Part shown: piece after piece, positions 1 through 64,000 of the stretch
Layout of the letters: the number at the start of each line of letters is the position of its first letter
Numbering within the stretch: the stretch's first letter is position 1
Assembly: GCF_005696555.1 (NCBI RefSeq)
Contig: NZ_CP040005.1
Span: forward strand, 744,001-808,000
DNA from: Actinomyces sp. oral taxon 171 str. F0337
GTDB lineage: Bacteria > Actinomycetota > Actinomycetes > Actinomycetales > Actinomycetaceae
Length of the DNA: 64,000 nucleotides
Direction: 5' to 3'
Notes under the pieces: generated by a model
Told to the model about the DNA's origin: nothing
The model's input: only the letters and a program-made list of their open reading frames with translations
Databases searched by the model: none
Program-made: the position numbers and the translations under genes

Positions 1-1
1 C

Positions 2-802
2 AACGGTGCCGCCTCCGTCGTCGGCCCCGCCGCGCTGCGGGCCGCCGGCGCCGAGGTCATCGTCATCAACGCCTCCCCGGACGGCCTCAACATCAACGAC
101 AACTGCGGCTCCACCCACCCCGAGCAGCTGCAGAACTACGTCAAGGCGGTCGGAGCGGACATGGGTGTGGCCTACGACGGCGACGCCGACCGCTGCCTGG
201 CCGTGGACGCCGACGGCAAGCTGGTCGACGGCGACCAGATCATGGGCATGCTCGCCATCGGCATGAAGGCCGACGGCACTCTCGGCTCCGACACACTCGT
301 CGTGACCGTCATGAGCAACCTCGGCCTCATCCTGGCCATGCGCGAGCACGGCATCCGCACCGTCCAGACCGGCGTGGGCGACCGCTACGTGCTCGAGCGG
401 ATGCTCCAGGGCGGCTACACCCTGGGCGGCGAGCAGTCCGGGCACGTCATCGACACCGTCCACGCCACCACCGGTGACGGCGTGCTCACCTCCCTGCACG
501 TGGCCGCGCGCGTCAAGCGCACCGGCAAGACGCTGGCCGAGCTCGCCAGCGTCGTCACCCGCCTGCCCCAGACCCTCATCAACGTCAAGAACGTCGACAA
601 GGGCGCCGCCAGCACCAACAAGGCCGTGCAGGACGCCGTGGCCTCCGCGGAGAAGGACCTGGGCGAGACCGGCCGGGTCCTGCTGCGCCCCTCGGGCACC
701 GAGCCGCTCGTGCGCGTCATGGTCGAGGCCGCCACCCAGGAGGAGGCCGACCGTGTCGCCCGCTCCCTGGCCGACACCGTCAAGAGCAACCTCAGCCTGT
801 GA
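2..802 (+). CDS. glmM: Phosphoglucosamine mutase, C-terminal part (cut by window start)
   Basis: Converts glucosamine-6-phosphate to glucosamine-1-phosphate in the cytoplasm, the step after GlmS on the way to UDP-GlcNAc and peptidoglycan. The reading frame is open from base 2 and starts upstream of the window. The first residues NGAAS fit the conserved substrate-binding stretch of alpha-D-phosphohexomutases. The metal-binding loop YDGDADR is visible, then GGEQSGH of the sugar-binding loop, and near the end [12 protein letters not shown], the phosphate-binding loop of domain 4. About 266 residues are present, so roughly the first 40% is missing. A strong hairpin follows. glmS, the preceding enzyme of the same pathway, lies about 19 kb downstream on the same strand. 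Confidence 0.95.
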
Positions 803-840
803 GCTGACGGCGGTTTCCCTCCCGGCCTTCAGAAGGCATC

Positions 841-891
841 ATGCCCGATCTATGTGCCCCGCCCAGAACCTATGGGCGGGGCACAGGGCAT
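841..891 (+). terminator. Hairpin terminator after glmM
   Basis: A perfect 12-bp inverted repeat (853-864 with 874-885, 9-base loop) sits inside an outer 6-bp repeat (841-846 with 886-891). It lies about 40 bases after the glmM stop codon and has no clear T run. The rest of 803-1026 holds nothing recognisable except a lower-GC stretch near 955-1005 that may contain the promoter of the next gene. Confidence 0.7.
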
Positions 892-1026
892 TGAAGGTTC
901 TGGAACTGCTGGTGCACGGCGTGGCCGTGTAGGGTCGACGTCTAGGCCTCAGCCTCAATGTTATTGATGATCTACTTCTGATATAACCGTTGGAATACAG
1001 CGTCTGACAAATCGAGCGGAGCGAGC

Positions 1027-1413
1027 ATGGAGCTGCCCGATGGCGGATACCGTCCTCCGCCGATCCACGTATGTGAGGACGAGACCTACCCAATCGATGT
1101 CGGCCCGATCTCCGGGCCAGGGCGCCACCGGATAGTCATACGACTGAGGACCTACAGAGGGCGCGTGGTCGACTATGCGCTCCAGCATGAGTGGCGCTCC
1201 AGCCCGGATGACGGCTGGCAGCCCGTGTTTCGGATCGACACACGTCATGGTTGTATCCACTCTCACCAGTACCATCGGGACCGCGACCGTGAGACCCGTC
1301 CCATCCAAGTACTGGGGAGGAACGACCATGCCATACTGGGGGCGTCTTACGACGAGTCATACAAGCAGGTAATCGACTGCATGGAACAGCACTTCAGGAG
1401 CTGGCAGAGATGA
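1027..1413 (+). CDS. Small protein of unknown function, first of a coupled pair
   Basis: 128 residues, not recognised. There is no signal peptide or membrane segment. It is rich in Arg, His and Asp. The most distinctive part is around residues 75-90, where a DTRHGCIHSHQ stretch carries closely spaced histidines that could form a metal or catalytic site; this is only a guess. ATG 1027 follows a GGAGCGAG stretch that can act as a ribosome binding site. Its stop overlaps the start of the next gene by 4 bp (ATGA), so the two are probably translated together. The lower GC and isolated position between glmM and a disrupted regulator suggest accessory DNA. Confidence 0.65.
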   Translation: MELPDGGYRPPPIHVCEDETYPIDVGPISGPGRHRIVIRLRTYRGRVVDYALQHEWRSSPDDGWQPVFRIDTRHGCIHSHQYHRDRDRETRPIQVLGRNDHAILGASYDESYKQVIDCMEQHFRSWQR

Positions 1414-1871
1414 GTGACACCAAGACGACGCGGCGTGATGCGGCGCGCGCTGTGGGGCTCTTCCTCGGTACGACTCAGGGGCGGGAGCTGTTCAGGCGCA
1501 ACCACTACCTCAATGACACCAGGATCCTTGCGGTCCCTGAGTCCGAGCCCATCGACTCCGTGATCGCCGATCACCTCGACCACGGTGCCGACACGATCGT
1601 CGCCGTGTTCTTCCCCGATCGCCGGGGCAGCAAGCGCTTCGGCTTTTTCAGGTGGGAGATGCCTTCAAAGCAGGCCCCCGAAGGTTGGTGTGCTGCCGAA
1701 GGGGTGACGCTTGGGGCCGGACCTCAGGGCCGCACATCGTCCATCGGCGCTGTCATGGATACGATGAAGGCTCAACGTTTTACTCTTTCTGACGATGGCC
1801 CTCACGATGACGTCCCGGATGTGTCTACTCTGCTCAAGCGCATGTCGTCTCAAGCCTTTGCTGCTTCCTAG
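1410..1871 (+). CDS. Small protein of unknown function, second of a coupled pair
   Basis: 153 residues, cytoplasmic by appearance, not recognised. The first 30 residues are basic (TKTTRRDAAR), the middle contains VAVFFPDRRGSKRFGFFRWEM, which looks like paired beta strands, and the last third is polar. It starts inside the stop codon of the preceding gene (4-bp overlap), an arrangement common in toxin-antitoxin and other two-component protein systems. No DNA-binding motif is obvious in either protein, so a toxin-antitoxin role is only one option. Confidence 0.65.
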   Translation: MSDTKTTRRDAARAVGLFLGTTQGRELFRRNHYLNDTRILAVPESEPIDSVIADHLDHGADTIVAVFFPDRRGSKRFGFFRWEMPSKQAPEGWCAAEGVTLGAGPQGRTSSIGAVMDTMKAQRFTLSDDGPHDDVPDVSTLLKRMSSQAFAAS

Positions 1872-1985
1872 CACCTGAGTCTCACCTGAGGACCTCGCGG
1901 CCGCCGCCACCAGTACGGTGGCCGGCGTCGCGACCGGCCCCGGCCCGTGGAGCACCGCCTCACGGTGATGGGTGAGAATGGCCTC

Positions 1986-4439
1986 GTGACCTCCCCGTAC
2001 CGCCTGGCTCTCCTGACGGAGCCGCCGACCTGGCAAGGCCGGCCCCTGAGCGGTAGGAGCCTTGACCTGCTCGCCGTGCTCGCCGGCAGCCAGGACGCCA
2101 GGGTGAGCGACGGCGCCCTCATTGAGGCCCTGTGGCCCGACGACGCCCCGGCCCGGCCACTGCGGGCGCTTCACGTCGTCGTCTCCCGGCTGCGTGCCGT
2201 CGTGGGGGAGGGTGTCGTCGAGCGCAGCGGCGATGGCTACCGACTGGAGCTGGCGGAGGCGGAGGCTGATGTCCGGGACCTGTCGTATCGGGCGGAGCGC
2301 GCCCGAGCCTGCGCCGCCGCCGGCCAGTGGGAGCAGGTCCTCGATCTCGCCGACCGACTGCCCCAGGTGCCCGTTCCCGACGAGGTCGATGACAACGGTG
2401 GAGCAGGAGCCGCCCCTATGGCCCTCTTGCGAGAGCGGGCTGCAGCCCTGACCGAGGGTGCCCGCCGCGACCGGGGGCTCGCCCTGGAGGCCACCGGTGA
2501 GCACGAGCGGGCCGTGGACCTGCTGCGTGAGGCCTCCCAGCGCGACGGCGGCGACGAGACCGTCCTGGCCGCCCTCATGCGCGCCGAGTCCTGGGTGCGC
2601 TCACCGGCTGCGGCCCTGGAGATCTACGAGCAGCACCGCCGTCGGCTGCGCGAGCTGGGAGCCGTGCCCGGACCGGCCGCGCGCGCCGCCCACGAGGCCG
2701 TCCTGGCCGCCGAGAGCCCTGTGCGCCACGGCCTGCAGCCCGAGCCCGAGCACTTCCTGGGGCGCGAGGCGGACGTGACCGGTGTTCTCAAGGCCCTGAG
2801 CACCCACCGTCTGGTGACGCTCACCGGCCCCGGTGGGGTCGGCAAGACCACCCTGGCCCAGGTGGTGGCGGCCCGCAGCCGCCGCCCCGCCGTCTACGTC
2901 GTCGCCCTCGCCGAGGTGTCACCCGGAGCCGATCTGGCCAGGGTCGTGCTCGACGCAATCGGAGGCTCCGCAGTCGTCAACGGTGACCCGCACCGCGATC
3001 TGGCCGCCGCCCTCTCCCAGCCCGGAACCGTCCTGGTGCTGGACAACTGCGAGCACCTGGCCGGCGAGGCGGCCGACCTCATCGGGCCGCTCCTGGTCGC
3101 CTGCCCCGATCTGCGCGTGCTGGCGACCTCGCGCCGCCCCGTCGACCTGGCCGCGGAGCACGTCCACCGCCTTGAGGCCCTCAATGCTGCCTCCTCCGCC
3201 GAGCTCTTCCGCGCCCGTGCTCTGGCGGCTCGCCCCGGCCAGGTCATCGACGATGACGACTTAGGCGAGCTCCTGAGCCGGTTGGAGGGCATCCCCTTGG
3301 CCATCGAGTTGGCCGCCGCGCGCACCCGCAGCCTGTCGGTCGGCCAGATCGCCGAGCGACTGCCCGGCAGACCCGATCTGCTCACCGCCGCCCGTGACGC
3401 CCCGGCCCGTCAACGCACCCTGACAGCGGTCATCGAGTGGTCCTGGAACCTGCTCGACGCCGCCGAACGCCGCGCCCTGGCTCGGCTGGCCCTGCTCCCC
3501 GACGGCTTCACCCTCCTGCCCGCGGAGGCGCTCATCGGCGCGCAGGCCGCCGACCTCCTCGACGCCCTGGTCTCCCACTCCCTGCTCGTGGTGCGCGACC
3601 ACGGCCTGCCCCGCTTCCACATGCTCGTCACCGTCCGCGACTTCGCTCTGGCGCAGCTGTCCGCCTCCGGTGACGAGGCCGAGGCCCGCGCGGCCCTGCG
3701 CCAGTGGGCGGTGGACCTGTGCTCCCAGATCCGTTTTCCCGTGGACGCCGGCGACTTCGGCGACGCCCGTCACCCCGAGGCGCGCCGCCACGACCGCCTC
3801 TTCCGGCAGGTCGCCCACGATGAGGCCGTCATCCTTCAACAGCTCGACCGGCTCCTGGCACAGGCCGACGGCCACGGCACGGATCACCTGCCGGCGGAGC
3901 TGCGCGACGCCATCTGCCTCATCGGTGCCGCCCTCATGCGCCTGTGGAGCGTCACCTGGAGCTATGAGCGCATCGCCGACTACGGTGCGCGCCTCATCGC
4001 TGCCGCCGTCCAACCCGCCCAGGACTCACGCGGCAACGAGGCAGGCCTGAGCGTCCTGGCCCTGTGCGTCACCCTCTTCGGGCTCCTGAGCCACGTGCCC
4101 GAACAGGTCCGCTCCCTGCTGCCGGCCTCCTTCGACGGAGAGGGACCGTTCAGCCGGGTCAGGCGCTTCCTGCGTGCGAGCGACGAGCAGTGGTCCGAGC
4201 TGACCGGCGACGCCGACCCCTGGGTCGCCTGGGCGGCGACCCGCTGCCTGGCCGCCCAGCAGGAGGACGACGGCGATCCTCAGGCCTCCCTGGAGACCAT
4301 CGAGGCCCTCCTGGGGCGGCTCCATGGCCACGACCTGGCCGGCATTCACCTGGCTCGAGCTGCACCTCCACCGGCTGCAGGTGCTCATGTCCCTGGGGCG
4401 TTACAGCCAGGTCGTCGACGCCTGCTCGCGCGCCCAAGT
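1986..4439 (+). pseudogene. AfsR/SARP-family regulator, 5' part (frameshifted, cut by transposon)
   Basis: Amino-terminal part of a large SARP/AfsR-type transcriptional activator. In order: an OmpR-like winged helix (about residues 5-85), a bacterial transcriptional activator domain rich in helices (about 90-250), and a STAND-type NTPase with P-loop GPGGVGKTT at 281-289 and Walker B VLVLDNCEHL near 349. GTG 1986 is chosen because GAGAAT lies 6 bases before it, as at other leaderless-looking genes here; ATG 1968 and GTG 1947 are in-frame alternatives. The coding frame changes by one base between about 4316 and 4390. Downstream of that point the other frame (WLELHLHRLQVL, then LGRYSQVVDA) is the protein-like one and joins exactly to the 3' fragment beyond the transposon. 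Intact, the product would be about 1,059 residues. Confidence 0.85.
4431..4439 (+). repeat. Left copy of 9-bp target-site duplication
   Basis: CGCCCAAGT directly before the left end of the transposon. The identical 9 bases follow the right end at 13996-14004. Nine bases is at or above the top of the usual IS21-family range, so one base may be coincidental. Confidence 0.85.
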
Positions 4440-4465
4440 TGGTTGTGACAGCTTGGTTCGGCCCC
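4440..4465 (+). repeat. Left terminal inverted repeat of the transposon
   Basis: 26 bases starting TGGTTGTGACAG and ending GGCCCC. They pair with 13970-13995 at 19 of 26 positions. Confidence 0.88.
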
Positions 4466-4466
4466 G

Positions 4467-4530
4467 TTGTGACGGCCTGATCTGGCCCCGCGTGCGACTT
4501 GCCGGGGTGTTGACGGTCTGAACTGGCCCC
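4467..4530 (+). repeat. Two further copies of the terminal repeat (left subterminal)
   Basis: 4467-4489 and 4508-4530 are each 23 bases of the form TGTGACGG-CCTG-A-CTGGCCCC and repeat the inner part of the left terminus (4443-4465). Multiple terminal repeats of this kind serve as transposase binding sites in IS21-family elements. Confidence 0.8.
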
Positions 4531-4587
4531 ACCCCTTCACGCTGGTCCCCATCACTGGGAACCAGTCGCGAGGGCAAGGGAGCCAAG

Positions 4588-6255
4588 ATGGGATCACGAG
4601 TGCAGCTGTACGCCGACATCCGCCACGACGCGCGAGTCGATGGCCTGTCCATCCGCGAGCTCGCCCGCAAACACGGAGTCCACCGCCGCACCGTCCGCCA
4701 GGCACTCGCCGCAGCCGAACCCCCACCCCGCAAGAAACCGGTCCGCACAGCACCGCGCCTGGACCCGTACAAGCCGGCGATCGACGAGATGCTCACCTAT
4801 GACCTGACCGCGCCGCGCAAGCAGCGCCATACCGCGACCAGGATCCTGGCCCGGCTGCGCGACGAGCACGGCGCCACCGACCTGTCCTACTCCACGGTGC
4901 GGGACTACGTCCGGGTCAGGCGCGCGCAGATCGATCTGGAGGCCGGGCGCCGGGTGGAGGCGATGGTGCCGCAGGACCACGCCCCCGGCGCGGAGGCCGA
5001 GGTCGACTTCGGCGAGGTCTACGTCATCCTGGACGGCGTCAAGACCAAGTGCCACATGTTCGTCTACCGCCTGTCCCACTCCGGCAAGGCCATCCACCGC
5101 GTCTACCCGACCGGCGGACAGGAGGCCTTCCTCGAAGGACACATCGAGGCCTTCCACGCCCTGGGCGGCATCCCCACCCGCCACATCCGCTACGACAACC
5201 TCACCTCCGCCGTCGTCCAGGTCATCCACGGCGGCGACCGGCTACGCGACGAGAACGAACGCTGAGTGCTGTTCCGCTCCCACTACGGCTTCGACGCGTT
5301 CTACTGCCAGCCCGGCATCGACGGCGCCCACGAGAAAGGCGGCGTCGAGGGCGAGGTCGGATGGTTCCGCCGCAACCACCTCACCCCCATGCCCGAAGTC
5401 GCCACCCTGGACGAACTCAACGACAAGATCCGCGCCTGGGAGCACGACGACAACACCCGCCGCATCACCGGCCACGCCAACACGATCGGGCAGGACCACC
5501 ACGCCGAGCTGCCCCACCTGGCACCGTTGCCGGCCGACGACTTTGACCCCGGCCTGATCCTCCACCCCCGCGTCGACCGCTCCGCCCTGATCACCGTCCG
5601 CATGGTCAAGTACTCCGTCCCCGCGCACCTTATCGGCCAACGCGTCCGCGTGTCCCTGCGGGCCTCGTGCGTGGTCGTGTTCGAGGGCCGCACCGTCCTC
5701 GCCACCCACCCTCGCCTCGGCACCCGTGGCGTGACCCGGGTCGAGCTGGACCACTACCTCGAAGTGCTGCGGCACAAGCCCGGCGCGTTCCCCGGCTCCA
5801 CCGCCCTCGCGCAGGCCCGCGCCCCCGGAGCATTCACCGCGGCCCACGACGCGTTCTGGGCCGCGGCCCGCAAGACCAGCGGCGACGTGGCCGGGACCCA
5901 AGCGTTGATCGACGTGCTCCTGCTCCACCGATCCCTCCCGTCCGACGCGGTGATCGCCGGCATCACCTCGGCCCTGTCGGTGGGCGCGATCAGCCCCGAC
6001 GTCGTCGCCGTCGAAGCCCGCCGCCATGCCACCACCCACACACCCGCCCCAGCCAGCCAGACCAGGGGCGGGACGGTCGTGAACCTGCCACCCCGACGCC
6101 CCACCAACCCGCACCAGGTCATCGCGCACCTGCCCGAAGACACCCGGCCCCTGCCCACCGTCACCGCCTACGACGAACTCCTGTGCCGACGCCAACCCGA
6201 TCCCGCCCCGGCCCCCGCCGAGACTCACCACCACACCCCGACAGGAACCCTATGA
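4588..6255 (+). pseudogene. istA: IS21 transposase IstA with an internal stop codon
   Basis: DDE-type transposase of an IS21 element, 555 codons if the internal stop is ignored. An N-terminal helix-turn-helix (SIRELARKHGVHRRTV, about residues 13-30) is followed by the catalytic core with Asp in EVDFGE (about 136) and RYDNL (about 204), and Glu in HEKGGVEGE. A TGA at 5263-5265 lies in the same frame between the second Asp and the Glu, in NER-stop-VLFRSHYGF. Relatives usually carry an aromatic residue at this position, so a TGG to TGA change is the simplest explanation. A GTG directly follows the stop, so the second half might be reinitiated, but neither half alone has a full active site. The stop of istA overlaps istB by 4 bp. 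Confidence 0.9.
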
Positions 6256-7067
6256 CCACCACCAGCACCAGCCGTCCCGAGAGCCTTCGCCGTCGTCAGG
6301 GCCTCACCGAGCAAGCCGCGCAGGCCGCGATCGACCAAGCCTGCCGCCGGCTTCGGCTGCCCACGATCCGCGCCGTCGTCGACGACGCCGTGACGGCCGC
6401 CACCAAGGAACAACTCACCTACCAGGGCTTCCTCGCCGAACTCCTCCTGGCCGAGGTCGACGACCGCGACCGCCGCTCCACCCTGCGTCGCATCAAGAGC
6501 GCCGGCTTCCCCTGCGAGAAATGGCTCGCCGACTTCGACTTCACCGCGAACCCCAACATCAACCCCGCCACCATCAACGAGCTCGCCACCGGCGACTGGA
6601 TCCGCCGCGGCGACCCGCTGTGCCTGATCGGGGACTCCGGCACCGGCAAGTCCCACCTGCTCATCGCGCTCGGCACCGCCGCCGCCGAGCAGGGCTACCG
6701 CGTCCGATACACCCTCGCCACCCGGCTCGTGAACGAGCTCGTCGAAGCCGCCGACGAGAAACAACTCACCAAGACCATCAACCGCTACGGCCGCGTCGAC
6801 CTCCTCGTGATTGACGAGCTCGGCTACCTGGAACTCGACCGGCGAGGCGCCGAACTGCTGTTCCAGGTCCTCACCGAACGAGAGGAGAAGAACGCCATCG
6901 CGATCGCCTCCAACCAGTCCTTCTCCGCCTGGACCGACACCTTCACCGACCCCCGCCTGTACGCAGCAATCGTCGACCGCCTCACCTACAACGCCACCAT
7001 CATCGAAACCGGCACAAACTCCTACCGCCTCGCCCACACCCGAGCCCGGGCATCTGTGATGGGGTGA
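6252..7067 (+). CDS. istB: IS21 transposition helper ATPase IstB
   Basis: AAA+ ATPase of the DnaC/IstB family that assembles on target DNA and activates IstA. 271 residues, the normal size. P-loop GDSGTGKS at 127-134, Walker B DLLVIDELGYL, then a sensor region with ASNQSFSAW and a C-terminal arginine-rich stretch. It starts at ATG 6252 inside the istA stop (ATGA overlap), so its translation would normally be coupled to istA; the stop within istA upstream could lower its expression. The copper genes on the opposite strand end 26 bases after it. Confidence 0.93.
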   Translation: MTTTSTSRPESLRRRQGLTEQAAQAAIDQACRRLRLPTIRAVVDDAVTAATKEQLTYQGFLAELLLAEVDDRDRRSTLRRIKSAGFPCEKWLADFDFTANPNINPATINELATGDWIRRGDPLCLIGDSGTGKSHLLIALGTAAAEQGYRVRYTLATRLVNELVEAADEKQLTKTINRYGRVDLLVIDELGYLELDRRGAELLFQVLTEREEKNAIAIASNQSFSAWTDTFTDPRLYAAIVDRLTYNATIIETGTNSYRLAHTRARASVMG

Positions 7068-7092
7068 ACAACGACCGGCTGGGCTCTTGGGG

Positions 7093-9561
7093 TCAGCGGT
7101 GACGGCGCAACCGCAGCGAGTTGGTGATCACGCTGACCGAGCTGAGGGCCATGGCGGCGGCCGCGATGACGGGCGACAGCAGCCAGCCAAAGGCCGGGTA
7201 GAGGGCGCCGGCGGCCAGCGGGATACCGACCACGTTGTACACGAACGCGAAGACCAGGTTCTGGCGGATGTTGCGCATCGTGTCGACCGACAGATCGCGG
7301 GCCTTGACCAGGGCGGCCAGGTCACCGCCGAGCAGGGTCACGTCGGCGCTCTCGATGGCCACGTCGGTGCCGGTGCCCATGGCCACACCCACGTCGGCCA
7401 CGGCGAGGGCGGGGGCGTCGTTGACGCCGTCGCCGGCCATAACGACCGTGTGGCCCTGGGCCTGCAGGGCCTGCACGTGGCCGTGCTTCTGGTCGGGCAG
7501 GACGTCGGCGACGACCTGGTCGATGCGCAGCTCGTCGGCGATGGCCCGGGCGGTGGTGGCATTGTCGCCGGTGAGCATGACGACCTTCATCCCGCGCCGA
7601 CGCAGGTCCTCGATCGCGCCGGCGGTGGTCGCCTTGAGCGGGTCGGCGATGGCCAGCACACTGGCGGGCCTGCCGTCGACGGCCACGACGATCGCGGTCG
7701 CGCCACGGCGACGGTAGGCCTCCACCACGGCGTCCAGGGCATGGGTGTCGACGTGCTGGCTGCCCAGGAAGGCGGGGCTGCCGACGAGCACGTGCTGACC
7801 GTCGACGGTGGCGCTGACACCGCCACCCGGGTGGGCGGCGAAATCGCTGGCCGCCGGCACCGTGCGTCCCGTCTGGCGGGCAGCATCGACCACCGCCCTG
7901 GCGAGGGGGTGTTCGGAGCCGGCCTCCACAGCCGCGGCGAGCAGCAGTGTCCGGGCATCCTCGTGGCCGTCGACGCCCTGCTGGTCGACCAGGCTGGGGC
8001 GGCCCTGGGTGAGGGTACCGGTCTTGTCGACGACGAGGGTGTCGACCTTCTGCAGTCGTTCGAGGGCCTCGGCGTTCTTGACCAGCACGCCCTCGCTGGC
8101 GCCGCGCCCGACCCCGACCATGATCGACATTGGCGTGGCCAGACCCAGCGCACACGGGCAGGCGATGATCAGCACGCTGACGGCGGCCACGATCGCGAAC
8201 GGCAGCCGCGGCTGCGGCCCGATCGCCAGCCACAACCCGAAGGTGGCCAGGGCGACGGCGATCACGACCGGCACGAACACCGCCGAGATCTTGTCGACCA
8301 GTCCCTGGATCGGAGCACGGGACCGCTGCGCCTGGGAGACCAGGTCGACGATCCGGGCCAGGGTCGAGTCGGCGCCCAGGCCAGTGGCCTCCACCACCAG
8401 GCTGCCGCCCTGGATGATCGTGCCGCCGATGACCCGGTCACCGGGGCTCTTGTCGACCGGAACCGGCTCGCCGGTGATCATCGACTCGTCCACATACGCG
8501 TGACCATCGACCACGGTGCCGTCGGCCGGCACCTTCTCGCCCGGCCGCACCCGGCACCGATCGCCCAGCTGCAGCTCGGCGGCCGGCACGTCGGTCTCGG
8601 TGCCGTCGGCCCCGATGCGGTGCGCGGTGGCCGGTGACAGGTCGAGCAGGGTGCGGATCGCACCGGAGGTCTGGTCGCGGGCCCGCAGCTCGAGGACCTG
8701 GCCGAGCAGCACCAGGGTGATGATGACTGCCGCGGCCTCGAAGTAGGTGCCGACCCGGCCGTCCATCGCCCGCATCCCGGACGGGAACAACCCCGGCGCC
8801 AGCACCGCGACCACGCTGTACAGCCACGCGGCACCGACACCCAACGACACCAGGGTGAACATGTTCAGGTGACGGCTGACCACCGACTTCGCGCCGCGCA
8901 CGAAGAACGGCCACCCAGCCCACCACACCACCGGCGTCGACAGGGCCAGCTCGAGCCACGGCGCGACGCTGCCGGGCAGCGCACGCCCCAGCACCATGGG
9001 AACCATCACCATCGCCACCAGCGGCACGCTCAGCACCGCCGCCACCCGGAACCGGCGACGCATGTCGACGAGCTCCTGGTTCGGGCCGTCGTCGAGCCCG
9101 GCCGAGACCCGCTCCAGCGCCATGCCACAGATCGGGCAGTCACCGGGGCCGTCGCTGCGGACCTCGGGGTGCATCGGGCAGGTCCAGTCCCCTGCAGCGA
9201 CCGCACCGGCCACCACCGCCGGCTCGCCGGTGGGGTGCTGGTGGTCGTGGTGCTGTGCGGCCGGCGCGTCCCCACCGTCGGCGGGTTGCAGGAACATCCC
9301 GCACTTGGGGCAGCGTCCCGGGTGGTCGCTGGTCACCTCGGGGTGCATCGGGCAGAGCCACGTGCCCTTGTCGTGGGTGTCGTGCTGCTGGGCATGTCCG
9401 TGCTGGCGGCCGTGTCCGTGCTGGTGGGAGTTGCCGTGCTGGTGGGACTTGCCGTGCTGGTGGGTGGTGCTGGTGGGGTCCTGGTCGGTCATTGGGCCGG
9501 TCAGGGGCTGGCGGGGGGCCTCGCCGAAGGAGCGGGGGGCCTGGTCGGGGCTCGTGTACAT
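7093..9561 (-). CDS. copA: Cu(I)-exporting P1B-type ATPase with His-rich N-terminus
   Basis: Pumps Cu(I) out of the cytoplasm using ATP. 822 residues. Residues 34-63 are histidine-rich (HQHG repeats). Two short heavy-metal-binding motifs of the form CPMHPE...PG-CP-CGM follow at 70-90 and 128-148 in place of the usual ferredoxin-like HMA domains. After them come the membrane helices, the TGEP actuator loop, CPC at 468-470 in the transport helix, phosphorylation site DKTGT at Asp512, GDGVND, and a final helix with MALSSVSV, which fits the M-x-x-S-S motif of Cu(I) pumps. Start ATG 9561 is chosen for the AAGGA seven bases upstream; an in-frame extension to 9735 has no such site. A putative CopR box lies 83 bases upstream. 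Confidence 0.92.
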
Positions 9562-9643
9562 GGCGTGTCCTTGTCTGCTCGGGGAAGGGGTTTTCCTTCC
9601 ACTTCCACGGTGACGGGGCGAGGTCAATGAGCTCGCGAGGTTT

Positions 9644-9661
9644 GGTGAAGGTCTGGTCAAG
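9644..9661 (-). promoter_or_regulatory. Putative copper response-regulator box upstream of the ATPase
   Basis: Read on the minus strand: CTTGACC, 4 bases, CTTCACC, two direct half-sites 11 bp apart. It matches boxes at 11278-11295 and 13909-13926. Spacing of one helical turn is typical of OmpR/PhoB-family sites. Confidence 0.6.
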
Positions 9662-9748
9662 CTCTGCAGACGGCGATGGTGAGGCTGCCGCAAGGGGGCA
9701 GCCGCGCCATCAGGGCAGGCGTGGGTGGCCGACATCGGCCGGGAGATG

Positions 9749-11233
9749 TCAGTAGCGCAGGGTCGTCATCATGCCGAGTTCGGCGTGGTAGATGTTGTGG
9801 CAGTGCAGCATCCAGGTGCCGGGGTTGTCGGCCTGCAGGTCGGCCTCGACGGTCTCCATGGGGCGGATCAGGACGGTGTCCTTGCGCAGCCCGTCGCTGC
9901 CGGGCAGGGCCCAAGTGTGGCCGTGGATGTGCATGGGGTGGGCCATCATCGTCATGTTCGTCATCCGCAGCCGCACGCGCTGGCCGCGGCTGAGCGCCAG
10001 TGGGGTGTCCTCGCCGAAGCGTTTGCCGTTGAGGCCCCACGCGTAGGGCTTCATCTGGCCGTTGAGTGCCACGTCGAGGGTGGTGTCGGGCTTGCGGTCG
10101 GGCAGTCGGGCGCTGTCGGCGGGCTTGAGCTGGGTGGTCAGCAGGGCCTTGCCGTCGAGTTCTGCGATGCGGGTGTCCGGGGCCGGGACGTTGCCGGAGC
10201 CGGTGCGCACGATGGCGCGGGCCGGGGTGCCCTTCTTGCCCTCGGGCGCGGCCTGCAGCACGAACACGCCGTCGCCGAGGGTGATGGTCGCATCCAGTCG
10301 TTCTCCCATCGCGAGGTAGACGGCGCTGGCCTGGGTGGGGGTCACAGGGAACCCGTCGGTGTGGGTGACGGTGAGTCGATGGCCCTGCAGGGCGAGCTTG
10401 AAGATGGTGTCGGAGGAGGCGTTGACGACGCGCAGTCGTACCTTCTGCCCGGGCTTGGCGGTCAGGGTGCGGGGCGCGGCGGGGACGCGGCCGTTGACGA
10501 GGTAGTGGGGGTAGGTGACGTCCCCGGCGTCACCCAAGGGTGACATGCCGTGGTCCATGCCGCCCATGTCGTGGTTCATGCCGCTGGACACGGTGCCGTT
10601 CTGGGCCTTGAACGCGGCGAGGATGTCATCGGGTGAGGTGCCCACGCCATCGGCCCAGTCGTCGAGGGTGATGATCCACTCGTGGTCGTAGCGGCCGGGT
10701 TCAGCGGGGTCGTCGATGACCAGCGGCCGGTACAGGCCGCGGTCGATCTGCACCCCGGTGTGGGGGTGGAAGAAGTAGGTGCCGGGGTCGGGGGCGACGA
10801 ACTGGTAGGTGAAGCTGCTGCCGGCCTCGATGGGTTGCTGGGTGACGCCGGGCACGCCGTCGCTTGGCTGGCGCAGCGCGATGCCGTGCCAGTGGACGGA
10901 GGTGCTGGTGGGAAGCTTGTTCTCGACGCGGACCTGCAGCAGGTCTCCGGCGCGGGCCCGCAGGACGGGGGCGTCGAGGGTCTCGTCGTAGGCCCAAGTC
11001 CTGGCCGTGACGCCGCCCAGATCGAGGGTGACCGGCCGGGGCGTGAGGACGTGGTTGACGGTCTTCGTGCCGGGGGCTGCGACCAGCGGGGTCTGGCTGG
11101 GGATCGTCAATGGGGAGTTCGGCGCGGCGGGTGCTGCGGCCGGGGTGTTCTTGGCGCCGCAGGCGCTCAAGGCCCCTGCCGAGGCCAGGCCGAGACCGGT
11201 GAACACGACGTGGCGGCAGGAAAGTGTGTTCAC
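9749..11233 (-). CDS. Multicopper oxidase lipoprotein (copper tolerance)
   Basis: Probable extracytoplasmic cuprous oxidase that oxidises Cu(I) to less harmful Cu(II). 494 residues. The N-terminus has a hydrophobic stretch ending in lipobox LSAC (Cys25), so it is probably lipid-anchored. All four copper-ligand motifs are present: HWHG (114-117), FFHPH (154-158), HPMHIHGH (from 432) and [13 protein letters not shown] (from 477). Between about 215 and 235 there is a Met/His-rich insert ([12 protein letters not shown]) like the methionine-rich regions of CueO-type oxidases. The start is GTG 11233; AAGGAC lies unusually close to it. It is transcribed towards the ATPase but separated from it by 187 bases that include a box of its own. 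Confidence 0.92.
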
Positions 11234-11277
11234 GTCCTTGAGCCTGTCGGGCCCGGATGAAGCCCCCGGCAGGGGTT

Positions 11278-11295
11278 GGTCAAGATCTGGTCAAG
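11278..11295 (-). promoter_or_regulatory. Putative copper response-regulator box upstream of the oxidase
   Basis: Read on the minus strand: CTTGACC, 4 bases, CTTGACC, a perfect direct repeat. It ends 44 bases before the oxidase start and overlaps the stop codon of the sensor-kinase gene. Confidence 0.65.
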
Positions 11296-12397
11296 AAGTC
11301 ACGGTGGGCAGGGTCAGCGCGAAGGTTGCGCCGTGGCCGGGGCCGTCGCTGTGGGCCGTCAGGTCACCGCCGTGGGCGCGGGCAATGGCCCTGGAGATCG
11401 CCAGGCCGACACCGGTTCCACCGTCGACGTCGCGAGTGCGGGTGTCCTCGACGCGGTAGAAGCGTTCGAAGACGTGGGTGAGGGCCTCGGTGGGGATGCC
11501 GACGCCGTTGTCGGTGACGCGGACCACGGCCCGGTCGTGCTCGTGTCTCATCGCGACCTCGACCCGGTTGCCGCCCACCGTGTGTTGCAGGGCGTTGCGC
11601 AGCAGGTTGTCCAGGACTTGCCCGATGCGAGCGGCATCCACGTCGACGCGCAGGCCGGGAACGGTCTGGGCGTGCAGCGTCACCCCGGCGGCGTCGTAGG
11701 CGTGCCGGGCTGCGGCGACGCTGGCCGTCACGATCTGGTCGACGTCCTGGTGGCTCAGCGACAGTGGGATGCGGCCTTCCTCGGCGCGGGAGACCTCAGA
11801 GATGTCGGCGGCCAGGGCGGCCAGCCGCTGGTTCTGCCGTAGCAGGATCTCGACGTTTGCGGGGGTGAAGTCGACCACACCGTCCTGCAGTCCTTCGAGG
11901 GTGACCTGGGTGGCGGCCAGCGGGGTGCGCAGCTCATGGCCCAGGTCGGTGAGCATGCGTCGTCGGGTCTGCTCCGTGGAGGCGATCTGGCTGGCCATGT
12001 GGTTAAAGGCGTCAGCGACCTGGGCCAGCTCGGGGCTGGCCGAGGTCATCATGACGGGTTGGTCGTAGTGTCCGGCGGCGACATGTTGGGCGCCGTCCAC
12101 GAGGGCTTCGACCCCGCGCGACAGGTTCCGGTTGAGGACGGTGGCGACCCCGAGGGCGGCGAGCATCGCGGTGCCCAGACCCACGGCCAGTGACACCAGG
12201 CCCGCGTCGTGGAAGGCCTGCTGAGCGTGCTCGACGACATCGGGCTGGGCGTGGCCGGCTTCGAGCATGTGCATCCGGAACCATGCCGGGCCGACCAGCA
12301 GTGCCGTCAGCACCATGGTGGCGGCCATCGCCGCCACCACGGCCATCTGGGTCCACAGCAGTCGGCGTCCCCAACTGCCGCGCGGGTTGCGCGGCAT
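11291..12397 (-). CDS. Sensor histidine kinase of the copper island
   Basis: Membrane sensor kinase, 368 residues from ATG 12397, probably detecting periplasmic-side copper as CusS/CopS proteins do. Two membrane helices (about 14-38 and 68-88) flank a short extracellular loop of only about 30 residues containing HMLEAGHAQPDVVEH, whose His and Met could bind metal. Then come HAMP, the phosphoacceptor segment DLGHELRTPL (His154) and the ATPase with N, G1 (DNGVGIP) and G2 (GTGVGL) boxes. The start overlaps the response-regulator stop by one base (TGATG); GTG 12400 is an alternative. Its cognate targets are inferred from three shared boxes in the island. Confidence 0.92.
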   Translation of the reverse strand: MPRNPRGSWGRRLLWTQMAVVAAMAATMVLTALLVGPAWFRMHMLEAGHAQPDVVEHAQQAFHDAGLVSLAVGLGTAMLAALGVATVLNRNLSRGVEALVDGAQHVAAGHYDQPVMMTSASPELAQVADAFNHMASQIASTEQTRRRMLTDLGHELRTPLAATQVTLEGLQDGVVDFTPANVEILLRQNQRLAALAADISEVSRAEEGRIPLSLSHQDVDQIVTASVAAARHAYDAAGVTLHAQTVPGLRVDVDAARIGQVLDNLLRNALQHTVGGNRVEVAMRHEHDRAVVRVTDNGVGIPTEALTHVFERFYRVEDTRTRDVDGGTGVGLAISRAIARAHGGDLTAHSDGPGHGATFALTLPTVTS

Positions 12398-13113
12398 CAC
12401 TGCCCTTGGCCCATCCGGTAGCCGACGCCGCGCACCGTCTGCACGAACCGGGGCTGGGAGGGGTCGTCACCGAGCTTCTTGCGCAGGTGCGCGATGTGCA
12501 CGTCGACCAGGTGGTCGTCGCCGACCCAGTCCTCGCCCCACACGGCGTCGGTGAGCTGGCGGCGGTTCAGCACCCAGCCGGGGTGTTCCGCCAGGGCCTG
12601 CAACAGGTCGAACTCGGTACGGGTCAGCTCCACCGGTGACGCGTCGAGCTCCACCCGACGCGACGACGGGTCCAGGGTGAGGGCGCCGATGCGGTGCACC
12701 ACCGCGGCCGTGGCGCCCGTACTTCCGGCGCGGGGGCGTCTCAGCAGCACCTGGATGCGAGCCACCAGCTCACGCGGGCTGAACGGTTTGGTCATGTAGT
12801 CGTCCGCGCCGACCGACAACCCGATCAGCTTGTCGACCTCGTCGGCGCGGGCCGTGAGCATCAACACGTAGCAGTCGCTGAAGGTGCGCAGCTGGCGGCA
12901 CACCTCCACCCCGTCCATGCCCGGCAGGCCCAGGTCCAGCACCACCACGTCGGGGGCCGTGGCCCGGACAAGGTCAAGCGCGGCCAGCCCGTCCCCGCAG
13001 GTCTGGGCCGACATACCGGCCCGCTCGAGGTAGTTCTTCACCGTGCCCGACAGCACCGGCTCGTCGTCGACGACCAGGACACTCGGTACAACCGCAACAG
13101 AAGCGCTGTTCAT
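12397..13113 (-). CDS. OmpR/PhoB-family response regulator of the copper island
   Basis: 238 residues. Receiver domain with DD at 16-17, phosphoacceptor Asp60 in VVLDLGLPG, Thr in MLTARA and Lys in TKPF. A winged-helix effector domain follows from about 140 to the end (RTEFDLLQAL, VDVHIAHLRKKL, VRGVGYRM). It lies in one operon with the membrane protein upstream (31-base gap) and the kinase downstream (overlap). Direct repeats of CTTGACC with 11-bp phasing upstream of three transcripts in the island are the likely binding sites; this is inference. Confidence 0.93.
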   Translation of the reverse strand: MNSASVAVVPSVLVVDDEPVLSGTVKNYLERAGMSAQTCGDGLAALDLVRATAPDVVVLDLGLPGMDGVEVCRQLRTFSDCYVLMLTARADEVDKLIGLSVGADDYMTKPFSPRELVARIQVLLRRPRAGSTGATAAVVHRIGALTLDPSSRRVELDASPVELTRTEFDLLQALAEHPGWVLNRRQLTDAVWGEDWVGDDHLVDVHIAHLRKKLGDDPSQPRFVQTVRGVGYRMGQGQ

Positions 13114-13144
13114 GACACCACCTCACCACGGACCCGGCCGGGGA

Positions 13145-13864
13145 TCAATTCGACGGGGCGGAGCTGGGCATCATCGTCGAGTGGTCCATGTCCGTCATGC
13201 CACCCATGTCGTGGTTCATGCCGGACATGCTGCCCATGTCGTGCTGCACCGAGGCCGGCGCCTTCGGCGAATAGCCCATGACGGCAGGGTCGAGCATGCC
13301 GAAGATCATCGCGACGTGGGCCACCACCAGGAACACGGCCACCATCGCCACGTGCAGGCGCAGGCGCCCGGTCTCGTCGCGGCCCAAGAGCTCGGCCTCC
13401 AGCAGGCTGATCACCAGCATCGGCACGCCACCGGCCAGGTACGACAGGACAGCGATCACGTCCGCGGGGCCACGCCAGCCACCATTGACCGTCAGCGGAA
13501 CCACGGCAGTGATAAGCAGGTGCAGGCCGATGAACACCCACACCGGCCCGGCCAGCAACCCGGCCCAGTGGCCCACCTTCGTCACCCATCCCGGCGCCGG
13601 ACGCTCACCCCGACGAGCCAACAGCATCACCAACTCGGTGATCGCGAGCGTCTCGGCCAGCACGACCGGAAGCGCCATGAACAACAGCAGGTTCCACGGC
13701 TGACGCACGGCCAACAGCCCCATGTAGTGGGTCATCGGCATGCCCTCCATCCCCGACCCGGAGGTCAGGTCAGGGGCGGCCAGGGCCAGGGCGGCAGCTG
13801 CGATGGTGCCGACACCCAGGGCAACCAGCGGCACGGTACGGGAAGAGTTCTCGTTCGAGGTCAT
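13145..13864 (-). CDS. Integral membrane protein with Met/His-rich C-terminus
   Basis: 239 residues, about six hydrophobic helices. The first exported loop contains GMEGMPMTHYM and the C-terminal tail (from about 205) is a Met/His/Asp stretch ([17 protein letters not shown], then TDMDHSTMM) resembling the insert of the multicopper oxidase in the same island and copper-binding tails of CopC/CopD/PcoE-type proteins. The family is not recognised. A role in copper sensing, storage or transfer is inferred from the tail and from being first in the operon with the regulator and kinase. Start ATG 13864; the putative box lies 45 bases upstream. Confidence 0.8.
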   Translation of the reverse strand: MTSNENSSRTVPLVALGVGTIAAAALALAAPDLTSGSGMEGMPMTHYMGLLAVRQPWNLLLFMALPVVLAETLAITELVMLLARRGERPAPGWVTKVGHWAGLLAGPVWVFIGLHLLITAVVPLTVNGGWRGPADVIAVLSYLAGGVPMLVISLLEAELLGRDETGRLRLHVAMVAVFLVVAHVAMIFGMLDPAVMGYSPKAPASVQHDMGSMSGMNHDMGGMTDMDHSTMMPSSAPSN

Positions 13865-13908
13865 GGCCACAAGCCTCGAAGCCCCACACCGAGGTCGGGG
13901 CAAGGGAA

Positions 13909-13926
13909 TGTGAAGATTCGGTCAAG
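13909..13926 (-). promoter_or_regulatory. Putative copper response-regulator box upstream of the membrane protein-regulator-kinase operon
   Basis: Read on the minus strand: CTTGACC, 4 bases, CTTCACA. It sits 45 bases before the start codon, almost the same distance as at the oxidase gene (44), which supports a common promoter layout and autoregulation of the two-component system. Confidence 0.6.
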
Positions 13927-13945
13927 CCGGTCTCCGGGTAGACAT

Positions 13946-13968
13946 GGGGCCAGAACAGACCGTCACCA
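13946..13968 (-). repeat. Subterminal transposon repeat, right end
   Basis: On the minus strand this 23-base repeat (TGGTGACGGTCTG, then CTGGCCCC) matches the left subterminal copies at 4467-4489 and 4508-4530. Confidence 0.75.
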
Positions 13969-13969
13969 T

Positions 13970-13995
13970 GGGGCCAATCGAAGTTGACAGAGCCA
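13970..13995 (-). repeat. Right terminal inverted repeat of the transposon
   Basis: 26 bases that pair with 4440-4465 at 19 positions. The element ends at base 13995. Confidence 0.88.
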
Positions 13996-14004
13996 CGCCC
14001 AAGT
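13996..14004 (+). repeat. Right copy of 9-bp target-site duplication
   Basis: CGCCCAAGT directly after the right end, identical to 4431-4439. Confidence 0.85.
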
Positions 14005-14731
14005 GCTCCTGGAACGGGTCCTGCCCAGCTGGGGCGAGTTCTTCCGCACGACACTGCACATGGAGGGGGCCTACTGCGCGGTCTACCTCGATCCGCGCCC
14101 CGAGACGGCGGGCAGGCTGCTGGAGAGCCTGGAACCGATCGACCTGCCGGGAACCATGCGCTTCATCGCCCGCTCCGTGCGCGGCGAGCTGGAGCTCACC
14201 CGCGGGAACGCACGCACCGCCGCCCTCATCCAGCGCGTGAGCCTGCGCTACGCCGGGAACTGGCGCTCCATCCTGGGATCGGGCTCCCAGTGGGAGCTCT
14301 ACATCCTGAGCATGTGCCTGGTCACCGACGTCGAGCTCAGCCCCGACGACGCCGTCGAGCTCGATGCCCGAGCCGTCCGTGCCCGAGCCACCTCCCTGCT
14401 GCGCGAGATCCTCTCCGATCCGGCTCCACGGCAGCGTGACATTCCCACGCTCATGGCTTTCGCGGCCGCCGTCGGCCTGTCCGCCGTGGCTGCTGAGGAC
14501 GTGGGCTCCGACCGGCGGGCAGTAGGGGGCGAGCTGGTCGCCACCGCCCTGGCGGTGGGCACCAACCAGACCTGCCGCCTGCTCTCCCACGACTACCTGC
14601 GCAGCCGCACTGAGCGGCTGGACGCCCGGGCACTGGCGCAGGCCGAGGAGAGGATCCGGTCCCTGGACCGCGGTGAGCTCGTGGCTCACGCCGCCGACCT
14701 CGCCGGCCGTCTGGCGGGCGAGGTCGGCTGA
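14005..14731 (+). pseudogene. AfsR/SARP-family regulator, 3' part
   Basis: Carboxy-terminal 240 or so codons of the gene interrupted by the transposon. The frame continues from the left fragment across the target site: left ...DACSRAQV, right LLERVLPSWGEFF. The sequence is helical and Leu/Ala/Arg-rich, as expected for the TPR-like C-terminal sensor part of AfsR relatives. It has no start or regulatory signals of its own; GTG 14003 and downstream codons could start a fragment, but there is no ribosome binding site. It stops at 14731, 17 bases before the convergent ABC permease gene. Confidence 0.85.
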
Positions 14732-14747
14732 GTCCCTGAGGTGCGGC

Positions 14748-15581
14748 TCAGGCGTTGCGCCGCTGGTAGCGCACGACCGTCAGGGGAGCCATGACGGCCA
14801 GGATCAGGAGTGAACCGATGATCGCGGCCCGTACGTCCCCGGCCGAGCCCGCTGTTCCGTCCAGCAGGTACCGGTCGCCGTCGACGATGTGCGAGACCGG
14901 GTTGTGGTGCACGAAGGCCTTGAGCCAGCCCGGTAGCGTCGAGGTGGGCACCATGGCGTTGGACAGGAAGGTCAGCGGGAACAGGACGATCACCGTGAAG
15001 GAGGTGACCGCTTGGGCCGAGGAGAAGACCGTCCCCAGGAAGAGGAAGATCCAGGCGATGGCCCAGGCGCAGCCCGCCGCCAGGGCGATGGCGCCAATCG
15101 TTCCCGACCAGCCGTTGGCAGGCCGGTAGCCCAGGATGTAGCCGGTGAGTACGGTCAGTGAGGTGTAGATGAGGTAGCGCAGCACGTCGGAGACCATGGG
15201 CCCCAGGACCGGCGCGATACGGGACATCGGCATGGTGCGGAAGCGGTCGAAGACGCCTTTGTCCATGTCCTCGCGCAGGTCCACGCCCACGCTCTGGCTC
15301 GTGGTCAAGGCATTCATGATGATGAGACCCGGGACGATCGTGGGCAGGTAGGCCTTGACGTCGCCGGCGATGGCGCCGCCGAAGAGCTCGCCGAACAGGA
15401 CAGTGAACATGACCGGCTGGATGAGGATGTCGTAGAACTCCCCGGGGTTGCGCATCATGGTGATGAGTGAGCGCCAGGCCATGGTCAGGGTGTCCGGGAC
15501 GAGCCGGGCCTCGCTGAAACGCCAGACGCCGGGGGAGAGGGAGGTACTGGTCGGTGCGGTCGCGGTGGTGGGGACGGTCAT
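14748..15581 (-). CDS. ABC-2 type permease, DrrB-like
   Basis: Membrane subunit of a daunorubicin-resistance-type exporter, 277 residues with about six helices. The amphipathic N-terminal RNPGEFYDILIQPVMF is typical of DrrB/ABC-2 permeases, as is the conserved stretch LFPLTFLSNAMVP before the last loop. It starts at ATG 15581 overlapping the end of the frameshifted ATPase gene by 4 bp, so the pair form an operon. The substrate cannot be told from the sequence. The neighbouring AfsR-like activator, now broken, converges on it and may once have controlled this or a linked cluster. Confidence 0.9.
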   Translation of the reverse strand: MTVPTTATAPTSTSLSPGVWRFSEARLVPDTLTMAWRSLITMMRNPGEFYDILIQPVMFTVLFGELFGGAIAGDVKAYLPTIVPGLIIMNALTTSQSVGVDLREDMDKGVFDRFRTMPMSRIAPVLGPMVSDVLRYLIYTSLTVLTGYILGYRPANGWSGTIGAIALAAGCAWAIAWIFLFLGTVFSSAQAVTSFTVIVLFPLTFLSNAMVPTSTLPGWLKAFVHHNPVSHIVDGDRYLLDGTAGSAGDVRAAIIGSLLILAVMAPLTVVRYQRRNA

Positions 15582-16650
15582 GACTGCTCCTGAGAGTCTG
15601 CGGGACGGGAGGACGAGGAAGCGGGTGATGGCGCCGACGGCGCGGCGGCATCGGGTGAGGCCGCGTCATCGTGCTTCGTGGGTTGCCCGGTCAGGGCCAT
15701 GAAGACCGAGTCCATGCTGGGGCGGTCCACCGAGACGGTTCTGGGCGACAATCCGGCGTCGCGTAGGGCCACGAGCACCTCGGTGGCCACCGAGGCCTCG
15801 CTTAGCGGCGCCTGCAGGTGGGTGCCCTGGTCGACGGTCGCCGGGGCGTGACCGGTCACCCGCTCGATGATCGCCGCGGTGGCCCCCCTGGTCCTCGGGG
15901 GGTCGCCGGCGTCAGCACCAGAGAGCTGCTGCCCACCCGGTCCTTGAGCTCATCGGGGGTGCCCTCGGCGATGAGCCGTCCGGCATCGATGATGCCGACC
16001 CGGTGAGCCAGACGGTCGGCCTCCTCCAGGTACTGAGTGGTCAGCAGGATCGTCGAGCCGCCCTCCACCAGGGAACGGATGACGTCCCACATCTGCTCAC
16101 GCGCACGCGGGTCCAGACCAGTGGTGGGCTCGTCGAGGAAGATGAGCGGGGGACGGGAGATGAGTGAGACCGCCAGGTCCAGTCGCCGCCGCATCCCACC
16201 GGAGTAACCGCTCACCCGCTTGCCGCCTGCCTCGGTCAGGCTGAAGGCGGCCAGCAGCTCCTCGGCCCGCTCCCGCGCCCGACGCCGGCCAAGGCCCAGA
16301 AGACGCCCGAAGAGGCGCAGGTTCTCCGAGCCGGTGAGCGTCTCATCGACGCCGGCGTACTGTCCCGTCACCCCGATGAGGCTGCGCACCGCGTGGCGCT
16401 CGCGGACGACGTCGTGCCCCAGGACCATCGCCCGGCCCCGGGTGGGGGCCAACAGGGTGGTGATCATGCGCAGCGCCGTCGACTTGCCGGCACCGTTGGG
16501 GCCGAGCAGGCCGTAGACGATGCCGGTGGGGATCTCCAGGTCCAGGCGGTCGACGGCGGTGAAGGAGCCGAAGGTGCGGGTCAGGCCATCGGTCCTAATG
16601 GCCGGTGCCTCGCCCGGTGAGAGCGATTCGTTTGCTGTTCGTGTTGTCAT
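15578..16650 (-). pseudogene. DrrA-like ABC ATPase, frameshifted at a G6 tract
   Basis: ATP-binding subunit for the adjacent permease. From ATG 16650: P-loop GPNGAGKST (50-58), signature SGGMRRR, Walker B LIFLDEPTTGLD, H-loop region TTQYLEEAD. The nucleotide-binding domain is complete, but reading stops at 15856 (264 residues) after a run into RGPGGPPRRSSSG. One base more would continue as ATAAIIERVTGHAP into the 93-codon frame that ends at 15578, giving 357 residues with the C-terminal accessory domain normal for DrrA proteins. The break falls at six Gs (C6 at 15883-15888 on the plus strand). It may be a true mutation, a sequencing error, or slippage; the second frame also has a GTG start overlapping the stop. 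Confidence 0.8.
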
Positions 16651-16816
16651 GCCGGTAAGGCTCACCCCCGGTGGTTTCACAGCGGCTTCAGCGCGACGCT
16701 CCCCGGTTTCACGGCTTAAGACGGGCCGCATCCGCGCTCGGTTCGATGATGCTGTCGAGTCGGGAGGCAGGGCTACTATCCTCATGAGTCACTCCACAGC
16801 ACCCCGAGGAGTCCCT

Positions 16817-16852
16817 ATGACAACGTTCTCGTCGCGAGTGTGGTTACGATGA
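16817..16852 (+). CDS. Possible 11-residue leader ORF before the TAC module
   Basis: ATG 16817 follows a good ribosome binding site (GAGGAG at 16806-16811) and encodes MTTFSSRVWLR. Its TGA overlaps the ATG of the toxin-like gene by 4 bases, while that ATG has no ribosome binding site of its own. Translation of the toxin is therefore probably coupled to this leader. It may instead be the remnant N-terminus of a longer protein shifted out of frame. Confidence 0.4.
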   Translation: MTTFSSRVWLR

Positions 16853-17337
16853 CCGCCCTTCTCCATCACAAGGTCTACGGCTACGGGGCTCGTTCGTGTC
16901 GTTGCGGCGGGTACTGGAAGAACGCTGTCGACAACCGCGGGCGCCCCTACCTGACCAAGGAAATGAGTGAGCTACGGGCACGCAACATCAGTGAAGACGA
17001 GTGGCAGATGCTCCTGGCCGAGGTCCAGCAGCTGCTCCGGGATGCAGAAGCCGGTCGTCTCAACTACGACAACAGTTACGCCAAGGGCGTCGTCTGCAAG
17101 GCTCAGAGTGCGCATGACGTACTCGAGGCCCGCCTGGAGCTGACCGTCAGCCTCGACGGAGAGCAGCACCATCTGCGGCTGTACTTCAGCGAACCGGATG
17201 ACGAGGACCGTCTGCTGCTCTCGCTGAGCCTCCGCCACAAGCGAGGCGGAATGATCGGACTGGAGGAGCAGGACGAGCACATCGCCACGGCTCAGAGGCG
17301 TTTCGAGTCCTGGGTGCAGACGCGGCGAGCGAAGTGA
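16849..17337 (+). CDS. HigB/RelE-like toxin candidate of a TAC module
   Basis: 162 residues. The last 85 residues have the layout of the RelE/HigB fold: a strand with ARLELTV, then LRLYFSEP, then LLLSLSLRHKRGG, and a closing helix EEQDEHIATAQRRFESW, which resembles the hydrophobic strand, Lys/Arg and final ALA-R helix of HigB toxins. The N-terminal 70 residues (with CRCGGYW and a long helix SEDEWQMLLAEVQQLL) are an extra part not usual in HigB. The assignment rests on these resemblances and on the two genes that follow: an HTH antitoxin with a C-terminal tail and a SecB-like protein. A gene order of toxin, antitoxin, SecB-like chaperone is that of Rv1955-Rv1957 in Mycobacterium tuberculosis. 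Confidence 0.6.
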   Translation: MTALLHHKVYGYGARSCRCGGYWKNAVDNRGRPYLTKEMSELRARNISEDEWQMLLAEVQQLLRDAEAGRLNYDNSYAKGVVCKAQSAHDVLEARLELTVSLDGEQHHLRLYFSEPDDEDRLLLSLSLRHKRGGMIGLEEQDEHIATAQRRFESWVQTRRAK

Positions 17338-17384
17338 TGTGAGATGCGACGATGCGCTCACCGCGGGATCGAAGTAGAGGCTAG

Positions 17385-17402
17385 TATATCGCTACCGATA
17401 TA
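17385..17402 (+). promoter_or_regulatory. Palindromic operator upstream of the antitoxin gene
   Basis: TATATCG, 4 bases, CGATATA: a perfect 7-bp inverted repeat 22 bases before the antitoxin start, in an otherwise GC-rich gap. Its AT-rich half-sites also resemble a -10 region, so antitoxin binding would block transcription. The mycobacterial HigA operator is of a similar ATATAGG/CCTATAT type. Confidence 0.6.
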
Positions 17403-17424
17403 TCCCACAAGGTGGTGAGTGAAC

Positions 17425-17814
17425 ATGGACATCTACGAGCTTCTCGGTGAGGACCCGGACGCCCCTGGTCACAAGCATGCGCGCAGCCTGGTCGCTGCCG
17501 ACCATACGCTGGTCCGTGATCTCGTCGCCGTGCGCGAACGCAGCGGGATGACTCAGGCTGACGTTGCGCGCATCATGGGCACTAGTCAGGCATCCGTCTC
17601 CCGGTTCGAGTCGGGCCACTCGGATGCTCATCTGTCCACGGTGCGCCGCTATGCCAAGGCGGTGGGTGCGCTTATCCGACACGAGGTGATTGCTGTCGGA
17701 GAGCATGACGTTCGTCGTGCTGCCCGCAACGCTGGTATGCCTGACTACAGGTGGGAGTCGTCCTCTACGGAAGCGGCGCGACGAGTTTCCACGGGCAAGC
17801 TGGTGGGGGCATGA
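17425..17814 (+). CDS. higA: HTH-XRE antitoxin (HigA-like) with C-terminal extension
   Basis: 129 residues. A Cro/C1-type helix-turn-helix spans about 30-85 (RERSGMTQADVARIMGTSQ, then SVSRFESG). The 40-residue tail after it (with a PDYRWESSS segment) is the right size and place for a chaperone-addiction tail, the part of TAC antitoxins that a SecB-like chaperone must bind to prevent aggregation. ATG 17425 has AAGGTGGTG seven bases upstream. It probably represses its own promoter through the palindrome at 17385-17402. Its stop overlaps the next gene by 4 bp. Family assignment as XRE is firm; the addiction tail is inferred. Confidence 0.8.
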   Translation: MDIYELLGEDPDAPGHKHARSLVAADHTLVRDLVAVRERSGMTQADVARIMGTSQASVSRFESGHSDAHLSTVRRYAKAVGALIRHEVIAVGEHDVRRAARNAGMPDYRWESSSTEAARRVSTGKLVGA

Positions 17815-18302
17815 TGTCCGCGCCGAGTTCTGATGAGACGAGCAATCAGCACTTCTCGCTGCGATCAGCCACCGTCCTGCAGCTTCAGACCTTCCGTGTC
17901 ATCTGTCAGCCACAGGACATAGAGAAGGACTTCGTTCAGTGGCGCATCAGCCCGATTGAAGTGCAGATGGCGCCGGAAGAGACGGCTCCGATCCGCGCTC
18001 TCGTCGGTGATCTTGCCATCGGTGCCGGTGAATGGTTCGTCGGCGCTACTGCCAGCATGGTGTTCGCTGCTTCTGACGATGAAGCTGACGAGACTGCGAT
18101 GCAAGAAGATCTCGCTGCTGTCACGCAGCGCTACGGCCCCTGGGCTGCACGTGTCTTGTGGGATCATGTCTCAGCGGCTGTACGTACAGTGTCGGCACTT
18201 TGTCCTGGGAGTGTGGGGTGCATCGATATCCCTGGGGACATGCCGGATGTCATCTATCCGTCTCCCGTTGGGCAGACCGGTCGCACTACGAACGATGAGT
18301 AG
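17811..18302 (+). CDS. SecB-like chaperone candidate of the TAC module
   Basis: 163 residues, acidic, soluble. Alternating strands in the first two thirds (LQTFRVIC, FVQWRISPIEVQMA, EWFVGATASMVFAA) and a late helix YGPWAARVLWDHVSAAVRTV followed by a short strand and a Pro-rich end fit the SecB fold, where a W-x-x-x-R-E helix precedes the C-terminal strand. The resemblance to Rv1957-type actinobacterial SecB-like proteins is by pattern and gene order, not by search. It starts at ATG 17811 (or 17814) within the antitoxin stop, so the two are co-translated, as expected when a chaperone protects an unstable antitoxin. Confidence 0.6.
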   Translation: MMSAPSSDETSNQHFSLRSATVLQLQTFRVICQPQDIEKDFVQWRISPIEVQMAPEETAPIRALVGDLAIGAGEWFVGATASMVFAASDDEADETAMQEDLAAVTQRYGPWAARVLWDHVSAAVRTVSALCPGSVGCIDIPGDMPDVIYPSPVGQTGRTTNDE

Positions 18303-18578
18303 TGAGGTGGTGGTTGAGGCATCGTTCGTGCGGCTCCGGCGGAGTGCGACTTTCTCCAGTCTTTTAACGCCCGGTGACATTGGCGGCCAGTCAGTGCCCA
18401 GCTCGCCGCGGTAACGTCTCAGATCAATACTGCGGAGTCTGCGATTCTTGATGCCTCTCGGATGCTCTGACCACTCAGACGAGCATCGTGGTGAGCCCGT
18501 GAGTTGCTCGGCGGCGCGCAGATCGAGGTGGCCTAGTAGGTCCGCCGCACCGGACTCTTCGGGGGATCGGTCTGTTGG

Positions 18579-18699
18579 TGTCCAAATCGGTGACAAAGAG
18601 ACCTCCAGTCCCTAGGCCGCATGAACGAGAACCTTGGAATCATGCGGTTTTGCTTCGTCTGCATGAGAACGATCCGGGCTTTTGTCACCGATTTGGACA
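18579..18699 (+). mobile_element. 121-bp MITE-like element
   Basis: Perfect 19-bp terminal inverted repeats TGTCCAAATCGGTGACAAA at 18579-18597 and its complement at 18681-18699. Inside is a second hairpin, CCGCATGA (18617-18624) with TCATGCGG (18640-18647). It has no coding capacity. Clean long terminal repeats on a tiny non-coding body are the hallmark of a non-autonomous insertion or the fused ends of a deleted IS. No convincing target duplication is seen, and the family of the ends is not identified. Confidence 0.55.
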
Positions 18700-18770
18700 T
18701 CCGTGGTCCCTCTTCGGACTCCTGGCGGTGCTCGCTTGACGGTGGCGTGGGTGCGCCCCTCCTCCGGGGG

Positions 18771-18881
18771 GTGTACTCCACGAGGGTGGAGGTGTACTGG
18801 CCAAGGGCAGTGTGTACTGCACGAAAACCCCACCGTCGTGGAGTCTCCCCGAATCTCTTCCAGTAGCCCCCCACCCTCGTG
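18771..18881 (+). repeat. GTGTACT direct repeats within nested inverted repeats
   Basis: GTGTACT occurs at 18771, 18792 and 18812, that is every 20-21 bases. Around them ACTCCACGA (18775-18783) pairs with TCGTGGAGT (18836-18844) and CACGAGGGTGG (18779-18789) pairs with 18871-18881. The two pairings are mutually exclusive. Confidence 0.45.
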
Positions 18882-18991
18882 TAGTGCGTGCTGGGCGCCA
18901 CCGCAGCGACTAAGCGGTACTCACGAGCCTCGGTCCCACTGGCCGCGGGTCGTCCGCCCGTCCGATTCGGTCTCAGTGTGGGGATGAGGAA

Positions 18992-19975
18992 TCAGGACTT
19001 GCGCAGCAGGACCCGGCTCATGCGGTGCTCGGCGTCCTTGGTCAGGACCAGGGTGGCCCGGCCCCGGGTGGGGGCGATGTTCTCACGCAGGTTGACCAGG
19101 TTGACGCTCTCCCAGATCTCGTTCGCTCCGGCCAGGGCGACGTCGTCGGGGATCTCGGCGAAGCGCCGGAAGTAGGAGCCCGGCTGGGTGAAGGCCGTGT
19201 GCTTGAGGGTGAGGAACCGGTCCAGGTACCAGCGGCGGATGTCGTCGGGGTCGGCGTCGACGTAGATCGAGAAGTCGATGAAGTCGCTCACCGCCAGCGC
19301 CGAGGCCCCTGGTCGAGACCCCCGCGGGGCGGGCTGGAGCACGTTGAGCCCCTCCAGCACGAGAATGTCGGGGCGCTCCACCGTCACATGCCGGCCCGGG
19401 ACGATGTCGTAGACCGTGTGCGAGTAGACGGGCGCCTGGACGCGCTCGCTGCCGGACTTCACGGCGGCCACGAACTCCAGCAGTGCGCGACGGTCGTAGG
19501 ACTCGGGGAAGCCCTTGCGGGCCATGAGTCCGCGCTCCTCAAGGACCCGGTTGGGCAGCAGGAAGCCATCGGTGGTCACTAGGTCCACCTGGGGCGTGTC
19601 CGGAAAACGGGTGAGCAGATGGGCGATGAGGCGCGCCGTCGTCGACTTGCCGACGGCGACCGACCCGGCCACCGCGACGATGAAGGGTGTGGGCGGCTCC
19701 GTCACCCCCAGGAAGGCACCGGTGCGGTGCGCCCGCTCGCGCGAGGTGGCGATGTAGTCCTCCAGCAGAGCGGTCAGGGGCCGGTAGACGGCGTCGACCT
19801 CGGCCAGGTCGATGGGGTCACCCAGTCCCCGCAGCTTCTCGACATCGGCCTGGGTCAGTGGCAGCGGTGCCGAGGACGCCAGGGCGGACCACTGGTCCCG
19901 GTCCAGCTCGATGTAGGGCGAGGCACCCGGAATACCCAGGTCACTCGGGTCGCTCAGCTCGGATGTCACCGACAC
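18992..19975 (-). CDS. coaA: Type I pantothenate kinase
   Basis: Phosphorylates pantothenate, the first step of coenzyme A synthesis. 327 residues, normal for the prokaryotic type I enzyme. P-loop GSVAVGKST begins at 104. After it come the conserved TTDGFLLPN, RKGFPESYD, YSHTVYDIVPG and ILEGLNVLQ-like blocks that shape the pantothenate and ATP sites, and the C-terminal NLRENI. The called start is GTG 19975; GTG 19969 also fits, because GACACT lies six bases before it as at other apparently leaderless genes here. It is a single gene, convergent with the TAC module. Confidence 0.95.
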   Translation of the reverse strand: MSVTSELSDPSDLGIPGASPYIELDRDQWSALASSAPLPLTQADVEKLRGLGDPIDLAEVDAVYRPLTALLEDYIATSRERAHRTGAFLGVTEPPTPFIVAVAGSVAVGKSTTARLIAHLLTRFPDTPQVDLVTTDGFLLPNRVLEERGLMARKGFPESYDRRALLEFVAAVKSGSERVQAPVYSHTVYDIVPGRHVTVERPDILVLEGLNVLQPAPRGSRPGASALAVSDFIDFSIYVDADPDDIRRWYLDRFLTLKHTAFTQPGSYFRRFAEIPDDVALAGANEIWESVNLVNLRENIAPTRGRATLVLTKDAEHRMSRVLLRKS

Positions 19976-20146
19976 AGTGTCGCAAATGAAGACGCTCGGC
20001 GGACAATCCCGGATGACCGAAGAGGAACCGGTGGGATACCGACTCGGAAACGAATCGAGGGGCCGGCAGACGGGGGTGCGGCCTGCAAGGAGCCCGCAGT
20101 AAGGCCTACATCACGCCGAGATCACACTGACGTGTCCCTGCGCTCG

Positions 20147-20175
20147 TTGTCAACATCGCGTCAGCATGATTCGAT
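20147..20175 (+). promoter_or_regulatory. glmS promoter, probably leaderless
   Basis: TTGTCA (20147-20152), 17 bases, TTCGAT (20170-20175), then six bases to ATG 20182. The short distance leaves no room for a ribosome binding site, and no glmS ribozyme fits upstream. Confidence 0.55.
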
Positions 20176-20181
20176 CAGAGT

Positions 20182-22086
20182 ATGTGTGGAATCGTCGGCC
20201 ACGTCGGCCCTTTGACTGAAACTGGTTCTTCCCGTTCCCTCACTGTTCTCATGGACGGCCTCGGTCGCTTGGAGTACCGCGGCTATGACTCCGCGGGCGT
20301 CGCCCTGGTGGGCCCCTCGGGACTGGACGTCGTCAAGGAGGCCGGTAAGCTCTCCGGCCTGCGCGAGCTGCTGGAGGCGACCCCGCCGGCCCCTGCCACC
20401 GCAGGTATCGGTCACACCCGTTGGGCCACTCACGGCGGCCCGACGACGGTCAACGCCCACCCGCACCGCGCCGGCCACCTCGCCGTGGTCCACAACGGCA
20501 TCATCGAGAACTTCCGCCCGCTGCGCGAGGAGGTCGAGGCCGCTGGGCGCGAGCTCCTCTCCGACACCGACACCGAGGTCGTCGCCCACGTCCTGGACAT
20601 CGACTTCACCGAGCGCCTGCGCCAGGACCCGGCCGCCGCCTCCGACTCGGCCAAGGTCGCCGAGATCCTGGTCGCCTCGATGCGGGCCGTCACTGCTCGC
20701 CTCGAAGGAACCTTCGCACTCCTGGCCGTCACCGACCTGGCCCCCGCGGCCATCGTCGCGGCCCGCCGCTCCAGCCCGCTGGTCATCGGGCTGGGCGAGG
20801 GCGAGAACTTCCTGGGCAGCGACGTCGCGGCTTTCGTCGCCTTCACCAAGAAGGCCGCCGAGGTCGACGACGACCAGGTCCTTCTCCTGACCGCCGATGC
20901 CGTCCACGTCTGGGACAAGGACGGTCACGACGTCGAGCCCAAGACCTGGGAGGTCACCTGGGACGCCTCGGCCGCCGTCAAGGGCGGCTACGACACCTTC
21001 ATGGACAAGGAGATCCACGAGCAGCCCACCGCCGTGGCCGACACCCTGCGCGGCCGCGTTGACGAGCGCGGTGAGCTCCAGCTCGACGAGATGCGTATCG
21101 ACCCTGCCGTCCTGCGCAGCGTCGACAAGATCATTGTCATCGCCTGCGGCACCGCCGCCTACGCCGGGCACGTCGCCAAGTACGCCATCGAGCACTGGTG
21201 CCGCATCCCCGTGGAGGTCGAGCTCGCCCACGAGTTCCGTTACCGCGACCCGGTTGTCAGCGAGAAGACCCTCACCGTCGCCATCTCCCAGTCCGGCGAG
21301 ACCATGGACACCATCCAGGCCGTGCGCCACGCCCGCGAGCAGGGCAGCAAGGTCCTGGCCATCGTCAACACCTACGGCTCGACGATTGCCCGCGAGGCCG
21401 ACGCCGTCCTCTACACCCACGCCGGCCCCGAGGTGGCCGTGGCCTCCACCAAGGCCTTCCTCGCCCAGATCACCGCCTGCTACCTGCTGGGCCTCTACCT
21501 GGCCCAGCTGCGCGGCAACAAGTGGCCCGACGAGGTCGCCGAGTACCTGGACAACCTCGCCGCCATGCCGGACCGCATCCAGCACGTCCTGGACCACCAG
21601 GAGGCCGGGGTGCGTGACCTGGGCGCTGAGCTGGCGGACAAGTCCTCCTTCCTGTTCCTGGGCCGCCACGTCGGCTTCCCTGTGGCACTGGAGGGCGCGC
21701 TCAAGCTCAAGGAGCTCGCCTACGTCCACGCTGAGGGCTTCGCTGCCGGTGAGCTCAAGCACGGCCCGATCGCGCTCATCGAGGAGGGTCTGCCGGTTTT
21801 CGTCATTGTGCCCACTCCGCGCCGCCCCGTCCTGCACGACAAGGTCATCTCCAACATCCAGGAGATCCGGGCCCGCGGCGCGCGCACCATCGTCATCGCG
21901 GAGGAGGGGGATGCCGACGTCGAGCCCTTCGCCGACCACATCATCCGGGTACCCGCCACCCCCACGATCCTGTGGCCGCTGCTCACTGTGGTCCCGCTGC
22001 AGGTCTTTGCCGCCGCCCTGGCCGGGGCCAAGGGCCTGGACATCGACCAGCCCCGCAACCTGGCCAAGTCCGTGACTGTCGAGTAG
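20182..22086 (+). CDS. glmS: Glutamine-fructose-6-phosphate aminotransferase (isomerising)
   Basis: Makes glucosamine-6-phosphate from fructose-6-phosphate and glutamine, the entry step to amino sugars for the cell wall. 634 residues. Cys2 after the initiator Met (MCGIVGHVG) is the glutaminase nucleophile, exposed by Met removal. The class II amidotransferase domain runs to about 240 (YRGYDSAG, HTRWATHG, HNGIIENF). Two SIS sugar-isomerase domains follow, with SQSGET and, near the end, the conserved tail DQPRNLAKSVTVE. A strong bidirectional hairpin separates it from the convergent acpS. Confidence 0.97.
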   Translation: MCGIVGHVGPLTETGSSRSLTVLMDGLGRLEYRGYDSAGVALVGPSGLDVVKEAGKLSGLRELLEATPPAPATAGIGHTRWATHGGPTTVNAHPHRAGHLAVVHNGIIENFRPLREEVEAAGRELLSDTDTEVVAHVLDIDFTERLRQDPAAASDSAKVAEILVASMRAVTARLEGTFALLAVTDLAPAAIVAARRSSPLVIGLGEGENFLGSDVAAFVAFTKKAAEVDDDQVLLLTADAVHVWDKDGHDVEPKTWEVTWDASAAVKGGYDTFMDKEIHEQPTAVADTLRGRVDERGELQLDEMRIDPAVLRSVDKIIVIACGTAAYAGHVAKYAIEHWCRIPVEVELAHEFRYRDPVVSEKTLTVAISQSGETMDTIQAVRHAREQGSKVLAIVNTYGSTIAREADAVLYTHAGPEVAVASTKAFLAQITACYLLGLYLAQLRGNKWPDEVAEYLDNLAAMPDRIQHVLDHQEAGVRDLGAELADKSSFLFLGRHVGFPVALEGALKLKELAYVHAEGFAAGELKHGPIALIEEGLPVFVIVPTPRRPVLHDKVISNIQEIRARGARTIVIAEEGDADVEPFADHIIRVPATPTILWPLLTVVPLQVFAAALAGAKGLDIDQPRNLAKSVTVE

Positions 22087-22118
22087 GTCCGACGGCGACA
22101 CATCGACTCGACCCTCAA

Positions 22119-22151
22119 CGGTGCCGAGCCCGCGTCCCGGGCTCGGCACCG
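22119..22151 (+). terminator. Bidirectional terminator between glmS and acpS
   Basis: A perfect 14-bp stem (22119-22132 with 22138-22151, 5-base loop) ends 5 bases before the acpS stop codon. The two genes converge on it. Confidence 0.85.
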
Positions 22152-22155
22152 TTGT

Positions 22156-22635
22156 CTACAGGGCGGGGCGCAGGGACTTGATCTGCCGCTTCGTGCGGGC
22201 CTCCGAGCGCTGGGAGGACAGGGTCAGGTCGTCATCGTTGTCGACGTGGTCGGCCTGGGCGACGACGAAGGCCTGAGCCATGCCGCCGTCGTGAGCCAGG
22301 GAGAGGTGCCAGTGGCCGATGCCGGCCTGGCGCGCGGCCATCGCGGTCGCCCCGGTCAGGCGCAGGCGCGGCGGGGTTCCGGGTGTGGAGGTCACCTCGA
22401 TCTCCTTGTACTCCCACCCCGGGGGCGCGTTCAGCCCCAGCTCGGCGTAGGCGGACCCCAGGGCCTTGAGGACCGCCTCCTTGGCGGCCAGGCGCGCTCC
22501 GAGGGAGGCGGCGCGCCCCTGGCAGGCGGCCAGCTCGGCAGGGGTGAAGAGTCGCTCGCGCAGGCCGGGCACCCGGTCCATGTAGCCTTCGAGGCGGGGG
22601 ATATCGACCAGGTCAGTCCCTACAGCGCGGATCAC
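22156..22635 (-). CDS. acpS: Holo-[acyl-carrier-protein] synthase
   Basis: Transfers the 4'-phosphopantetheine group of CoA to acyl carrier protein. 159 residues. The N-terminal VGTDLVDIPR holds the metal-binding Asp and RLAAKEAVLKAL holds the catalytic Glu/Lys helix of the AcpS family. The last 35 residues form an acidic then basic tail beyond the usual 120-125. GTG 22635 is the only start that gives the family N-terminus; CACAAT lies six bases upstream, so the transcript is probably leaderless. The neighbouring nnr, divergent from it, is a common acpS companion in bacteria. Confidence 0.93.
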   Translation of the reverse strand: MIRAVGTDLVDIPRLEGYMDRVPGLRERLFTPAELAACQGRAASLGARLAAKEAVLKALGSAYAELGLNAPPGWEYKEIEVTSTPGTPPRLRLTGATAMAARQAGIGHWHLSLAHDGGMAQAFVVAQADHVDNDDDLTLSSQRSEARTKRQIKSLRPAL

Positions 22636-22641
22636 TCGGCC

Positions 22642-22647
22642 ATTGTG
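22642..22647 (-). promoter_or_regulatory. acpS -10 box, leaderless type
   Basis: CACAAT on the minus strand, six bases before GTG 22635. Confidence 0.4.
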
Positions 22648-22824
22648 CCGGGTGAGCGGGGGCGGTGAGGGGTGAACGCGCCGCCTGGTTCTGGAAACAA
22701 CAACTTCTTGCCACGTGTCTGAAGACGACCGAGACGGACCGGCAGCCACCCAGTGAGTCTCGTTTCGTGAAACCTTCTGTCTCACAGTCGTGTTGGAGGG
22801 GCGAGGAATGATGAGCGGAGGACA

Positions 22825-24741
22825 ATGGGGTGGATGAGTGACCTCAACGACCTCCCGCGTTCCGACGACGTCACCGACCCCACCACCTGTGCCTGGCCCG
22901 CCCGGGAGATAGCGGCCGCGGAGGCCCCTGTCACCGCGGGCACCGACCGGTACATGAGAGCCGCCGCCCACGCGGTGGCCCGGGCGGCGCTGCGCGAGCT
23001 GCGCCAAGGCCCCAACGCTCCGGGCTCCGCGGCGGCCCCCGCCAGGCCGGCCCCCAACCCGTTGTCCGTGACGAGCCCCATGGGGGCGGCCGCGACCCCC
23101 GTCTCACCGCAGTCCCCGGCGACGCCGATGGGAGGGGCGGGCGATGGGACAGGAGCGCACGCGGGCCCCGGATGGATCTCAGGGGCGCCGGTACTCCTCC
23201 TGGTCGGCGGCGGCCACAACGGAGCCGACACCCTCCTGGCGGGAGGTCTGCTCTCACACAGCGGCTGCGCGGTCAGTGCCGTGCTCGTCACCGAGCACCC
23301 GCATCCCGTCGCCCTGGAGGAGGCCCGCAGCCATGGCGTCACCGTCTACGGAGCCGGCTACCGCAACGCCGACGGAACCGACCGGGACTCCGTTGAGGCC
23401 ATGGCCGCCGTCGAGGCATTCCTCGTCCACGGTGGGCTCGTCCTGGACGGACTCACCGGCATCGGCGCCACCGGACCACTGCGACCCGACGTCGCCGCCC
23501 TCATCGCCCCGCTCATCGCCGCCGGAGAACCGGGGTACCGTCCGCTGCGCGTCATCGCCGTCGACCTGCCCAGCGGAACCGGTGTCGACGACGGCACGGT
23601 GAGCGGTCCGGTCCTGGCCGCCGACCGCACCGTCACCTTCACCTGCCTCAAGGGATGCCAGTGCCTCCCCCCGGCCCGGCACCTGTGCGGCGTCGTCGAG
23701 GTCGTTCCCCTCGGGCTGCCCGTGCCCACCAGCCGGCCCCTCGCCCGCCGCCCCGTCGACGGCGCGCTGGGCGACTACCTGACGCGAGCCGTTCCCGAGC
23801 CGGGCCCCGACGACCACAAGTACACCCGTGGCGTGGTCGGCCTGTGGGCCGGCAGCGAGTCTTATCCGGGCGCCGCCGTCCTGACCGCCAGCGGCGCGGT
23901 GCGAGCCGGTGCCGGCATGGTGCGCCTGGCTGCCCCCAGGCGCGTGGAGGACCTCGTCCTGGCGGCCAGACCCGAGGTCGTCCCCACCGCAGGACATGCT
24001 CAGGCGCTCGTCCTGGGGCCGGGCATCGACCCCGCCGACACCACCAGGGCCGATGAGGTGCGGACCGTCCTGCGCTCCACCCTCGCCCCCTCCGACGGAG
24101 GCCGGCAGAGCCCCACCCGGGTCCCCACCGTCGTCGACGCCGGTGCCCTGAGCATCCTGGCCGAGCTCCTCACCGAGGGGCTCAGCTGCACACCGCTGCA
24201 CGTGCTGACCCCGCACGCCGGAGAGGCCGCCGCGCTGCTGACCGCGCTGGAGGACAAGAAGACGCCGGCGGAGACCGCCCACGGATGGAGCCGTGACCGC
24301 GTCGAGGCCCACCCGGGGCTCGCCGCCCGCGAGATCTGTCGCCTCACCGGCGCCACCGTCCTGCTCAAAGGAGCCACCACGCTCATCGCCGCACAGCAGC
24401 GCCCCGTGGTCAGCGTGGACGGCGGACCCGGCTGGATGGCGACCGCAGGAAGCGGGGACGTGCTCGCCGGGGTCCTCGGAGCAGTCCTGGCCGGTGCCGC
24501 AGCCCGCTGGGAGCAGGGGACAGCGTCCGCGGCCTCAGGTCCGGTCTTGGACGCCCTGGTCGACTCGGTGGTCGCCGGAGTCAGGCTGCACGCGCTCGCG
24601 GGGGCCTACGCCGCTGCGATCCCGCAGGGCGCCGGGGGCATGGGGGCCGGAGGGCACCCGGTCGCCGCACTCGACATCGCCGCGGCTCTTGGCCCGGCCC
24701 GCCTCGAGCTCAACTGGCTCCAGGCAGTGCCCCACCACTGA
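22825..24741 (+). CDS. nnr: Bifunctional NAD(P)H-hydrate epimerase/dehydratase
   Basis: Repairs hydrated NAD(P)H. The N-terminal YjeF-type epimerase domain (about residues 60-310, with VGGGHNGADTL and the Asp of VIAVDLPSGTGVDD) interconverts the two epimers; the C-terminal ribokinase-like domain (about 335-630, with GPGID, TPHAGEAAAL, LLKGATTLI and TAGSGDVLAGVLGA) removes water using ADP or ATP. 638 residues is longer than usual, because a Pro/Ala-rich linker of about 60 residues splits the N-terminal helix from the first strand. GGAGG lies 3 bases before ATG 22825 and 12 before ATG 22834, so the start is uncertain by three codons. Confidence 0.93.
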   Translation: MGWMSDLNDLPRSDDVTDPTTCAWPAREIAAAEAPVTAGTDRYMRAAAHAVARAALRELRQGPNAPGSAAAPARPAPNPLSVTSPMGAAATPVSPQSPATPMGGAGDGTGAHAGPGWISGAPVLLLVGGGHNGADTLLAGGLLSHSGCAVSAVLVTEHPHPVALEEARSHGVTVYGAGYRNADGTDRDSVEAMAAVEAFLVHGGLVLDGLTGIGATGPLRPDVAALIAPLIAAGEPGYRPLRVIAVDLPSGTGVDDGTVSGPVLAADRTVTFTCLKGCQCLPPARHLCGVVEVVPLGLPVPTSRPLARRPVDGALGDYLTRAVPEPGPDDHKYTRGVVGLWAGSESYPGAAVLTASGAVRAGAGMVRLAAPRRVEDLVLAARPEVVPTAGHAQALVLGPGIDPADTTRADEVRTVLRSTLAPSDGGRQSPTRVPTVVDAGALSILAELLTEGLSCTPLHVLTPHAGEAAALLTALEDKKTPAETAHGWSRDRVEAHPGLAAREICRLTGATVLLKGATTLIAAQQRPVVSVDGGPGWMATAGSGDVLAGVLGAVLAGAAARWEQGTASAASGPVLDALVDSVVAGVRLHALAGAYAAAIPQGAGGMGAGGHPVAALDIAAALGPARLELNWLQAVPHH

Positions 24742-24825
24742 GACGGGGCAGCCACGTGGCGTCCATCAGACCTTTCGGCCGGAGGCGTGCGCCAGGAAAC
24801 AGCGGCGGTGCCGGCCACCCAGTGC

Positions 24826-24831
24826 GACAAT
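24826..24831 (+). promoter_or_regulatory. alr -10 box, leaderless type
   Basis: GACAAT, six bases before GTG 24838. Confidence 0.4.
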
Positions 24832-24837
24832 CGCGCC

Positions 24838-26187
24838 GTGACCACCTCCATGGACTCATCCGCAACGACCCCGTCCACCGCTCCGCGATCCGCGGCCGTC
24901 CGGTCCGCGCCGTCGGCGGCCGCCACCTCGCGGGCCGTCATCGATCTGGAGGCCGTGGCCCACAACGGGCGGCGTCTGGCGCAGGTGGCGGGCGTGCCGT
25001 GGATGGCCGTGGTCAAAGCCGACGCCTACGGTCACGGGCTGGGGCCGATCGCCTTGACCGCCCTGTCAGCGGGAGCCTCCTGGCTGGGGGTGGCCCAGCT
25101 CGCCGAGGCCCTGACCCTGCGCTCCCTTCTGGACGAGGCCGGTGTGAGCCGCCCGGCGGGGGAGCCCTCCGCCCAGGCTCCCCGGGTCCTCACCTGGCTC
25201 CTGCCCGTCATGGAGCCGGCCCGGGCGGCCGCCGAGGACTCGCCCCTGCGCGCCGCTCTGGCAGCCGACCTGGACCTGTCGGTCTCCACCCTGCCCCAGC
25301 TCGAGGCCCTGTCTGCGGCGGCCCGGGCGCAGGGGAGGGCGGCGCGTCTCCACCTCAAGGTCGACACCGGCATGTCGCGCGGCGGCGCCGCTCCTGAGGA
25401 GCTGCCCGCCCTGGCTGTCGCGCTGAGGCGGGCCGTGGATGAGGGGACGGTCGACGTTGTCGGCCTGTGGTCCCACCTGTCGCGCGCCGACGAACCGGCC
25501 AGCGGCTCCACCGAGGAGCACCTGGAGCGTTACCGGCAGGCCGAGCATGTCGTCCGAGCCGCCGGCCTCAACCCGCCCATTCGCCACCTCGCAGCCACCG
25601 GAGGGCTCCTGTGGCACCCGCAGGCCCGCATGGACCTGGTGCGCGCGGGGATCGGTCTGTACGGGCTGAGCCCCGACCCGTCCGTGGCCACCGGCGCCGA
25701 GCTCGGGCTGCGGCCCGCCATGCGCCTGGAGTCCCCTCTGGTGCAGGTCAAGCGCATCGAGGCCGGACAGGCCGTCTCCTACGGGGGAACCTGGAGCGCC
25801 CCCACCGACCGCTGGGTGGGGCTCGTGCCCCTGGGGTACTCCGACGGCATCCCCCGCGCCGCCAGCTCCGCCGGTCCGGTGGGAGTCGGCGGCATCATGA
25901 CCTCCATCGTGGGGCGGGTGTGCATGGACCAGGTGGTCGTCGACCTCGGCCCGGCCGTGGACGAGACCGGCGCGCCCCTGCCAGCGCCGGCCCGGGTCGG
26001 AGACGCCGCCGTGCTCTGGGGCGCCCCGGAGCACGGCGGCGTCTCCGACCCGGAGGCCGTCCCCACCGCGGACGAGTGGGCGCAGGTCTGCGGCACCATC
26101 AACTACGAGATCGTGACCCGGTTGGGGGCTCGTGTCCCGCGCTGCTACGTCGGGGATCACGGCACGGGCGACTACTCTCGACCCTAG
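24838..26187 (+). CDS. alr: Alanine racemase
   Basis: PLP enzyme making D-alanine for peptidoglycan. 449 residues from GTG 24838. Lys60 in VVKADAYGHG binds PLP; Tyr315 in VSYGGTW is the second catalytic base. The N-terminal 30 residues are a Ser/Thr/Ala-rich extension not needed for the barrel. The TIM-barrel motifs LHLKVDTGMSRGG and GRVCMDQ are present, and the C-terminal beta domain ends at about residue 435. It heads a run of same-strand genes (alr, tsaE, unknown, tsaB, rimI), a gene order common in Actinobacteria. The start is chosen from the -10-like box rather than from a ribosome binding site. Confidence 0.95.
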   Translation: MTTSMDSSATTPSTAPRSAAVRSAPSAAATSRAVIDLEAVAHNGRRLAQVAGVPWMAVVKADAYGHGLGPIALTALSAGASWLGVAQLAEALTLRSLLDEAGVSRPAGEPSAQAPRVLTWLLPVMEPARAAAEDSPLRAALAADLDLSVSTLPQLEALSAAARAQGRAARLHLKVDTGMSRGGAAPEELPALAVALRRAVDEGTVDVVGLWSHLSRADEPASGSTEEHLERYRQAEHVVRAAGLNPPIRHLAATGGLLWHPQARMDLVRAGIGLYGLSPDPSVATGAELGLRPAMRLESPLVQVKRIEAGQAVSYGGTWSAPTDRWVGLVPLGYSDGIPRAASSAGPVGVGGIMTSIVGRVCMDQVVVDLGPAVDETGAPLPAPARVGDAAVLWGAPEHGGVSDPEAVPTADEWAQVCGTINYEIVTRLGARVPRCYVGDHGTGDYSRP

Positions 26188-26270
26188 ACAACAGCAGACG
26201 TCGGATATCGCCGGTCCCCACCGGACCGACCGGCGCCACCATCGGATCCACGCCCGGATGAGGAGGGCAC

Positions 26271-26909
26271 ATGAGCGCAGCGCCGCACACACCTGAGACC
26301 GCCCCTGGGATCACCGTTGCCACCGGCAACGCCGATGAGACCCGGGCACTCGGGGCTCGCCTGACCCGCCTGCTGCGCGCCGGCGACCTCGTGATGCTCT
26401 CCGGTGGGCTGGGGGCCGGTAAGACCACGCTCGCTCAGGGTATCGGTGCTGCCCTGGAAGTGCGTGGCCGGGTCTCTTCGCCGACCTTCATCATCGCCCG
26501 CGTGCACCCCGCCCTGTCCGACGGCCCCGACCTCATTCACGTCGACGCCTATCGGATCACCTCCCTGGAGGAGATCGACGCCCTCGACCTGGACTCCTCC
26601 CTGGACCGCGCCGTCACCCTGGTCGAGTGGGGCGAGGAGAAGGTGGAGGCCCTGAGCCCCAACCGCCTGGAGATCCAGATGCTCCGCCCCCACGGAGCCG
26701 TCCGCGCCGGGCACCCGCAGGCCGACGACGTCCCCGCCGGGGTCGAGCACGCTGCCGGCTCGGTGACGGGGGAGCCGGTCGTGGACCTCGGTGAGGTCGA
26801 CGACGGCAACCGGACGATCATCATGCGCGCCGTCGGTCCGCGCTGGGCCGACGTCGACCTGAGCCCGCTGGCCGCAGACGCCTCCTCCCAGCCTGGAGCA
26901 CCGCTGTGA
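26271..26909 (+). CDS. tsaE: tRNA t6A biosynthesis ATPase TsaE
   Basis: ATPase that drives turnover of the TsaB-TsaD complex, which adds threonylcarbamoyl to A37 of ANN-decoding tRNAs. 212 residues. P-loop GGLGAGKTTLAQG at 45-57, SSPTF, DAYRI, and LVEWGEE are the family motifs, ending near residue 130. The 80-residue remainder includes a Gly/Val-rich insert and is longer than in E. coli. ATG 26271 has GAGGAGG six bases upstream. Its stop overlaps the next gene (GTGA). Confidence 0.95.
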   Translation: MSAAPHTPETAPGITVATGNADETRALGARLTRLLRAGDLVMLSGGLGAGKTTLAQGIGAALEVRGRVSSPTFIIARVHPALSDGPDLIHVDAYRITSLEEIDALDLDSSLDRAVTLVEWGEEKVEALSPNRLEIQMLRPHGAVRAGHPQADDVPAGVEHAAGSVTGEPVVDLGEVDDGNRTIIMRAVGPRWADVDLSPLAADASSQPGAPL

Positions 26910-27955
26910 ACACTCCCACCACCGTGGCGCCGGTCCGCGACGCCATCCCCATCCGACCCACCCGACGCCTCCAGGGCTCCGGACACCTGATCCGACCTGC
27001 TCTGGCGGCGACGTTCCTGTGTCTCTGCCTCCTGCCCCTGGGGGAGGCCCGGGCCGTTGCCGACACCGGCCCTCGGGTCGCGCCGATCACGTCCGTCGGT
27101 GGCGTCATGGGGGTGTCGACCGATGCCGAATCGCGTGACGAGGCCAAGGCACTCATGGAGAGCGACTGCGTCGCGCAGGTGCGTCAGAGCACCGGCGAGC
27201 AGGGCGATATCACGGTGGGTGACCCGCGGAGCGTCTACACCTGGGCGTCCGGCTTCCTCGATGGCTCCCAGCCCTCCGCACAACCCGTCGACACCGGTGA
27301 CTGGGCCGCGACCGTCTCCTCCGGCGGCAAGCCGGTCGGTCTTCTCGAGGTGGTCCATGACAAGGGGCACACCACCTGCACCCCCGTGTTCGACGATGAC
27401 CTGGCCACCGACGTCGACCAGATGGGCGAGGCCCACCTCGTCCACGACCGCAACGCCAACGCCTGGTACTCGCTGAGCGGTACCACGGTGACGGCTATGG
27501 GGGAGGCCGCCACCCGGCGCCTGGCCGGCCCCATCGAGCTGCGCGACTACGGAGAGGTCCTGCGTGAGCGCGCCGGCTCCAAGCCCAAGACCTCCGCCGG
27601 TCAGAGTGAGGAGCGCTCCACCACGGGGGGCTGGACGATCTGGGGCCCGGTCCTGGCGGTCGTTGTCGTCGGGCTCGTCACCGTCGTCATCACGGTCCGT
27701 CATGAGCGCAAGGTGACCGCCCCACTGCGCCAGGCCCGCAACCGCGCCGACATGGCCGAGCGCGCCGACCGGCTCAGCCGGGATGGGGCCGACAACCATG
27801 GTGCCGCGGTGCGGCGGGGCATCCCCCGCGCCGCCATTGACCTGTCCCTCCTCGGGGACGGAGCTGAGGGCGACGCCGATACCACTGCCGGTGAGACCCT
27901 GGGGGACACGATCCCCGAGAGCCGCGTCAACTCGCCGCGAGACCCGAGGGCATAG
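26906..27955 (+). CDS. Membrane-anchored protein of unknown function in the t6A operon
   Basis: 349 residues, not recognised. A hydrophobic segment at about 31-50 followed by ARA-VAD looks like a signal peptide. The exported part (about 50-240) has two cysteines (ESDCVAQ and TTCTPV) that could form a disulfide. A transmembrane helix at about 250-272 is followed by RHERK and a 75-residue charged cytoplasmic tail. So it is probably a single-pass surface protein with its C-terminus inside. It starts at GTG 26906, overlapping tsaE, and ends 9 bases before tsaB; co-expression with t6A genes says little about its job. Confidence 0.75.
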   Translation: MNTPTTVAPVRDAIPIRPTRRLQGSGHLIRPALAATFLCLCLLPLGEARAVADTGPRVAPITSVGGVMGVSTDAESRDEAKALMESDCVAQVRQSTGEQGDITVGDPRSVYTWASGFLDGSQPSAQPVDTGDWAATVSSGGKPVGLLEVVHDKGHTTCTPVFDDDLATDVDQMGEAHLVHDRNANAWYSLSGTTVTAMGEAATRRLAGPIELRDYGEVLRERAGSKPKTSAGQSEERSTTGGWTIWGPVLAVVVVGLVTVVITVRHERKVTAPLRQARNRADMAERADRLSRDGADNHGAAVRRGIPRAAIDLSLLGDGAEGDADTTAGETLGDTIPESRVNSPRDPRA

Positions 27956-27958
27956 GCT
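27953..27958 (+). promoter_or_regulatory. tsaB -10 box, leaderless type
   Basis: TAGGCT, six bases before GTG 27965, overlapping the end of the preceding gene. It suggests an internal promoter. Confidence 0.5.
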
Positions 27959-27964
27959 GGCCCG

Positions 27965-28723
27965 GTGCGAATCCTCTCCATCGACTCCTCCCTGGGGACA
28001 CAGCTCGCGGTCGTCGACACCGCTCCCACGACTGACGGCTCATTCGCTCTGCAGGTGCTGAGCCAGGACGAGCAGGCCGATACCCGCCGTCACGCCGAGT
28101 CCCTGGGCCAGATGCTCTCTCAGGCCCTGTCGGCTCCCGAGGTGGCCGAGCGCCCGCTGGACGCCGTGGTCGCCGCCACCGGTCCAGCCCCCTTCACCGG
28201 GCTGCGGGCCGGACTGGTGACGGCCGGGGTCATCGGGCGCACCCGGGGCGTCCCCGTCCACGGCGTCTCCAGCCTCGACGCCGTCGCCCGCCGCGCCCTC
28301 GACGGCCTCGAAGCCCACGAGAGGCGGAAGGACCCCGTCGTCCTGGTCGCCACGGACGCCCGCAGGCGCGAGGTCTATGCGGCGCTCTTCCGCGCCAACG
28401 GTCCCGATGACGTCACCCGCCTGACCGAGATCTGCGTCTGCTCCCCGGCTCAGGTCGTCGAGCGCATTGCCGAGCAGGCGCCGCGGCAGGGCGGCGGAGT
28501 TGACACCATCGACGTCGTGGCCGGTTCCGGAGCCGCCCTCTACCCCGAGCTGGCGGAGACGGTCTCCTGCCACGAGGCCCTGGCCCCCGTCTCCGGTGAC
28601 GCCCTCACCCAGGTGCGCATCGCCCTGGCCCGCCTCGAGCGCGGCGAGGAGCTGAGTACGCAGCCGCTCTACCTGCGTCACGCCGACGTGCAGATGCCGG
28701 CCGCGCGCAAGCGCGTGCGCTGA
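27965..28723 (+). CDS. tsaB: tRNA t6A biosynthesis protein TsaB
   Basis: Non-catalytic partner of TsaD. 252 residues of the ASKHA fold: ILSIDSSLGT at the N-terminus, RRHAESLGQML, and GPAPFTGLRAGL, the most conserved block. It is longer than the E. coli protein in the central loop. tsaE lies two genes upstream, while tsaD is separated by the sdh operon. The start is GTG 27965. Confidence 0.94.
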   Translation: MRILSIDSSLGTQLAVVDTAPTTDGSFALQVLSQDEQADTRRHAESLGQMLSQALSAPEVAERPLDAVVAATGPAPFTGLRAGLVTAGVIGRTRGVPVHGVSSLDAVARRALDGLEAHERRKDPVVLVATDARRREVYAALFRANGPDDVTRLTEICVCSPAQVVERIAEQAPRQGGGVDTIDVVAGSGAALYPELAETVSCHEALAPVSGDALTQVRIALARLERGEELSTQPLYLRHADVQMPAARKRVR

Positions 28724-28748
28724 TCCCAGGACCAAGAAGGTCACTGAG

Positions 28749-29324
28749 ATGCCCGAGGTGACGGGACTGGGCTGGGCTCCCAGGGTGCGGGAGATGGCGG
28801 TGGAGGACCTGGAGGCCGTCGCCCGCCTCGAGGGTGAGCTGTTCGGGGCCGAGGCCTGGAGCCGTGACCTGCTGGCCGCCGAGCTGAAGGCCTCCCACGG
28901 GCCCCGGGCGGACCGCCGCTACGTCGTCGTCGAGTCCGATGCTGCGGATCGTGACGGCGGGGGCGGACTGGACGGGCCGCGGCTCCTGGGCTACGCCGGT
29001 CTCTACCACGCCGGCGGCCTGTCCGGCGCGGACTTGCTGACCATCGCCACCATCCCGTCCGCGCGCGGACGAGGGATCGCCTCTGTCATGCTCATCGAGC
29101 TCGTCTCCACCGCCCGAGAGGTGGGCTGTCCCGATGTCCTGCTGGAGGTGCGTCAGTCCAACGGAGCAGCCCAGCGGCTCTACGCCAGGCATGGGTTCGT
29201 CCCCATCGGCCGGCGCCGTCGCTATTACCAGGCGCCGCCTGAGGACGCCGTGGTCATGCGGTTGACACTGCGCCCGCGCCCAGGACCGGTGGGGGCCGAG
29301 GCCGGTGAGTCGAACCCGATCTGA
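28749..29324 (+). CDS. rimI: GNAT acetyltransferase, RimI-like
   Basis: Probable N-alpha-acetyltransferase of ribosomal protein S18 or another protein. 191 residues. The GNAT core has LLGYAGLY, LLTIATIPSARGRGIAS, which contains the acetyl-CoA pyrophosphate loop, LLEVRQSNGAAQRLYARHGF and the C-terminal YY in RRYYQ. The usual RimI length is about 150; the additional residues are an insert before strand 4 and a short tail. It lies 25 bases after tsaB with AAGAAGG upstream of its ATG. tsaB-rimI-tsaD is the common order in Actinobacteria; here tsaD lies 5.6 kb away. Confidence 0.92.
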   Translation: MPEVTGLGWAPRVREMAVEDLEAVARLEGELFGAEAWSRDLLAAELKASHGPRADRRYVVVESDAADRDGGGGLDGPRLLGYAGLYHAGGLSGADLLTIATIPSARGRGIASVMLIELVSTAREVGCPDVLLEVRQSNGAAQRLYARHGFVPIGRRRRYYQAPPEDAVVMRLTLRPRPGPVGAEAGESNPI

Positions 29325-29653
29325 GCCTGAGGATGAGCCTGATGAGCAGCCTCTCCAGGACTAGGCCGTTGTGTCCGACTGGCTGGATTGCGCTGGGACC
29401 GAAGAAGCAGATGGGTGCCGTAGTAATCGGAAATAAACACGGTCCTCGGAGAGGGTGGCGGCAAGTGTCGGCGACTTCACAGATTTGTCTGACGCCCCTG
29501 TGACGAAAAGGTGGCTTCAGGTGGCGGTCTCAGCATATTTTGCGGTGTTGAATGATGAACCGAGATTCGATGAGATTCCCGTGATTCTGCGGATCGCAGC
29601 GCTAACTGTGCTGGTAGGGGCCCAGATGGGACCAACGGGACCGCGTGCCCGGC
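29325..29653 (+). other. Long upstream region of the sdh operon
   Basis: No gene is supported. The stretch has lower GC in its middle (about 29400-29620), which fits a promoter and regulatory region for sdhCAB. No clear operator palindrome or terminator hairpin was seen. Confidence 0.5.
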
Positions 29654-29659
29654 TAGCCT
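29654..29659 (+). promoter_or_regulatory. sdhC -10 box, leaderless type
   Basis: TAGCCT, six bases before GTG 29666. Confidence 0.55.
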
Positions 29660-29665
29660 TCTGCC

Positions 29666-30478
29666 GTGGCCAAAACATCTGCTCCTTCCCTGAAGAGGCG
29701 GACCGCCTTCTCCACGACCGTCTTCATGAAGCGCATGATGGCGATCTCGGGGCTGGTGTTCCTGTTCTTCGTCCTCTTCCACGCCTACGGCAACCTCCAC
29801 TACTTCGAGGGTGAGGTTGCTTACGACCACTATGCCGTGTTCCTGCGAGCGCTGCTGGTGCCGATCATGCCTTACGGCGGTGTCCTGTGGATCCTCCGCC
29901 TTGCTCTCATGGCCTGCCTCCTGGCTCACGCCGGCAGCGCCTTCCACCTGTGGGCGCGCAACAAGCGGGCCCGCGGCAACGACAAGTACGCCGTCAAGAA
30001 GCCCGGCGCCGAGTACTTCGCCTCCCGCTACGCCATGCGCACCATGCGTTGGGGCGGTGTCATCCTCCTGCTGTTCATCATCTGGCACCTCCTGCAGTAC
30101 ACCACCCTGTCACTGACGCCGGGAGGGAAGTACGTGCACGGACGGGCCTACCTCAACATGTACTACGGCTTCCAGCTGTGGTGGGTGTGGCTCATCTACG
30201 CGGTCGCGCTGGCCGCCCTGTGCCTGCACGTGTGGCACGGCGTGTGGTCCGCCCTGCAGACACTGGGTGCGGTGCGAGGAAGCACCATCCCCTTCATCCG
30301 GCTGATCGCCTTCGTGCTGGCCTTCGCGCTGTTCGCCGCCTTCATGGCTGTTCCGACGGCGATCCTCTTCGGCTATGTCGATGCCCCCATGGCCACCGCC
30401 GACTACTACCCGCAGTTCTGTGACGCGATCGGCTCCTCCGCCGAGCACTTCGCCGAGTGTGCTGCGGCGACCCACTGA
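29666..30478 (+). CDS. sdhC: Succinate dehydrogenase cytochrome b subunit
   Basis: Membrane anchor of complex II. 270 residues with five hydrophobic helices. Histidines in helices (LFFVLFHAYGN, LLAHAGSAFHLW, IIWHLLQYT, LCLHVWHGVW) are those that ligate two b hemes in the single-subunit anchors of Bacillus-type and actinobacterial enzymes, which usually reduce menaquinone. There is no separate sdhD, as expected for this class. Gene order sdhC-sdhA-sdhB with 12 and -4 bp spacings shows a single operon. Confidence 0.94.
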   Translation: MAKTSAPSLKRRTAFSTTVFMKRMMAISGLVFLFFVLFHAYGNLHYFEGEVAYDHYAVFLRALLVPIMPYGGVLWILRLALMACLLAHAGSAFHLWARNKRARGNDKYAVKKPGAEYFASRYAMRTMRWGGVILLLFIIWHLLQYTTLSLTPGGKYVHGRAYLNMYYGFQLWWVWLIYAVALAALCLHVWHGVWSALQTLGAVRGSTIPFIRLIAFVLAFALFAAFMAVPTAILFGYVDAPMATADYYPQFCDAIGSSAEHFAECAAATH

Positions 30479-30490
30479 GAGTGAACGACT

Positions 30491-32487
<1,997 letters not shown>

Positions 32488-32491
<4 letters not shown>

Positions 32492-33258
32492 ACATCAAGC
32501 TCAAGATCTGGCGCCAGAAGAACAAGGACTCGAAGGGCCACTTCGAGGAGTACGCCATGAGCGGGATCGAGGAGCACATGAGCTTCCTCGAGGTCCTCGA
32601 CCTGCTCAATGAGCAGCTCTTCGCCGAGGGCAAGGAGCCGGTGGCCTTCGACTCCGACTGCCGCGAGGGCATCTGCGGTCAGTGCGGTGTGGTCATCAAC
32701 GGGCAGGCCCACGGGCCCATCCGCTCGACCACCTGCCAGCTGCACATGCGCCACCTGGCGGAGGACCCCTCCTTCAAGGACGGCTCCACCATCACGATCG
32801 AGCCCTGGCGCTCCACCGGCTTCCCGGTGCTGCGTGACCTCATCGTGGACCGCTCCGCCCTGGACCGCATCGTCCAGGCCGGTGGCTACATCTCGGTCAA
32901 CACCGGTGGGGCTCCGGAGGCCCACTCGGTGCCCGTACAGAAGGAGAAGGCCGACGCCGCCTTCGAGGCGGCCGCCTGCATCGGCTGCGGCGCCTGCGTG
33001 GCGGCCTGCCCCAACGCCTCGGCCATGCTGTTCACCGGTGCGAAGATCTCGCACCTGGGCCTGCTGCCGCAGGGCCAGCCCGAGCGCCTCGCTCGCGTGG
33101 TGAGCATGCTCAACCAGCACGACGCCGAGGGCTTCGGCGGCTGCACGAACATCGGTGAGTGCGCGGCCGTGTGCCCCAAGTCGGTTCCGCTCGAGGTCAT
33201 CTCTCGCCTCAACCGGGATCTTGGCCACGCTGTGTGGAAGGGCCAGCACGCCCACTGA
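32488..33258 (+). CDS. sdhB: Succinate dehydrogenase iron-sulfur subunit
   Basis: Carries electrons from FAD to the quinone through three Fe-S clusters. 256 residues from GTG 32488, which overlaps the sdhA stop (GTGA). The [2Fe-2S] ligands are in [13 protein letters not shown] and later RSTTC; cluster cysteines [13 protein letters not shown] and, further on, [18 protein letters not shown] bind the [4Fe-4S] and [3Fe-4S] clusters. A long hairpin follows at 33279. Confidence 0.95.
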
Positions 33259-33278
33259 CCTCTGACCTGCCTCATACA

Positions 33279-33342
33279 CCGAGCCGGGCATTCTTCGCGT
33301 ACCCCAACGGAATTTTTGTAGGGCTACGCGAAGAATGCTCGG
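33279..33342 (+). terminator. Long hairpin after sdhB
   Basis: GCATTCTTCGCGTA (33288-33301) pairs perfectly with 33325-33338, extended by CCGAG/CTCGG on the outside with a 4-base bulge. The five Ts are in the loop rather than after the stem, so it is not a textbook terminator. It lies between two convergent genes and could serve both. Confidence 0.6.
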
Positions 33343-33356
33343 ATCGACGTCGGGCG

Positions 33357-34046
33357 CTAGCCGTCGATGGTGACACTGACCCCGGTGAAGTCGGGGATCC
33401 GGGGAGTACTCGGATCGGCCTCGGGGACGCCGTCGCCCACGAGGAGGATCTGGGCGCCGGCGCGCTGGGCGGCGATGTAACCGGAGGCGGCATCCTCCAG
33501 CACCAGGCAGGAGGCGATCGGCATCCCCAGGAGCTCGGCGGCCATGAGGTAGGCGTCGGGGTCCGGCTTACCGCGCTCGACGTCGTCAGCGGAGACGACG
33601 ACGGAGGGAATGGGGACCCCGGCCTCCTCCATGCGCACCCGCATGAGCTCAATCGGAGCAGAGGTCACCAGGGCCAGAGGAACACCGATCTCGATGAGTG
33701 CGGTCACCAGAGCCGCAGCGCCGGGGATCTCCGCCATCCTCCCCGCCGTGCGCACGATCTCCTCCCGGGCGAAGCGCTCGTAGATGGCGTCGCGCTCCTC
33801 CGCCGCCAGGGTCGGCAGGAACCGGCGGATCGTGTCGAGGCCGGTACGGCCGGGGGAGTAGGCCATGATCTCGTCGAAGCGCTCACTCATGCCGTAATCG
33901 CGGGCGAAGGAGCTCCACATCGACTCCACGACCGCCGAGGAGTCCACGAGCGTGCCGTCCATGTCGCACAGGACCGCCTCGGCCCGGGCCAGAGGCACCG
34001 GCTCATCAGTGGAGCCGCCCGATGACGACAACAGTTGAACGGACAC
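33357..34046 (-). CDS. HAD-family phosphatase, beta-phosphoglucomutase-like
   Basis: 229 residues. Motif I AVLCDMDGTLVDSS with the nucleophile Asp near residue 25, a helical cap inserted after it, motif II LVTSAP, motif III Lys in RGKPDPDAY and motif IV LVLEDAASG. This matches the subgroup that includes beta-phosphoglucomutase and small sugar-phosphate phosphatases. The natural substrate cannot be told. Start GTG 34046 has AGGAGG four bases upstream. The gene converges with sdhB. Confidence 0.88.
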   Translation of the reverse strand: MSVQLLSSSGGSTDEPVPLARAEAVLCDMDGTLVDSSAVVESMWSSFARDYGMSERFDEIMAYSPGRTGLDTIRRFLPTLAAEERDAIYERFAREEIVRTAGRMAEIPGAAALVTALIEIGVPLALVTSAPIELMRVRMEEAGVPIPSVVVSADDVERGKPDPDAYLMAAELLGMPIASCLVLEDAASGYIAAQRAGAQILLVGDGVPEADPSTPRIPDFTGVSVTIDG

Positions 34047-34137
34047 GGTGCCTCCTGAGACGAAGCCGACGGAAGGGTGCGGAAACGCGGACACGAGTGT
34101 GATTCAGGATATCAACGAAGGAGACAGCCAGGCTGGG

Positions 34138-34755
34138 CTATGCCCACACCCCGGAGGCGCCGCGACGGTGGGAGCCGACCAGGTGGGTGTCAACGATCCC
34201 GATCGCCTCCATGAGGGCGTACATCGTCGTCGGACCGACGAAGCGGAAACCGCGGCGCTTGAGCTCGCGGGACAGGGCCGCCGACTGCGGTGACTGGGTG
34301 GGGATGTCCGCGAGTCGGTGCGGTCGTGGGGTCGTCTCCGGCTGGTAGGACCACACGAGGCCCGCCAGGCCGCCGTCGACGTCATCGGCCTGTCTCAGAC
34401 GCAAGGCTGCGCGGGCGTTGGTGATGGTGGCCAGGATCTTGGCCCGGTTGCGCACGATCCGCGCGTCTCCCAGCAACCGGTCCACGTCCTCCTCCCCGAA
34501 GCCGGCCACCGCCTCCGGGACGAATCCGGCGAAGGACTCACGGAAGGCCGGCCTCTTGCGCAGGATCGTCGCCCAGGACAGGCCCGACTGGAAGGCCTCC
34601 AGGCTCAGACGCTCGAACACGCCCCGCTCATCGCGCACCGGCATGCCCCACTCGGTATCGTAGTACTCGCGCAGCAACGGGTCGGCGGCGGCCCAGGCCG
34701 GCCGGGCCAGGCCATCGTCACCCACTACCAGGTCCGGGTTGTCGGGCTCCGTCAC
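34138..34755 (-). CDS. tag: DNA-3-methyladenine glycosylase I, lacking zinc ligands
   Basis: Removes 3-methyladenine from alkylated DNA. 205 residues. YYDTEWGMPV, FERLSLEAFQSGLSW, the Glu of the same block, RKRPAFRESF and GFRFVGPTTMYALMEAIG are Tag family blocks. In E. coli Tag two Cys and two His bind a structural zinc. Here the protein has no Cys at all and the first His position reads YYD instead of YHD, so the zinc site appears absent; this is seen directly once aligned from memory. GTG 34755 is chosen for GAGGAGG six bases upstream. Confidence 0.87.
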   Translation of the reverse strand: MTEPDNPDLVVGDDGLARPAWAAADPLLREYYDTEWGMPVRDERGVFERLSLEAFQSGLSWATILRKRPAFRESFAGFVPEAVAGFGEEDVDRLLGDARIVRNRAKILATITNARAALRLRQADDVDGGLAGLVWSYQPETTPRPHRLADIPTQSPQSAALSRELKRRGFRFVGPTTMYALMEAIGIVDTHLVGSHRRGASGVWA

Positions 34756-34900
34756 GGGTGCCTCCTCGTCGGTGATGCGTGAGAGTCGTCCGGCCAATAT
34801 CGCATCCCGGTCGACTCGTCCCAACGGTAGCGGTGACGGCGGCCTCGTGGTCCATGCCCGCCTCACCCAGGCCTTGTCCGTCGCCTGCGTCGGCAAGCGA

Positions 34901-34906
34901 TAGGCT
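34901..34906 (+). promoter_or_regulatory. tsaD -10 box, leaderless type
   Basis: TAGGCT, eight bases before GTG 34915. Confidence 0.5.
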
Positions 34907-34914
34907 GTGGACCT

Positions 34915-35961
34915 GTGAGCGACCCCCTCATTCTCGGTATCGAGTCCACCTGCGACGAGACCGGCGTGGCCCTCGTGCGCGGCCGCGAGCTCCTCGCCGA
35001 CGTCACCGCCACCTCCATGGACCAGTACGCGCGCTTCGGCGGCATCATCCCCGAGATCGCCTCACGCGCCCACCTGGAGTCCTTCCTGCCGACCCTCGAC
35101 GCCGCGCTGGAGAAGTCCGGTGTCGACCTCAGCGAGGTGGACGTCGTCGCCGTGTGTGCCGGTCCCGGGCTCGTCGGCTCCCTGACCGTCGGTATCTCCG
35201 CCGCCAAGGCGCTGGCTGCGAGCCTGAACCGACCGGTCTACGGCGTCAACCACGTCATCGGCCACCTGGCAGTCGACGAGCTGGTCGACGGTCCCCTGCC
35301 GGAGCGCTTCGTCGGACTCATCGTCTCCGGCGGCCACTCGAATCTTCTGTGCATCCGGGACATCGCCACCGACGTCGTCGAGCTCGGTGGCACTCTCGAC
35401 GACGCCGCCGGCGAGGCCTTCGACAAGGTCGGCCGGCTCCTGGGCCTGCCCTACCCCGGTGGCCCGCACGTGGACCGGCTCTGCCAGGAGGGCGACCGCA
35501 GTGCCATCCGCTTCCCCCGAGGTCTGGCCGCAGGCAAGGACAAGGAGCGCCACCGCTACGACTTCTCCTTCTCCGGCCTTAAGACCGCCGTGGCCCGCTA
35601 CGTCGAGTCCCTGGAGGACGCCGGCCAGGAGGTACCCGGTGCCGACGTCTGCGCAGCCTTCTCGGAGGCCGTCAACGACTCCCTGACGGCCAAGGCGGTC
35701 CAGGCCTGCCTGGACACCGGCTGTGACACGCTCGTCGTCGGGGGCGGCTACTCGGCCAACTCCCGCCTGCGGTCCCTGGCCGCTGAGCGCTGCGAGGAGG
35801 CCGGAATCGCCTTGCGTCTGCCGCCGCTGCGCTTCTGCACCGATAATGGTGCACAGATCGCCGCCCTGGGGTCAGCGGCGGTGCGAGCCGGTGTCGCCCC
35901 TAGTCCCATGGACTTCGCCCCGGACTCAGGGATGCCGTTGGACGTCAGCATCGCCCACTGA
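34915..35961 (+). CDS. tsaD: tRNA N6-threonylcarbamoyladenosine transferase TsaD
   Basis: Catalytic subunit that transfers the threonylcarbamoyl group to A37 of tRNA. 348 residues. ASKHA fold with LGIESTCDETGVAL at the N-terminus, metal-binding NHVIGHL (H-x-x-x-H), SGGHSNLL, GRLLGLPYPGGP, GGGYSANSRLR and the C-terminal CTDNGAQIAALG with the third metal ligand. Start GTG 34915 follows a -10-like box. Its last 36 bases overlap the end of the convergent TetR gene. Confidence 0.96.
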   Translation: MSDPLILGIESTCDETGVALVRGRELLADVTATSMDQYARFGGIIPEIASRAHLESFLPTLDAALEKSGVDLSEVDVVAVCAGPGLVGSLTVGISAAKALAASLNRPVYGVNHVIGHLAVDELVDGPLPERFVGLIVSGGHSNLLCIRDIATDVVELGGTLDDAAGEAFDKVGRLLGLPYPGGPHVDRLCQEGDRSAIRFPRGLAAGKDKERHRYDFSFSGLKTAVARYVESLEDAGQEVPGADVCAAFSEAVNDSLTAKAVQACLDTGCDTLVVGGGYSANSRLRSLAAERCEEAGIALRLPPLRFCTDNGAQIAALGSAAVRAGVAPSPMDFAPDSGMPLDVSIAH

Positions 35962-36699
35962 AACCGGCTGCTCTCCAGCATCCGTTGCGCTCAGGGCCCG
36001 GCCAGCGGCCACTCCCCGGATGATGATCTCGATCTTGCGGTCCAGGCCACCCCGCTCCAGCCAGGTCTCGTTCGGAGTCAGTGCCTCCGGCAGACCCGGC
36101 GCCTGTGTGGTAGCCGCAAGCCGGCTCGCCTCTTGCAGTCCCGTGGAGTTGTCCCGGCCGGAGGAGAAGGTGCTCGGTGCCGGTTCCTGCCCTGACGTCG
36201 GTGCGGGCATCCCGGAGCGTCCGACGGGGGAGCGCATGATCTCGATCTGTGCGTGCGTGGAGATAACGGTATCGCCGACGAAGTCCAGAACCACTCCGGC
36301 CTCCTCGGTGCTCAGTCCTCCGTCGACCAGGACCTGACACGCCTCGGACACAGGTCCGGCGAAGAGCTGATGCGCCCAGGGCACCCCCATGATGACGCCG
36401 GCCAGGCCGGGGTGGCGCTCCAGCATCGCCCAGATGGCCTCAGCATGTACTCGGACCGTATCGGGCCAGCTCGCCCTGGGAGAGGGGATCTCGACCTGCG
36501 CGGCGATCCGCTCCAGGCAGGCGGCCAGAAGGTCTTCGCGTGAGGAGATCGTCCGGTACAGCCCGGAGACCGCCACGCCCATGCGCTTGGCCACGGCGGT
36601 GAGCGTGAACTCCGCGATGCCGAGCCCAAGTGCAGCCTCGACCACGTCGTCGCGAGTGAACCCGGGCCGTGGGCCCGTGGGCTTGCCCAGTCGTGCCAT
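35926..36699 (-). CDS. TetR-family regulator divergent from the ABC-ABC transporter
   Basis: 257 residues. N-terminal TetR helix-turn-helix at about 14-55 (FTRDDVVEAALGLG, TLTAVAKRMGVAVSGLYRTISSREDLL). The ligand domain follows, then a Pro/Ser-rich linker (about 180-215) and a tail. Start ATG 36699 has TACGGT six bases upstream, the leaderless pattern. It is divergently transcribed from the ABC transporter across 120 bases that hold a 14-bp palindrome, so it most likely controls that gene and itself. The 3' end overlaps tsaD by 36 bases, an unusual convergent overlap that may reflect an extended tail. Confidence 0.87.
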   Translation of the reverse strand: MARLGKPTGPRPGFTRDDVVEAALGLGIAEFTLTAVAKRMGVAVSGLYRTISSREDLLAACLERIAAQVEIPSPRASWPDTVRVHAEAIWAMLERHPGLAGVIMGVPWAHQLFAGPVSEACQVLVDGGLSTEEAGVVLDFVGDTVISTHAQIEIMRSPVGRSGMPAPTSGQEPAPSTFSSGRDNSTGLQEASRLAATTQAPGLPEALTPNETWLERGGLDRKIEIIIRGVAAGRALSATDAGEQPVSVGDADVQRHP

Positions 36700-36705
36700 G
36701 GTCCA

Positions 36706-36711
36706 ACCGTA
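36706..36711 (-). promoter_or_regulatory. TetR gene -10 box, leaderless type
   Basis: TACGGT on the minus strand, six bases before ATG 36699. Confidence 0.45.
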
Positions 36712-36752
36712 ATGCGTTCGCAGAATGCTTGCCCGTGGTTCAGCACAGAGAG

Positions 36753-36766
36753 TAAGGTGCACCTTA
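36753..36766 (+). promoter_or_regulatory. 14-bp palindromic operator between TetR and ABC genes
   Basis: TAAGGTGCACCTTA is a perfect palindrome 54 bases before the transporter start. It could be the TetR site. Its AGG/CCT arms also recall iron-regulator (DtxR/IdeR) boxes, but the arm spacing is too short for the standard 19-bp box. Confidence 0.6.
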
Positions 36767-36819
36767 ACCAGAACTGAAGGACTTTCAGTATTAGATCTGG
36801 CACTGGATGGAGGCTCCTG

Positions 36820-39800
36820 ATGAGCAAGCAGACAACGCCGTCGGCCCTGCCGACGACATCTCAGCCCGTAACGTCCCAGCCACTGCTCGCCGAGTCGACC
36901 CCTACGGCCGAGTGCGCCGCCGAATCCCGCCCTGCCGGCTCCGGCGGTCCGGAAGCGACCGCACAGGCGGGTGCAGGAGACAATGCCCAGCGCTCCCGTG
37001 AGGGACAGACCGCCATCGCCCGCCTGGGCGCCCCCATCCGTGTCAGGCTGCGGATCGGGCAGGTTCTCGTCCTTCTCTCCGCGGTTCTCGCAGTTGCGCC
37101 CTATATCGCGCTGGTCCAGCTCGGTGACATTCTCCTGGATGCCTACCGGGCAGGCGTGAGTCCCGACTCGCAGCGAGTGCACAGCGCCGTCATGATGCTC
37201 GTGAGCGCGTACTCCGCGCGACTGTTCCTGTACTTCATGGCGCTGCTCATCACCCACCTGGCCGACCTCTCCCTTCGGGACCGGCTGCGCCGCGACATCG
37301 TCGAGCGCATCTCCCACGCCCCACTGGCCTGGTTCACCGACTCCACTTCCGGCCGCATCCGCAAGGCCGTCCAGGATGACACAACCACCGTGCACACGGT
37401 CATCGCCCACGGCCCCGTCGAGCGCCTCAACGCCGTCGTCACCCCCCTGGCGCTGCTCACCTGCGCCTTCTGGATCGACTGGCGCCTGGCCTTGCTGGCC
37501 CTGTCCACGCTCATCCTCTACGTGCTGACCTACTCCGTGTCTCTACGGGGCATGAATGAGAAGACCGTCGAGATGGACCGCAAGCTGGCCGCGGTCTCCT
37601 CCAGCATGGTCGAGTTCGTCTCCGGTATCGGCGTGGTCAAGGCCTTCGGTCGCGTCGGGCGCGCCCACTCGGCCTACCTCACTGCGGCCGACGAGTTCTC
37701 CTCCTTCTACCGGGCCTGGGCGATGCCCCTGGTGACCGTCGCCTGTCTGTCCTTCACCTGGGTGTCGATCCCTGTGCTGCTCCTGGTCAATCTCGGAGGA
37801 GGGGCGCTGCTCATGCATGCCGGGGTGGTCACCCTGCCCCAGGTCCTGACCACCACCCTCATCGCCCTGGTCCTTCCCGGCGCTCTCACCACCATCGCGT
37901 CGATCTCCTGGTCCTACCAGCTGGCCGGAGCGGCGGCGCTGCGCCTGTGCGAGGTCCTCGACACCCCCATGCTGCCCACATCGGACTCCCCGGAGCGGCC
38001 CCGGTCGGCGCGGGTGGAGATCGAGCACGTCTCCTTCTCCTACGGGGACACCCTCGCCGTCGACGACGCCTCGCTGACCCTGGAGCCGGGAACCGTCACA
38101 GCCCTGCTGGGCCCCTCCGGCTCGGGCAAGTCGACGCTGGCCACCCTCATCGCCCGCTTCGCCGACCCCGACGCGGGAGCCGTGCGCATCGGTGGGGTGG
38201 ACCTGCGTGACATGGATGAGGACACGCTGTACTCCACCGTCTCCTTCGTCCTTCAGGACGCCCAGCTGCTGGGCACCACAGTGCGGGAGAACATCTCGCT
38301 CGGGCGTCCCGACGCCGACCTGGAGCAGGTGCGCGCCGCCGCCCGGGTCGCCCGCGTCGACGAGGAGATCATGGCTCTGCCGGACGGCTACGACACCGTC
38401 CTGGGACAGGACACGGGTCTGTCCGGCGGGCAGGAGCAGCGCATCGCCATCGCCCGCGCCATCCTGCTGGACACCCCCGTCATCCTGCTCGACGAGGCCA
38501 CCGCCATGGCCGACCCCGAGTCCGAGGCTGAGATCCAGGAGGCTCTGAGCGCCCTGGTGGAGGATCGCACCGTCCTGGTCATCGCCCACCGTCCGGCCGC
38601 AGTGCGCGGCGCCCACCGCATCGCCGTCATGGACCGTGGCCGCATCGTGGCCTGCGGCAGCCACGACGATCTGCTGGATGAGCCCCACTACCGTGCCCTT
38701 CTGCGGCAGACCGGTGAGCTCGACGATGTCGAGACCCCGGCCGCCGACAAGACCGCCAGGAGCTCCACGAGCTCGCCGGCTCTCAGTGCCGACTCGACCG
38801 GCTCGGCTCGTGCTGAGGACGAGGTGGATGACGTCAATGCGACCCGGGCCGCTGGTACGGGTTCCCCGCTCAGCACGCGCTCGCTGCTGGCCCGCTTCCA
38901 CCGGCTCATGGTCGAGTCCTCCTGGCGGCAGACACGCAGCTGCCTCATCCTGGCGGCGGCCAACGGGATGACGGTGGGACTGGCGCTTCTGGTACTCCTG
39001 CCCGCAACGGTTGCCCTGGGCTCCGGTGCGCCCCGCTGGGGCCTGTCCTTCGGGAGCTGGCTCCTCGTCCTGGTCGTCCTCGGCATCGGGGCGGCCGCGC
39101 TGGAGTTCCAAGGACAGCGCAAGGGCATGTCCGGGGCACTCGGCTTCATGCACGACGTCCACCACGCGGTCGGCGACCAGATCGCTCGCCTCCCGCTGCG
39201 CTGGTTCACCTCCGACTCCGCCGGAACCCTGTCCCGGGCCGTCAGTCAGGAGATGGTGTCGCTGGGGGAGTCCGCCGCCCACTTCATGTACCGGCTCACC
39301 TCCACGACCGCGGCCTGCGCCGTCGTCTGGGTAGGCTCGTGGGCGTGGGACTGGCGACTGGGCCTCCTGCTGACGGTCGCCGCGCCGCTGCTCGCCGGCT
39401 TCGTCCGCACCGCGCGCCGTCTGCTGGACCACGGCAAGTCGATCTCCGAGCCCGCCGAGCGCGAGCTCGCCACCCGGGTGGTCGAGATCGCCCGCTGCCA
39501 GGGCGCCCTGCGCTCATGCCGGGCCGCCACCGGCTACAGTCGCCTGACCGCGGCCTTCGACGACGGTGCCCGGGCCTCCGGGCGCGCCCTGTGGTGGGAG
39601 ACCGCGGGCAATATCGTCAATGGTGTTCTCAGTCAGGTCATCATCGTCGCCTTGATCACCCTGACGGCCTCGCGCGCCGTCGGTGGCACCATGGAACCGT
39701 TCGTGGCCGTGGCCATCATCGGTATGTGCCTGCGCTTCACCACCATGATTGATGAGATCGGCTCCAACGTCATGGGTATGGAGGAACGTCGCCAGATGAT

Positions 39801-40620
39801 GAACCATCTCGATGCCGTCATGGATGCCGAGCTCATGGCTGAGCCCGAGAATCGCAGCGACCTGCCCGTCCCCGGCACTGTCGGACTTGACGACGTCGTC
39901 TTCGGCTACCGGGCCGACGAGCCTGTGCTGGACGGGGTGTCACTGGACGTCCCGGCGCGCAGCATGTGCGCGATTGTGGGGCCCTCCGGCAGCGGCAAGA
40001 CGACTATCGCGCGGCTCTTGGCCCGCTTCTGGGACGTCGACTCGGGAACGGTACGGGTGGGCGGCACTGACGTGCGCGACATGCCGACCGCTCAGCTCAT
40101 GGAGCAGCTCTCCATGGTTTTCCAGGACGTCTACCTCTTCGATGACACCCTGGCCGCCAACATCCGCATCGGCAACCCTGCGGCTGACGACGAGCAGGTT
40201 CGCTGGGCCGCGGACTTGGCCGGCGTCACTGAGATCGTCGAGCGGCTGCCACACGGCTGGGACACCCGTGTGGGAGAGGGCGGGCGCGCCCTGTCCGGGG
40301 GTGAGCGACAGCGCGTCTCCATCGCACGGGCACTGCTCAAACGCGCGCCGATCGTGCTGCTCGATGAGGCCACCAGCGCCCTGGATGCTGAGAACGAGGC
40401 CAACATTGTGGCCGCCATGCAGGAGCTGCGGAGAACCTCGACGCTCATCGTCATCGCCCACAAGCTCGAGACGATCGCTGCCGCCGACCAGGTCGTTGTC
40501 CTCGACGACGCCGGACGCGTCGCCCAGCGGGGGCGCCACGATGAACTCGTGTCCGTCGAGGGGTCCTACCGCAGCTTCTGGGAGCAGCGCACCCGGGCGC
40601 GCGGTTGGTCCCTCGTCTAG
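36820..40620 (+). CDS. Fused double ABC transporter (TMD-NBD-TMD-NBD)
   Basis: 1,266 residues: two ABC exporter half-transporters in one chain. After a Thr/Pro/Ala-rich N-terminus of about 65 residues come the first membrane domain (about 75-345), NBD1 with GPSGSGKST at 431-439, LSGGQEQR and VILLDEATAM, a 70-residue linker, the second membrane domain (about 700-960), and NBD2 with P-loop from 1054, LSGGERQR and VLLDEATSA. Both nucleotide sites keep Walker A, signature, Glu and His, so both look active. Most bacteria encode such halves as two genes; the arrangement resembles siderophore or multidrug heterodimers. The substrate is unknown; there is no siderophore-interaction domain. Confidence 0.93.
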   Translation: MSKQTTPSALPTTSQPVTSQPLLAESTPTAECAAESRPAGSGGPEATAQAGAGDNAQRSREGQTAIARLGAPIRVRLRIGQVLVLLSAVLAVAPYIALVQLGDILLDAYRAGVSPDSQRVHSAVMMLVSAYSARLFLYFMALLITHLADLSLRDRLRRDIVERISHAPLAWFTDSTSGRIRKAVQDDTTTVHTVIAHGPVERLNAVVTPLALLTCAFWIDWRLALLALSTLILYVLTYSVSLRGMNEKTVEMDRKLAAVSSSMVEFVSGIGVVKAFGRVGRAHSAYLTAADEFSSFYRAWAMPLVTVACLSFTWVSIPVLLLVNLGGGALLMHAGVVTLPQVLTTTLIALVLPGALTTIASISWSYQLAGAAALRLCEVLDTPMLPTSDSPERPRSARVEIEHVSFSYGDTLAVDDASLTLEPGTVTALLGPSGSGKSTLATLIARFADPDAGAVRIGGVDLRDMDEDTLYSTVSFVLQDAQLLGTTVRENISLGRPDADLEQVRAAARVARVDEEIMALPDGYDTVLGQDTGLSGGQEQRIAIARAILLDTPVILLDEATAMADPESEAEIQEALSALVEDRTVLVIAHRPAAVRGAHRIAVMDRGRIVACGSHDDLLDEPHYRALLRQTGELDDVETPAADKTARSSTSSPALSADSTGSARAEDEVDDVNATRAAGTGSPLSTRSLLARFHRLMVESSWRQTRSCLILAAANGMTVGLALLVLLPATVALGSGAPRWGLSFGSWLLVLVVLGIGAAALEFQGQRKGMSGALGFMHDVHHAVGDQIARLPLRWFTSDSAGTLSRAVSQEMVSLGESAAHFMYRLTSTTAACAVVWVGSWAWDWRLGLLLTVAAPLLAGFVRTARRLLDHGKSISEPAERELATRVVEIARCQGALRSCRAATGYSRLTAAFDDGARASGRALWWETAGNIVNGVLSQVIIVALITLTASRAVGGTMEPFVAVAIIGMCLRFTTMIDEIGSNVMGMEERRQMMNHLDAVMDAELMAEPENRSDLPVPGTVGLDDVVFGYRADEPVLDGVSLDVPARSMCAIVGPSGSGKTTIARLLARFWDVDSGTVRVGGTDVRDMPTAQLMEQLSMVFQDVYLFDDTLAANIRIGNPAADDEQVRWAADLAGVTEIVERLPHGWDTRVGEGGRALSGGERQRVSIARALLKRAPIVLLDEATSALDAENEANIVAAMQELRRTSTLIVIAHKLETIAAADQVVVLDDAGRVAQRGRHDELVSVEGSYRSFWEQRTRARGWSLV

Positions 40621-40645
40621 AGGAGCAGCGCGAGGGAGGTGTGGC

Positions 40646-41878
40646 TCAGGACTTGCCCGCCAGTGAGAGCACCTCGGTGGGGCGCAGAGGCCTGCCTGCA
40701 CGTGCCTCGGCCAGCAGCAGCCTGACGGCCGCCTCCCGCTGCCCTCCATAGGCCCTGACAGCAGCGATCTGGCGCTGGTAGGAGGCCCCCGACTCCAAGG
40801 TGGCGCGCACGGAGTCCAGCTCGGCGGCGCAACCGAGATCCTCGGCGACCGGGGCGAGATCGGTGAGCATCCGCTCGACCGTGTCTCCCACCAGCTCCTC
40901 CTCACCCGCGGAATTGACGATGAGGATCGCGTCCATGCCGTAGCGGGCCGAGCGCCACTTGTTCTCGGCGACATACCAGTCGGGCAGCACATCGAGCTCC
41001 TCGCCCCGGTCCAGGGTGCGGGAGAAGGACTCCACGAGGCACTGGGTCAGCGCTGCCATCCCGGCCAGCTCGGTGAGGTTCGTCGCGGCATCGCAGGCCC
41101 GCACCTCGATGGTCCCCAGGCGCGGAGAGGGACGCACGTCCCAACGGATCTCGGTGAAGTCCTCGATGACACCAGTGTGGACCAGGTCCCCGGTGTAGCT
41201 CTCCAGCTGCTCCCAGGTACTGAACTGCTCGGGCGCGCCGGCGGTGGGCAGCTGCTGGAACATCATGGCGCGGTTGTCCGCGTATCCCGTGTCCGCACCG
41301 GCCCAGAAGGGGGAGGAGGCGCTCAGGCACTGCAGGTGGGCGGTGCGTGTGAGCAGGGCCTTGAGGATCGGTAGGGCCTTGGCCCGGTCCTCGACACCGA
41401 CGTGGACGTGGGTGCCGAAGATGAGCATCTGGTGGCCCCACAGCCGGGTGCGGTCCACGAGACGTGCGTAGCGCTCGGCGTTGGTTACCTTCTGCACCAA
41501 TGGGTCGGCGAAGGGGTGGGTCCCGGCCGAGGCGAGGTCCACGCGCAGGCGATCGGTGACGGGGAGAACGCTGTCGAAGGCGAATGCGATGTCCTCCATG
41601 CACTCGGCCACGGTCCTTCGTGCCCCGGAGACCAGCTCGATGGTGTTGAGCATCATCTCACCGTGCACGTGCGGGTCCGGGCCCACCTTCTGGAGGATCT
41701 CCTCGGCGCACTGGCGCAGGTCAAGGCTGTCTCGGTCGATGAGCGCCAGCTCCCACTCGACCCCCAGCGTGGAGCGGGCCGAGCTGGCGAAGTGAAGGGA
41801 CTGGGGACGGCGAGCCGGTGGCAGCTGAGCGTCAGCGGACGCGGCGCTCGGGCTCGTCGTGTCAGTCGTGTCCTGCAT
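40646..41878 (-). CDS. Glutamate-cysteine ligase type 2 (YbdK-like carboxylate-amine ligase)
   Basis: 410 residues. The family core begins near 35 with STLGVEWELALID, whose Glu residues bind metal and ATP; HGEMMLNTIELVSG, FGTHVHVGV, SPFWAGADTGYADNRAMMF and RWDVRPSPRLGTIEVRACD are the family blocks. Members ligate glutamate to cysteine in vitro, and related actinobacterial proteins act in mycothiol-independent thiol or ergothioneine chemistry, so the physiological product is not certain. The first 30 residues are a low-complexity extension. It converges with the ABC transporter gene, 25 bases apart. Confidence 0.88.
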   Translation of the reverse strand: MQDTTDTTSPSAASADAQLPPARRPQSLHFASSARSTLGVEWELALIDRDSLDLRQCAEEILQKVGPDPHVHGEMMLNTIELVSGARRTVAECMEDIAFAFDSVLPVTDRLRVDLASAGTHPFADPLVQKVTNAERYARLVDRTRLWGHQMLIFGTHVHVGVEDRAKALPILKALLTRTAHLQCLSASSPFWAGADTGYADNRAMMFQQLPTAGAPEQFSTWEQLESYTGDLVHTGVIEDFTEIRWDVRPSPRLGTIEVRACDAATNLTELAGMAALTQCLVESFSRTLDRGEELDVLPDWYVAENKWRSARYGMDAILIVNSAGEEELVGDTVERMLTDLAPVAEDLGCAAELDSVRATLESGASYQRQIAAVRAYGGQREAAVRLLLAEARAGRPLRPTEVLSLAGKS

Positions 41879-41957
41879 GTCCTGGTCTCCTCGGGTTCCT
41901 CAGGTCCCTCGCGGGCGCTGGCAGGGTGAGTGGTCTCTCGTCGCGGGAAAGGGCCTG

Positions 41958-43229
41958 TCACATCGGCGGGTGAGCCGATGAGACGCCGGTGATCGGTTCG
42001 ACGACGAGAACGGCGCCCTTCGCCTTGTCTCCCACCCGGGTCAGGATCCAGGTCTCCGACTCCCGACCGCTGAGCCTCAGCGAGGCACGCAGGTCGTCGG
42101 GGGAGACGTCGACTCCGCGCTTGAGGATCTCCAAGCGCCCGATACCGAGCTCGCGGACACGGGCACGCAGGGCCTTGAGCCGTAGCGGCAAGACCTCGGT
42201 GAGCCGGAAGGAGCGCACAAAGGGGGTGGTTGCCTCATCGGGGAGCCGCTCTCCCGTGAGGTAGCCGATCCGGGGCCCCACCGGCCGGGCGTCCAGGGCC
42301 TCGCAGAGGTGGGCGACGAGCCCGGCGCGCACGGCGGCGCCGTCGGGAACGTGGATGATGCTGCCCAGGTCGTCGGGCGAGCTGATCGGGTCGACCTGGA
42401 TCGGCGGTTGTGAGGGGTCGGTGGTGCTGGGATCGACCAACGTGTGGACGCTCGCACCATCCGCCCCTGGGCGCAGGATCAGTGCGGAGCGCCCGGGACC
42501 CTCCGGTGCCAACGGTCCGCACCAGATGGCAGCCTCGACGACGTCGCCGTCCACGCTCACCCACTGAGTGTGGGCATCCCGCGGCAGTGCGGCGTGGTCG
42601 ATGCCGGGAGCGACCTTGACGCCGAGAGCGGGCACGGACTCGCGCAGCGCGAGCACCTGCGACAGGGCCGGCGACCACTGCTCCGGGTCGGTGATGCGCC
42701 GCCCGTCGGCGCGGCGGGCAGGGTCGGCGAAGACGGCGTCGACCCCACGCTCGACCAGGTCGATCTCCAGAGCGTCGGCGCACTCGACGGTCGCGTGGGG
42801 GAAGGGCATGAGGTTGATGGTGGCCAGGGCGGCCGCGGCCTCATCGCGGTCGACGGCGAGCACCGGCAGGTCGAGCCCGGCCAGGGCGACGGCGTCGCCA
42901 CCGATCCCGCAGCCCAGGTCTGCGACCTTCGACACGCCCGCGGCCGCGTAACGGGCCGCATGGTGAGCCGAGACCACCAGCCGGGTGGCCTGCTCCAGGC
43001 CGTCGGCGGTGAAGAGCATCTGCTGGGCGAAGGGCCCGAACTTCGCCGTGGCCCGCTCGCGCAGGCGCTGCTGCGTCAGCGCGGCCGCCACCAGGGCGGG
43101 GGAGTGGCCCTCCTCGCGCAGGGATCGTCCCAGGGACAGGGCCTCGGACGGGTCGTAGGGGGGCAGGGAGGACAGAAGCTCCCAACCCTCGGGGGTCAGA
43201 AGGAGCGCAACGTGGTTCTCAGCCATCAC
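41958..43229 (-). CDS. Class I SAM-dependent methyltransferase with THUMP-like domain
   Basis: 423 residues. Motif I VADLGCGIGGDAVALAG lies near 100, with the acidic end of strand 2 (AVDRDEAA), and VDAVFADPARR as motif IV, where the DPAR takes the place of the DPPY of amino methyltransferases. The C-terminal third (with LGIGRLEILKRGVDVSPDDLR) is the THUMP-like domain annotated in actinobacterial members. Such proteins are presumed RNA methyltransferases; the target is unknown. GTG 43229 and ATG 43226 are both possible starts. Confidence 0.85.
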   Translation of the reverse strand: MMAENHVALLLTPEGWELLSSLPPYDPSEALSLGRSLREEGHSPALVAAALTQQRLRERATAKFGPFAQQMLFTADGLEQATRLVVSAHHAARYAAAGVSKVADLGCGIGGDAVALAGLDLPVLAVDRDEAAAALATINLMPFPHATVECADALEIDLVERGVDAVFADPARRADGRRITDPEQWSPALSQVLALRESVPALGVKVAPGIDHAALPRDAHTQWVSVDGDVVEAAIWCGPLAPEGPGRSALILRPGADGASVHTLVDPSTTDPSQPPIQVDPISSPDDLGSIIHVPDGAAVRAGLVAHLCEALDARPVGPRIGYLTGERLPDEATTPFVRSFRLTEVLPLRLKALRARVRELGIGRLEILKRGVDVSPDDLRASLRLSGRESETWILTRVGDKAKGAVLVVEPITGVSSAHPPM

Positions 43230-43421
43230 CCCCGATCATTCCACGGAGAACCTGCCAGTGGGCGTGATGTTCACTGGGTGGAGCGGGAAGGGCCCGAAGC
43301 GAGGAGACCGGGAGGGAGCTGGGGAATTCTGCCGGGCAGACGGGTGAGTAGGGTTGGGGGCCGAGGTTCCGCACGCCGGTGGGGCCGGACGGTGCAGGAC
43401 GGGAAGGCGGGCGGGCGACTG

Positions 43422-44219
43422 ATGACTGAGGAGGAGCCGCGACTCGGTGTCCCTCATGCGGGCAACGCCGCGGAGCTCAAGGACGACGAGGTGAACTCAC
43501 CACAGGGGCCTGACACTGCGGGCCGACCCGGGGTGCTGCGGCGACTGCTGCGGTTCTCGCTGGCAGCCATGGGTGTGGTGACCCTCCTGGCGGCCGGGGC
43601 CAGTATCTGGGCGTGGACCGTCAGTGCCGGGCATATCGAGGTCGCCGGTGAGGACAGCGGCGACGGTGAGGCGGTCAGAGCGCCGGTGGCGATCGTCCTG
43701 GGGGCGGCCGTTCACGCCGACGGTCAGCCCTCGCCCTGGCTGGCCCACCGCCTCGATGTCGCTGCCGACCTCTACACCAGCGGCCGCGTCGAGGCGATCC
43801 TGGTCTCCGGGGACAACCGGCGCGCCGGTTACGATGAGCCCACTGTCATGCGCAGGTACCTCCTCTCTCAGGGGATCCCTGATCAGGCGGTCGCCGTGGA
43901 CTACGCGGGCTTCGACACCTACGACACCTGCGTGCGGGCGCGCCGGGTCTTCGGGATCGAGCGGGCCCTGCTCGTGACCCAGGATTTCCATGAGCCGCGC
44001 GCTGTCGCCATCTGTCGCTCGGTCGGCGTCGACGTCGACGGTGTCGGCGACTCGCGGGCCCGCAGCGACCGCATCGGGTGGATGGTCAGCTGGATGCGCG
44101 AGCGCCCGGCGGCGATCAAGGCCGTCATCGATGTCGTCGCCCGGCGGGACCCGACCCTGGGACGCCGAGAGACGAGTGTCGCGGAGGCCATCGTCTGGAC
44201 CCGGGAGCACCGACGCTGA
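43422..44219 (+). CDS. SanA/YdcF-family (DUF218) membrane protein
   Basis: 265 residues. One transmembrane helix at about 43-65, then an extracytoplasmic DUF218 domain: APVAIVLGAAVHADGQPSPWLAHRL, ILVSGDNRRAGYDEPTVM, DTYDTCVRARRVFG and LLVTQDFHEPRA, with the conserved Asn/Asp and His/Glu residues of the family. E. coli SanA contributes to envelope barrier function and YdcF binds SAM, but no reaction is established. The start ATG 43422 lacks a convincing ribosome binding site; GTG 43392 is an in-frame alternative. Confidence 0.87.
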   Translation: MTEEEPRLGVPHAGNAAELKDDEVNSPQGPDTAGRPGVLRRLLRFSLAAMGVVTLLAAGASIWAWTVSAGHIEVAGEDSGDGEAVRAPVAIVLGAAVHADGQPSPWLAHRLDVAADLYTSGRVEAILVSGDNRRAGYDEPTVMRRYLLSQGIPDQAVAVDYAGFDTYDTCVRARRVFGIERALLVTQDFHEPRAVAICRSVGVDVDGVGDSRARSDRIGWMVSWMRERPAAIKAVIDVVARRDPTLGRRETSVAEAIVWTREHRR

Positions 44220-44256
44220 CGAGGGCTGACGCCCACGGCGAAACCGCCGCCACGCT

Positions 44257-44283
44257 TTGGCACTCGCGTTGACTGAGTGCTAA
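44257..44283 (+). promoter_or_regulatory. CIRCE operator upstream of groES
   Basis: TTGGCACTC, 9 bases, GAGTGCTAA: one mismatch from the CIRCE consensus bound by the HrcA repressor. It predicts heat-shock control of groES. The gene starts 185 bases downstream. Confidence 0.92.
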
Positions 44284-44468
44284 CGCCGTCGTAGATTCTC
44301 CGTCAGGCGCAGCGGGGTGCCCGCCCGGTCCTGGGACACAGGCTGGCACCTTCTGCGACTCGCGCTCCTGCATCGTGCCGGACCGATCCCCGCGACGGCG
44401 GTCGGGCACGCCTGGGGAGGGCGAACAAGCCGTTCTACTGCACGTTGAAGAGAAGGAGGAGGTCTCCA

Positions 44469-44765
44469 ATGTCGATCTCCATCAAGCCGCTCGAGGACCG
44501 CATCGTCGTCCAGACCGTTGAGGCCGAGCAGACCACCGCATCCGGCCTGGTCATCCCCGACACTGCCAAGGAGAAGCCCCAGGAGGGCAAGGTCGTGGCC
44601 GTGGGCCCCGGCCGCGTCGACGACTCTGGCAAGCGTGTGCCCGTCGACGTCGCCGAGGGTGACGTCGTCATCTACTCCAAGTACGGGGGCACCGAGGTCA
44701 GCTACGCCGGTGAGGACTACCTCATCCTGTCGGCGCGCGACGTCCTGGCGGTCGTCACCAAGTGA
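44469..44765 (+). CDS. groES: Co-chaperonin GroES
   Basis: 98 residues, full length. [10 protein letters not shown] at the N-terminus, the mobile-loop segment [18 protein letters not shown] that docks on GroEL, and the roof/core motif YSKYGGTEV, ending in [15 protein letters not shown] 44469 has AAGGAGGAGG just upstream. It is followed directly by a strong terminator, so groEL is not in the operon and must lie elsewhere, as often in Actinobacteria with several chaperonin genes. Confidence 0.96.
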
Positions 44766-44809
44766 CCCGTTGAGCTCGTGTGCGCCGCCCGGCGCCACGG
44801 CACACTGAA

Positions 44810-44847
44810 CTGAAAGGGGAGGCACCTTGGGGTGCCTCCCCTTTCAG
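44810..44847 (+). terminator. Terminator after groES
   Basis: A perfect 17-bp stem (44810-44826 with 44831-44847) closed by TTGG, including AAAGGGG/CCCCTTT at the base. It separates groES from the convergent whiB gene. Confidence 0.9.
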
Positions 44848-44953
44848 TGTGCGCGCACAGTGCCTACCGCACGTATGCGCCGTGTCCGGACGATTGTCTG
44901 GATGTTGAGCTGGGAACGTCCAAACTGTCGATTCCCTGAAACAGGGCGGAGCA

Positions 44954-45256
44954 TTAGGCCGGTTCGTTGGTGAAGCGGCGTGCTTGCCGCTCGTAGTAAG
45001 CGCGCCGTTCCTCCTCACTCATGCCTCCCCAGACGCCATAGGGCTCGCGAGTGCTCAGGGCGTGGTCCCGGCACTCCTCCAGGACGGGGCAGTCCTGACA
45101 AATGGCCTTTGCTCGTTCGTCCCGTCGTCGACGGGAACCGCCTCTCTCTCCTTCGGGGTGGAAGAAAACCGAGGATTCCATGCCGAGGCAGGACCCCCGA
45201 TACTGCCACTCCCAGAGGGTGGAGATCGGACCGGGCAGACGCGATGAGTCGTGCAT
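44954..45256 (-). CDS. WhiB-family iron-sulfur regulator (WhiB2/WhmD-like)
   Basis: 100 residues. The four cluster cysteines are in GSCLGM and ICQDCPVLEEC, with the C-x2-C-x5-C spacing of the family. The turn motif GVWGG is followed by a basic C-terminus (ERRAYYERQARR) for DNA contact. FFHPEGERG after the first Cys points to the WhiB2/WhmD branch, which in mycobacteria and Streptomyces controls septation and division; this assignment is by resemblance. GGAGGGAGG precedes ATG 45256. Confidence 0.93.
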   Translation of the reverse strand: MHDSSRLPGPISTLWEWQYRGSCLGMESSVFFHPEGERGGSRRRRDERAKAICQDCPVLEECRDHALSTREPYGVWGGMSEEERRAYYERQARRFTNEPA

Positions 45257-47237
<1,981 letters not shown>

Positions 47238-47287
47238 GGTGCCGGCAGCCCCAGCTGTCCCGACAGATTCAGCACACACTGCCGCTC

Positions 47288-47325
47288 GGGGGGGGGGCCA
47301 GCCGGAGTGATCCGGCCGGCCCCCC
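47288..47325 (+). terminator. G-tract hairpin after guaB
   Basis: A run of ten Gs (47288-47297) leads into a 15-position stem with one mismatch (47292-47306 with 47311-47325). It lies between convergent guaB and the exonuclease gene. The homopolymer is a likely sequencing-error or slippage site, outside any gene. Confidence 0.7.
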
Positions 47326-47373
47326 GCGTTGGGCGTCCCTTGTCGGTTGTACGGCGGGTGATCTCGGAAGGGC

Positions 47374-48156
47374 TCAGCACATGGGGGAGTCCGGCAGGGG
47401 CCAAGCGGTCTGGGCCCGTGCGCGTGAGGGATTCTTGCGTGCCAGCCATTCGTTGAAGGACTCCGCCCAGGTGCGGTGGGCTCGGGTCTGGAAGGTTACG
47501 AGCTCATCAGGGCCGAGCTTCGAGACCTGCGGGTGGGCCGCGGCCAGGGCCTCGAGCACATCGAGCGTGGCGGCCACGTCCACCTCCGCAGTGTGCAGGG
47601 CCTCATTGACGTGCACGCCGTAGACCTCGCAGAGGTCACCCAGGCGGCGCTTGCCCCGGCGGTAGCGATCCACGGCCCGGTCCAGGACCAGCGGGTCGGC
47701 GATGGGCCCCAGCTCGCGGCCAAGGCGCGAGCGCATCGTGGGAAGTCCGTGGCGAGCGAGCTCGGCCTCCATGAGTGTCAGATCGTAGGAGGCGTTGAAG
47801 GCGATGACCGGGGTACCGGCCGTCATGGCCGCCACCAGGTGGTCACTGACCTCTGTCAGCACCTCGGTCACCGGCCGTCCCTCGGCTCGGGCTCGCTCGG
47901 TGGTCACGCCGTGGACCGCCGAGGCGGCCTCGGGGATCTCCACGCCGGGATCGGCGAGCCACGTGGTCACGGACTGCGGCCGGACTCCATCGGCCTGAGG
48001 CTCCGCCCGCCAGACGAGCGCCGCCGTGACCAGGCGGTCCCCGGAGGGATCCACTCCGGTGGTCTCGGTGTCGAAGCCGAGCAGGGGACCGAAGGGCCAG
48101 GCCGAAGGGACGGTGGCTGTGTCGTCGGACATGGAGGAGGAGTGCGGGGTGCTCAT
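47374..48156 (-). CDS. DnaQ-like 3'-5' exonuclease
   Basis: 260 residues. DEDDh exonuclease: ExoI LLGFDTETTGVDP near residue 31, ExoII VIAFNASYDLTLMEAEL, and ExoIII HTAEVDVAATLDVL with the catalytic His. It is close in layout to the polymerase III epsilon subunit but without a clear polymerase-binding tail, so it is probably a stand-alone repair or RNA/DNA trimming exonuclease. ATG 48156 is chosen as MSTPHSS; an upstream GTG-type extension of four codons is possible. Confidence 0.88.
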   Translation of the reverse strand: MSTPHSSSMSDDTATVPSAWPFGPLLGFDTETTGVDPSGDRLVTAALVWRAEPQADGVRPQSVTTWLADPGVEIPEAASAVHGVTTERARAEGRPVTEVLTEVSDHLVAAMTAGTPVIAFNASYDLTLMEAELARHGLPTMRSRLGRELGPIADPLVLDRAVDRYRRGKRRLGDLCEVYGVHVNEALHTAEVDVAATLDVLEALAAAHPQVSKLGPDELVTFQTRAHRTWAESFNEWLARKNPSRARAQTAWPLPDSPMC

Positions 48157-48283
48157 GGCCCCCAGCATGCCACCGGACTACGACATCAATGCGCCAGCAC
48201 CAGTGCGCCTCGGCCGGCGTCCGGTGCCCCCGTGCGCGTGGCTGCCCCGCCGGTCGGTCCGGTGGAGAAGGGGATGGGCCCTC

Positions 48284-48289
48284 TAGGAT
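48284..48289 (+). promoter_or_regulatory. guaB3 -10 box, leaderless type
   Basis: TAGGAT, six bases before ATG 48296. Confidence 0.6.
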
Positions 48290-48295
48290 CGGGTC

Positions 48296-49429
48296 ATGAG
48301 CACAGAGGTCGAGATCGGACGTTCCAAGCGTGCCCTGCGCGCCTACTCCTTCGACGACATCGCCCTGGTGCCGGCACGCCGTACTCGAGACACCTCCGAG
48401 GTGCGCGTGGGCTGGCAGATCGACGCCTACCACGTGGACCTGCCGGTCATGGCCTCCCCCATGGACTCGGTGATGAGTCCCGAGACCGCCATCATGGTGG
48501 GGCGCCTGGGCGGGATCGGCGTGCTGGACCTGGAGGGGTTGTGGACCCGCTACGAGGACCCCACCGGGGCCCTCGAGCGCATCCGCCAGGCCGACCCCTC
48601 CCGGGCCACCAGCGTCCTGCAGGAGGTCTACCGCGCTCCGGTCAGACCCGAGCTCATCACCGAACGGCTCACCCAGATCCGTGCCTCCGGCGTCGTCGTC
48701 GCCGGGCGACTCAGCCCCGCCCAGACGCAGCGCCACTGGCGCACCGTGGTCGAGGCGGGCGTGGACCTCATGGTCATCCGCGGCTCCTTCGTGTCGGCCG
48801 AGCACGTCTCCGGAGCCGTCGAGCCCCTCAACCTCAAGCGCTTCATCTACGAGCTCGACGTGCCCGTGGTGGTCGGCGGGGTGACCACCTACACCGCTGC
48901 CCTCCACCTCATGCGCACCGGTGCGGCCGGGGTCCTCGTGGGGCAGGGCGGTGGCGCATCCTCGTCCGTGCGTCAGGTCCTGGGACTGCACATGCCCATG
49001 GCCACCGCCGTGGCCGACGTCGCCGGGGCCCGGCGCGACTACCTCGACGAGTCAGGGGGCCGCTACGTCCACGTCATCGCCGACGGCTCGGTGGGCAACT
49101 CCGGCGACGTCGTCAAGGCCATCGCCTGCGGCGCGGACGCCGTCATGCTCGGGGCCGCCCTGGCCCGGGCCGAGGAGGCTCCCGGTGGCGGCTACCACTG
49201 GGGCGCCGAGGCCCGACATGAGCGCCTGCCGCGGGGCTTCCGCAGCCATGTGGGCACGGTCGGCACCATGGCCGAGATCCTCAACGGCCCCTCCGACCGC
49301 GCCGACGGCACGCTCAACATCATGGGAGCCCTGCGCCGCACTCTGGCAACCACCGGATATGCGGACGTCAAGGAGCTCCAGCGGGTCGAGATCGTCCTGG
49401 CTCCCTACACCGGCTCCACCGGTTCTTGA
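48296..49429 (+). CDS. guaB3: GuaB3-family IMP dehydrogenase-like protein
   Basis: 377 residues. IMPDH/GMP reductase barrel without CBS domains, as usual for actinobacterial GuaB3: YSFDDIALVPARRTRD, MASPMDSVM, LGGIGVLDLEG, VHVIADGSVGNSGDVVKAI and MGALRRTLATTGY. At the loop where IMPDH and GuaB3 relatives have a catalytic Cys (GAACTSR in mycobacterial GuaB3, from memory) this protein reads GASSSVR at 220-226, with Ser223 at the Cys position. So it may be inactive as a dehydrogenase or act as a regulator or partner of guaB. It is separately promoted but sits near guaB. Confidence 0.9.
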   Translation: MSTEVEIGRSKRALRAYSFDDIALVPARRTRDTSEVRVGWQIDAYHVDLPVMASPMDSVMSPETAIMVGRLGGIGVLDLEGLWTRYEDPTGALERIRQADPSRATSVLQEVYRAPVRPELITERLTQIRASGVVVAGRLSPAQTQRHWRTVVEAGVDLMVIRGSFVSAEHVSGAVEPLNLKRFIYELDVPVVVGGVTTYTAALHLMRTGAAGVLVGQGGGASSSVRQVLGLHMPMATAVADVAGARRDYLDESGGRYVHVIADGSVGNSGDVVKAIACGADAVMLGAALARAEEAPGGGYHWGAEARHERLPRGFRSHVGTVGTMAEILNGPSDRADGTLNIMGALRRTLATTGYADVKELQRVEIVLAPYTGSTGS

Positions 49430-49598
49430 GCGAGTGCCGCCACGACAAACCTCGTTTTTGAAGGGGTGGAACAGTGCAACAGAGCTGTGATCTCGGGTAG
49501 TCTCAGCCGGGACGGCAGCCACTGCGCTGCTCAGACCGGTGCGGGGGCATGATCCGGTTCCCGCACCGCTAGCCCCCACATGTCGCAAGGAGCTTCAC

Positions 49599-49865
49599 AT
49601 GGCCCAGGTCACCGCCACCATCGCTTCCAAGGTCGGTCTGCACGCCCGCCCCGCCGCCACCTTCGTCAAGGCCGTCGCCGAGAAGGGCGTCCCGGTCACC
49701 ATCGCCAAGGAGGGCGGCGCCGCGGTTGACGCCTCCTCCATCCTCGGTGTGATGACCCTGGGTGCCGGCTTCGGTGACGTCGTCACCCTGGCCTCCGACG
49801 CCGACGGCGCAGACGCAGCCCTTGAGGACCTCAAGGCCCTCCTGGAGACCGACCTGGACGCCTGA
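49599..49865 (+). CDS. ptsH: Phosphocarrier protein HPr
   Basis: Relays phosphate from enzyme I to sugar-specific EII proteins. 88 residues, full length. His15 in GLHARPA is the phosphorylation site; Ser46 in DASSILGVM is the regulatory-site position. AAGGAG precedes ATG 49599 by seven bases. It is a single gene with its own terminator; enzyme I is not next to it. Confidence 0.96.
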   Translation: MAQVTATIASKVGLHARPAATFVKAVAEKGVPVTIAKEGGAAVDASSILGVMTLGAGFGDVVTLASDADGADAALEDLKALLETDLDA

Positions 49866-49879
49866 GAACAGGTTCAACC

Positions 49880-49916
49880 GGACGGGGCGCGCTCCACTGC
49901 GGGGCGCGCCCCGTCC
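49880..49916 (+). terminator. Terminator after ptsH
   Basis: A 13-bp perfect stem (49880-49892 with 49904-49916, 11-base loop), GC-rich, 14 bases after the stop. Confidence 0.85.
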
Positions 49917-49966
49917 GCGTTGGGACGCTGGCAAGCACCCGTGCCGAAGAGCGCCGCGGACCCGCC

Positions 49967-50860
49967 ATGAGCATCGCCGTCGCCCTCGTGCCCTCCCTGC
50001 TGTTCGGGGCACTGTCCCTTCTTCTCGGAGCCTTCCCCACCGACATCCGCCGCCAGAACACCGCGGTCATGGTGGGAGCCGGAGCCGTCTCGCTCGGATG
50101 CGCCGCCATGCTCGGCTCGCCCTGGTCCCTGAGCGCCACCGTGTGGGGCGTGGCCTGCGGACTCATGTGGACCGGCGGGCAGGTCTTCGTCCTGTGGGCC
50201 TTCCGCGCCTGGGGCGTCAGCCGCACCATGCCGCTGACCACGGCCCTCCAGCTCCTGCTCAACGCCACCCTGGGCGTGAGCCTCTTCGGTGAGTGGCGTG
50301 CTCCCGGGGCCCTGATCCTGGGAATGGTGGCGCTCGCGCTCATCATGCTCGGTGCCGCCGCCTGCTCCTGGCAGGAGCGCACCGGCCCCGGTCCCACGGC
50401 TGCGCAGCGACGCGACGGCCTACTGGCCACCGCTGCCTCAGCCGTCCTCTACGGCTCCTACCCCTCGCTGCTGCGCGCCGTGGAGGTGCCCCCGGCCCAC
50501 GCCGTCGGACCCATGGGGCTGGGGCTGCTGGCCGGTGCCGGCCTGTGCGCCCTCATCCTGCCGCGGCGCGCGCCCCTACGGGGCCCGCGGATCGTTCCGG
50601 CCGCGCTCGCCGGGGGCCTGTGGGCGGTCGGTAACGCCCTCATGCTGCGCTCGACGGCGGCCGTGGGCGTGGCCTCCGGCTTCACCCTCTCCCAGCTCGG
50701 CTTCGTCCTGGCCACCCTCGGCGGCCTGACCATCCTGGGGGAGGAGCGCACCGGCCGGGAACGCACGGTGGTGGCCGCGGGCGTGGTGGCCGCCGTCGTC
50801 GGCCTGGTCCTCATGGGGCTGGCGACAGGCATGGACACCGGCGCGCCCCCCTCACGGTAG
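49967..50860 (+). CDS. GRP-family sugar transporter (GlcU/RhaT-like)
   Basis: 297 residues with about ten hydrophobic helices in two similar halves, the layout of glucose/ribose porters of the DMT superfamily. GLMWTGGQVFVLWAFRAWGVSRTMPLTT in the first half and GGLWAVGNALMLRSTAAVGVASGFTLSQL in the second are equivalent blocks. It is probably a proton-linked sugar importer, although glucose is only the family default. Start ATG 49967. No partner gene is present. Confidence 0.82.
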   Translation: MSIAVALVPSLLFGALSLLLGAFPTDIRRQNTAVMVGAGAVSLGCAAMLGSPWSLSATVWGVACGLMWTGGQVFVLWAFRAWGVSRTMPLTTALQLLLNATLGVSLFGEWRAPGALILGMVALALIMLGAAACSWQERTGPGPTAAQRRDGLLATAASAVLYGSYPSLLRAVEVPPAHAVGPMGLGLLAGAGLCALILPRRAPLRGPRIVPAALAGGLWAVGNALMLRSTAAVGVASGFTLSQLGFVLATLGGLTILGEERTGRERTVVAAGVVAAVVGLVLMGLATGMDTGAPPSR

Positions 50861-51029
50861 CCGGCGCTCGGGAGGTGGATCTTCTCAGACCGCGTGAGGG
50901 CGGAGGGTCCGCGCGCGGACACGACGACGGCGCCGTCGCAACGGGAGGCTGCGGCGACGCCGTCGATCCGATCGGCCGTGATGTGGAGGCGGCCCTCACT
51001 GGTGCGGGCCCAGTGCGGCCCCGCCGGTC

Positions 51030-51260
51030 TCAGTCCTGCTCGCCCCCGGAGGGGTTCGGCTTGATCCACCACCACAGGCCCATGCCCGCTGCGATGGCCA
51101 GCAGACCCAGACCCGCCCACAGGTTGGCGTTGATGCCGCCGGTCTTGCTCATCTCCTCAGTGCTGTTGAACAGGACCGCGCACACCACCAGGTAGAGGCC
51201 GATGAGTCCCAGAGCGCCGGTGATGACCGCCCGGATGTCCGTGAGTGAACGATTGCTCAT
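51030..51260 (-). CDS. Small two-helix membrane protein, partner of the symporter
   Basis: 76 residues, two transmembrane helices (about 9-30 and 45-66) joined by a loop with NSTEEMSKTGGIN, and a short charged C-terminus. The family is not recognised. It lies 30 bases downstream of the sodium/solute symporter on the same strand with GAAGGAG before its ATG, so it is probably a small accessory or regulatory subunit of that transporter. Confidence 0.72.
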   Translation of the reverse strand: MSNRSLTDIRAVITGALGLIGLYLVVCAVLFNSTEEMSKTGGINANLWAGLGLLAIAAGMGLWWWIKPNPSGGEQD

Positions 51261-51290
51261 GAGTGTTCTCCTTCGTGTGTCCGAGCGGGT

Positions 51291-53009
51291 CTAGTGGAAG
51301 ATGCTGTTGAGCGTGATGACCAGGGCCCCGGCGATGATCCCCAGCGGGATCGGACGACGGTACCAGGGCAGCTCGTGCAGGTGCGGGTCGGTGCGCTCGC
51401 TCTTGGGGGTCAGGGCGTAGACGAAGCCCGTGAGCTCGGAGTCGGGCTTCGGTGTCGTGGTCAGGGAGACCAGCACCGTGATGACGACGTCGACCGTGAA
51501 GGCCACGCCCGCCGCGAGGAAGGCTCCGCCCTGCCCCGGCATGACCAGGTGCTCGGTCCAGATGAGGATGTTGACCACCAGGGCGCCCAGGGTTCCGCCG
51601 ATGAGGCCGATCCAACCGGCATGCGGGGTGGCCCGCTTCCAGAACATCCCGATGATGAAGGTCGCGAACAGCGGCGCGTTGAACATCGAGAACAGCGTCT
51701 GAAGGTAGTCCATGAGGTTGGAGTAGCTCGACGCGATGATCGCGGTGAGGATCGCGACCACGGAGGCCGTCAGGGTCGAGAGCTTGCCGACCATGAGGTA
51801 GTGGGCGTCGTCGGCGTTCTTCTTGATGTAGTGCTGGTAGATGTCCACGCCCCACACGGTGTTGAAGGCGGAGATGTTCGCCGCCATACCCGCCATGAAG
51901 GATGCCAGCAGACCCGTGATCGCCAGCCCCAGCAGACCGTTGGGCAGCAGGTCGCGCATGAGGTAGAGGATTGCGTCATTGAACTGGTAGGTCTTGGTGG
52001 CCCCAGACTTGAGCTGCTGGACCTCGGAGACCATGACGCCGGCGACCATGCCCGGGACGATGACGAGGAAGGGCACGAACATCTTGACGAAGGTGCCGAT
52101 GATCGGGGTCGACTGAGCCGAGGAGATCGAGTCCGAGGCCATGGCCCGCTGCACCTCGACGAAGTTCGTCGTCCAGTAGCCGAAGGACAGCACGAAGCCC
52201 AGGCCGAAGACCAGACCGATGACGGACAGCAGGTTGGAGTCGAAGCCGGAGATCGAGTTGCCGGGCCACGAGTGCAGCTGCTGGGCCGGATCAGTACCGG
52301 CGGCCGTGGCGGCTTCGGTGATCTTGCTGGTCAGGCCGTGCCAGCCGCCCACGCGGTGCAGGCCGATGAGGGTCAGGGGCAGCAGGGCCGCCACGATGAC
52401 GAAGAACTGAAGGACCTCGTTGTAGATCGCAGCGGAGAGCCCACCCATGGTGATGTAGGAGAAGACGATGACGGCCGCCACGATGAGCCCCACCCACAGG
52501 GGCCAGCCCAGCAGCCAGTTCATGATCTTGCCCAGCAGGTACAGGTTGATGCCGGCGATGAGCAGCTGGGCCAGGGCGAAGCTGAGTGCGTTAACCAGGT
52601 GTGCGGCGGTGCCGTAGCGCTTGAGCATGAACTCTGGGACCGAGCGCACCTTGGAGCCGTAGTAGAAGGGCATCATGACCAGACCCAGGAAGATCATGGC
52701 CGGGACCGCACCGATCCAGAAGTAGTGGAAGGTCGGCATGCCGTACTCGGCGCCGTTGGCGGACATTCCCATGATCTCGACGGCGCCGAGGTTCGCCGAG
52801 ACGAAGGCGATACCCGTCACCCAGGCCGGCAGGGACCGCCCCGAGGTGAGGAAGCCGTCGGCCGTGGCCGCCTTGGACCGGGCGATGAGCCCGACGCCAA
52901 TGACGAAGGCGAAGTAGATCGCGATGGGGATGTAGTCGTACCAGCGTGCGGCAATGAGTGTGCCGGAAGCCGCTGACGAGGCTGATAAAGCGCTCAGCGT
53001 GGAGGACAT
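51291..53009 (-). CDS. Sodium/solute symporter (SSS/SGLT family)
   Basis: 572 residues with about 14 hydrophobic helices. GFLTSGRSLPAWVTGIAFVSANLGAVEIMG near 50-80 is the signature around helix 1 of the LeuT-fold SSS family, and GYWTTNFVEVQRAMAS and TGLLASFMAGMAANISAFNT are further conserved blocks. The closest match in memory is the SGLT/sugar branch, but the substrate is not fixed. Start ATG 53009 has GAGAGGT about seven bases upstream; an open extension upstream is not protein-like. It forms an operon with the small protein at 51030 and is divergent from rnhA. Confidence 0.9.
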   Translation of the reverse strand: MSSTLSALSASSAASGTLIAARWYDYIPIAIYFAFVIGVGLIARSKAATADGFLTSGRSLPAWVTGIAFVSANLGAVEIMGMSANGAEYGMPTFHYFWIGAVPAMIFLGLVMMPFYYGSKVRSVPEFMLKRYGTAAHLVNALSFALAQLLIAGINLYLLGKIMNWLLGWPLWVGLIVAAVIVFSYITMGGLSAAIYNEVLQFFVIVAALLPLTLIGLHRVGGWHGLTSKITEAATAAGTDPAQQLHSWPGNSISGFDSNLLSVIGLVFGLGFVLSFGYWTTNFVEVQRAMASDSISSAQSTPIIGTFVKMFVPFLVIVPGMVAGVMVSEVQQLKSGATKTYQFNDAILYLMRDLLPNGLLGLAITGLLASFMAGMAANISAFNTVWGVDIYQHYIKKNADDAHYLMVGKLSTLTASVVAILTAIIASSYSNLMDYLQTLFSMFNAPLFATFIIGMFWKRATPHAGWIGLIGGTLGALVVNILIWTEHLVMPGQGGAFLAAGVAFTVDVVITVLVSLTTTPKPDSELTGFVYALTPKSERTDPHLHELPWYRRPIPLGIIAGALVITLNSIFH

Positions 53010-53132
53010 CGGTGTACCTCTCAGTGGATATGTTTCAGATGGCAAGATCATTCTTGCTGTGCGGCAGGTTAGCACGGCACCGATCACGGCACGGGAGGCC
53101 GAACTTGTCCGGGATGCACCGGGGAGGCTGGG

Positions 53133-53138
53133 TAGAGT
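53133..53138 (+). promoter_or_regulatory. rnhA -10 box, leaderless type
   Basis: TAGAGT, seven bases before ATG 53146. Confidence 0.5.
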
Positions 53139-53145
53139 GCCCTTC

Positions 53146-53712
53146 ATGACACTGACTGCTGCTGCCGACGGCTCCTCCCTGGGCAACCCGGGACCGGCCG
53201 GCTGGGCCTGGTACGTGGACGACGACTGCTGGGCCGCCGGAGGCTGGGAGAGCTCGACCAACAACCGCGGCGAGCTCACCGCCGTCCTCGAGCTCCTGCG
53301 GGCAACCGAGGCCGCCGGCCTCGCCGGCGAGGAGCTCCTCATCCAGTGCGACTCCCAGTACGTCATCAACTCTCTGACGAAGTGGCGCCACGGCTGGAAG
53401 AAGCGCGGCTGGCGCAAGGCCGACGGCAAGCCGGTCCTCAACGCCGACCTCGTCAAGGACCTCGATGCCGCGCTCGCGGGTCGCACCGTGCGCTTCGAGT
53501 GGGTGCGCGGGCACGTCGGCCACCCCATGAACGAGGCCGCCGACTCCCGGGCCCGCGGCGCCGCCACAGCATTCCAGCAGGGTCGCCCGGTGCCCGCAGG
53601 CCCGGGATGGACCCATGGCGGCCGGGCACCGGGGAACCGGAGGACGGCGCAGGCGCCGAGTGCGGTGTCGTCGAGCACCCCCGCCGCGCCGCAGACCGAC
53701 GCCCTGTTCTGA
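53146..53712 (+). CDS. rnhA: Ribonuclease HI
   Basis: Cleaves RNA in RNA-DNA hybrids. 188 residues. Catalytic acids: Asp in AAADGSSLGNPGPAG, Glu in NNRGELTAV, Asp in IQCDSQYV and Asp in NEAADSRAR. The basic handle WRHGWKKRGWRKADG follows helix 3 and RGHVGHP carries the catalytic-loop His. The last 50 residues are a Pro/Ala-rich tail beyond the normal 155-residue enzyme. The ATG is close to a -10-like box. Confidence 0.94.
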   Translation: MTLTAAADGSSLGNPGPAGWAWYVDDDCWAAGGWESSTNNRGELTAVLELLRATEAAGLAGEELLIQCDSQYVINSLTKWRHGWKKRGWRKADGKPVLNADLVKDLDAALAGRTVRFEWVRGHVGHPMNEAADSRARGAATAFQQGRPVPAGPGWTHGGRAPGNRRTAQAPSAVSSSTPAAPQTDALF

Positions 53713-53821
53713 GGCCGAGGATCGGGGCGCAGCGTCCGCAGGACCCCGGTGACCTCCTCTCACAGAAACGGCACAGGTCCGTCAAACACGTGGCATAAGG
53801 CCTCCGGCGAGGCTTGTAGCC

Positions 53822-54304
53822 ATGACGACAACGAGCCCCGCCCTCCCCGCATCCCGCCCGGCGATCCTGAACCTCCTGGCCCGCCTGCGCCGCCGAGTTC
53901 CCACGGTCGTCCTTTTTGCCGCTGTGTCCTTCACCGGCTGGAGCGTCGACTACGCGCTGGTCCTCATCCTCAACTCGCTGACCGACTCGGTCCTCTATGC
54001 CGTCGTCGGAGCCAGGATCGTCTCCTGCACTCTGGGCTTCCTGCTCAACCGACGCCTGTGCGGGGCCTCCCCGGAGAGCTTCTGGCGCTCGGCCGGCGGC
54101 TACGCGGCGGTCCAGGGCGGGGTCGCGGCGACGTCCTACGCCGGCATCGCGGTCCTCACCAGCGCCGGCGCGCCCCTGTGGCTGGCCAAGGTGCTCGTTG
54201 ACTCCACGCTCTTCGTCGTCAACTACCTGGCCCAGTCCCGCCTCGTCTACCGGGCCCCGGCGCAGCAGCCCGTCCTGGCGCCGGCCCTGACCACCGCAGC
54301 CTGA
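53822..54304 (+). CDS. GtrA-family membrane protein
   Basis: 160 residues, four hydrophobic helices of the GtrA fold (FAAVSFTGWSVDYALVLIL, LGFLLNRRLC, GGVAATSYAGIAVLT, VDSTLFVVNYLAQSRLVY). Members move or present undecaprenyl-linked sugars for teichoic acid, arabinogalactan or O-antigen decoration. No glycosyltransferase gene is adjacent, so its pathway cannot be named. It is convergent with the response regulator at 54323. Confidence 0.86.
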   Translation: MTTTSPALPASRPAILNLLARLRRRVPTVVLFAAVSFTGWSVDYALVLILNSLTDSVLYAVVGARIVSCTLGFLLNRRLCGASPESFWRSAGGYAAVQGGVAATSYAGIAVLTSAGAPLWLAKVLVDSTLFVVNYLAQSRLVYRAPAQQPVLAPALTTAA

Positions 54305-54322
54305 GAGGGCGGGCGCGGCGGC

Positions 54323-55072
54323 TCAGGACTGCGCGTCGCGCATGAGGATGACGAGCTGGACCCGGTCGCGCAGGTCCAGCTTGGTCAGGATCCGGGTGAC
54401 GTTCTTCTTGACCGAGTCCGGGGCCAGGACGAGTCGCTGAGCGATCTCCGCGTTCGTCAGCCCCTGGGCCACCAGGTCGGCCACCTCGCGCTCACGGGGG
54501 CTGAGATCGTCGAGGCGCTGCCGTGCCGCGCGTTGCCGGGGTGAGGTGACGGGGCTGAGCATGTGCCGGTTGAGCAGCTCGCGGGTAATGCGCGGAGTGA
54601 GGATCGCGTCTCCGGAGCTGACCGCCCGCAGCGCCTGGTGGAGGTCGGCCGTGCGGGTGTCCTTGAGCAGGAAGCCGGAGGCGCCGGCCGACAGCGCCCC
54701 GAAGGCGAACTCGTCCTGGTCGTAGGTGGTCAGCACCAGGACCCGGATCGAGGGGTAGAGCTGGGAGATGCGTGCCGTGGCATCGATCCCGTTGAGCACG
54801 GGCATGCGCACGTCCATGAGGACGACGTCGGGTAGTGGCCTGCGCTCCTGAAGCAGGGCTGCGAGCTGGTCGAGGGCGTCCTGGCCGTGGGTGGCCTGGG
54901 CCGTGACCCGCAGGTCGTCGGCCCGGTTGATGATGAGGGACAGACCCATGCGGGTGGCTCGCTGGTCATCGACGATCATCACCGTGATCGGCGTGCGACC
55001 GTTCGATGGGCTCGCGGTGCCCGGCCCGGAGGCGGCGGGGGAGGAGGTGGGGTTGGCGGTGGATCGGCTCAT
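54323..55072 (-). CDS. NarL/LuxR-family response regulator
   Basis: 249 residues. An N-terminal Ser/Pro tail of 25 residues, receiver with DD near 35 and phosphoacceptor Asp87 in VVLMDVRMP, Thr in VLTTYD and Lys in LLKDTR. The C-terminal LuxR-type helix-turn-helix (DLSPREREVADLVAQGLTNAEIAQRL) lies at about 185-245. It is the last gene of a five-gene operon and overlaps the kinase by 4 bp. It probably controls the linked ABC transporter, as in lantibiotic or bacitracin-type resistance operons. Confidence 0.93.
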   Translation of the reverse strand: MSRSTANPTSSPAASGPGTASPSNGRTPITVMIVDDQRATRMGLSLIINRADDLRVTAQATHGQDALDQLAALLQERRPLPDVVLMDVRMPVLNGIDATARISQLYPSIRVLVLTTYDQDEFAFGALSAGASGFLLKDTRTADLHQALRAVSSGDAILTPRITRELLNRHMLSPVTSPRQRAARQRLDDLSPREREVADLVAQGLTNAEIAQRLVLAPDSVKKNVTRILTKLDLRDRVQLVILMRDAQS

Positions 55073-56397
55073 CGCGATGTGCCTTCCGGGAAGGGGACGA
55101 CGGCGCGCAGCACCCAGCCGGATGCGCCCTCATCGGTCGCGGGGCCGGCGGACATCGTGCCACCGTGCTCACCGACCACGGCCGCCAGGTTGGCCAGTCC
55201 GTGCCCGGCCGCGGGCGACGCCTGCGTCGAGCCGGGACCGTCGTCTCCTGAGCCGGTCTGAGCGCCACGACCGTCGTCGGACACGGTGATCCGTGTGGAG
55301 GCCTGGTCGTGGTCCAGGGAGATGACGACGCGCGTGGCGCCCTCGGCATGGCGCATGACGTTGGTCAGGGCCTCCCGGACGACGACATAGACGACCTCCC
55401 CGAGGACCTGACTGCCCGCGGTGCCGCGGGGATGCCGCCCGGTCTCGCTGAGGGCCGCACTGATACCGGTGGCTCTCACCGTGGTCAGCAGGCCGGGGAG
55501 CCGGTCCCATCCGGGTGCGCCCCCGGGGGCCTGCCTGTGCTCCGTGCCCAGGCCGGCCGGGTCCACGGCGGCGTCGGCACCGGCGTCGTCGGGGGAGGGG
55601 CCCGGTGCCGTCTGGAGCGAGGCGACGGCACGTCTGGTGTCCGCCAGGCCCTCGCGGGCCAGGGCGTTCATCATGTCGATGGCCTCGTCGGTCTGCGGGC
55701 TGCCGCCGGCCCCCTGCATCCCCTCGGACAGGGCGATGATCGCGGTGAGGGCGTGGCCCACGGAGTCGTGGAGCTCGGCCGCCACCCGGGCCTGGTGACG
55801 AGCGGCGTCACGTTGAGCGACCAGCCGCTGCTCTGCGGACTGCGCCGCGAGCTGGGCGTCCCCGTGCTCCAGGGCCTGCCGGCGCGAGCGGGAGATCGAG
55901 GCCACCGCGAGCACGAGCACCAGGGTGAAGATCCCAGGGCTCAAGGCACCCACCTGTGGCCACTTGGCCAACGTCGTGGGAGTGAGGGCGCACAGCGCGC
56001 AGACGCTGAAGCCGATGAGTCGGTCACGGCTGGGGGCGGTGACGAGCAGGGCGTAGAGAGCCAGCATGGATAGCAGGTTGAGTCCACCGCGTGGCCCCCA
56101 CAGGTCGCCGGCGGCCGAGGCCAGGCTCGTGGCGGTGACGACGGCCAGGGGCCAGCGCCGTCGGGCCAGCAGCGATCCGGCGAGCAGCAGGGAGGCGATG
56201 ACCCAGCCTCGCAGGGGCAGGTGCGGGTAGGTGTACGAGGCCACGTTCAGCACCATCAGCTGGAAGAGGCCCGCGGCCCCGGCCACCGCCCACAGGGTCA
56301 GGGTGCTGGAGCGCCACCACTGAGCCACCCGGTCCAGGAGGGTCCGCGGGACCCATGAGACGTCTTCCGAGTGAGGTGCTGCGGGAACATGGCTCAT
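55069..56397 (-). CDS. NarL-type sensor histidine kinase
   Basis: 442 residues. Five or six helices in the first 150 residues, without a large external sensor, then a HisKA_3 dimerisation helix with phosphoacceptor His210 in ELHDSVGHALT and an ATPase with REALTNVMRHAEG, DDGRGA and GHGLANLAAVVGEHGG. Intramembrane-sensing kinases of this design often monitor an envelope-stress drug or the state of a neighbouring ABC transporter. It starts at ATG 56397 inside the permease stop and overlaps the regulator start. Confidence 0.92.
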   Translation of the reverse strand: MSHVPAAPHSEDVSWVPRTLLDRVAQWWRSSTLTLWAVAGAAGLFQLMVLNVASYTYPHLPLRGWVIASLLLAGSLLARRRWPLAVVTATSLASAAGDLWGPRGGLNLLSMLALYALLVTAPSRDRLIGFSVCALCALTPTTLAKWPQVGALSPGIFTLVLVLAVASISRSRRQALEHGDAQLAAQSAEQRLVAQRDAARHQARVAAELHDSVGHALTAIIALSEGMQGAGGSPQTDEAIDMMNALAREGLADTRRAVASLQTAPGPSPDDAGADAAVDPAGLGTEHRQAPGGAPGWDRLPGLLTTVRATGISAALSETGRHPRGTAGSQVLGEVVYVVVREALTNVMRHAEGATRVVISLDHDQASTRITVSDDGRGAQTGSGDDGPGSTQASPAAGHGLANLAAVVGEHGGTMSAGPATDEGASGWVLRAVVPFPEGTSR

Positions 56398-57287
56398 GAC
56401 TGGCGCCTCACTGCTCGGCGCAGAGCCAGGGCCAGCAGGACCACCCACACCAGGCAGATGACGCCCTCGAATGCTGCGGCGCCCAGTGAGGTCACGTAGC
56501 CCGGGCTCATGGCCGACGTGGTTCGGGTCAGTGAGGCTGCGGGGTTGAGGACGCTCAGCGGTCGAGCCGTGAGAAGCATCGCCATACCCGCAATGATGCT
56601 CAGCAGCACCGTGGACATCGTGGTGGCGAAGGACGTCATGACCGCGCCCAGCCAGGTGACGAAGGTGAGGATGACCCACATTCCCAGCGCGACGACGGCG
56701 AAGCGCGGCAGGTAGGCGACCAGGCCCACCAGTCTGAAGCCCAGGGCGAGGCCCGTCACCGCGGTGGTCAGGACCAGGACCGCGGTGGTGAGGGCCGCGA
56801 CCTGGAGCCCGTGCAGCAGCTTCCCCGCAACCATGGTGGTCTCCAGCCCGGTGGCGCTCATCCTCTGCCAGTTCCTTCCCTGGTGCTCATTGCTGGCGAT
56901 CTGCGCGGCGAAGGCACCCAGCGCCAGCGGCAGGAACACCATTGAGAGCAGGAGCGTGGACTGGGACCACGTGATCTCCCAGGTGACGCCCTGGGCCTCG
57001 AACTGGCTGCGGTAGGTGCGGTACTGCAGGTAGCCGGACAGGGAGCCCAGGGAGCACAGGACGGTGACGGCGACCCAGTACCACCGGTTGGGGGCCTTGC
57101 GGTTCTCCCAGTACCAGGCGGCTCGCACCGACGCGCGGGACTGGGGGGCCGGGGGAGCAGTCCGGCTCAGGCCGGTCGGCTGCGGCGTCGTGGACGGGCC
57201 GGAGGGACCGGGGAGCGCTGACGGGTGCTGAGCGGGCCGGAGGGGCCGGCCTGCAGTGGGGCGTGTAACTGGTGCGGTGGTGCTCAT
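56394..57287 (-). CDS. ABC-2 permease, second subunit
   Basis: 297 residues. A Pro/Thr-rich N-terminus of about 50 residues precedes six hydrophobic helices. The block SNEHQGRNWQRMSATGLETT after helix 2 is typical of ABC-2 permeases of lantibiotic-protection type. It pairs with the permease at 57284 and the ATPase at 58192. The 4-bp overlaps at both ends suggest equal synthesis of all subunits. Confidence 0.87.
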   Translation of the reverse strand: MSTTAPVTRPTAGRPLRPAQHPSALPGPSGPSTTPQPTGLSRTAPPAPQSRASVRAAWYWENRKAPNRWYWVAVTVLCSLGSLSGYLQYRTYRSQFEAQGVTWEITWSQSTLLLSMVFLPLALGAFAAQIASNEHQGRNWQRMSATGLETTMVAGKLLHGLQVAALTTAVLVLTTAVTGLALGFRLVGLVAYLPRFAVVALGMWVILTFVTWLGAVMTSFATTMSTVLLSIIAGMAMLLTARPLSVLNPAASLTRTTSAMSPGYVTSLGAAAFEGVICLVWVVLLALALRRAVRRQS

Positions 57288-58195
57288 CGGTGATTCTCCT
57301 GGTGGACGATAACGAGGTGGGCGGCGACGGTCCACCCGACCGCGACCAGCGCGGCGAGTGCCGCCAGGGTCCACGGCTGGGACACGAGCGTCATGTCGCC
57401 GCCTTCCCGCATGGACTTGTAGGAGGCGACCGTGTCAATGGGGGTGGCGGCCGGAACGATGCCCCAGGGCAGCAGCCATGAGAACTTCCCGAGGTAGGCG
57501 TAGGGCAGGCTCTCGGCGATGAGGCCGCCGATGGCCGCCACCCCCAGGCCGATGCCCTGCTTGTCGAAGCAGGTGGACAGCGTCAGCTGGACCGCGGAGA
57601 TGGCCAGCGTGGAGCACGCCACCACCACAAGGGCGGGAGGCAGTGTGCGCCAGTAGGAGTCGGTGACGGTCAGCCCGATCGAGCCGGCCAGCACGCTGAG
57701 CAGCGCGAAGATGCTCGCCTCCATGCACAGGACCGTGAGGATCACGATGACCAGCTTGCCCCGGTAGCGGGTCAGGGGGCTCTGCCCCAGCGCCGTCATC
57801 AGCTGCCCCATGCGCTCCTCGGTGTCCACGGTGACGATGCGCGAGGCCAGGACCGCGGTGATGATGGGCATGAGGAAGGCGATGATCTGGATGAATTCAT
57901 TCAGGGCGAGAGTGGCGTGGCGTGCCTCAGCCGGGCCGCTCGCCCGATGAATGATGAGCAGGCTGCTCCATGCCAGGCACACGGCGGTGGCGCTGGCGGC
58001 GATGAGCCAGTAGCGCTTGCGGCGCAGCTTGCCCAGCTCGAGGGCCAAGGTGGTCCGCGCGCTGCGGAGCGCAGAGACGGGGAGCTCGAGCGGTGCTGCT
58101 GGTTGCGTCGGGGGCTGTGTCAGGTGCTGTGTCGGTGGTGCCGGCTGCGCGGCCACGGTGGTCGCCGGGCCCACTGTGCTCACGGGGGTGCTCAT
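57284..58195 (-). CDS. ABC-2 permease, first subunit
   Basis: 303 residues. The first 45 residues are Pro/Ala/Thr-rich (not membrane), then six helices. VTVDTEERMGQLMTALGQSPLTRYRGKLV is the amphipathic block typical of the family, equivalent to one in the second permease. It presumably forms a heterodimer with that permease. The start overlaps the ATPase stop by 4 bp. Confidence 0.87.
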   Translation of the reverse strand: MSTPVSTVGPATTVAAQPAPPTQHLTQPPTQPAAPLELPVSALRSARTTLALELGKLRRKRYWLIAASATAVCLAWSSLLIIHRASGPAEARHATLALNEFIQIIAFLMPIITAVLASRIVTVDTEERMGQLMTALGQSPLTRYRGKLVIVILTVLCMEASIFALLSVLAGSIGLTVTDSYWRTLPPALVVVACSTLAISAVQLTLSTCFDKQGIGLGVAAIGGLIAESLPYAYLGKFSWLLPWGIVPAATPIDTVASYKSMREGGDMTLVSQPWTLAALAALVAVGWTVAAHLVIVHQENHR

Positions 58196-59316
58196 CGGTT
58201 GACCTCCTGAGAGGCGAGGGGCGGCTGGGGGGCCAGGACCGGCTCGGTCAGCTCCAGGAAGGCCTGCTCGAGAGTCTTGCGTACGGTCTGGACCCGGTAG
58301 ACGGTCGTTCCGGAGGAGACGATGCGGGTGATGAGCTCGCCGACGACGTCGTCGGGCATCATGGGGGTGCGCACGGCACCGTCCCGCACCTCGTGGGTCA
58401 CCCCCAGGGAGGTCAGGAGCGCGGCGACGGCCGCGGGCTCGGAGACGAGTAGCTCGATGACCCCGTCGTCGCGCAGTCCGGCCAGGGTGCCCTGGTAGCG
58501 CAGGCGTCCGGCGCAGATGATGCCGACGGTGTCGGCCATCTGCTCGATCTCGGACAGAATGTGGGAGGAGACGATGATCGTCACGCCCTCCTGACGGGCC
58601 AGGGTGACGATGAGCTGGCGGATCTCGGCCACCCCGGCGGGGTCGAGACCGTTGGTCGGCTCGTCCAGGAGCATGAGGGCCGGGTTCGACAGCAGCGCCA
58701 TGGCCAGTCCCAGGCGCTGCTTCATGCCCATGGAGTAGTGCTTGACCTGCTTGTTCTCCTGGCCGACGAGGTTGACGGTGGCCAGGGCGTGCTGGACGCG
58801 GTTGGAGGCCAGCCCCAGGTAGGAGGCCACCATGGCCAGGTTCTCCTTGCCGGTCAGGCTCGGGTAGTAGGAGGGACCCTCGATGAGGGAGCCGATGGTT
58901 CCCGGCGACAGGGGGTGGCGCTGGCTGACCGGGCGTCCCAGGACACTCATGCGGCCCGACGTTGGCCGGGTCAGTCCTAGCAGGAGCTTCATCGTGGTGG
59001 ACTTGCCGGCTCCGTTGGGGCCCAGGAAGCCGTAGATGCCGCCGGAGGGCACGGACAGGTTCAAGCCGTCGACGGCGTTGACGCCGTTGTAGGTGCGGGT
59101 CAGTCCCTCGGTGGTTACCACGAGTCCCTCGGAGGGGGAGGAGGCGGCTGGGGCGGGCACGGCGCCGGGGGAGGCCGTGGCTGGAATGAAGGGCGCGGTC
59201 GGTTGCGGAGCCGGTGCGAGGGCCGGCGCGCTCCCGCTGAAGTCCGCGGTCTGGTGCAGGGGCGTTGTTGGAGGGGCGGGGGGTCTTGGTGTGCTGGTGA
59301 CAGGTGCGTTGCTCAT
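58192..59316 (-). CDS. ABC ATPase of the two-permease transporter (lantibiotic-protection type)
   Basis: 374 residues. A Pro/Ala-rich N-terminus of about 63 residues is unusual for an ATPase and resembles the N-termini of the two permeases of this operon. The nucleotide domain has GPNGAGKST from 99, SMGMKQRLGLAMALL and LMLLDEPTNGLDP, with the YGFLGPN start. The SMGMKQR form of the signature and the 'Bacitracin/lantibiotic ATPase' order with two permeases, kinase and regulator suggest self-protection or detoxification against a peptide antibiotic; this is inferred. Start ATG 59316. Confidence 0.88.
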   Translation of the reverse strand: MSNAPVTSTPRPPAPPTTPLHQTADFSGSAPALAPAPQPTAPFIPATASPGAVPAPAASSPSEGLVVTTEGLTRTYNGVNAVDGLNLSVPSGGIYGFLGPNGAGKSTTMKLLLGLTRPTSGRMSVLGRPVSQRHPLSPGTIGSLIEGPSYYPSLTGKENLAMVASYLGLASNRVQHALATVNLVGQENKQVKHYSMGMKQRLGLAMALLSNPALMLLDEPTNGLDPAGVAEIRQLIVTLARQEGVTIIVSSHILSEIEQMADTVGIICAGRLRYQGTLAGLRDDGVIELLVSEPAAVAALLTSLGVTHEVRDGAVRTPMMPDDVVGELITRIVSSGTTVYRVQTVRKTLEQAFLELTEPVLAPQPPLASQEVNR

Positions 59317-59389
59317 GACTCCATGGAAGCCTCCGGGAGGAGGCACGCGCACCGCTGACGGCCTGTTTGTCACCCCTGGGGGACGACGA

Positions 59390-59429
59390 CGGTGCCGCAG
59401 CCACCCCTGGTGGGGCGGCTGCGGCACCG
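59390..59429 (-). terminator. Terminator between the ackA and ABC operon regions
   Basis: A 13-bp perfect stem (59390-59402 with 59417-59429) with a second small CCCC/GGGG stem in its loop. It lies downstream of ackA and upstream of the ABC operon, both on the minus strand, so it should end ackA transcription. Confidence 0.8.
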
Positions 59430-59490
59430 CGTGATTGTCCTGGCCCTGCAGTGCTGGGCGTCAGATTCTTGTGCGCGCTCTAGGAGCGGC

Positions 59491-60675
59491 TCAGATGAGG
59501 GTGAGTGCCTGTCGGGCGATAGCGAGCTCCTCGTTGGTGGGCACCACGAGCACGGTGACCTTCGAGTCCGGCGTGGAGATGACCCGCGGCTCGTCGGAGC
59601 GGGTCTCGTTGACCTCCTGGTCGATCGTGACGCCCATGAAGCCCAGGCGCTCGCCGAGCTCGCGGCGCAGGTTCGCGTCGTTCTCGCCGATACCGGCGGT
59701 GAAGGTCAGGGCGTCCAGGCCGCCCATGACGGCGGTGTAGGCGCCCACGTACTTCACGAGGCGGTGCAGGTAGATGTCCATGGCCTCGCGGGCCTCCTGC
59801 TCACCGGCGCCGATGCGCTTCCACACCTCGCGCATGTCGTTGTCCCCGGCCAGGCCCTTCATACCCGAGCCACGGTTGAACAGGTGGTCGATCTCGTCGA
59901 TCGACATGCCGGCCACCCGCGCCAGGTGGAAGACGGCGGCCGGGTCGATGTCACCGGTGCGCCCACCCATGACCAGGCCCTCCAGCGGGGTCAGGCCCAT
60001 GGATGTGTCCACGGCGTGCCCGGCCACGACCGCCGAGGCCGAGGCCCCGTTGCCCAGGTGCAGGACGACCTGCTTGAGGTCGTCGCGCCCCAGGAGCTCC
60101 GAGACCGCCCCGGAGACGAACTGGTGGCTGGTGCCGTGAGCCCCGTAGCGGCGGATGGAGTAGGTGTCGGCGACCTCGCGATCCAGGGCGTAGCGGGCGG
60201 CCTCCTCAGGGAGGTCCTGGAAGAAGGCGGTGTCGAAGACGGCCACGTGCGGCACGTCGGACAGGAGCCGGCGCCCCACCTCGATGCCCTTGAGGTGGGC
60301 GGGGTTGTGCAGCGGGCCCAGCGGCACGAGCTGCTCGATACGGGCCACGACGTCGTCGTCGATGAGGGCCGGGCCGGAGAAGTAGCGTCCTCCCTGGACG
60401 ACCCGGTGGCCCACGGCCACGATGTGGGCGTCGGCCAGGGAGGGGCCCTGCTCCTCGAACAGGCGCAGCACCTCGGACAGGCCGAAGCCGTGGTCGGGGA
60501 CCGGCTCGGTGATCTCGGTGCGCTCCTCGCCGTGCTTGTGGGTGATGGCGCCGGTCTCCTCGCCGATGCGCTCCACCAGGCCGGAGGCGAGCGAGGCGCC
60601 CGAGTCGGGGTCGACCAGCTGGTACTTGATGGAGGAGGAGCCGGAGTTGATAACGAGGACGGTGCGCTGAGTCAC
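59491..60675 (-). CDS. ackA: Acetate kinase
   Basis: Interconverts acetyl phosphate and acetate with ATP. 394 residues, normal length. INSGSSSIKYQL at the N-terminus, GHRVVQGGR, FDTAFFQDLP, HLGNGASASAV, DTSMGLTPLEGLVMGGRTGDIDP and FTAGIGEN are ASKHA acetokinase blocks. Start GTG 60675 with AAAGG upstream. It follows pta with a 117-base gap. Confidence 0.97.
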   Translation of the reverse strand: MTQRTVLVINSGSSSIKYQLVDPDSGASLASGLVERIGEETGAITHKHGEERTEITEPVPDHGFGLSEVLRLFEEQGPSLADAHIVAVGHRVVQGGRYFSGPALIDDDVVARIEQLVPLGPLHNPAHLKGIEVGRRLLSDVPHVAVFDTAFFQDLPEEAARYALDREVADTYSIRRYGAHGTSHQFVSGAVSELLGRDDLKQVVLHLGNGASASAVVAGHAVDTSMGLTPLEGLVMGGRTGDIDPAAVFHLARVAGMSIDEIDHLFNRGSGMKGLAGDNDMREVWKRIGAGEQEAREAMDIYLHRLVKYVGAYTAVMGGLDALTFTAGIGENDANLRRELGERLGFMGVTIDQEVNETRSDEPRVISTPDSKVTVLVVPTNEELAIARQALTLI

Positions 60676-60792
60676 GGGGTGCCTTTCAAGAACGGTCGGG
60701 GATGAACGCGGGGATGACTGGATGACTGATGAGGGTCCCGGGTGAGCCTCAGCGGCGTGGGACCGGTGCCCGGCCCCACGTCGCTGAAGGGC

Positions 60793-62847
60793 TCAGCCCT
60801 GGGCCTGGACGGCGGTGATGGCGACGGTGTTGATGATGTCCTCCACCAGGGCGCCGCGCGAGAGGTCGTTGACCGGTTTGTTGAGACCCTGAAGGACCGG
60901 GCCGATGGCGATGGCGCCCGAGGAGCGCTGGACCGCCTTGTAGCCGATGTTGCCGCTGGACAGGTCCGGGAAGATGAAGACGTTGGCCCGCCCGGCCACG
61001 AGCGAGTCCGGGGCCTTCTTGGCGGCCACGGTCGGGTCGATGGCGGCGTCGTACTGGATGGGGCCCTCGACGGCGAGGTCGGGTTCCTTGGCCCGTACCA
61101 GCTCGGTGGCCTCACGGACCTTGTCCACGTCCGCGCCCTTACCGGAGGTCCCGGTGGAGAAGGACAGCATCGCCACGCGCGGCTCGACGCCGAACTGGCG
61201 GGCCGTGGCGGCCGAGGAGATGGCGATGTCGGCCAGCTCGGCGGCGTTGGGCTCGGGGTTGACGGCGCAGTCGCCGTAGACGAGCACCCGGTCCTGCAGG
61301 AGCATGAGGAAGACCGAGGAGACGATCGAGGTCCCCGGCTTGGTCTTGATGATCTGGAAGGAGGGGACGATCGTGTGAGCGGTGGTGTGGGCGGCGCCCG
61401 AGACCATGCCGTCGGCGTCTCCCATGTGGACCATCATCGTGCCGAAGTAGGATACGTCCTGGACCTTCTCACGGGCCTGCTCCAGGGTGACGCCCTTCTT
61501 GGACCGCAGGCGGGCGAACTCCTCGGCGTACTTCTCCAGCAGCTCGGGGTCGTTCGTGGCGACGACCCGGGCGGCGGCGATGTCCAGGCCCAGCTCGGTG
61601 GCGCGGGCCCGCACCGTGGTCTCGTCGCCCAGCAGCACCAGGTCGGCGATCCCGCGGCGCAGGATGGCGTCGGCGGCCCGCAGGACCCGGTCGTCCTCCG
61701 GCTCGGGCAGGACGATCGTCCTGCGGTTGGCGCGCGAGCGCTCCACCAGCTCGGCCTGGAACATGATGGGGGTGACGACCTCGGAGGGCTCGACCTCCAG
61801 GGCCGACAGGAGGGCATCGACGTCGGCCTCCTGCTCGAAGGTGGTCACGGCGACGTCGATCTTGCGCTCCGAGCCGTGGGCGAGCAGGCCCTGCAGGGAG
61901 CCGGCCGCGGAGGCGGCGGTGAAGGTGTCCAGCGGGGAGGTGATGACCGGGATGTTGACGTCCAGCCCCTCCAGGAGGCGCAGCGCGTGGGGAGCCACCT
62001 CGAAGCCGCCGTTGAGGATGAGGCCGGACAGGATCGGGAAGCTCGAGGAGGCCTGGGCCGCCATGAGGGAGATGAGCATGGCGGAGCGGTCGGCCGGAAC
62101 GATGGCGAGCTGGCCCGCGGTCAGGCGCTCCAGGACGTGGGCGACGTCCATGGCGCACACGAGGACGGACTCGGCCTCGCGGTCGAGCAGCGTCTCGTCG
62201 CCGGCGATGAGAGTGCCCTCGACGGCGTCGAGCACCTCGCGCACCACCGGAGCCGCCAGCAGCGGCACCTCGGGCAGCGTGGTGGAGGTGATGCCCTCGA
62301 TGGCGGTCAGTGCCTCGCCGACGGCCTGGCGGGTCTCGGGAAGGCACTTGTTGGCCACGACCGCGACGGTGCGGGCGTGGTTGTCGGCGATCTCGGCCAT
62401 GGAGACCTCCACGGAGGCGACGACGTCCTCCACGTCGTGCTGTCCGGAGACCACCAGCAGCACGGGGACGCCGATGTTGGCCGCCACCCGGGCGTTGAGG
62501 GCCAGCTCGGGGTTGCCGGCGACGTCGGTGAAGTCCGAGCCGTCGATGATGACGACGTCGTGCTCGCGCGCCAGGGCCCGGTAGGCGTCGACGATACGTG
62601 CCAGGGCCTCCTCGGGGTCGGCGTGGAACTCGTCCCAGGTCGCGCCGACGCACTGCTCTGCGGGCGTGGTGGAGCCGGCACGGTTCAGCAGGAGGCTGAG
62701 GAAGGCATCGCCCTCACGGCTCTCCACGAAGGGGCGGAAGACGCCGACCTTGGCAACCACCTTGGTCAGGCAGGAGACCAGCCCGAGGGCCACCGTTGAC
62801 TTCCCGGTTCCGGCGTTGGGTGAGGCGATGTAGATACTGCGCGCCAC
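60793..62847 (-). CDS. pta: Phosphate acetyltransferase (long form)
   Basis: Makes acetyl phosphate from acetyl-CoA. 684 residues: an N-terminal P-loop domain (SPNAGTGKSTVALG from residue 9; BioD/CobB-like, regulatory), a DRTGG domain at about 210-330, and the catalytic PTA domain from about 350 (LPEPEDDRVLRAA, MVHMGDADGMVSGAAHTTA, LSSGNIGYKAVQR). Start GTG 62847 with AAGGA. With ackA it forms the acetate overflow and ATP-yielding route. Confidence 0.96.
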   Translation of the reverse strand: MARSIYIASPNAGTGKSTVALGLVSCLTKVVAKVGVFRPFVESREGDAFLSLLLNRAGSTTPAEQCVGATWDEFHADPEEALARIVDAYRALAREHDVVIIDGSDFTDVAGNPELALNARVAANIGVPVLLVVSGQHDVEDVVASVEVSMAEIADNHARTVAVVANKCLPETRQAVGEALTAIEGITSTTLPEVPLLAAPVVREVLDAVEGTLIAGDETLLDREAESVLVCAMDVAHVLERLTAGQLAIVPADRSAMLISLMAAQASSSFPILSGLILNGGFEVAPHALRLLEGLDVNIPVITSPLDTFTAASAAGSLQGLLAHGSERKIDVAVTTFEQEADVDALLSALEVEPSEVVTPIMFQAELVERSRANRRTIVLPEPEDDRVLRAADAILRRGIADLVLLGDETTVRARATELGLDIAAARVVATNDPELLEKYAEEFARLRSKKGVTLEQAREKVQDVSYFGTMMVHMGDADGMVSGAAHTTAHTIVPSFQIIKTKPGTSIVSSVFLMLLQDRVLVYGDCAVNPEPNAAELADIAISSAATARQFGVEPRVAMLSFSTGTSGKGADVDKVREATELVRAKEPDLAVEGPIQYDAAIDPTVAAKKAPDSLVAGRANVFIFPDLSSGNIGYKAVQRSSGAIAIGPVLQGLNKPVNDLSRGALVEDIINTVAITAVQAQG

Positions 62848-63020
62848 GTTAGGTCCTTCTCGCGTTGTCTTGGAGTCAGGGGCGCCGGCTCATTCCGGTG
62901 CCGTACGGGTCCGATTGTGCCCCCACCTGCGGTTCATCTGCGACCAAAGGCCCGATCTCCGTCCGTCTTGTGATGTGGGAACGGGCACACACCAGGGGGT
63001 TGGTACAGGTGTCATAGGTG

Positions 63021-64000
63021 CTAACCCGCTCGAGCGGTCGGCTCGCGGGCGGGCGTGGAGGGGACCGTGGCCCGCCCGGTACCGGGGTCGACGTTCACTG
63101 CGACGCTGTTGTGGGACTGCCGAGAGGTGACCCGTTCTCCTTGCGAGACCCAGATCGTGTATGTCGACGACGGGTCGCCCGGTTCAGGGAGGAACAGGGC
63201 GACCGCCTGCCCGCCGCCTGCCTCCTGCGCCGCGGCGACAGCGCGATGCGGCCCGATGTCCTGGTCCTGGCCCGTGCTGGTCGGTTCCACCGGGGACTGG
63301 TACCCGGTCATCGAGACGGGGGACGCGGGCTGGGTGGGGCGGATGCTGAACACGCTGGCGTAATAGCCCCACAGGAACAGCAGGGGAAGGAGGACCAGGC
63401 CGGCCGCCTTGAAGAGATCGGTGTCCCGCGACAGGCGCTGGGTGCGCCAGTGGGAGGACAGTGCGGTGCGTCGATAGCGCTGCATCGGCCACCACGTGCG
63501 CAGCCCGCTGACTGTGAGGACTACCAGGACCACGCCCGAGGTGGCCACGACCAGGCCCCCGACGGTCAGGCCCCGGTGACTGCCCCACCATCCGGTGTGG
63601 GGGATCTCCTGGGACAGCCAGTGCACGTGGCCGGGACCCTGGCAGGACAGCAGGCAGCGGTGCAGGTTGTCCAGGGCGGCAACCCACTCCGGGATCGCCG
63701 ACGCCCTGCTGATCTCGTGCCCGGTGGAGGGGTCGACCGTGTAGGTGGCCCGCTCGGTCCTGACCTCGACGATGTCGGTGTCCCACGTCGCTGACAGGAC
63801 GGGCTCGTCGGGATGACCGTTCTGGACCGTCTCGACCGCCTGAGGCAGTGAGACCTGACCGGGGTCGGCGTCGTGGGTGTAGGCGGTCGGGTTCAACGAG
63901 CGCATGATCTCTCCCTGGTGCGGCAGGAGCACGCCGCTGAGAGTAATGATCAGCAGCCCCAGACCGACTGCCGCCGACAGCCAGCGGCGCACGAGCGCCA
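63021..64000 (-). CDS. PepSY-type membrane protein, 5' end beyond the window
   Basis: About 326 residues are visible and the frame is open to the window edge, so the N-terminus is probably missing. A hydrophobic segment near the left of the protein with LIITLSGVLLPHQGEI resembles the first helix of PepSY-associated membrane proteins (LxTGxLLxxH). The exported PepSY-like loop PSTGHEISRAS, a second helix (VVLVVLTVSGLRTWWPMQRYR) and a third (LVLLPLLFLWGYYASVFSI) follow. The usual C-terminal helix after the second PepSY region is not found before the stop at 63021, so the protein may be shortened. Iron-uptake or peptidase-regulation roles are typical of the family. Confidence 0.72.
   Translation of the reverse strand, partial: ALVRRWLSAAVGLGLLIITLSGVLLPHQGEIMRSLNPTAYTHDADPGQVSLPQAVETVQNGHPDEPVLSATWDTDIVEVRTERATYTVDPSTGHEISRASAIPEWVAALDNLHRCLLSCQGPGHVHWLSQEIPHTGWWGSHRGLTVGGLVVATSGVVLVVLTVSGLRTWWPMQRYRRTALSSHWRTQRLSRDTDLFKAAGLVLLPLLFLWGYYASVFSIRPTQPASPVSMTGYQSPVEPTSTGQDQDIGPHRAVAAAQEAGGGQAVALFLPEPGDPSSTYTIWVSQGERVTSRQSHNSVAVNVDPGTGRATVPSTPAREPTARAG

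Follow-up and report, generated by a model that had tools for sequence, protein, structure and literature searches.

A five-gene copper operon as cargo of an IS21-family element in Actinomyces and other Actinomycetota

According to the textbook rule, IS21 elements carry istA and istB only. A locus in which five copper genes share one pair of ends with a single istA/istB module raises the question of whether the whole segment is one mobile element, and of how the additional genes came to be included. The locus lies in Actinomyces sp. oral taxon 171 str. F0337, within a window of 64,000 nt, the whole stretch of DNA analysed (NZ_CP040005.1, 744,001-808,000, forward strand). Between positions 4440 and 13995 of this window lie, in order, the left end, istA, istB, the five oppositely oriented copper genes and the right end (Table 1). 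The evidence presented below makes it very probable that this segment is an IS21-family "transporter IS" (tIS, a unit transposon) with a five-gene copper operon.

Table 1. Features of the element and of the interrupted host gene (window positions).
Feature	Position	Strand	Basis
Host gene 5′ part, BTAD/Trans_reg_C/AAA regulator	1947..4439	+	Pfam BTAD, Trans_reg_C, AAA_22; uninterrupted in relatives
Target-site duplication, left copy CGCCCAAGT	4431..4439		Single copy in empty sites
Left terminal inverted repeat L1	4440..4465	+	19/26 to right end; 0-2 mismatches in other copies
Inner left repeat L2, putative IstA site	4470..4489	+	Repeat comparison
Inner left repeat L3, putative IstA site	4511..4530	+	Repeat comparison
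istA 5′ part, 225 aa to in-frame stop	4588..5265	+	ORFs, Pfam; intact G032 copy is IS21 transposase NF033546
istA 3′ part, 329 aa	5266..6255	+	Mu-transpos_C_2
istB helper ATPase, 271 aa	6252..7067	+	Pfam IstB_IS21 1.9e-64; NF038214
Copper-type P1B ATPase, two HMBD metal-binding repeats, ORF 880 aa	7093..9735	-	Pfam; TIGR01511, TIGR01525 above cut-off
Multicopper oxidase	9749..11233	-	Pfam Cu-oxidase, Cu-oxidase_2, Cu-oxidase_3; TIGR01480 below cut-off
Sensor histidine kinase	11291..12400	-	Pfam HAMP, HisKA, HATPase_c; heavy-metal TIGR01386 below cut-off
OmpR-type response regulator	12397..13113	-	Pfam Response_reg, Trans_reg_C; heavy-metal TIGR01387 below cut-off
DUF6803 protein, Met/His-rich tail	13145..13903	-	Pfam PF20617; tail from translation
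Inner right repeat R2, putative IstA site	13946..13965	-	18/20 to L3
Right terminal inverted repeat R1	13970..13995	-	Repeat comparison; ends of other copies
Target-site duplication, right copy CGCCCAAGT	13996..14004		Single copy in empty sites
Host gene 3′ part (ORF 14003-14731)	14005..14731	+	Contiguous with left part in relatives

The left terminal repeat and the reverse complement of the right one agree at 19 of 26 positions, as a previous sequence-only reading had claimed, and none of 20,000 pairs of 26-base segments drawn at random from elsewhere in the window reached this score. Chance inverted repeats are ruled out as an explanation of the ends by this control and by the recurrence of the same limits elsewhere: matches in other genomes start at 4440 and stop at 13995, which fixes the element to the base. 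The 9-bp duplication CGCCCAAGT that had been described on both sides does flank the element. Further repeats resembling IstA sites, absent from the earlier reading, lie inside both ends. As in the IS21 family, terminal inverted repeats are thus accompanied by multiple inner repeats, with TG...CA ends and a short target-site duplication, which measures 9 bp in the window and 5-8 bp in 39 of 80 relatives. In the relatives it is mostly of 6 bp, and therefore longer than the 5-bp repeats that the available part of one source attributes to numerous IS21 members (PMC11208146).

The element contains one istA/istB pair on the + strand. The AAA+ helper IstB is encoded directly downstream of the transposase gene (NF038214, 265 bits against a cut-off of 200), and the intact IstA of the G032 copy is recognised as an IS21 DDE transposase (NF033546, 257 bits against a cut-off of 160). 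The window istA is interrupted by an in-frame stop at 5263-5265 that had gone unrecorded and that separates parts of 225 and 329 aa. Three of the nine copper copies, those of G032, Pauljensenia and A. oris WE8B-23, encode IstA without early stop or frameshift, the last with a small in-frame loss. Since its istA is broken and no second istAB of the same kind is among those listed in its genome, the window copy is probably not self-mobile at present.

The genes facing this single istAB pair on the - strand are indeed five, and their Pfam matches agree with the earlier description of them as copper genes: a P1B ATPase, a multicopper oxidase, a histidine kinase, a response regulator and a DUF6803 protein. 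The ATPase is of the copper type (TIGR01511, 581 bits against a cut-off of 397), and its natural start may lie near 9561. The oxidase has the Pfam oxidase domains and scores 274 bits with the copper-resistance model TIGR01480 (cut-off 479), while the kinase and the regulator score 156 and 166 bits with the heavy-metal models TIGR01386 and TIGR01387 (cut-offs 293 and 279). From these protein families, the predicted function of the cargo is copper detoxification. Because five genes besides istA and istB lie between the ends, the element is filed as a cargo-bearing IS21 variant. No donor of the copper module was found. DUF6803 is present in three of 394 Actinomycetes genomes at E <= 1e-20, the source genome included. 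One related locus (L177) contains a similar two-component/DUF6803 set with a distant ATPase and lacks the end motifs; another (L178) has the DUF6803 protein alone among the query proteins. In two genomes (G025 and G011), ATPase regions of 71% identity occur with the rest of the module absent within the 17 kb taken.

Extra genes are not peculiar to this locus. Both end motifs and a duplication of at least 5 bp were found at 39 of 80 related loci, against 1 of 13,000 random left positions in the control. At 36 of the 39, at least 730 bp separate istB from the right end, and the ends therefore enclose istAB together with cargo and are not confined to istAB. IS-only relatives also exist (L062, L063 and L119). 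Within this branch of IS21, elements usually have cargo; the statement that IS21 elements normally consist of istA and istB alone stands as a textbook rule and does not fit this actinobacterial branch. The slot has a fixed place: it follows the 3′ end of istB and stops short of the last ~55 bp, which are common to elements with unrelated cargo. An arsenic operon is found on a 98.6% identical istAB backbone, and other relatives carry mercuric reductase, MscL, oleate hydratase or a further copper operon that is oppositely oriented. Several cargo ORFs of the relatives have no Pfam match, and no target duplication was found for the arsenic element (L057) or for a 10.4-kb Tessaracoccus element (L055).

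Three relatives outside the copper lineage bear on how such cargo is acquired. Two of them contain a duplicated right-end segment (210 bp at 99% in L117, 97 bp at 79% in L104), and the third has a repeat of the istB tail beside the right end (L118; 94 bp, 93%). Their structure suggests capture via a second, distal right end: the transposase would use, as partner of the left end, another right end on the far side of neighbouring genes, and the inner right end would subsequently be lost. Of direct interest for this route are a 3,151-bp and a 7,108-bp form in Lacisediminihabitans. A plausible alternative, somewhat less likely than not, is a composite origin, with two IS21 copies surrounding the copper genes and loss of the second istAB. 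The istB tail in L118 is what a deleted second copy would leave, but L117 and L104 have only the right-end segment duplicated, and neither a second right end nor a remnant of a second copy was found in the copper element. The choice between capture through a solo right end and a composite touches the origin of the element alone, not its present nature. Through relatives that have two right ends, the passage from simple IS to cargo transposon becomes open to direct testing.

Movement of the copper element as a unit is documented by its other copies. It is present in seven of 49 Actinomyces genomes, the source included, as well as in Pauljensenia hongkongensis (99.4-99.5% identity) and Enemella dayhoffiae (94%). 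Within Actinomyces, five other genomes hold copies of 99.1-99.7% identity, while the host gene of the window site differs by 1-16% in four of these five (those with a full-length match). The G011 copy (90-95%) lies on two contigs, and the other six have both ends on one contig. The nine copies occupy eight sites in total, two A. oris genomes having the same one. Target duplications measure 9 bp in the window and G032, 8 bp in A. timonensis and Pauljensenia, and 6 bp in Enemella and A. haliotis; the duplication is imperfect in the A. oris copies and not recognisable at the ends of the A. naeslundii copy. Insertion of 9.5-9.9 kb in a single piece has therefore occurred at several sites in several genomes, leaving duplications of 6-9 bp where recognisable.

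The window copy interrupts a gene for a BTAD/AAA-type regulator, which had not been noticed before. In 18 of 19 aligned relatives this gene is uninterrupted and the 9 bp are present once (overlap 9); in the 19th (74/71% identity) the overlap is 11. None of the 19 has copper genes at this place, and these empty sites rule out that such genes were resident there. All three genomes compared at the site common to the A. oris pair are empty there; for the G032 site the search struck a repeated gene family, and its result was left out. Because the same element lies at eight sites and the window site is uninterrupted in these relatives, the 9.5 kb have moved as a unit. The two checks that the sequence-only reading had proposed, a search for the element or its ends at other loci and for an empty target, have thus both come out in its favour, neither of the outcomes it named as refuting turned up, and its proposal of a single IS21-type unit is supported. 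These genomic traces also match the definition of a tIS, passenger genes unrelated to transposition having moved with a single IS module. As vehicles of the window copy, a plasmid and a phage were rejected: no plasmid record covers 80% of the element, and one phage record matches 5% of it at 77%.

It is unlikely that homologous exchange of neighbouring chromosome, and not transposition, was the main route by which the segment passed between species. The site common to two A. oris genomes would suit such exchange, and the identical istA stop at two different sites, those of the window and of A. oris CCUG 34288, agrees with copies having exchanged sequence or having been moved in trans, but six distinct sites with their own exact 6-9 bp duplications are distributed over genera of two orders, Actinomycetales and Propionibacteriales. 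Less probable still are two unrelated events, in which an ordinary IS21 element settled next to copper genes already present, which would then not be cargo, and its apparent distal right end arose by chance or as a solo repeat: relatives with duplicated right ends show that side-by-side arrangements exist as a stage, and L177 that a related two-component/DUF6803 cluster exists without IS21 ends, but the full 9.5-9.9 kb is found again at different sites, with identical limits and its own duplications, and the window site is uninterrupted in relatives.

For the IS21-family unit transposon favoured here, IstA would bind L1-L3 and R1-R2, IstB would select the target DNA and the usual IS21 reaction would insert the segment. 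The cargo, with its efflux ATPase, oxidase, two-component control and copper-binding membrane protein, would provide a regulated copper defence and, with it, a selectable benefit. At the level of the whole branch, it seems reasonably likely that these elements form a modular gene-carrier family that moves between orders of Actinomycetota, with a constant istAB and ~55-bp right end and a fixed slot loaded via a second distal right end; the genes so loaded would include those for arsenic and mercury, others besides, and on at least two occasions, in opposite orientations, those for copper. With close relatives bearing arsenic, mercury and other cargo where the window element has its copper genes, this simple-looking element works as a gene carrier. 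Since IS21 elements count as insertion sequences with two genes, whatever follows istB in these elements is easily missed; if cargo is usual in the branch, actinobacteria from several habitats have metal-resistance operons whose mobility is easily overlooked.

As an IS21-family tIS the element is of a known kind, and a description of this branch was absent among the matches listed for IS21 with passenger or cargo genes and for copper in Actinomyces, in a library with few subscription papers. In the available portions of the sources, the IS21 family (IS21, IS5376, ISLxc1) is characterised by IstA and IstB, multiple terminal repeats, CA at the cleaved ends and a short duplication (PMC10122671, PMC11208146, PMC2516522), all common to the window element. 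Its members are described there as two genes between two end repeats (PMC10122671), and ISLxc1 is given as 2,631 bp, whereas the copper element reaches 9.6-9.9 kb with duplications of 6-9 bp. Like the Tn7- and Mu-type systems, the element has an AAA+ partner of its transposase; in excerpts, IstB is likened to MuB and TnsC (PMC10122671), and Tn7-like elements are described as holding cargo between asymmetric ends (PMC13370975). Unlike them, the element has the two-gene IS21 machinery, and Pfam found no target-selector family among its proteins searched. Tn6516, as far as the accessible text describes it, is a Tn3-family transposon of 14,887 bp on the Arthrobacter plasmid pA40H1 with the copper module COP (PMC6305408); it, too, is an actinobacterial transposon whose passenger is a predicted copper-resistance cluster, but its Tn3-family transposase and resolvase are unrelated to the machinery of the IS21 element. 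The closest likeness in organisation is to tIS, defined in the parts consulted by one IS module and IS-type ends around passenger genes unrelated to transposition (PMC7986276, PMC9330008, PMC3129680), an arrangement that the window element shares. The examples cited in those parts come from other families, namely IS6 (PMC7986276) and IS481, ISL3 and ISNCY (PMC6305408), whereas here the module is of IS21, with cargo of up to 7.3 kb and many alternative cargoes.

The copper genes of the window lie within an IS21-type element (see table) whose terminal 26 bp are identical at 19 positions between the two ends, with CGCCCAAGT repeated in both flanks and with istB and the ATPase gene arranged tail to tail, 25 bp apart. 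The sequence-only reading had proposed that this stretch is one IS21-type unit transposon, and the matching ends, the flank duplication, istAB on the forward strand and the five copper genes opposite to it were all re-found. The single istAB pair on which it relied is present; its istA, however, is broken by a stop codon (5263-5265). There is a strong case that 4440-13995 is a single mobile unit. On the left side of the insertion (4140-4439), the interrupted regulator gene has 300 bases against 299 in several aligned relatives and, because of this extra base, may also hold a frameshift.

Features of the window element and target duplications of its copies
Feature	Window position	Strand	Remark
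IS21-type element (window copy)	4440-13995		inside BTAD/AAA-type regulator gene; target duplication CGCCCAAGT
istA		+	interrupted by stop at 5263-5265
istB		+	downstream part of istAB pair
Copper-type P1B ATPase gene		-	
Multicopper oxidase gene		-	
Histidine kinase gene		-	
Response regulator gene		-	
DUF6803 protein gene		-	
R2, inner right repeat	13946-13965		putative IstA site
R1, right terminal inverted repeat	13970-13995		
Copy in genome G032			target duplication CGGTCGGGC
Copy in G042			target duplication CCTCGTGG
Copy in G011			target duplication GTGGGG
Copies in G001 and G020			one common site; imperfect duplication CTGGCA/CTGGTA
Copy in Pauljensenia hongkongensis			scan of named genomes; duplication ATCATTCC; left end with two mismatches
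Copy in Enemella dayhoffiae			scan of named genomes; duplication ACCAGG

Among the matches listed in the genome search, the element is found in 7 of 49 Actinomyces genomes, the window's own counted: G000, G032, A. oris WE8B-23 (G001) and CCUG 34288 (G020), A. naeslundii NCTC 10301 (G018), A. timonensis DSM 23838 (G042) and A. haliotis JCM 18848 (G011; 90-95% identity, on two contigs). The remaining matches listed are shorter, most of them at 64-82% identity in ATPase or regulator genes; in G025 the match is to a truncated istAB that is not accompanied by copper genes. The terminal 30 bases are identical in the six one-contig copies, except for one mismatch in the A. naeslundii left end, and the A. 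haliotis left end has two mismatches. No target duplication was recognisable in the flanks of the A. naeslundii copy. In total, the whole element with the same ends occurs in 9 genomes at 8 sites, in the orders Actinomycetales and Propionibacteriales, as expected of the proposed transposon. The insertion in G032 hit a gene family that is matched 25 times in this genome and 27 times in G005.

An empty target site at 4431-4439, likewise anticipated, is seen in relatives. The left-flanking 400 bp, used as query, matched 31 of the 49 genomes, with near-full-length matches in 20, the window's own counted. The flanks are adjacent in all 19 others and overlap by exactly 9 bp in 18, four of the 19 junctions (left-flank identity 70-74%) being extrapolated across unaligned bases; at the remaining locus, L142, the overlap is 11 bp and the identities are 74% and 71%. 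In A. oris CCUG 34288 the window site is empty (L126) and the element stands at another site, and the A. oris insertion site is uninterrupted in 3/3 genomes compared.

Identity to the window is 99.1-99.7%, over long aligned blocks, for the copies in Pauljensenia and five further Actinomyces genomes; the Enemella copy is at 94%. At the window site, the host gene diverges by 1% in G020, 9% in G001, 11% in G018 and 16% in G032; the 400-bp left-flank search gave no match for it in G042. To judge from sequence, the spread of the element is recent. The IstA frame ends at the same codon (226) in the window and in locus L051, at different sites of different genomes, so that help in trans may have allowed a copy with the stop to move, or sequence may have been exchanged between copies.

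Relatives were represented by 80 IstA-related loci, kept from 127 confirmed in the scan. A left-end motif upstream of istA, a right-end motif downstream and an exact flanking duplication of at least 5 bp are found in 39 (6 bp in 30; 5, 7 and 8 bp in three each), which are not independent, as several represent a single element (e.g., L071, L072, L074, L075); left positions drawn at random from these loci, with the left motif not required, gave 1/13,000. In the other 41 a motif is missing, a contig end intervenes or the ends have no duplication. The distance from the istB match to the right end is at least 730 bp in 36 of the 39 and just 97-367 bp in L062, L063 and L119; for L104 and L118 it was taken from the first istB, fragments near the right end being disregarded.

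Within the copper module, the ATPase scores above the cut-off of a copper-specific model, the oxidase, kinase and regulator have general-family matches that do not reach metal-specific models, and the DUF6803 protein has a Met/His-rich tail at its end. HMBD-encoding repeats (window 9100-9560; L031, L044-L046, L051, L098, L113) number three in 5/8 closely related copies examined and two in 3/8, the window's included, a variation to be expected from recombination between repeats. A short upstream His-rich ORF is in one frame with the ATPase in the window and separate in other main-cluster copies.

The cargo lies between an istAB backbone, up to IstB residue 266, and the last ~55 bp with R1 and R2 (compared by eye), both common to elements with unrelated cargo, as assigned by protein family. 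A second copper operon of other orientation (Cu2), on the istAB strand in Acidipropionibacterium jensenii, encodes proteins 58-78% identical to the window's, in an element with both ends and the duplication CCTGTCG; its arrangement is repeated on A. thoenii contig L054, which is cut off. A third copper set, of differing gene order and 64-67% identity where matched, occurs in a Propionibacteriaceae genome bin (L052), the right end not being seen at that locus. In A. thoenii L057 the cargo is an arsenic set (ArsA, ArsR, flavoprotein, Acr3); the element extends from its left end at 70 to its right end at 8863, shows no recognisable duplication and has 99.3% of 7.3 kb in common with plasmid NZ_CP017041 of Cutibacterium modestum, on which ArsD is also annotated and the left end is lost. 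That plasmid element (L040, NZ_CP017041.1) is close to genes for a cadmium transporter and the corresponding ArsR-type regulator. L103 carries a mercuric reductase (TIGR02053, 520 bits vs cut-off 454), with no duplication at the element's ends, and L107, L109, L110, L112 and L122 have an ORF very similar to it by length and start only. Further cargoes are MscL (TIGR00220; L079), oleate hydratase (Gordonia sihwensis plasmid NZ_CP121249; duplication CTCGGT), GNAT and glyoxalase proteins (L047, L049, L116), flavin disulphide oxidoreductase (L071), ECF sigma (L089, no duplication) and ANTAR (L094); many cargo ORFs have no family match. The oxidoreductase element, of 4.88 kb, occupies five Arthrobacter-group loci (L071-L075), in four with its own duplications. 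Mycetocola reblochoni (L058) and Leucobacter sp. (L059) have an IS21 remnant in common, with an istA match starting at residue 121, other ORFs upstream, a right end, and ArsR-type, AHSA1 and GNAT genes as cargo.

The arsenic-element istAB is 98.6% identical to the window's, and that of the Enemella copper copy is further off at 94.3%. In the istAB tree, elements with copper cargo are split up: one clade (support 1.00) contains the main copper cluster together with L048, L050 and the arsenic element but neither the Enemella nor the A. haliotis copper copy, and the Cu2 pair is at the base. Recombination in istAB could also produce this split. As to how cargo is acquired, the layouts of three relatives suggest that the left end would pair with a second right end, sweeping in the intervening DNA. 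Lacisediminihabitans L117 has two right ends, the inner one at 13008 (3,151-bp form) and the distal one at 16965 with the duplication GAGAAG; over 210 bp the two segments are 99% identical. This genome also contains the 3,151-bp form alone, as L116, with no duplication around it. L104 has the same layout, with right-end segments 79% identical over 97 bp, and in L118 94 bp of the istB tail are repeated next to the right end. Capture through a second right end is moderately supported by these sequences, and we infer that the copper element itself may have arisen in this way.

Transporter IS, which carry passenger genes, are known as a kind (concept defined in PMC7986276, PMC9330008 and PMC3129680), and searches on IS21 with passenger or cargo genes found no description of an IS21-family version in the available parts of the literature searched. 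A predicted copper module is carried by Tn6516, of the Tn3 family (PMC6305408). Numerous IS21 members make 5-bp repeats (PMC11208146), and ISLxc1 has 2,631 bp (PMC2516522). IS21 members are described in PMC10122671 as an istA and istB pair enclosed by two end repeats; the window element adds five copper genes.
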